From assembly GCA_021781255.1 (NCBI GenBank), contig JAJXXG010001065.1:1-16997 (forward strand): a stretch of DNA of 16,997 bases, in the 5' to 3' direction. Positions 1 to 16,997 of the stretch are shown here, piece after piece. The stretch's first letter is position 1; each line of letters starts with the position of its first letter. Position numbers and translations under genes: made by a program. Under the pieces are notes generated by a model that saw nothing but the letters and a program-made list of their open reading frames with translations, did no database searches and had not been told where the DNA came from. This DNA comes from Acidobacteriota bacterium. Lineage in GTDB: Bacteria; Acidobacteriota; Terriglobia; Terriglobales; Acidobacteriaceae.

Positions 1-320
1 GGCCACTGCAAATCTACTTATTTCGATTGCCCAGCTCTTGCCAGAAACATCCTTCCTTGCCGAGCAAAGGAACTAATGAAGCTTTGGGTTAAAATTGCAG
101 GTCCGTCCTGCGAATCTGGAACCCAAACATTTAATTCCCAGTGGAGCGCCCATGCAGTGATCGCAGTCACGGTTGGCGGGCGACAGGGGATTTGGGCGGG
201 CTGCGGGGTACGCGGGCCGGCGATGAGCCAGCTTCTCGTTCCCGATCATGACTCGGTGAGTGGTTTGGCAACTTATAAGGAAGTGGCAAATCGCTCGCTC
301 TTTCATTTACCCTTATCTCC
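1..320. other. Non-coding leader with one CRP-like site
   Basis: No convincing gene is seen in this stretch. The open frames crossing it have no ribosome binding site, low-complexity composition or no recognisable domain. The one feature that stands out is the exact GTGA-N6-TCAC palindrome at 157-170, listed separately. The region presumably holds the promoter for the small protein at 321 and perhaps for the receptor at 741, but no clear -35/-10 pair could be assigned. Confidence 0.5.
157..170. promoter_or_regulatory. CRP/FNR-family operator-like palindrome
   Basis: The bases read GTGATCGCAGTCAC, an exact GTGA-N6-TCAC dyad, which is the core of the CRP-type consensus. It lies about 150 bp upstream of the small protein gene at 321 and 570 bp upstream of the TonB receptor. 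Three further exact copies and one near copy occur in other non-coding stretches of this window, which supports function. The identity of the regulator is inference. Confidence 0.5.
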
Positions 321-641
321 GTGTCGAAGCGAACCCTCCAAATCGCTGTCGCCCTGGTTGTCATCTTTGGAACGTTGACGCCGCTGGCGAACTGCTTCGA
401 TACCTGGGACAGGGGCACTGCCGCCGCTCCAGCGAACGATACGGAGCTTCATCTGACAGCCTGGGTGGTGGGCGCCGGCTTGGTGCTGGTGATGACGAAG
501 CTGATGCGTTATATGCCGGCTTTCACGAGCGGAGTGAAGCGCATTGCTAGCCCTCGACACATCTTCGCCTTTTTATCTCCGATCTGCGACAAATGTCCCG
601 AACCGACCAGCAGTCCTCCTCTTGTTGCACTCAGAATCTGA
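321..641 (+). CDS. Small hypothetical membrane/secreted protein, 106 aa
   Basis: This small protein has no function that I can name. The start is a GTG at 321 with no obvious Shine-Dalgarno sequence, so the start is uncertain. Residues about 6-24 are hydrophobic after a basic MSKR start and look like a signal peptide or membrane anchor, followed by a Cys-Phe-Asp-Thr-Trp-Asp segment. A second hydrophobic stretch lies at about 45-62. The C-terminus carries Cys-x2-Cys and ends in a Pro-rich tail finishing in LRI. The organisation (anchor, short loop, second helix, CxxC tail) is protein-like rather than random, and it reads on the same strand as the receptor that begins 100 bp downstream. A metal- or redox-related role could be imagined from the CxxC but is not supported. 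It could still be a spurious frame. Confidence 0.45.
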   Translation: MSKRTLQIAVALVVIFGTLTPLANCFDTWDRGTAAAPANDTELHLTAWVVGAGLVLVMTKLMRYMPAFTSGVKRIASPRHIFAFLSPICDKCPEPTSSPPLVALRI

Positions 642-740
642 TCCCTCTCTTGTGAGCCCCGCAGGAAGCGACAGCTCCGGCACGCATTCGTGCGCCTGCT
701 GTCACCGATGAATTGGCGCAATCACAAGAGAGGCTATCTC

Positions 741-3632
741 ATGCATCGTTCCGGGTTGGCAGTGTTCCTGCGGCAAGTTGTTCCGCTAGTCTTTTTCCTC
801 AACCTTTTCCATCCGTATGCGTCGGCGCAGTCCGGCGTGACCTTCGGCAGCATCTCGGGTACGGTCACAGATACGTCTGGAGACCTGGTCTCCGGAGCTC
901 ATATCACGGTCTCCTCGCTTGATAACGCGATTCAGCGCAACGCGACCACCGACAGCGATGGCACGTTTGTCATCCTCAATCTGCCGAGTAAAAGCTATCA
1001 GCTCGCGATCTCAGCTACTGGCTTTGCCGTCTGGCAAAATGCCTCTGTCGCTGTAGCGGTTGGGCGGAACACCGGCGTCATCGTGAGCCTGGCTCCGGCA
1101 CGCGCCACGCAACAGGTCACCGTCCAGTCGCAAACCGAGGCGCTCGACATTTCCCAGACCTCTCCGGTAGCGAACATCGACCGGGACCGCATCGAGGAAC
1201 TCCCTATCCCCAGCCGCAACTATCTCAATTTCGCACTGCTTGCCCCGGCAATCGCCGCAGCCAATCCGGCACTCGCGCGGCAAACACCGGGAGCGGAGAC
1301 CGGCGGCTTCAGCGCAGGCGGCCTGCGTCCCACGAGCAACGCGCTTTATATTGACGGCACCGACGACAACGATGAATACACGGGCTTGAGCCGCACGGAA
1401 CTCTCGCCGGAGGCTATCAGCGACTTCCAGATCGTAAACCATGGATATGCCGCACAGTCTGGCGGGTCGGCAGGCGGCTCAGTGGACGTAGAGACGCGCG
1501 CGGGCGGGAATCTCCGGCACGGTGACGCATTTCTATTCGTGCAGAATGGCGCTCTGAACAGCACACCCGCTTTGGAGGCTGTCCCTCGCAAACCCGACGA
1601 AAATCGCCTTCGGGCAGGGCTTTCCACCGGAGGCCGCATCGAAAGAAGCCGCCTCTTCTATTACCTCGCGGGTGAGCAGGAACTGGCGCGCGGCGAAGAC
1701 GCGAGCGACCTCAGTCCGGCGCTCGCCGCCACCATCGACGAAGCCATAAATCAGGCAGGCCCTCTGCGCGGCTTTCGCCTGCAGCAGGGGTTCTTTCCTA
1801 CCACAAATGAGGAGACTGAGCTTTCCGGCCGGGTGGACCGCAACTCCGCAACCCATAGCCTCATGGTTCGCTATGCGCTTACCAACAACCGTTCCGTCAA
1901 CGACGCTTTCCATACCGACGACATCTCCGACTTGAGCACGCGGGGGTCGGCGTTCTACGACGACAACAGCATCAGCGGCTCCTGGAATTGGACGCTCTCA
2001 CCGCAGATGCTCAACCAGCTCGACTTCGAGGTCGCGCAGCGGCGCGTTGATCTGCGAACAGCATCAACACAGGAGCCAGGCGTCATTGTCGCAGGCGTCG
2101 CCCAGTTCGGCATGCCCTGGGATGGAAATAGCCGCCGCTATGAAACGCACATCGATGTTGGCGACAGTTTTATCCGGCAGTATGGTAAGCACCTCGTTCA
2201 GGCTGGCATCGCTGCCAGCCACATCGCGCTGCGCTCCGCTGATGCCGGAGGATTCCAGGGCCTGTATGTCTTTCCTTCCCTGGTCGCTCTCTCAGCCGCG
2301 CATCCGGATTTCTACACCCAGAACTTCGGGGATCCCGATACCAACTTCAGCGAACTGCGCACCGCGGCATGGATTCAGGATCACTGGTCGCTGTCGCCCC
2401 GCCTCGCACTGGATTACGGCTTGCGCTACGAGGACAACCGCTTACCCTCATCGCTGCCGCAGCACCCGTTCAATTTCAGTCCACGCTTGGGCTTCGCCTG
2501 GTCGCCGTCGAAATCCTGGGTCGTGCGCGGAGGCTTCGGCATCTTCTTCGATCGTTACCTGCTCTCCACCATCAATCGCATCGAGGAATTCAACGGCGTG
2601 CACGCCCAGCAGCAGATTGTTGACGGCGCCAAAGCCGCTTCTCTCTATCAGTCCGGCCAGATTTTCACTGCGCCTTTTTCCGGCGCTGCGCCGAGCGTCT
2701 GGCAGGCGCAGTCTGGGTTGGCAAATCCCTATGCGGAATCGGGATCGCTCGGCGTCGAGCATCAACTGCACGCGCAATGGACCGTCAGCGCCGAATATCG
2801 CTTCGTTCACGGTGTAAAGTTGGGACGCACCATCAACAGCAACCTCGCGCCCCCGGTCCTTCTCACCACGCAGAACGCTTCCAGCCTTGGGATTCCTGAT
2901 CCCACACCGCAGCAGCTTGGCCGCCTGGTTTTTTCCCCGCAACGCCTCAATCCGGCATTCGATGCCATCAATCAGTTTCAGACCGAATCAGGTTCGGACT
3001 ACAACGGTGCAACGCTGACAGTTAACCGGCAGTTCACTGAGGGGTTCGAGCTGATGGCTGGCTACACCTTCTCCAAAACCGTCGATGACGCTTCGAGCGA
3101 TGCCGAGCAGCCGCAGAATCCCTATGATCTGGCGCAGGAGAGGGCGCCGTCACTGGACGATCAGCGCCATCGATTCGTGATGAGCGGTCTCTGGGTAATT
3201 GGTCCCATCCTGGATGACCCCGAAGATGCTGCCCGCGCGGCAAAACCAAATGCATTCCAAAAGGTTGTGCGTGGCCTGGAATTTGCTCCCATTCTCCAGG
3301 CGGACAGCGGCTTCCGCGATAACGCATTGACAGGCGTGGACAGCAATCGCGAGCAAAGCTATCCTTTCGAGGCCCGGCCGCTCGGATACGGACGCAACAG
3401 TTTGCACACGCCGCCGCAGTTACATTTCGATCTTCGTGTGCTGAGGATGGTGCCGATCTGGCGTGGACATCTCGACATTGTTGCCGAGTCCTTCAATCTT
3501 CTCAACCGCCAGAACGTGAATCTCGTGAATCCGGTATATGGAGCGAATGCGCAGGCGGCGCCGAATTTTCTCATGCCGCTTCAGGAGTCAGACGCGCGGA
3601 GAATTCAGTTCTCTCTGGATTTTGAATATTGA
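741..3632 (+). CDS. TonB-dependent receptor, Oar-like, with carboxypeptidase-regulatory-like domain
   Basis: This is an outer-membrane beta-barrel receptor that would import a ligand using TonB energy; the substrate is unknown. The open frame reaches a GTG at 690 and an ATG at 708, but ATG 741 is preferred. AGAGAGG at 727-733 sits 7 nt before it, and the protein then opens with a clean signal peptide (about residues 1-29, ending YASA-Q). After the signal comes a carboxypeptidase-regulatory-like beta-sandwich (about 35-115; GSISGTVTDTSGDLV, later TDSDGTFVILNLP). A plug-like segment follows (about 140-260; LPIPSRNYLNFALLAP, NALYIDGTDDND), then a long barrel ending in a C-terminal aromatic residue (FSLDFEY). 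The length of 963 aa fits the family common in Acidobacteriota. It is transcribed towards the cytochrome genes and has no evident operon partner downstream. Confidence 0.88.
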   Translation: MHRSGLAVFLRQVVPLVFFLNLFHPYASAQSGVTFGSISGTVTDTSGDLVSGAHITVSSLDNAIQRNATTDSDGTFVILNLPSKSYQLAISATGFAVWQNASVAVAVGRNTGVIVSLAPARATQQVTVQSQTEALDISQTSPVANIDRDRIEELPIPSRNYLNFALLAPAIAAANPALARQTPGAETGGFSAGGLRPTSNALYIDGTDDNDEYTGLSRTELSPEAISDFQIVNHGYAAQSGGSAGGSVDVETRAGGNLRHGDAFLFVQNGALNSTPALEAVPRKPDENRLRAGLSTGGRIERSRLFYYLAGEQELARGEDASDLSPALAATIDEAINQAGPLRGFRLQQGFFPTTNEETELSGRVDRNSATHSLMVRYALTNNRSVNDAFHTDDISDLSTRGSAFYDDNSISGSWNWTLSPQMLNQLDFEVAQRRVDLRTASTQEPGVIVAGVAQFGMPWDGNSRRYETHIDVGDSFIRQYGKHLVQAGIAASHIALRSADAGGFQGLYVFPSLVALSAAHPDFYTQNFGDPDTNFSELRTAAWIQDHWSLSPRLALDYGLRYEDNRLPSSLPQHPFNFSPRLGFAWSPSKSWVVRGGFGIFFDRYLLSTINRIEEFNGVHAQQQIVDGAKAASLYQSGQIFTAPFSGAAPSVWQAQSGLANPYAESGSLGVEHQLHAQWTVSAEYRFVHGVKLGRTINSNLAPPVLLTTQNASSLGIPDPTPQQLGRLVFSPQRLNPAFDAINQFQTESGSDYNGATLTVNRQFTEGFELMAGYTFSKTVDDASSDAEQPQNPYDLAQERAPSLDDQRHRFVMSGLWVIGPILDDPEDAARAAKPNAFQKVVRGLEFAPILQADSGFRDNALTGVDSNREQSYPFEARPLGYGRNSLHTPPQLHFDLRVLRMVPIWRGHLDIVAESFNLLNRQNVNLVNPVYGANAQAAPNFLMPLQESDARRIQFSLDFEY

Positions 3633-3636
3633 ATCG

Positions 3637-3659
3637 CCGCCGCGCGGGCTATTCGGCGG
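3637..3659 (+). terminator. Possible hairpin terminator after the TonB receptor
   Basis: CCGCCG at 3637-3642 pairs with CGGCGG at 3654-3659 around an 11-nt loop, starting 5 nt after the receptor stop codon and followed by ATTT. The T tract is short, so a rho-independent terminator is only a possibility. A second small hairpin (GCCG-AAAG-CGGC) follows at about 3674-3685. Confidence 0.3.
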
Positions 3660-3819
3660 ATTTGGCTCCTGCCGAAAGCGGCGACCTTCAGATTGCGACT
3701 TCAGGCCAAAGCGCTCATCCAGTTCGTCTTGTCCTTTGAATTGGGGATAGGTTCCCCGAAACAGGCTAGTGTCCGGTATTTCCGTCTTCCATTTGACTTC
3801 CAAGCCAGACAGAGTCCAC

Positions 3820-3837
3820 CGTCTGCCTTGACAGACG
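3820..3837 (-). terminator. Possible hairpin downstream of the fused cytochrome gene
   Basis: CGTCTG (3820-3825) and CAGACG (3832-3837) form a perfect 6-bp stem with a 6-nt loop, 16 nt beyond the stop codon of the minus-strand cytochrome gene. There is no T run after it in either direction, so the role as a terminator is weakly supported. Confidence 0.22.
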
Positions 3838-3853
3838 CGATTGCGCTGCGCAG

Positions 3854-5803
3854 CTATTTCTCCTGCGTGGTCTTCGAATCGGGGCCGTTGGTTTCCGCGA
3901 TCGACTCCTTATCCAGCTCGTGCTCGTTGCGATATTGCTCGACCGGCATCTTGCCGTCCCACCAGGCCCAGTTCATGGGATAGACATGGGGATCGAAGAA
4001 GACCTCGTAGAAGTGCCAGACAAGAATGGCGAGCGTGGCCAGGATGGCCTCATAGAAATGGACGGCGGTAGCCACATCGACCCACCAGCGCGCCAGCAGG
4101 TTGCCGACCCAAACCTTGGCCCAGAGCATGATGCCGGTAAGGCCCATCAGCGCCGTGCCCCAGACCAGCGCCCAGTACTCGGTCTTTTCACGGTAGGTGA
4201 AGCGGCCAAACTTCGGCTTCTGCGTGCTCAGCCCGAGATAGTAGCGCATCGTGCCCCACGCGTCGAAGGCGTCCTGGGGCCGGGGCGCGATATCGCGCAC
4301 CAGCCGCCGGCCCTCGCGCGCGATAGCGATATAGAAGACGTGATAGATGCCGGCGCCGATTAACACGCAGCCCGCGATCCGATGGATGATGCTGCGTAGG
4401 TGCTCGCCCATTCCGAGCGTGTGGGCGTACCAGGTGTCGGGGAACTTGAGCGCGAAGCCGGTGATGACCAGAATGATGAAGCTGCTGAGCAGAACCAGAT
4501 GCTGCCAGCGCTGATTCGCGGTCATGCGCACCATGAACGGGCTCTGCGAGCGCCGCCGCGCGACTGCTGTGCTGAGCCAGATGATGGTGTTGTGCAGAAG
4601 CATGGCGCCGATAATGAGCAGGATAAGAGGGATGTAGATCCAACGCACCCAACGGACAGCGATAGAACCGATGCCGCCGGAGCGGGCCCCCTCCTGGAGA
4701 TGGACTGGCGTGCGCGTGAACTTCTGCGTGACGCCTTTGTGGCACTTGCCGCAGGTGGCGTCGAGATTGGCGGGATTGATGGTGGAGCGGGGATCGCTGG
4801 AGGGCAGGATGTTATGGACGCCGTGGCAGCTCGAACAGTTGGCGACGATGACTGAGCCGCCTTTGGCGGCCAGGCCGTGATAGCTGTCGAAGTATGTTGT
4901 TACGCGTTCGCCGGAAACGCCGAACTCCTGCGACAGCCGCACTCCCTCGTGGCAGCGGGCGCAAGTGTCGTGAGAAAGATTCCACGCTGCGACGGGCGAG
5001 CTGGGCTTGGACGGGGCCCTGATGGTGTGGATTCCGTGGCAGTCAGTACACGTGGGGGCCAGTTGGTTACCGCGCGCGAGAGCCTGCCCGTGAATGCTCT
5101 GCTTGAAAGTGTCATCGATATCCGTGTGGCACTTGCCGCAGGTGACGGGCACGTTGAATTTGGAAATCGGCGATTTGGGGTCGTTGGCGGGAAGAATCTC
5201 GTGCGCCCCATGACAATCGGTGCAGACCGCGGCCTTTTGCGAACCGTTGGCGACGGCGCGGCCGTGCACGCTGTCGAGATAGGAGAAGAAGGGCTGCACG
5301 CTCACGCCGTATGTCTCCATGACAAACTTTTGCCCGTGGCAGCGGCCGCAGGTGGCGGGAATGTTGGCGTGATTGATGGGCGAATTGGGATCGCCGGCGC
5401 CCTCAATTTGGTGAACGTTGCCGTGACAGTCCTGGCAACTGGCGGGAACTTTCCCGCTCGCGTCTACCTTCGCGTGGACGCTGTGCGCGTAGGCCTGACC
5501 GGCGTCGGTATGGCACTGCGAGCAGCTTACCTTTTGCGGGGGCGTCTCGTGCGTCAGGCTCGTCACGTCCTTGTGGCAATCCACGCAGGTAAACACGCGG
5601 CCGTGGATGGAATGTTTGAGCTTGCTCTCGTCGACGTAGAGGCTGACCGTCGCGCCGTTCCCGTCCGCGGTGGTGAGGGTGGGGTCGGAGTGGCAGGCTA
5701 GGCAGTCCGCGTCCTCGAGTTTCTGCGCGGCGTGTGCCGTGGTGGCCCAGGCAAGAACCGAGAAAAGCAGCGCTTGCGTACGGAATCTTCGCGCGGGATT
5801 CAC
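3854..5803 (-). CDS. Fused 11-heme cytochrome c / cytochrome b quinone oxidoreductase (CbcL-like architecture)
   Basis: This is likely an inner-membrane quinol:cytochrome c module that moves electrons between menaquinol and periplasmic acceptors. With a GTG start at 5803 the protein is 649 aa. It has a signal peptide (1-25, ending AHA), then eleven CxxCH heme-binding motifs (first at 34-38, last near 365), then a b-type cytochrome domain from about 383 to 620. That domain has five or so membrane helices and candidate heme-ligand histidines in WQH, IIHR, IYHV, AVHF and VWHF. The open frame continues to a TTG at 5977, but the extra residues do not look like a signal peptide and include a regulatory-like site shared with the paralogous gene. 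The GTG has no good Shine-Dalgarno, so the start stays uncertain. It is a full-length paralogue of the two adjacent genes 8219-7005 and 7012-6149 combined. Geobacter CbcL is known to join multiheme c and b domains; function here is by analogy. Confidence 0.85.
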   Translation of the reverse strand: MNPARRFRTQALLFSVLAWATTAHAAQKLEDADCLACHSDPTLTTADGNGATVSLYVDESKLKHSIHGRVFTCVDCHKDVTSLTHETPPQKVSCSQCHTDAGQAYAHSVHAKVDASGKVPASCQDCHGNVHQIEGAGDPNSPINHANIPATCGRCHGQKFVMETYGVSVQPFFSYLDSVHGRAVANGSQKAAVCTDCHGAHEILPANDPKSPISKFNVPVTCGKCHTDIDDTFKQSIHGQALARGNQLAPTCTDCHGIHTIRAPSKPSSPVAAWNLSHDTCARCHEGVRLSQEFGVSGERVTTYFDSYHGLAAKGGSVIVANCSSCHGVHNILPSSDPRSTINPANLDATCGKCHKGVTQKFTRTPVHLQEGARSGGIGSIAVRWVRWIYIPLILLIIGAMLLHNTIIWLSTAVARRRSQSPFMVRMTANQRWQHLVLLSSFIILVITGFALKFPDTWYAHTLGMGEHLRSIIHRIAGCVLIGAGIYHVFYIAIAREGRRLVRDIAPRPQDAFDAWGTMRYYLGLSTQKPKFGRFTYREKTEYWALVWGTALMGLTGIMLWAKVWVGNLLARWWVDVATAVHFYEAILATLAILVWHFYEVFFDPHVYPMNWAWWDGKMPVEQYRNEHELDKESIAETNGPDSKTTQEK

Positions 5804-6148
5804 GGCAACACAATGAATCTTCGGAAGAAATGCCGCAGTGCGCTGAATCACAAGGGGGTGCTCGTGGGTCACATCGGAGTTGGAATCGGGAATCCTTTCC
5901 CGCAATGCGCCATTGAGCCCGGAAGAATGCGTCTTCTGCAAAAAAAGGGTTACCAAATTCTGTTTGAGATTGGTCAAGGTCGCCGCTCACGGTTGGTCGC
6001 GGCGGGTTGGCAGCCATGCCTCCGGGGGCCACCGGCCCTGGTTTTGCTATTGGCGCGCAACCGCGCCCTTCCTGTGTCCGGTTCCCGTGCGCGAGGAACG
6101 CGAAAAAACGGATCATCGAGGTTGTTGTGGCCCGCTGACCCTCCGTTC
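5804..6148. other. Intergenic region between the split and fused cytochrome modules
   Basis: No gene is called in these 345 bases. An open minus-strand frame runs through part of it, joined to the fused cytochrome gene (to 5977), but shows no domain. The region contains the near-palindromic site at 5838-5851 and probably the promoter of the fused gene. A run of seven A (T on the minus strand) at 5940-5946 lacks a convincing preceding stem, so no terminator for the upstream operon is called. Confidence 0.4.
5838..5851 (-). promoter_or_regulatory. Near-match CRP-like site upstream of the fused cytochrome gene
   Basis: On the minus strand the bases read GTGATTCAGCGCAC, matching GTGA-N6-TCAC at 7 of 8 positions. 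The flanks resemble those of the exact site at 8362-8375: both minus-strand copies have CTTGTGATT before and CACTGCG across the second half-site, followed by an AT/TTCTTC segment. This suggests the two cytochrome promoters share ancestry. The site lies 35 nt upstream of the GTG chosen as start. Confidence 0.4.
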
Positions 6149-7012
6149 TCACCCGAAATACGCGGTCAGCGTTAGCACCAGAAGCAACAACCCGATGAAG
6201 ATGGCAGTGAATCCGACCACTCTGGAGAAGTTGACCTCCCAGGCCCCCGGCGCCACGGCGAGACGCTTCTCCAGCTTTCCTGTTCTGGCAGCCCTCTCGT
6301 ACTCCAGGGGACGCTTGTGTATGAACTCTTCTTCGCTCTCCACGCCGGTGAAGATCACCATGTCCATGGGAAAGCTGTGGGGTCGCAGATGGGTGTTGAC
6401 GAAGTGGATGGAAAAGATGAAGAGAATGGCGAGCAAGCCCTCTTCCGAGTGAATCACCAGCACGGCGTTCAGCGCCCAGCCGGGCAGGAATTGCGCGAAA
6501 AACGGAGCGAACCACATGGCGTAGCCGGAGAAGCCGATGACAATCATGCCCCAAAAGACGGCCCAGTAATCGAACTTTTCCCAATAGGAGTAGCGCTCGA
6601 ACTGCGGCCTGGGGCCGAGGCCGAGGAACCAGCGAAAATGCCCGAGCAGGTCCTTCACATCCTTCCAGTTGGCCACCATCGAGTCTGGCCCCCAGAAAAC
6701 CCCCTTGTCGCGATGCACAAGACTGCGTTGAAAGACCTCTTTCACATGGATCAGGAATGCGATGGTCAACACGGACGCCCAGAACTTATGGAGGAAGAGA
6801 ATGGTGCCGAAGCCGCCCATGTCGAGCGCTAACTTGCGCGCCCAGAAGCTCTCGCTGAAGCGCATGGTCAGACCCGTCGCCGCCAGGACGAGAAAGGCGG
6901 TGAACAGCGTCGCGTGGAGAAATCGCTGCCCGGCCGTGAAACGCACGAAGTACCGGCCCTTCGTGTCACTGCGTTCTCCGCCATTCTTCGTTGCTTCTTC
7001 CAAATCAGGCAT
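6149..7012 (-). CDS. Membrane cytochrome b subunit (split module)
   Basis: This is a b-type cytochrome, likely the quinone-reactive membrane subunit that works with the 11-heme cytochrome encoded just upstream. The start ATG at 7012 is chosen because AGAAGGAGG ends 5 nt before it; the frame also reaches an in-frame codon at 7051 that would overlap the upstream gene more deeply. ATGCCTGA overlaps the stop of the upstream gene by 8 nt, which implies translational coupling. The 287 aa contain about five hydrophobic helices and candidate heme-ligand histidines in RFLHATL, FLHKFW, LIHVKEV, VIHSEEG and SIHFVN. It is homologous to the C-terminal half of the fused protein: compare FVRFTAGQRFLH with MVRMTANQRWQH, and the paired motifs YWEKFDYWAVFWG and YREKTEYWALVWG. 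There is an additional C-terminal helix (about 265-285) with no match in the fused protein. Confidence 0.85.
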   Translation of the reverse strand: MPDLEEATKNGGERSDTKGRYFVRFTAGQRFLHATLFTAFLVLAATGLTMRFSESFWARKLALDMGGFGTILFLHKFWASVLTIAFLIHVKEVFQRSLVHRDKGVFWGPDSMVANWKDVKDLLGHFRWFLGLGPRPQFERYSYWEKFDYWAVFWGMIVIGFSGYAMWFAPFFAQFLPGWALNAVLVIHSEEGLLAILFIFSIHFVNTHLRPHSFPMDMVIFTGVESEEEFIHKRPLEYERAARTGKLEKRLAVAPGAWEVNFSRVVGFTAIFIGLLLLVLTLTAYFG

Positions 7013-8219
7013 CGTTTCCTCCTTCTTTTGACCGGTTCTTGATTTGTTCATAGCGTGAACGGATCATCCACAGGAGGGTATGAATAACAAAGAAAGTAAG
7101 CACGCTGATCAGCAGCAAGTTCATAAACAGCCGCACAAGGTAGAGGCCCGGATTCAGCTTAATGTCGTGCGGGTCGGCATGGGGCTGATACTCCACAAAG
7201 CTGGCGTTGGCGCCCGGGTGGCACCTGCCGCAGGTTTTCACCAGGCTGGCTTTATTGATGGACGAGTTCGGATCCGACGCGGGCCTCACATCGTGCGCCT
7301 CGTGGCAGTCCCAGCAGCGCGCCGTCTGCACGTAACCGCCCAGCAAGCCCAACTGCGAATGGAAGGTGTCGTGGTAGGTGGAGAGTTTGGCCTCGTGGCA
7401 CGAGCCGCAAATCGGCGTGGACTGCATGCGGAAGGCCGATTCAGTGGGCTGCAGAATGGCGTGCGCGGTGTGGCAGTCGGTGCACACCGGGGCCTTCAGA
7501 TTGCCGTCGGCCACGGCTTTGCCGTGGATGCCCGCCTCGTATTTCGCTTCGATGCTCGCGTGGCACTTGCCGCAGGTAGCTGCAATATTGGTTTTGTAAG
7601 TGGGGCTCTGCGGATTGTTGGGGCTGAGAATCTGGTGCGAGCCGTGGCAACTCTGGCAGTTGGCCGCCACCAGCAATCCCCCCTGGCTCACCGCATCCCC
7701 GTGGATCGAGTCCATGTACTGCGGAAACACGTTGGGCAGGCCGTACTTCTTGGCCAGCGCCGGGTTGCCGTGACACGAGCCGCAGGTGCGCGGAATGTTG
7801 AGGGGATAGACGTTCGATCTTGGATCGCCATTGGGAAAGATTTCGTGGGCGTTGCCGTGGCAACTGGTGCAGGAATGCTCCTTCCCGTCAGAATGGACGC
7901 TGGTGGCCAATGCCGATGCCTGATCGGCGTGGCACGTCTTGCACTGAACGGGAGCGATGTGCTCGGGGTGCGGATATCCCTTGATGCCGGTATGGCAGTT
8001 GTTGCATTGCAGGCTGCCGTGAATGCTGTCGCTGAACTTCTTGCCGTCGACGGCGATGCTGTGTCCAGCGGCGTCGGTCATGCTCGCGTCGCCGTGGCAC
8101 GCCAGGCAGTCAGTTTGCGCTCGCAAGGCGCCGGGCGCAAGCGCCAAAATGGCAAGACTGGCCGCCGCCACTCCGCTACGGACGAAAAATAAAGTTCTAT
8201 TGAATGCGGCTTGGATCAT
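7005..8219 (-). CDS. 11-heme c-type cytochrome with C-terminal membrane anchor (split module)
   Basis: This is a periplasmic multiheme electron carrier tethered to the inner membrane. It begins at ATG 8219, after AAGGAAG about 8 nt upstream. Residues 1-34 form a signal peptide (ending ALRA-Q). Eleven CxxCH motifs follow, the first at 38-42 (CLACH), then CNNCH, CKTCH, CTSCH, CGSCH, CQSCH, CGKCH, CTDCH, CGSCH, CWDCH and CGRCH. A single membrane helix lies near 358-385, followed by a short basic tail. The spacing of hemes and the linker motifs (DSIHG, GDPRSN, PATCGKC-type) parallel the N-terminal half of the fused protein, so the two are paralogues. It stops inside the start of the cytochrome b gene (8-nt overlap), which argues that the two products form one complex. 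The last acceptor (outer-membrane conduit, soluble cytochrome, metal) is not shown by the sequence. Confidence 0.88.
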   Translation of the reverse strand: MIQAAFNRTLFFVRSGVAAASLAILALAPGALRAQTDCLACHGDASMTDAAGHSIAVDGKKFSDSIHGSLQCNNCHTGIKGYPHPEHIAPVQCKTCHADQASALATSVHSDGKEHSCTSCHGNAHEIFPNGDPRSNVYPLNIPRTCGSCHGNPALAKKYGLPNVFPQYMDSIHGDAVSQGGLLVAANCQSCHGSHQILSPNNPQSPTYKTNIAATCGKCHASIEAKYEAGIHGKAVADGNLKAPVCTDCHTAHAILQPTESAFRMQSTPICGSCHEAKLSTYHDTFHSQLGLLGGYVQTARCWDCHEAHDVRPASDPNSSINKASLVKTCGRCHPGANASFVEYQPHADPHDIKLNPGLYLVRLFMNLLLISVLTFFVIHTLLWMIRSRYEQIKNRSKEGGNDA

Positions 8220-8361
8220 TCCGCCGTCTTCCTTCCCAAGGCAAAAAGACGCATCACCCTACTCGCCGGGCTTGCCCAGGCGCGTATTCCGCCACGTCGC
8301 CTGAGATTCGCTTTCGCGGGGTTCGTATCTACGAGATCACACTCTTGAGAAGAATCTCGCA
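8220..8361 (-). promoter_or_regulatory. Long 5' leader of the split cytochrome operon, with inverted repeats
   Basis: About 140 nt separate the CRP-like site at 8362 from the start codon at 8219. On the minus strand this leader contains a hairpin CAGGCG(A)CG / CGCGCCTG with a 10-nt loop, immediately followed by the self-complementary GGGCAAGCCC. Further down, GTCTT and AAGAC could pair across the ribosome binding site. It may be a structured regulatory leader, but it matches no riboswitch class I can name. Confidence 0.25.
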
Positions 8362-8375
8362 GTGACACTAATCAC
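8362..8375. promoter_or_regulatory. CRP/FNR-family operator-like palindrome
   Basis: The bases read GTGACACTAATCAC, an exact GTGA-N6-TCAC dyad, about 145 bp upstream of the split cytochrome operon. Its minus-strand flanks (CTTGTGATT, CACTGCG) are shared with the near-match upstream of the fused paralogue. It is one of three exact copies between 8219 and 9126. Confidence 0.55.
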
Positions 8376-8415
8376 AAGGCCCATAAGTCAAGCAGATCCG
8401 TGCGCTTCTATGCGA

Positions 8416-8429
8416 GTGAGCGAAATCAC
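8416..8429. promoter_or_regulatory. CRP/FNR-family operator-like palindrome
   Basis: The bases read GTGAGCGAAATCAC, a second exact GTGA-N6-TCAC dyad, with its centre 54 bp from that of the site at 8362-8375. It lies between the split cytochrome operon and the phosphatase remnant. The spacing is close to five helical turns, which would allow two dimers on the same DNA face (inference). Confidence 0.5.
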
Positions 8430-8460
8430 GAGAATGAGGAAACCACACCCCAACGCCTAT

Positions 8461-8883
8461 TTATTGCATCCGAATCACCGTCACCACGGTGATATAGTCC
8501 TGTTGGCCGAACTGCTGCCCTTCGGCGGCGATTTCGTTGGCCGTGCGGCTCTGTTGCACCAGCTCTGCCGCGCGCTCAAACCCGAACAGCTCACCTTTGA
8601 CGTTGCGCGCCTCGACCACGCCATCGGTAAGCAGCGGCAGCCGGTCTCCGGCTTGCAGTTGGAAAGCGGTTTCGCCGTATTCGGCGCCCACGCTCGACCC
8701 CAGCGGAAGGCTGTTGGTCACGGCCATGCCGTCGCCGGGGTGAAAGAAGGCCCAGTGCCCGGTCAGGACAACCACCGAATTGCCGATGACGGCATCGACT
8801 GGCGGCCTTTGCGCAAGGGTAGCGGGAAGATTGGCAAATGTGAAAGCGGAAAAGGCAAGCAGAGCGGCGAATCTCGAAAGCAT
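8461..8883 (-). pseudogene. Truncated SpoIIE-type (PP2C-like) phosphatase remnant
   Basis: The frame encodes only a signal-peptide-like start (MLSRFAALLAFSAFTFANLP, ending in an ATLAQ-type cleavage site) joined directly to the last part of a SpoIIE phosphatase domain. The recognisable pieces are PLG, the AGDRLPLLTDGVVEARN segment with GELFGFE, and FGQQDYITVV near the C-terminus. In intact relatives a membrane region and the first part of the catalytic domain lie between these, and the last motif is normally DD-ITV. Here the second, metal-binding Asp is Tyr. The product of about 140 aa would lack most of the active site. I read it as an internally deleted, inactive gene; a secreted short protein of other function is the alternative. 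ATG 8883 is chosen because it opens the signal peptide. Confidence 0.6.
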
Positions 8884-9057
8884 TGTCTGCCTGGCGGATA
8901 CAGTCCTGCAGCACGCTGGAATAAGGGACAGATCAGCATACAGCACCTTGAATAAATGGCAACTGGAGTTCTTCGAGGAATAAAATAAGAGAGAATAGAG
9001 GGTATCTTCCTTTCCTTTTTCTCCGCTTGGAGTGAAAAGTGTGTGGTGTGCTTTGAG

Positions 9058-9071
9058 GTGATGCAGATCAC
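9058..9071. promoter_or_regulatory. CRP/FNR-family operator-like palindrome upstream of the ACAD/ETF genes
   Basis: The bases read GTGATGCAGATCAC, an exact dyad (also GTGAT-N4-ATCAC), followed by AC. It lies 55 bp before the ATG at 9126, a plausible activator or repressor position for the acyl-CoA dehydrogenase/ETF operon. It is the best of the four exact copies in terms of symmetry. Confidence 0.6.
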
Positions 9072-9125
9072 ACCTTGCGCGCTTCCGGGTCGAGGAAAAT
9101 CGAGGTGCGGATTGAGGACGCTGGT

Positions 9126-11339
9126 ATGAGCGTAGATGTGGCTTCTGAAACGAAAATCATGCTAACCCTCCCAGGGGATGCGGTGCGGCAGATTCTTTGG
9201 CGCTACGCCGACCGGTTCGACCTGCAGATGCTGGTGCAATCGGCGCGCGGGGTGGCGAGGGGCACGGTGGCGCGCCTGGTTGCCGCCGGAGAGCGCAACA
9301 CCCACGAGTGGACCGCGGGCAAAGAAGAGATGATGGACGCCTTCGACCGCGCCGGAATCACGGCAGCTTTTATGGAGCCGGAAGAGGGCGGATTCATCAT
9401 TGGTCCCAAGAATCTTGCGCTTGGTCTGGCTGCCTACGAGCTTGCATGGGTCGACGGCGGCGCAGCCACTGCCAGTTTGGCCGGCTTTCTCGCCCTTTCG
9501 CCTATCCATGAGCGCGGCACACAGGAACAAGTTACCCGCTACAAAACGCTCTCTGCTCCTCCGCAGCCCGGCGAAGACCGCAAGCCCTGGCGAGGAGCCT
9601 TTGCGCTCACCGAGCCCATACCCTACGTGGGCGTGGATGCCGGCATGTTGAGCGGCAAGCTGCGCGTGGCCGAGTGGAAAGACGGCGCAGAGCCTATTCT
9701 GCAAGTGGACAAGCGCGGCCGATTCATTACCGGAATTGCATTTGCCAACTTCGTCACTGCGGCGGTGAACTCCGACGACCCCCGCATCAAGGGCAGTTGC
9801 ATGGTCATCATGGAAGAGGGCGACGAAGGCATCTACGACCGTGGCACCGCCACCAAGAAGCTGGTGCACCAGCTCTCCTCGACAGGCGATCCCGTCTTCA
9901 ACCTCAAGGTTCCGGCCAGCCGCATCATTGGCGGCTATACGGTGAAAGACGGCACGATCGTGCCCAACTTCAACCACAGCGAAGTGATCGACGCGGTCTT
10001 CCGCCGCACCCGCGTGCCGGTGGGCCTGATGACGGCGGCCAAGCTGCTTTCGGCGGTCGAGCCGGTGATCCGCTACCAGCGCCAGCGATTCCGCGGCGCC
10101 GAGGGCGCCAAGCCCGGCTCTGTGCGCTACGAACAGGGCATCCAGCAGCGCGAAGACGCGCTGCACCGCCTGGTGGATGTGTGGGCTGCCGGCGAGGCGG
10201 CATCGTCGCTGGGCTTTGCCGCGGCGCGGCTGTTTGACGTGCTCGATCCTCTGGAAAAGCAAAAAACAGCGATCCTGAAAGAGCGCGGCGTCCTGGGCGG
10301 GCGCGCTGAAATGAAGGCGCTCAAGGAGAGCGAGCAGTGGGCCGTCGAGTTGATGGAGATTGAGGAAGACAGCCCTCGCCGCACGGTGCTCGAATCCGAT
10401 CCGCTGGTGCAATATGTGCTGAAAGACGCCGAGGCCAACGTGCTGTGCCCGGCAACCAAGCTCTGGAACACCGGCCACGGTGCCAACATGATGCGCGAGG
10501 CAGTCAGCCTGATGGGCGGTTACGGCATCACTGAAGACTGTCCCGGTTTCCTGGCCAACAAGTGGATGGACGCGCAGCTCGAAGCCACCTATGAAGGCCC
10601 TGAAGCCGTGCAGCGCCGCCAGTTGACCGTCACCATGACCTCCGAAGTCTTCCTTGCCCAGTTCCGCGCCTGGACGCGCGAGATGCGCAAGATTGCCAGC
10701 GACCATCCCGGCAGCGGCGCCTGCACGCTGGCTTCGGCCATGAACCTGTGGGCGTGGACGCTGAACTATCTGCAAAAATCCACTGACCCGTCGGGCGCCA
10801 AGCTCTATCACGGGCAGCGGCAGGGCGTGACCTTCGCCCTGGCCGATGCGCTCAGTTGGCTGATGGCATCGCGCTGCCAGATTCTCGACGTGCTGGAACT
10901 GGAGACGCGCGGAGCCACCGATGCCGTAGCCGCCGAAGGACTGGAAGGGACTGTGCAATTCCTGAGCGACCTGTGCCACACGCAGGCGGCGCAGGCGGCC
11001 GGCGAGGTTTCGCGCATCTGCGCCGAGCTGGTCTTCGGCTATAACCGGCATCCGGCGTGGGACGACGAAGAGCACAGAAACTGCTTTCTCGCGAGCGAGC
11101 TGGAAGAGCTGGAAGAGACGATGCCGGGCATCACAGCCATGGCGGTGGACGTGCTGGAGGCAGACGGCAGCCATCCGCAAAAGGCCGGGCCATGTGCAAG
11201 CTGCGCGGGGGCGAGCGAGTTCCTCCGCCTGCAGAGCAGATTGACGATGTGCCTGAGCGGCGCGCGGCTGGCCAAGGACCGAGCCGCCGAAAACGCAAGC
11301 AAAGTGATGATTCCCGAAGCGCTGGACTACCCGGCATGA
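9126..11339 (+). CDS. Large acyl-CoA dehydrogenase family flavoprotein, 737 aa
   Basis: This is an FAD enzyme of the acyl-CoA dehydrogenase superfamily, expected to oxidise an acyl-CoA thioester and hand electrons to ETF; the substrate is unknown. ATG 9126 is chosen because GAGG lies about 9 nt upstream. An earlier TTG at 9075 would start right beside the regulatory palindrome. Visible landmarks are a central GAFALTEP motif (about residue 157) and GGYGITED (about 464). YEGPEAVQRRQ follows (Tyr489-Glu490), where Glu490 corresponds to the catalytic-base motif YEGT of medium-chain enzymes. Ordinary family members have about 380-400 residues; here there is about 110 extra before the Glu and about 245 after it, including a C-terminal CASC (Cys-x2-Cys) segment. 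The stop overlaps the next start (ATGA), so it is translationally coupled to the ETF:quinone oxidoreductase. Confidence 0.85.
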   Translation: MSVDVASETKIMLTLPGDAVRQILWRYADRFDLQMLVQSARGVARGTVARLVAAGERNTHEWTAGKEEMMDAFDRAGITAAFMEPEEGGFIIGPKNLALGLAAYELAWVDGGAATASLAGFLALSPIHERGTQEQVTRYKTLSAPPQPGEDRKPWRGAFALTEPIPYVGVDAGMLSGKLRVAEWKDGAEPILQVDKRGRFITGIAFANFVTAAVNSDDPRIKGSCMVIMEEGDEGIYDRGTATKKLVHQLSSTGDPVFNLKVPASRIIGGYTVKDGTIVPNFNHSEVIDAVFRRTRVPVGLMTAAKLLSAVEPVIRYQRQRFRGAEGAKPGSVRYEQGIQQREDALHRLVDVWAAGEAASSLGFAAARLFDVLDPLEKQKTAILKERGVLGGRAEMKALKESEQWAVELMEIEEDSPRRTVLESDPLVQYVLKDAEANVLCPATKLWNTGHGANMMREAVSLMGGYGITEDCPGFLANKWMDAQLEATYEGPEAVQRRQLTVTMTSEVFLAQFRAWTREMRKIASDHPGSGACTLASAMNLWAWTLNYLQKSTDPSGAKLYHGQRQGVTFALADALSWLMASRCQILDVLELETRGATDAVAAEGLEGTVQFLSDLCHTQAAQAAGEVSRICAELVFGYNRHPAWDDEEHRNCFLASELEELEETMPGITAMAVDVLEADGSHPQKAGPCASCAGASEFLRLQSRLTMCLSGARLAKDRAAENASKVMIPEALDYPA

Positions 11340-13204
11340 GTTCAGCGGCACAAACGCCGGAGTCCGGTCGCCAGACGATGGAAGTCGACATCGCCTGCGC
11401 CGGCTTTGGCCCGGCGACGGGCGGATTTTTGACCACGCTGACGCAGGCTTGGAGCCAGAATCCAGCCGACCCCGCCTTCGAGAGCCGCGTTGTGCCGGGC
11501 ATGCCCCTGCAGGTGCTCTGCTACGAACGTGCCGACGATCTTGCCGCCGGCGTCAGCGGCGTGGTCACTCGCGCCGAGGGAATTCGATCCAGCTTTCCCA
11601 CGCTTGATCCGGCTGAGATTCCAATGGCTGCGACGGTCAAGCAGGAGCGCGTCTTTTACCTGCTCGATCCCATTGGCGCCAGCCGGCGCTCGGCGCTCTT
11701 GCGCTTTGGAGATTTTTTTCTTGGTCTGGGAAAAAAGTTGTGGCTGAATGACGGTGCGTTCGAGCTGCCCTGGACGCCCTCGTTTCTGCATAAGAGCGGC
11801 GGGTTGGTGCTTTCGATCGGCCAGTTCAACCAGTGGGTCGGCTCACAACTAATGGCTAGCGGGCTGGTACAGATATGGCCCGGAACTCCGGTCAGCAGCC
11901 CGATCTTCGCGGAGCATCCAAACCGTAAAAGTACAGGTGTCGTCGGGCTCCGCCTCGCCGATCAGGGCGTCGACAAGCACGGCGCGCCGGCCGAGGGATT
12001 CATGGCCGGAATGGACGTGCGCGCGCAGCTCACCGTCGTGGGTGACGGCCCCGTGGGCGCGGTCGGGCAAAAGCTCGACGAGCGCCTCGGCCTGCCCGCC
12101 GGTCACGCCCGCCGCGAATGGGCGCTGGGCATGAAGTTCGTCGTCGAGCTGCCGGAAGACACGCAGCTTGAAGCAGGCACCGTCTGGCACACCTTCGGAT
12201 TTCCCGAGCCGGAGATCTTCGGCTTTCTCTACGTGCATCCTGACCGCCTGGTCTCGGTCGGCATCTTCGTGCCTTCGTGGCTGGGCGATCCCGCGCGCAC
12301 CGTCTATCGCTACTTGCAGCATTACATCCAGCACCCGCTTCTGTGGCAGCACCTCAGGAATGGCACGCTGCGCTCGTGGGGCGCAAAGTCGCTTGAAGAA
12401 TCGGGCAAGCACGGCGAGCCGTTCCTCACAGGCGACGGGTTCGCGCGCATCGGCGAGGGCTCCGGCTCGACCAACATGCTTACCGGCTCTGGCGTGGACG
12501 AGGCGTGGACCACGGGCGTGCAACTGGGCGAAGCGGTGCTGGAGTTGCTGCGCGCCGGCAAGCCGTTCACACAGGAGAACCTGGCCGCAACCTACGAAGC
12601 ACGACGCCGCGCAAGCTGGGTGGAGCGCGGAGCACGCGAAGCCAGAAACGCGCGCAACGGTTTTCACATGGGGTTCGTACGCGGACTCGTGGGCATGGGT
12701 CTCACCGGACTCACCGGCGGCCGGCTTGCGCTCAGGACGAGCATTCCGCCCGCGCCGAAGCAGATTCGACGGGAAGGCATGACCCAGGCGGCAGGCCTCA
12801 AGCTGAAGCAGGCAGCCGCGCTGGCCGTGAATGATGGCCGTCCGCTGCACGATGCGCTGATGACCGCGCGCGGCTGGCCAGAGATTCCCTTCGACGACCG
12901 CCTGCTGGTCACGCACCAGGATGCGCTGCTGATGGGCGGCAAGGTGCAGGCCATGCCGGGATTCGCGGATCATGTCGTCTTTCTGGATAAGCGCCGTTGC
13001 ATCGCCTGCGAAGAGAAAACCTGTATCGCGATGTGTTCCGGCCAGGCCCTCGCGCTCGGCCCCGATGGCGCGCCCGCATTCGAACGCGAGAAGTGCGTGC
13101 ACTGCGGCGGCTGCCTGTGGAACTGCCCTCACTCGCCCGACGGCGAGCACAGCAACATTGAGTTCCAGGCCGGGGCGGGCGGCTTTCATTCGGCGGAGAA
13201 CTGA
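11336..13204 (+). CDS. ETF:quinone oxidoreductase-like flavoprotein with C-terminal ferredoxin region (FixC-FixX-like fusion)
   Basis: This protein should take electrons from reduced ETF through FAD and iron-sulfur centres to the membrane quinone. The start ATG at 11336 overlaps the preceding stop by 4 nt. The open frame extends upstream to 11057, but that part only shadows the dehydrogenase. Residues 18-30 form a dinucleotide-binding site (IACAGFGPATGG). A second FAD-contact segment, GSGVDEAWTTGVQLGEA, lies near 385. The C-terminus has two cysteine groups: C555, C558, C563, C567 and C587, C590, C593, C597, the second being CVHCGGCLWNCP as in ferredoxins. Classical ETF:quinone oxidoreductases keep four cysteines here for one 4Fe-4S cluster, so eight suggest two clusters. 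The length of 622 aa compares with about 550 for typical bacterial members. It resembles FixC with FixX fused. Confidence 0.82.
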   Translation: MSSAAQTPESGRQTMEVDIACAGFGPATGGFLTTLTQAWSQNPADPAFESRVVPGMPLQVLCYERADDLAAGVSGVVTRAEGIRSSFPTLDPAEIPMAATVKQERVFYLLDPIGASRRSALLRFGDFFLGLGKKLWLNDGAFELPWTPSFLHKSGGLVLSIGQFNQWVGSQLMASGLVQIWPGTPVSSPIFAEHPNRKSTGVVGLRLADQGVDKHGAPAEGFMAGMDVRAQLTVVGDGPVGAVGQKLDERLGLPAGHARREWALGMKFVVELPEDTQLEAGTVWHTFGFPEPEIFGFLYVHPDRLVSVGIFVPSWLGDPARTVYRYLQHYIQHPLLWQHLRNGTLRSWGAKSLEESGKHGEPFLTGDGFARIGEGSGSTNMLTGSGVDEAWTTGVQLGEAVLELLRAGKPFTQENLAATYEARRRASWVERGAREARNARNGFHMGFVRGLVGMGLTGLTGGRLALRTSIPPAPKQIRREGMTQAAGLKLKQAAALAVNDGRPLHDALMTARGWPEIPFDDRLLVTHQDALLMGGKVQAMPGFADHVVFLDKRRCIACEEKTCIAMCSGQALALGPDGAPAFEREKCVHCGGCLWNCPHSPDGEHSNIEFQAGAGGFHSAEN

Positions 13205-13210
13205 GAATGC

Positions 13211-13245
13211 AGCTTCTCGCTACTAGCTTCTAGCTCCTGGCTTTT
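13211..13245 (-). repeat. Left inverted heptamer array (5 units)
   Basis: Read on the + strand the units are AGCTTCT, CGCTACT, AGCTTCT, AGCTCCT and GGCTTTT. They begin 6 nt after the stop codon of the ETF:quinone oxidoreductase gene. The array is the inverted counterpart of the one at 13651-13685. Confidence 0.6.
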
Positions 13246-13289
13246 GGTTAGGACGCTTCGTTTCTCTGAAAGAGGCAAAGAGAAGACAG

Positions 13290-13659
13290 TTGGCGCAGGA
13301 CTACCGTGATTTAATTGTTTGGCAAAAGACTATTGAGTTGACTGTGTGCATTTACAAGTTGACTCAATCATTCCCGAAGGATGAGGTCTACGGGTTGGTT
13401 TCGCAGATGCGGAGAGCTAATGTTTCAGTGGCAAGCAATATAGTCGAAGGGCGCGGAAGGATCACTCCCCGGGGAGTTCCGTCAGTTTCTTGGACTGGCG
13501 CAAGGATCGACTTATGAATTACAAACTCAGCTTTTAGTCGCGAGAAGACTCAGAATGGGAAGCAGCAAAGCGCTTGATGAGGCCGAGGCCCTCAGCAATG
13601 AAGTATCCAAGATGCTTGGATCGTTCATCCAAAAGCTGCGTTCGGAAACAAAAAGCTAG
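13290..13659 (+). pseudogene. Four-helix-bundle protein (S23/Avd-like), frameshifted
   Basis: Members of this family (the S23 intervening-sequence protein family, related to the Avd accessory proteins of diversity-generating retroelements) are small helical oligomers of about 115-130 aa with no settled function when found alone. The start is TTG 13290. The first frame gives AQDYRDLIVWQK, then SFPKDEVYGL and NIVEGRGRITP, all typical, but it runs into a stop at 13517. Skipping one base in the CCCC run at 13467-13470 restores GEFRQFLGLAQGS and YELQTQLLVARRL through to the TAG at 13657-13659, giving 122 aa of normal family length. The shift falls in a perfect 12-nt palindrome, CTCCCCGGGGAG (13465-13476). 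It could be a recent disabling indel, a sequencing error, or less likely recoding. Confidence 0.75.
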
Positions 13660-13685
13660 GAGCTAGAAGCTAGAGGCTAGGAGCT
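13651..13685 (+). repeat. Right inverted heptamer array (5 units)
   Basis: Units are AAAAGCT, AGGAGCT, AGAAGCT, AGAGGCT and AGGAGCT (or, in another phase, copies of RRGCTAG). The first unit overlaps the end of the four-helix-bundle frame, whose stop codon TAG lies in it, and the last supplies the AGGAG in front of etfB. The reverse complement matches the left array at 30 of 35 positions. Confidence 0.65.
13679..13683 (+). promoter_or_regulatory. Ribosome binding site of etfB, located in the repeat
   Basis: AGGAG at 13679-13683 lies 7 nt before the ATG at 13691, an ideal Shine-Dalgarno position. It is part of the last heptamer of the right array, so the repeat appears to supply the translation signal of the downstream gene. 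Confidence 0.6.
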
Positions 13686-13690
13686 AAAAC

Positions 13691-14503
13691 ATGGCACATG
13701 TTTTACAAATCGTTGTATGCGCTGGGATTGTACCCGATCCGCTGCAAACGCTCGAACCCACCACCACCCCGAGTGGTCCTGGGATCAAGAACGAGATGGT
13801 CTTGCCCGCGGTGCTCGACCCATGGGCTGCGAGCGCGCTCTATGAAGCCGCTGCCCTTGCCGCCAAAAACCCCGGCAGCAAGCTCTGGCTCGTCTCCCTC
13901 GGCCCCAAGGCCAAGCTGCAGCAGGTGATGATGACCGTCGCGCAGAAGGTTGCCTTCGAGCTGGTCCCCATCGACGGTCCTATCGGCGGATTTCCTGACG
14001 CGCACTCCACGGCGGCAGTGCTGGCCGAGACCATCGCAGCGCTGCCTGGTCTCGACCGCAGCAAGCTACTTATCTTCGGCGGATGGGAGTCGGCGTCGCG
14101 CGGCGCGGGCGTCACGCTGCAACTGGTGGGCGAGCGCCTTGGCATCGCTGACCAGTTTCAGGGCGTCGATCAAATTGACCTGCGCAACGATGGCTCCTTC
14201 GAGGTGCTGGAGCGCGTCGAAGGCGGCAAGCATCAGGTCTCGATTTGCGCCGGCGCGCCCGCGGTGCTGGGTTGGGCCACCGGCAACCTAGCCGAGCCGC
14301 GCAACAATCCGCAAGTAGGCATGGCGAATATGCGCACCATAATGCCGGCGCTGCAAAAGGCAAAAACGGCCGCGCTCGAAGCCAATAGCCTGAGTTACGT
14401 TTCGGTGAGTCTGCCCAAGCAGCAGCGCGAGACGCGTGTCGAGAAGAACATGACGCCCGACGAGATCGCGGCGGAGATTGTGGAGTGGCTGGGAAAAGGA
14501 TAA
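13691..14503 (+). CDS. etfB: Electron transfer flavoprotein, beta subunit
   Basis: EtfB is the small subunit of the ETF heterodimer that accepts electrons from acyl-CoA dehydrogenases. The 270-aa length and the family-like pattern support the call. The N-terminal strand reads VLQIVVCAGIVPDP, followed by the VLDPWAASALYEAAALA helix, the KLWLVSLGPK segment, and GGWESASRGAGVTLQLVGERLGI. The last corresponds to the G-x-A-x-D-x-D-T-x-x-V-G-x-x-L-A-x-x-L-G region of relatives. It is divergent there: the usual acidic residues are replaced. It sits directly upstream of etfA, as in most bacteria, but its ribosome binding site lies in a repeat array that ends 5 nt before the ATG. Whether it carries AMP (ordinary type) or a second FAD (bifurcating type) cannot be decided from what I can see. 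Confidence 0.85.
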   Translation: MAHVLQIVVCAGIVPDPLQTLEPTTTPSGPGIKNEMVLPAVLDPWAASALYEAAALAAKNPGSKLWLVSLGPKAKLQQVMMTVAQKVAFELVPIDGPIGGFPDAHSTAAVLAETIAALPGLDRSKLLIFGGWESASRGAGVTLQLVGERLGIADQFQGVDQIDLRNDGSFEVLERVEGGKHQVSICAGAPAVLGWATGNLAEPRNNPQVGMANMRTIMPALQKAKTAALEANSLSYVSVSLPKQQRETRVEKNMTPDEIAAEIVEWLGKG

Positions 14504-14563
14504 GAATCACGTTGTCATCCTGAACGGATTTTTTTCGAAGAAATTTGCATTGAGGAACGAACT

Positions 14564-15589
14564 ATGGAATCGATTCTGGTATTGACCCACGCCGATGAAA
14601 CCGGCTCCGCGCTGAGCAAAGCCTCGCTCGAAGCGGTGACCGCGGGCAAGGAGCTGGCTGCGCGAACGGGCGCGGCGCTGATCGTCGGGATTGTGGCGGA
14701 GGATGCGGCTGGCGCGGCAAGCGCAGTTGCCGGGGCCGGAGCGCGCTTGCTGGGCGTGCAAGGTGAGGCATTCGCGCAGGCACGCTATTCGAGCGATGCT
14801 GCGGCCTGCGAAGCTCTTTGCCGCGCGGCGAACGCATCGATCGTTATCGCTCCGCAGAGCTCGCGTTTTGCGCGGGTGATGGCAGGCGTCGCGCATCGCG
14901 TGGGCGGATTGATCGATTCGCATATTACGGCGATTGCCGGGGCGGACGGAATTGAGGCCGCGCGCTGGTTTTACCGCCAACGCATTGAGGCTGTGGTCAG
15001 CCGCGCGGCGCGTCCGTGGTTTCTGCTGCTCGACGCAGGCACGCATGCTGCCTATGCCGCCGAACCCGCCGCGGCGCCGGTCGAACAGATCGCCGTCGAA
15101 CTTCCGGCGCTGCGCACAACTGTGACCGGGCTGAAAGCGCCCAAACAGGATGAGCAGACCATTCGGCCGGATGCGAAGCTGCTCTTCGTCGCCGGAGCGG
15201 GCTGGACCAAGAAGCAGCCCGACGGACAGGTTCACGTTGCGGAAGCAGGCGAGTTGATCTTGAAGTTCCTGCGCGCCTCGGGCGCATCGCTGGGCAGCTC
15301 CAAATCGTTGGTGGATCAGGGCGGCGAAGGGAACTCCGTTCTTCCCTTTCTGACGCATTTGAACCAGGTGGGACAAACCGGCTCGACGCCGCGCCACGCC
15401 AAGGGTCTTGCAACCTGCTGCCATGGCGAGGAGCCGCATGTGGTAGGCTGGCGGTTCATCGGTGAGCGTCGCGCTGTTTCGCTCGATCCCAACTGCGGCT
15501 GGACGCGCGGCAAGGCCGATGTGGTCTACGTAGCAGATGCCTTCCAGGTGATGGCGAAGGTGAATGAGATGGTTGGGGGCAGGCAGTAG
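14564..15589 (+). CDS. etfA: Electron transfer flavoprotein, alpha subunit (divergent)
   Basis: EtfA binds the FAD that exchanges electrons with the dehydrogenase and with the ETF:quinone oxidoreductase. The start ATG at 14564 follows GAGG by about 8-10 nt, and the protein has 341 aa, a normal length. The C-terminal FAD domain is recognisable by LGSSKSLVD (243-251) and NQVGQTG (267-273), with His292 in the position of the QH of ordinary members. It is atypical: the conserved Arg of the GASR motif is Lys247. The GISGAIQH segment is replaced by ATCCHGEEPH, with two adjacent cysteines (285-286). The usual I-N-x-D motif also differs (VSLDPN, about 307-312). In studied ETFs the Arg helps stabilise the reduced flavin, so redox properties may be altered here (inference). 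The 60-nt gap to etfB has a T-rich stretch but no clear terminator. Confidence 0.85.
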   Translation: MESILVLTHADETGSALSKASLEAVTAGKELAARTGAALIVGIVAEDAAGAASAVAGAGARLLGVQGEAFAQARYSSDAAACEALCRAANASIVIAPQSSRFARVMAGVAHRVGGLIDSHITAIAGADGIEAARWFYRQRIEAVVSRAARPWFLLLDAGTHAAYAAEPAAAPVEQIAVELPALRTTVTGLKAPKQDEQTIRPDAKLLFVAGAGWTKKQPDGQVHVAEAGELILKFLRASGASLGSSKSLVDQGGEGNSVLPFLTHLNQVGQTGSTPRHAKGLATCCHGEEPHVVGWRFIGERRAVSLDPNCGWTRGKADVVYVADAFQVMAKVNEMVGGRQ

Positions 15590-15614
15590 GGAATAAGGAG
15601 CAGGGAGCAGTGAG
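15580..15614 (+). repeat. Heptamer repeat tract at the end of etfA (5 units)
   Basis: Five consecutive 7-nt units read CAGGCAG, TAGGGAA, TAAGGAG, CAGGGAG and CAGTGAG. The first encodes the end of EtfA and the second starts with its stop codon. The unit size and copy number equal those of the two GCTAG-type arrays flanking the four-helix-bundle gene, although the sequence differs. No inverted partner was noticed within the window. Confidence 0.5.
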
Positions 15615-15680
15615 GCGCCTTCTTTCCACAACTTGCCCCGGAGCGGCGACCCCTCGTATCATCCGGCAAGAGAAACAGTC

Positions 15681-16250
15681 ATGAACGAAATGGAAAGCAA
15701 CACCGGCTTGCGGGTGAAGGGGCGGCTGATGTCGGCCTCGGAGATTGAGCGCACCCTGGTGCGCCTGGCCCACGAAATTGTTGAGAAGAGCAACGGCAGC
15801 GCGGATCTGGCCCTGGTGGGGATCAAGCGCCGCGGTGTTCCACTGGCGGAACGGCTGGGCAAGCTGATCTCCAGCATCGAGAAGCGCCCAGTGGATACGG
15901 GCGTGCTGGATATCCAGTTTTACCGCGACGACCTTTCCACGGCCGGGGTGCGCCCAGTGGTGACGCCGGGGGCTATCGGCTGCGACGTGGAAGGCCGCGA
16001 CGTAGTGATCTGCGATGATGTGCTCTACACCGGGCGCACGGTCCGCGCCGCGCTGGACGCGCTGTTTGACCACGGCAGGCCGCGCCGCGTGCAACTGGCC
16101 GTGCTCATCGACCGCGGCCATCGCGAGCTGCCGATTGAGGCCACCTATGTGGGCAAGCATGTTCCGACCAGCAGCCGCGAGATTATAGAAGTGAAGTTTC
16201 AGGAAATCGACTCCACCGAGGAGGTTCTTCTGGTGGAGAAGACCAACTGA
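15681..16250 (+). CDS. pyrR: PyrR: pyrimidine operon regulator / uracil phosphoribosyltransferase
   Basis: PyrR binds pyr mRNA in response to UMP and PRPP in many bacteria and also has weak uracil phosphoribosyltransferase activity. The 189 aa from ATG 15681 match the family in size. An upstream start at 15633 would add 16 residues of poor character. Diagnostic segments are the ALVGIKRRGVPLAERL helix-loop (about residues 47-62), DIQFYRDDL (about 76-84), and the PRPP-binding loop ICDDVLYTGRT (110-120, Asp112 and Asp113). Late in the protein come VLIDRGHRELPI and the YVGKHVPTS motif typical of PyrR. It is followed by pyrB after 98 nt, the usual pyrR-pyrB order. It is probably the first gene of a pyrimidine operon separate from the ETF genes, from which it is 91 nt away. 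No PyrR-binding leader could be confirmed upstream. Confidence 0.93.
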   Translation: MNEMESNTGLRVKGRLMSASEIERTLVRLAHEIVEKSNGSADLALVGIKRRGVPLAERLGKLISSIEKRPVDTGVLDIQFYRDDLSTAGVRPVVTPGAIGCDVEGRDVVICDDVLYTGRTVRAALDALFDHGRPRRVQLAVLIDRGHRELPIEATYVGKHVPTSSREIIEVKFQEIDSTEEVLLVEKTN

Positions 16251-16256
16251 GCACGT

Positions 16257-16288
16257 CGCTTTCGGCTCTTAGCCAAAGGCTGAAAGCG
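16257..16288 (+). other. Inverted repeat in the pyrR-pyrB gap
   Basis: CGCTTTC (16257-16263) pairs with GAAAGCG (16282-16288), and inside it AGCC-AAA-GGCT (16271-16281) forms a second hairpin. There is no T run afterwards, so it is not a typical terminator. It could be an RNA element acting on pyrB, but it lacks the recognisable PyrR-binding loop sequence. Confidence 0.3.
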
Positions 16289-16348
16289 AACAGCAAATAG
16301 CTGCTTCCTGAACCGGACCGGGGCCCGGCGCTCCGGTGAAAGCTTAGC

Positions 16349-16997
16349 ATGAACCCGGCCGCCGCACGCCGCACGCTGCACACACCGCCCACGCCTGCAT
16401 CTCCATTTCCCTACCATCCCGGCTCGCTGCTTTCAGTTCTGGACCTGAGCGTGGAAGGTGTAAGCCGCCTGCTGGGGCGAGCGTCGGAGCTTGAACACGA
16501 AGATCCGCTGCTGCGCGATCGCATTTTGGCCAAGCGGAAGATTGCACTGCTGTTTTACGAATCGTCAACGCGGACCCGCACCAGCTTTGAGTTTGCCTCA
16601 AAGGCTTTGGGCGCCGACACCACTCTGGTTTCCTATCTCAGCTCCAGCATTGAAAAGGGCGAATCGCTGAAAGACACCGGCCTGACGCTGCGGGCGCTGG
16701 GCGCGGAGGCGATCATTCTGCGCCACAACTCCTCCGGGGCGGCATGGCTGCTGGAGGAGGCGACGCGCCTGCCGGTGGTGAACGCAGGCGACGGCATGCA
16801 CGAGCATCCCACACAGGCGTTGCTGGACCTGCGCACGATATTGACGCATCTGCGGCCGGGGATCGGCGCGATTGGGCCGGAGACGCTCACCGGCGTGACC
16901 GTGAGCATTGTGGGCGATATTCTGCACAGCCGCGTGGCGCGGTCGAACATGCTGCTGCTGCCGCGGCTGGGCGCGCGGGTACTGCTTTGCGGACCGA
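16349..16997 (+). CDS. pyrB: Aspartate carbamoyltransferase, catalytic chain (partial, runs off the window)
   Basis: This enzyme condenses carbamoyl phosphate with aspartate, the committed step of pyrimidine synthesis. Translation from ATG 16349 gives 216 residues before the sequence ends, about two thirds of the usual 310. The carbamoyl-phosphate loop [13 protein letters not shown] (69-81, with STRTR at 73-77) is present. So are [11 protein letters not shown] with Lys103 in the position of the catalytic loop lysine, RHN (125-127), and HPTQALLDL (153-161). [12 protein letters not shown], from the start of the aspartate domain, follows. The first about 22 residues (Ala/Pro/Arg-rich) are an extension beyond the usual start. 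The Shine-Dalgarno is weak (GGTGA about 9 nt upstream). The 3' end lies outside the window. Confidence 0.93.

What the first reader, a model, noticed from the sequence alone, without database searches (positions are those of the whole stretch)
3854..8219. Paralogous respiratory modules, one split and one fused, side by side
The 11-heme cytochrome (8219-7005) plus cytochrome b (7012-6149) are together collinear with the single fused protein (5803-3854). All have matching heme number (eleven), the same linker motifs, and a membrane helix after heme 11. The b-domain starts are equivalent (FVRFTAGQRFLH versus MVRMTANQRWQH). In the split pair the junction is an 8-nt overlap, ATGCCTGA, just after that helix, so the pair shows exactly where a gene fusion or fission happened after a tandem duplication. 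Fused multiheme-c/b proteins such as Geobacter CbcL are known; a tandem split and fused pair with the same heme count is not one I recall. Different redox potentials or acceptors for the two modules are a natural idea (inference).
Basis: partly seen in the sequence, partly recalled or inferred. Interest (0 to 1): 0.72.

Follow-up and report, generated by a model that had tools for sequence, protein, structure and literature searches.

The report
Two ancient cytochrome modules, side by side
A DNA fragment, probably from an Acidobacteriota bacterium, carries two versions of what looks like an electron-export module, one as two genes and one as a single fused gene; they match part for part, but they separated very long ago and are not a fresh duplication caught in the act of splitting.

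Summary
SPc (8219-7005) and SPb (7012-6149) align end to end with FU (5803-3854). All 11 CxxCH motifs, 11 distal and five b-domain histidines correspond; the 8-nt overlap is real.

The evolutionary reading does not hold. SPb is 29% identical to FU's b-part but 49-79% identical to split-b genes in 80 loci, some outside Acidobacteriota. Trees put the modules in two deep clades (b-part 100/100, c-part 89); local duplication is rejected (p-AU 1.3e-35). By parsimony fission or fusion happened at least four times, in both clades. Equal heme number and the overlap (55 of 76 loci) are old shared traits.

Most likely both are quinol:cytochrome c oxidoreductases of the CbcL/MtoC/MtrH kind with FdnI-like b-domains; SP groups with fused nine-heme CbcL-like proteins, FU is a separate, mostly five-helix clade. 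Relatives sit beside MtrA/MtrB-like conduits or divergently from acyl-CoA dehydrogenase/ETF genes. Export and different potentials are inferred; phylum-wide co-occurrence with MtrB-like porins is not significant (p=0.12). New variant of a known kind.

The parts
7005..8219 (-). SPc: secreted 11-heme c-type cytochrome (404 aa) with one C-terminal membrane helix; c-subunit of the split module
   Evidence: 11 CxxCH; 11 distal His among the invariant columns of 22 aligned sequences; model helix 357-398, mean pLDDT 91-97 over residues 361-390
6149..7012 (-). SPb: cytochrome b561-type membrane subunit (287 aa); b-subunit of the split module
   Evidence: PF01292 3e-12 (on the 300-aa frame); weak match to FdnI 1kqf_C (E 0.025; 0.0013 with a profile); close relatives begin at the same ATG
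7005..7012 (-). 8-nt overlap ATGCCTGA of the SPc stop and SPb start
   Evidence: sequence; the last 8 bases of the c-gene fit start-codon...TGA in 55 of 76 loci
7050..7151 (-). SPc membrane helix (TM0, residues about 357-390) with conserved His380
   Evidence: His380 in 69 of 75 SP-clade tails, the other 6 gapped in that alignment
6158..6226 (-). C-terminal hydrophobic helix of SPb, absent from FU
   Evidence: alignment and hydropathy
3854..5803 (-). FU: fused 11-heme c / cytochrome b protein (649 aa)
   Evidence: 11 CxxCH; PF01292 1.9e-12; hits at E<=1e-60 in 92 of 199 Acidobacteriota genomes (some of these are SP-type c-part hits)
4547..4672 (-). FU TM0 helix (residues 378-419) with conserved His404, equivalent to SPc His380
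   Evidence: model; His in the His404 column 81 of 88 in the FU clade; the pairwise alignment is one residue out here
3989..4531 (-). FU b-domain (residues about 425-605) with His435, 474, 488, 582, 597
   Evidence: Foldseek top hit of the whole FU model is FdnI 1kqf_C, probability 1.00, E 5.6e-3
9075..11339 (+). acyl-CoA dehydrogenase-like gene, divergent from the cytochrome genes
   Evidence: PF00441, PF02771; divergent neighbour in 21 of 64 loci
11360..13204 (+). ETF:quinone oxidoreductase-like protein with C-terminal ferredoxin motif (start codon not settled)
   Evidence: PF21162 9.4e-9; present in 16 of 48 loci with enough upstream sequence
13691..14503 (+). electron transfer flavoprotein, beta-like
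   Evidence: PF01012, NF040731 far below its cut-off
14564..15589 (+). electron transfer flavoprotein, alpha-like
   Evidence: PF01012 9e-15

Best explanation
The window holds two anciently diverged members of one superfamily of inner-membrane quinol:multiheme-cytochrome c oxidoreductases (the CbcL/MtoC/MtrH kind). In each, a membrane b-domain with an FdnI-like ligand set takes electrons from the quinone pool and passes them to an 11-heme periplasmic chain whose hemes can all be bis-His. SPc/SPb is a split member of the clade that also holds fused 9-heme CbcL-like and 18-23-heme proteins; FU belongs to a second clade, mostly fused and mostly with five membrane helices. In the rows examined the c and b parts have travelled together since before the two clades parted, while the gene boundary between them, just after the first membrane helix, has been lost or gained several times. 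The modules stand side by side in many Acidobacteriota. Their likely job is to drain electrons, in this lineage plausibly including those that acyl-CoA dehydrogenase/ETF/ETF:QO put into the quinone pool, into periplasmic cytochromes and on to an outer-membrane decaheme/porin conduit. Shown: anatomy, homology, ligand positions, trees, synteny. Inferred: direction of flow, quinone type, acceptor, different working potentials.
For: Heme and ligand correspondence. The four positions aligned to FdnI His18/57/155/169 are His in at least 77 of 78 (SP) and 87 of 88 (FU) rows (that these residues are FdnI's heme ligands is recalled). Foldseek top hit of the FU model is FdnI. b-tree: SP and FU separate at 100/100 in 54 rows; c-tree: same two groups, one change, support 89, 151 rows. 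Neighbours: 10-heme cytochrome + MtrB_PioB porin (2.5e-60) + SP + FU + NapC/NirT-like cytochrome in one run in L115; 15 of 15 tested genomes that carry the SP module (one of them the source of the queries) also encode a decaheme/barrel pair, 59-214 bp between the two matches; ACAD divergent in 21 of 64 loci. Published: CbcL and CbcBA as quinol oxidases, mtrH/mtoC beside mtrAB (passages).
Against: Across 199 sampled Acidobacteriota genomes FU-type hits and MtrB-like porins do not co-occur significantly (32 of 92 with versus 26 of 107 without, Fisher p 0.12). The 15 genomes are kin, mostly one family, so that co-occurrence is not independent. The modules stand apart from a conduit in many loci: a 9-11-heme cytochrome upstream in only 16 of 49. 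No outer-membrane conduit was identified in the window and its own genome is not held. No function of a close relative was found measured. The c-part split has SH-aLRT 89, under 95. The first part of the FdnI alignment is weak (domain E 2.1). FU lacks the sixth helix that CbcL has.
Confidence: 0.75

Rival explanations
1. One reading: a recent tandem duplication of one c+b module in this lineage, followed by one fusion or fission, with the overlap marking the exact place.
For: Adjacency, same heme number, collinearity.
Against: 29% (b) and 42% (c) identity between the modules against 49-79% for split-b relatives over several phyla; b-tree and c-tree; p-AU 1.3e-35 against holding the two together; 11 motifs is simply the commonest count in both groups of the c-tree (56 of 66 SP and 58 of 85 FU rows, the window's own rows included).
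Confidence: 0.02
2. The modules feed periplasmic enzymes (for example nitrite, peroxide or oxygen reduction through c-type cytochromes) rather than extracellular acceptors.
For: NapC/NirT-like genes near the modules in L016, L115 and L113, and cytochrome bd further downstream in L016; most FU-hit genomes of the phylum sample (60 of 92) gave no hit to either MtrB-like query.
Against: Direct linkage to 10-heme cytochrome and porin genes in some lineages and their presence in 15 of 15 related genomes tested.
Confidence: 0.2
3. The modules run in reverse: they take electrons from periplasmic or extracellular donors and reduce quinone.
For: Homologues occur in Fe(II) oxidisers and both directions have been proposed (MtoC; CbcBA in Seep-SRB2).
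Against: The divergent neighbours look like quinone-reducing beta-oxidation genes, which calls for a quinol outlet (inference).
Confidence: 0.15

Closest known systems
CbcL of Geobacter sulfurreducens (PMC9129911, passages)
   Same: Periplasmic multiheme c-domain followed by a membrane b-domain; c-hemes bis-His; six helices, as SPc+SPb together if SPb has FU's four plus its C-terminal one (the simple hydropathy count calls six segments in SPb); fused 9-heme CbcL-like proteins group with SP in the b-tree
   Different: 9 c-hemes, one polypeptide; the window's SP has 11 and is split; FU has 11, five helices and lies in the other clade
CbcBA of G. sulfurreducens (Joshi 2021, not read; passages in PMC9129911, PMC12307469, PMC10553843)
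   Same: A second inner-membrane bc-type quinone oxidoreductase in an organism that also has CbcL, used at another potential
   Different: Lower heme count and two-gene make-up (recalled); no sequence compared here
MtoC/MtrH and the wider CbcL/MtoC/MtrH survey (PMC6295460, passages and section 10)
   Same: 3-23 CX2CH, membrane domain with conserved His, sometimes beside mtrAB/mtoAB; homologues 28.6-100% identical
   Different: Survey lists 2 Acidobacteria homologues and describes single polypeptides; most have six helices, FU five
Mco of ANME-2 archaea (PMC9012536, passages)
   Same: Split cytochrome b plus 7-11-heme cytochrome in one cluster, proposed membrane-carrier:cytochrome c oxidoreductase
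   Different: b-subunit is VhtC-like, archaeal, methanophenazine; not compared by sequence here
FdnI, cytochrome b subunit of formate dehydrogenase N (1kqf_C)
   Same: b-domain with His at the four aligned ligand positions; top Foldseek hit of FU
   Different: No multiheme c partner; works with formate dehydrogenase (recalled)

Membership tests
CbcL/MtoC/MtrH superfamily | N-terminal multiheme c-domain (3-23 CxxCH) collinear with a C-terminal b561-type membrane domain | tested here: met
   FU as one chain; SP as two chains
CbcL/MtoC/MtrH superfamily | c and b parts in one polypeptide | tested here: not met
   Met by FU, not by SP, which is split; fused members of the SP clade exist (15 of 78 rows). 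SP is therefore called a split relative, not a member
CbcL/MtoC/MtrH superfamily | conserved transmembrane His as possible b-heme ligands | tested here: met
   Four FdnI-position His at least 77/78 (SP) and 87/88 (FU); a fifth 73/78 and 85/88
CbcL proper (Geobacter) | nine c-hemes | tested here: not met
   11 in SPc and in FU
CbcL proper (Geobacter) | six membrane helices | tested here: inconclusive
   By simple hydropathy FU has 5 (76 of 84 fused FU-clade rows give 5); SP-clade fused rows give 6 in 10 of 15 and 5 in 5; counts for the 63 split SPb rows scatter from 3 to 7
CbcL proper (Geobacter) | orthology with G. sulfurreducens CbcL | tested here: inconclusive
CbcBA | split c plus b pair orthologous to CbcA/CbcB | not tested
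   no CbcBA sequence in hand
Formate dehydrogenase gamma subunit (FdnI, TIGR01583) | scores over the curated cut-off | tested here: not met
   31.4 and 35.5 bits against a cut-off of 115.85; none of the nine window proteins scanned matched a formate dehydrogenase catalytic subunit

The most novel reading that the evidence does not exclude
Both clades keep, besides the four FdnI-type ligands, a second His 14 residues further along helix 2 (SPb His89, FU His488; 73 of 78 and 85 of 88 rows) and a His in the first membrane helix, which in the split module belongs to the c-chain (SPc His380, FU His404). By the FdnI topology (recalled) both should lie in the cytoplasmic half of the membrane. They could carry a third b-heme, or form a quinone site, shared between c- and b-chain. 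That would explain why this helix stays on the c-chain in the split SP modules and why no reshuffling of c and b parts between the clades was seen in 151 rows, although the gene boundary itself is labile.
Probability: 0.22. Interest if true: 0.6.

Novelty: new variant of a known kind. Interest (0 to 1): 0.42.

Why it matters
Inner-membrane quinone oxidoreductases such as CbcL are considered among the best genome markers for extracellular electron transfer (PMC12977616, passage), yet the 2018 survey lists only 2 CbcL-type proteins in Acidobacteria, while a 199-genome sample here gives 92 with FU-type or SP-type hits. Knowing that there are two deep families, that either may be split or fused, and that both often sit together helps against misannotation (one label in use is cytochrome b subunit of formate dehydrogenase) and gives a testable idea for how bacteria that dominate many soils discharge electrons from fatty-acid oxidation.

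Tried and rejected
Own-genome search: no genome held. Recent duplication: rejected. That the split chains of L186/L187 are split FU orthologues: not kept, since they form a long branch outside both clades. Phylum-wide co-occurrence with MtrB-like porins: not significant. Pfam finds nothing in the L016 barrel at E 0.001, so that protein itself was used as query. Naming the CbcL-like 9-heme rows: not possible, genomes unnamed. The SPc model resembles hydroxylamine oxidoreductases only weakly (E 6.4e-4, TM 0.32) and nothing is built on it. The structure tools gave no coordinates, so His-His distances were not measured. Papers: nothing on a tandem SP/FU pair in Acidobacteriota was seen in nine searches, of which I saw listings and, for eight papers, passages (plus one section of PMC6295460); no paper was read whole.
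Full report
OBSERVATION. The three genes are as described. SPc has 11 CxxCH motifs and a single helix after heme 11; SPb is a b561-type membrane protein (PF01292 3e-12) that overlaps it by ATGCCTGA; FU is one chain with 11 CxxCH and a b-domain (PF01292 1.9e-12). In the pairwise alignment 11 of 11 motifs, 11 of 11 distal His of SPc and 5 of 5 b-domain His correspond. Identity is 42% for the c-part and 29% for the b-part, far above shuffled controls. Two differences were not in the finding: FU has 11 more residues between hemes 9 and 10 (and 4 more between 8 and 9), and SPb has a C-terminal helix that FU lacks.

RELATIVES. Protein searches gave close relatives of FU, SPc and SPb (best 120 listed of 7997, 5943 and 3153 hits; only the candidates sharing most words were scored). 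Among the few hits with an organism name, Terracidiphilus MAGs are the commonest, so the window is probably from an Acidobacteriaceae; its own genome is not held. Where the contig is long enough a multiheme c-gene stands just upstream, mostly with 11 motifs.

TREES. Of 274 b-domain candidates 3 fragments were left out for length, giving 271; 190 were kept after thinning near-copies. Two deep clades result: FU, 88 rows (SH-aLRT 96), and SP, 78 rows (99); 24 rows lie outside both. A 54-row tree, rows picked by hand after seeing the larger one, separates the groups at 100/100; holding the Acidobacteriaceae FU and SP rows together (18 rows) costs 296 log units (p-AU 1.3e-35); holding all 21 split rows together is also rejected (p-AU 6e-06); the split/fused state needs at least 4 changes, or 7 on the larger tree, of which starred branches force 4. 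The SP clade holds 63 split and 15 fused rows (9-heme CbcL-like, 11-, 12- and 18-23-heme); the FU clade 84 fused and 4 split (one of these, L051, lacks most of its c-part and may be broken). The c-part tree gives the same two groups with one change, support 89 (151 rows; 4 rows without a found c-partner, and those with fewer than 8 or more than 13 motifs, left out). So in these rows each c-part has stayed with its b-part, while the gene boundary is labile. The two window modules descend from a duplication far older than this lineage; 11 motifs is the commonest count in both groups (56 of 66 and 58 of 85 rows, window included), so matching number says little.

JUNCTION. The last 8 bases of the c-gene fit the same overlap in 55 of 76 loci; 8 of the other 21 end in ATGA, a possible 4-nt overlap (that the b-gene really starts there was not checked locus by locus). 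It is a conserved trait of the family around the window, not a scar.

SYNTENY. FU lies within 6 kb downstream of the split pair in 25 of 71 loci with enough sequence (23 same strand with 11 motifs, 1 opposite strand, 1 with a cut c-part); FU-type proteins lie upstream in 9 of 49 (8 with 13 motifs); a 9-11-heme cytochrome stands further upstream in 16 of 49; acyl-CoA dehydrogenase is divergent in 21 of 64, 14 of which also have FU downstream. In 18 genomes chosen because they carry SP or both, a b-search finds both types in 16, on one contig within 10 kb each time; G001 and G020 gave SP only. L115 runs: 10-heme cytochrome, MtrB_PioB porin, 19-heme SPc, SPb, FU, NapC/NirT-like cytochrome. Of 20 genomes with the SP module 8 have an MtrB_PioB match. 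Of 15 of these, all 15, the source of the queries included, have a decaheme cytochrome and an L016-type barrel with 59-214 bp between the two matches. Against this, over 199 sampled Acidobacteriota, FU-type hits and porin hits are not significantly associated (p 0.12).

MECHANISM. The b-domains align to FdnI with His at its four ligand positions (ligand role recalled; the first part of that alignment is weak) and FdnI is the top Foldseek hit of the FU model (mean pLDDT 78.5; E 5.6e-3, probability 1.00, TM 0.59 on the target, rmsd 7.8). All 11 c-hemes can be bis-His. The simplest reading is quinol oxidation by the b-domain and transfer to the c-chain and beyond. Neighbouring acyl-CoA dehydrogenase, ETF and ETF:QO-like genes would fill the quinone pool. 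Direction, acceptor and potential are inferred. An additional conserved His pair, one in the first membrane helix and one in helix 2, is unexplained and is the basis of the novel case.

KNOWN. CbcL has nine c-hemes, six helices and a di-heme b-domain and is needed for acceptors of low potential; a CbcBA mutant stops Fe(III) reduction at -210 mV (PMC9129911, passages; also PMC12307469, passages). CbcL/MtoC/MtrH homologues carry 3-23 motifs and may stand beside mtrAB (PMC6295460, passages and section 10). Mco of ANME-2 is another split b plus 7-11-heme unit (PMC9012536, passages). A tundra-soil study proposed Acidobacteria as Fe reducers from decaheme genes (PMC3669403, passages). PMC10553843, PMC12977616 and PMC12133095 were seen in passages.

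VERDICT. Real, correctly read anatomy; wrong evolutionary story; a new variant within a known kind of respiratory module.

Noticed in passing
window 8461-8946 (-): 161-aa C-terminal piece of a SpoIIE-type phosphatase (PF07228 6.8e-13, profile positions 100-165 of 192), probably a gene remnant between the ACAD gene and SPc.
   Followed up: partly
L161 7536-15606; also L117, L118, L162, L191, L192; L195 (fused gene on the other strand) and L114 (fused gene last): Recurrent array: FU-type fused 10-13-heme protein, 11-heme c (not seen as a separate ORF in all), b, 9-heme c, b, and in most a 16-17-heme c: a multi-module respiratory cluster whose split b-genes form further groups outside SP and FU.
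   Followed up: partly
L016 1936-5534: Decaheme cytochrome beside an 859-aa barrel-like protein that matches no Pfam family at E 0.001, yet has relatives in 15 of 15 related genomes (itself included) and 14 of 199 of the phylum sample.
   Followed up: partly
window 690-3632 (+): TonB-receptor-like outer-membrane protein with carboxypeptidase regulatory domain (PF25183, PF13620), convergent with FU.
   Followed up: no
L113 5172-8165, L185 7085-10249, L190 4374-8762: SP-clade fused proteins with 19-23 heme motifs, roughly doubling the c-chain.
   Followed up: no
L186 8341-10469, L187 8713-11792: 11-heme c plus a b-gene on a very long branch outside both clades, beside a fused 18-19-heme SP-clade protein; origin unclear.
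   Followed up: no
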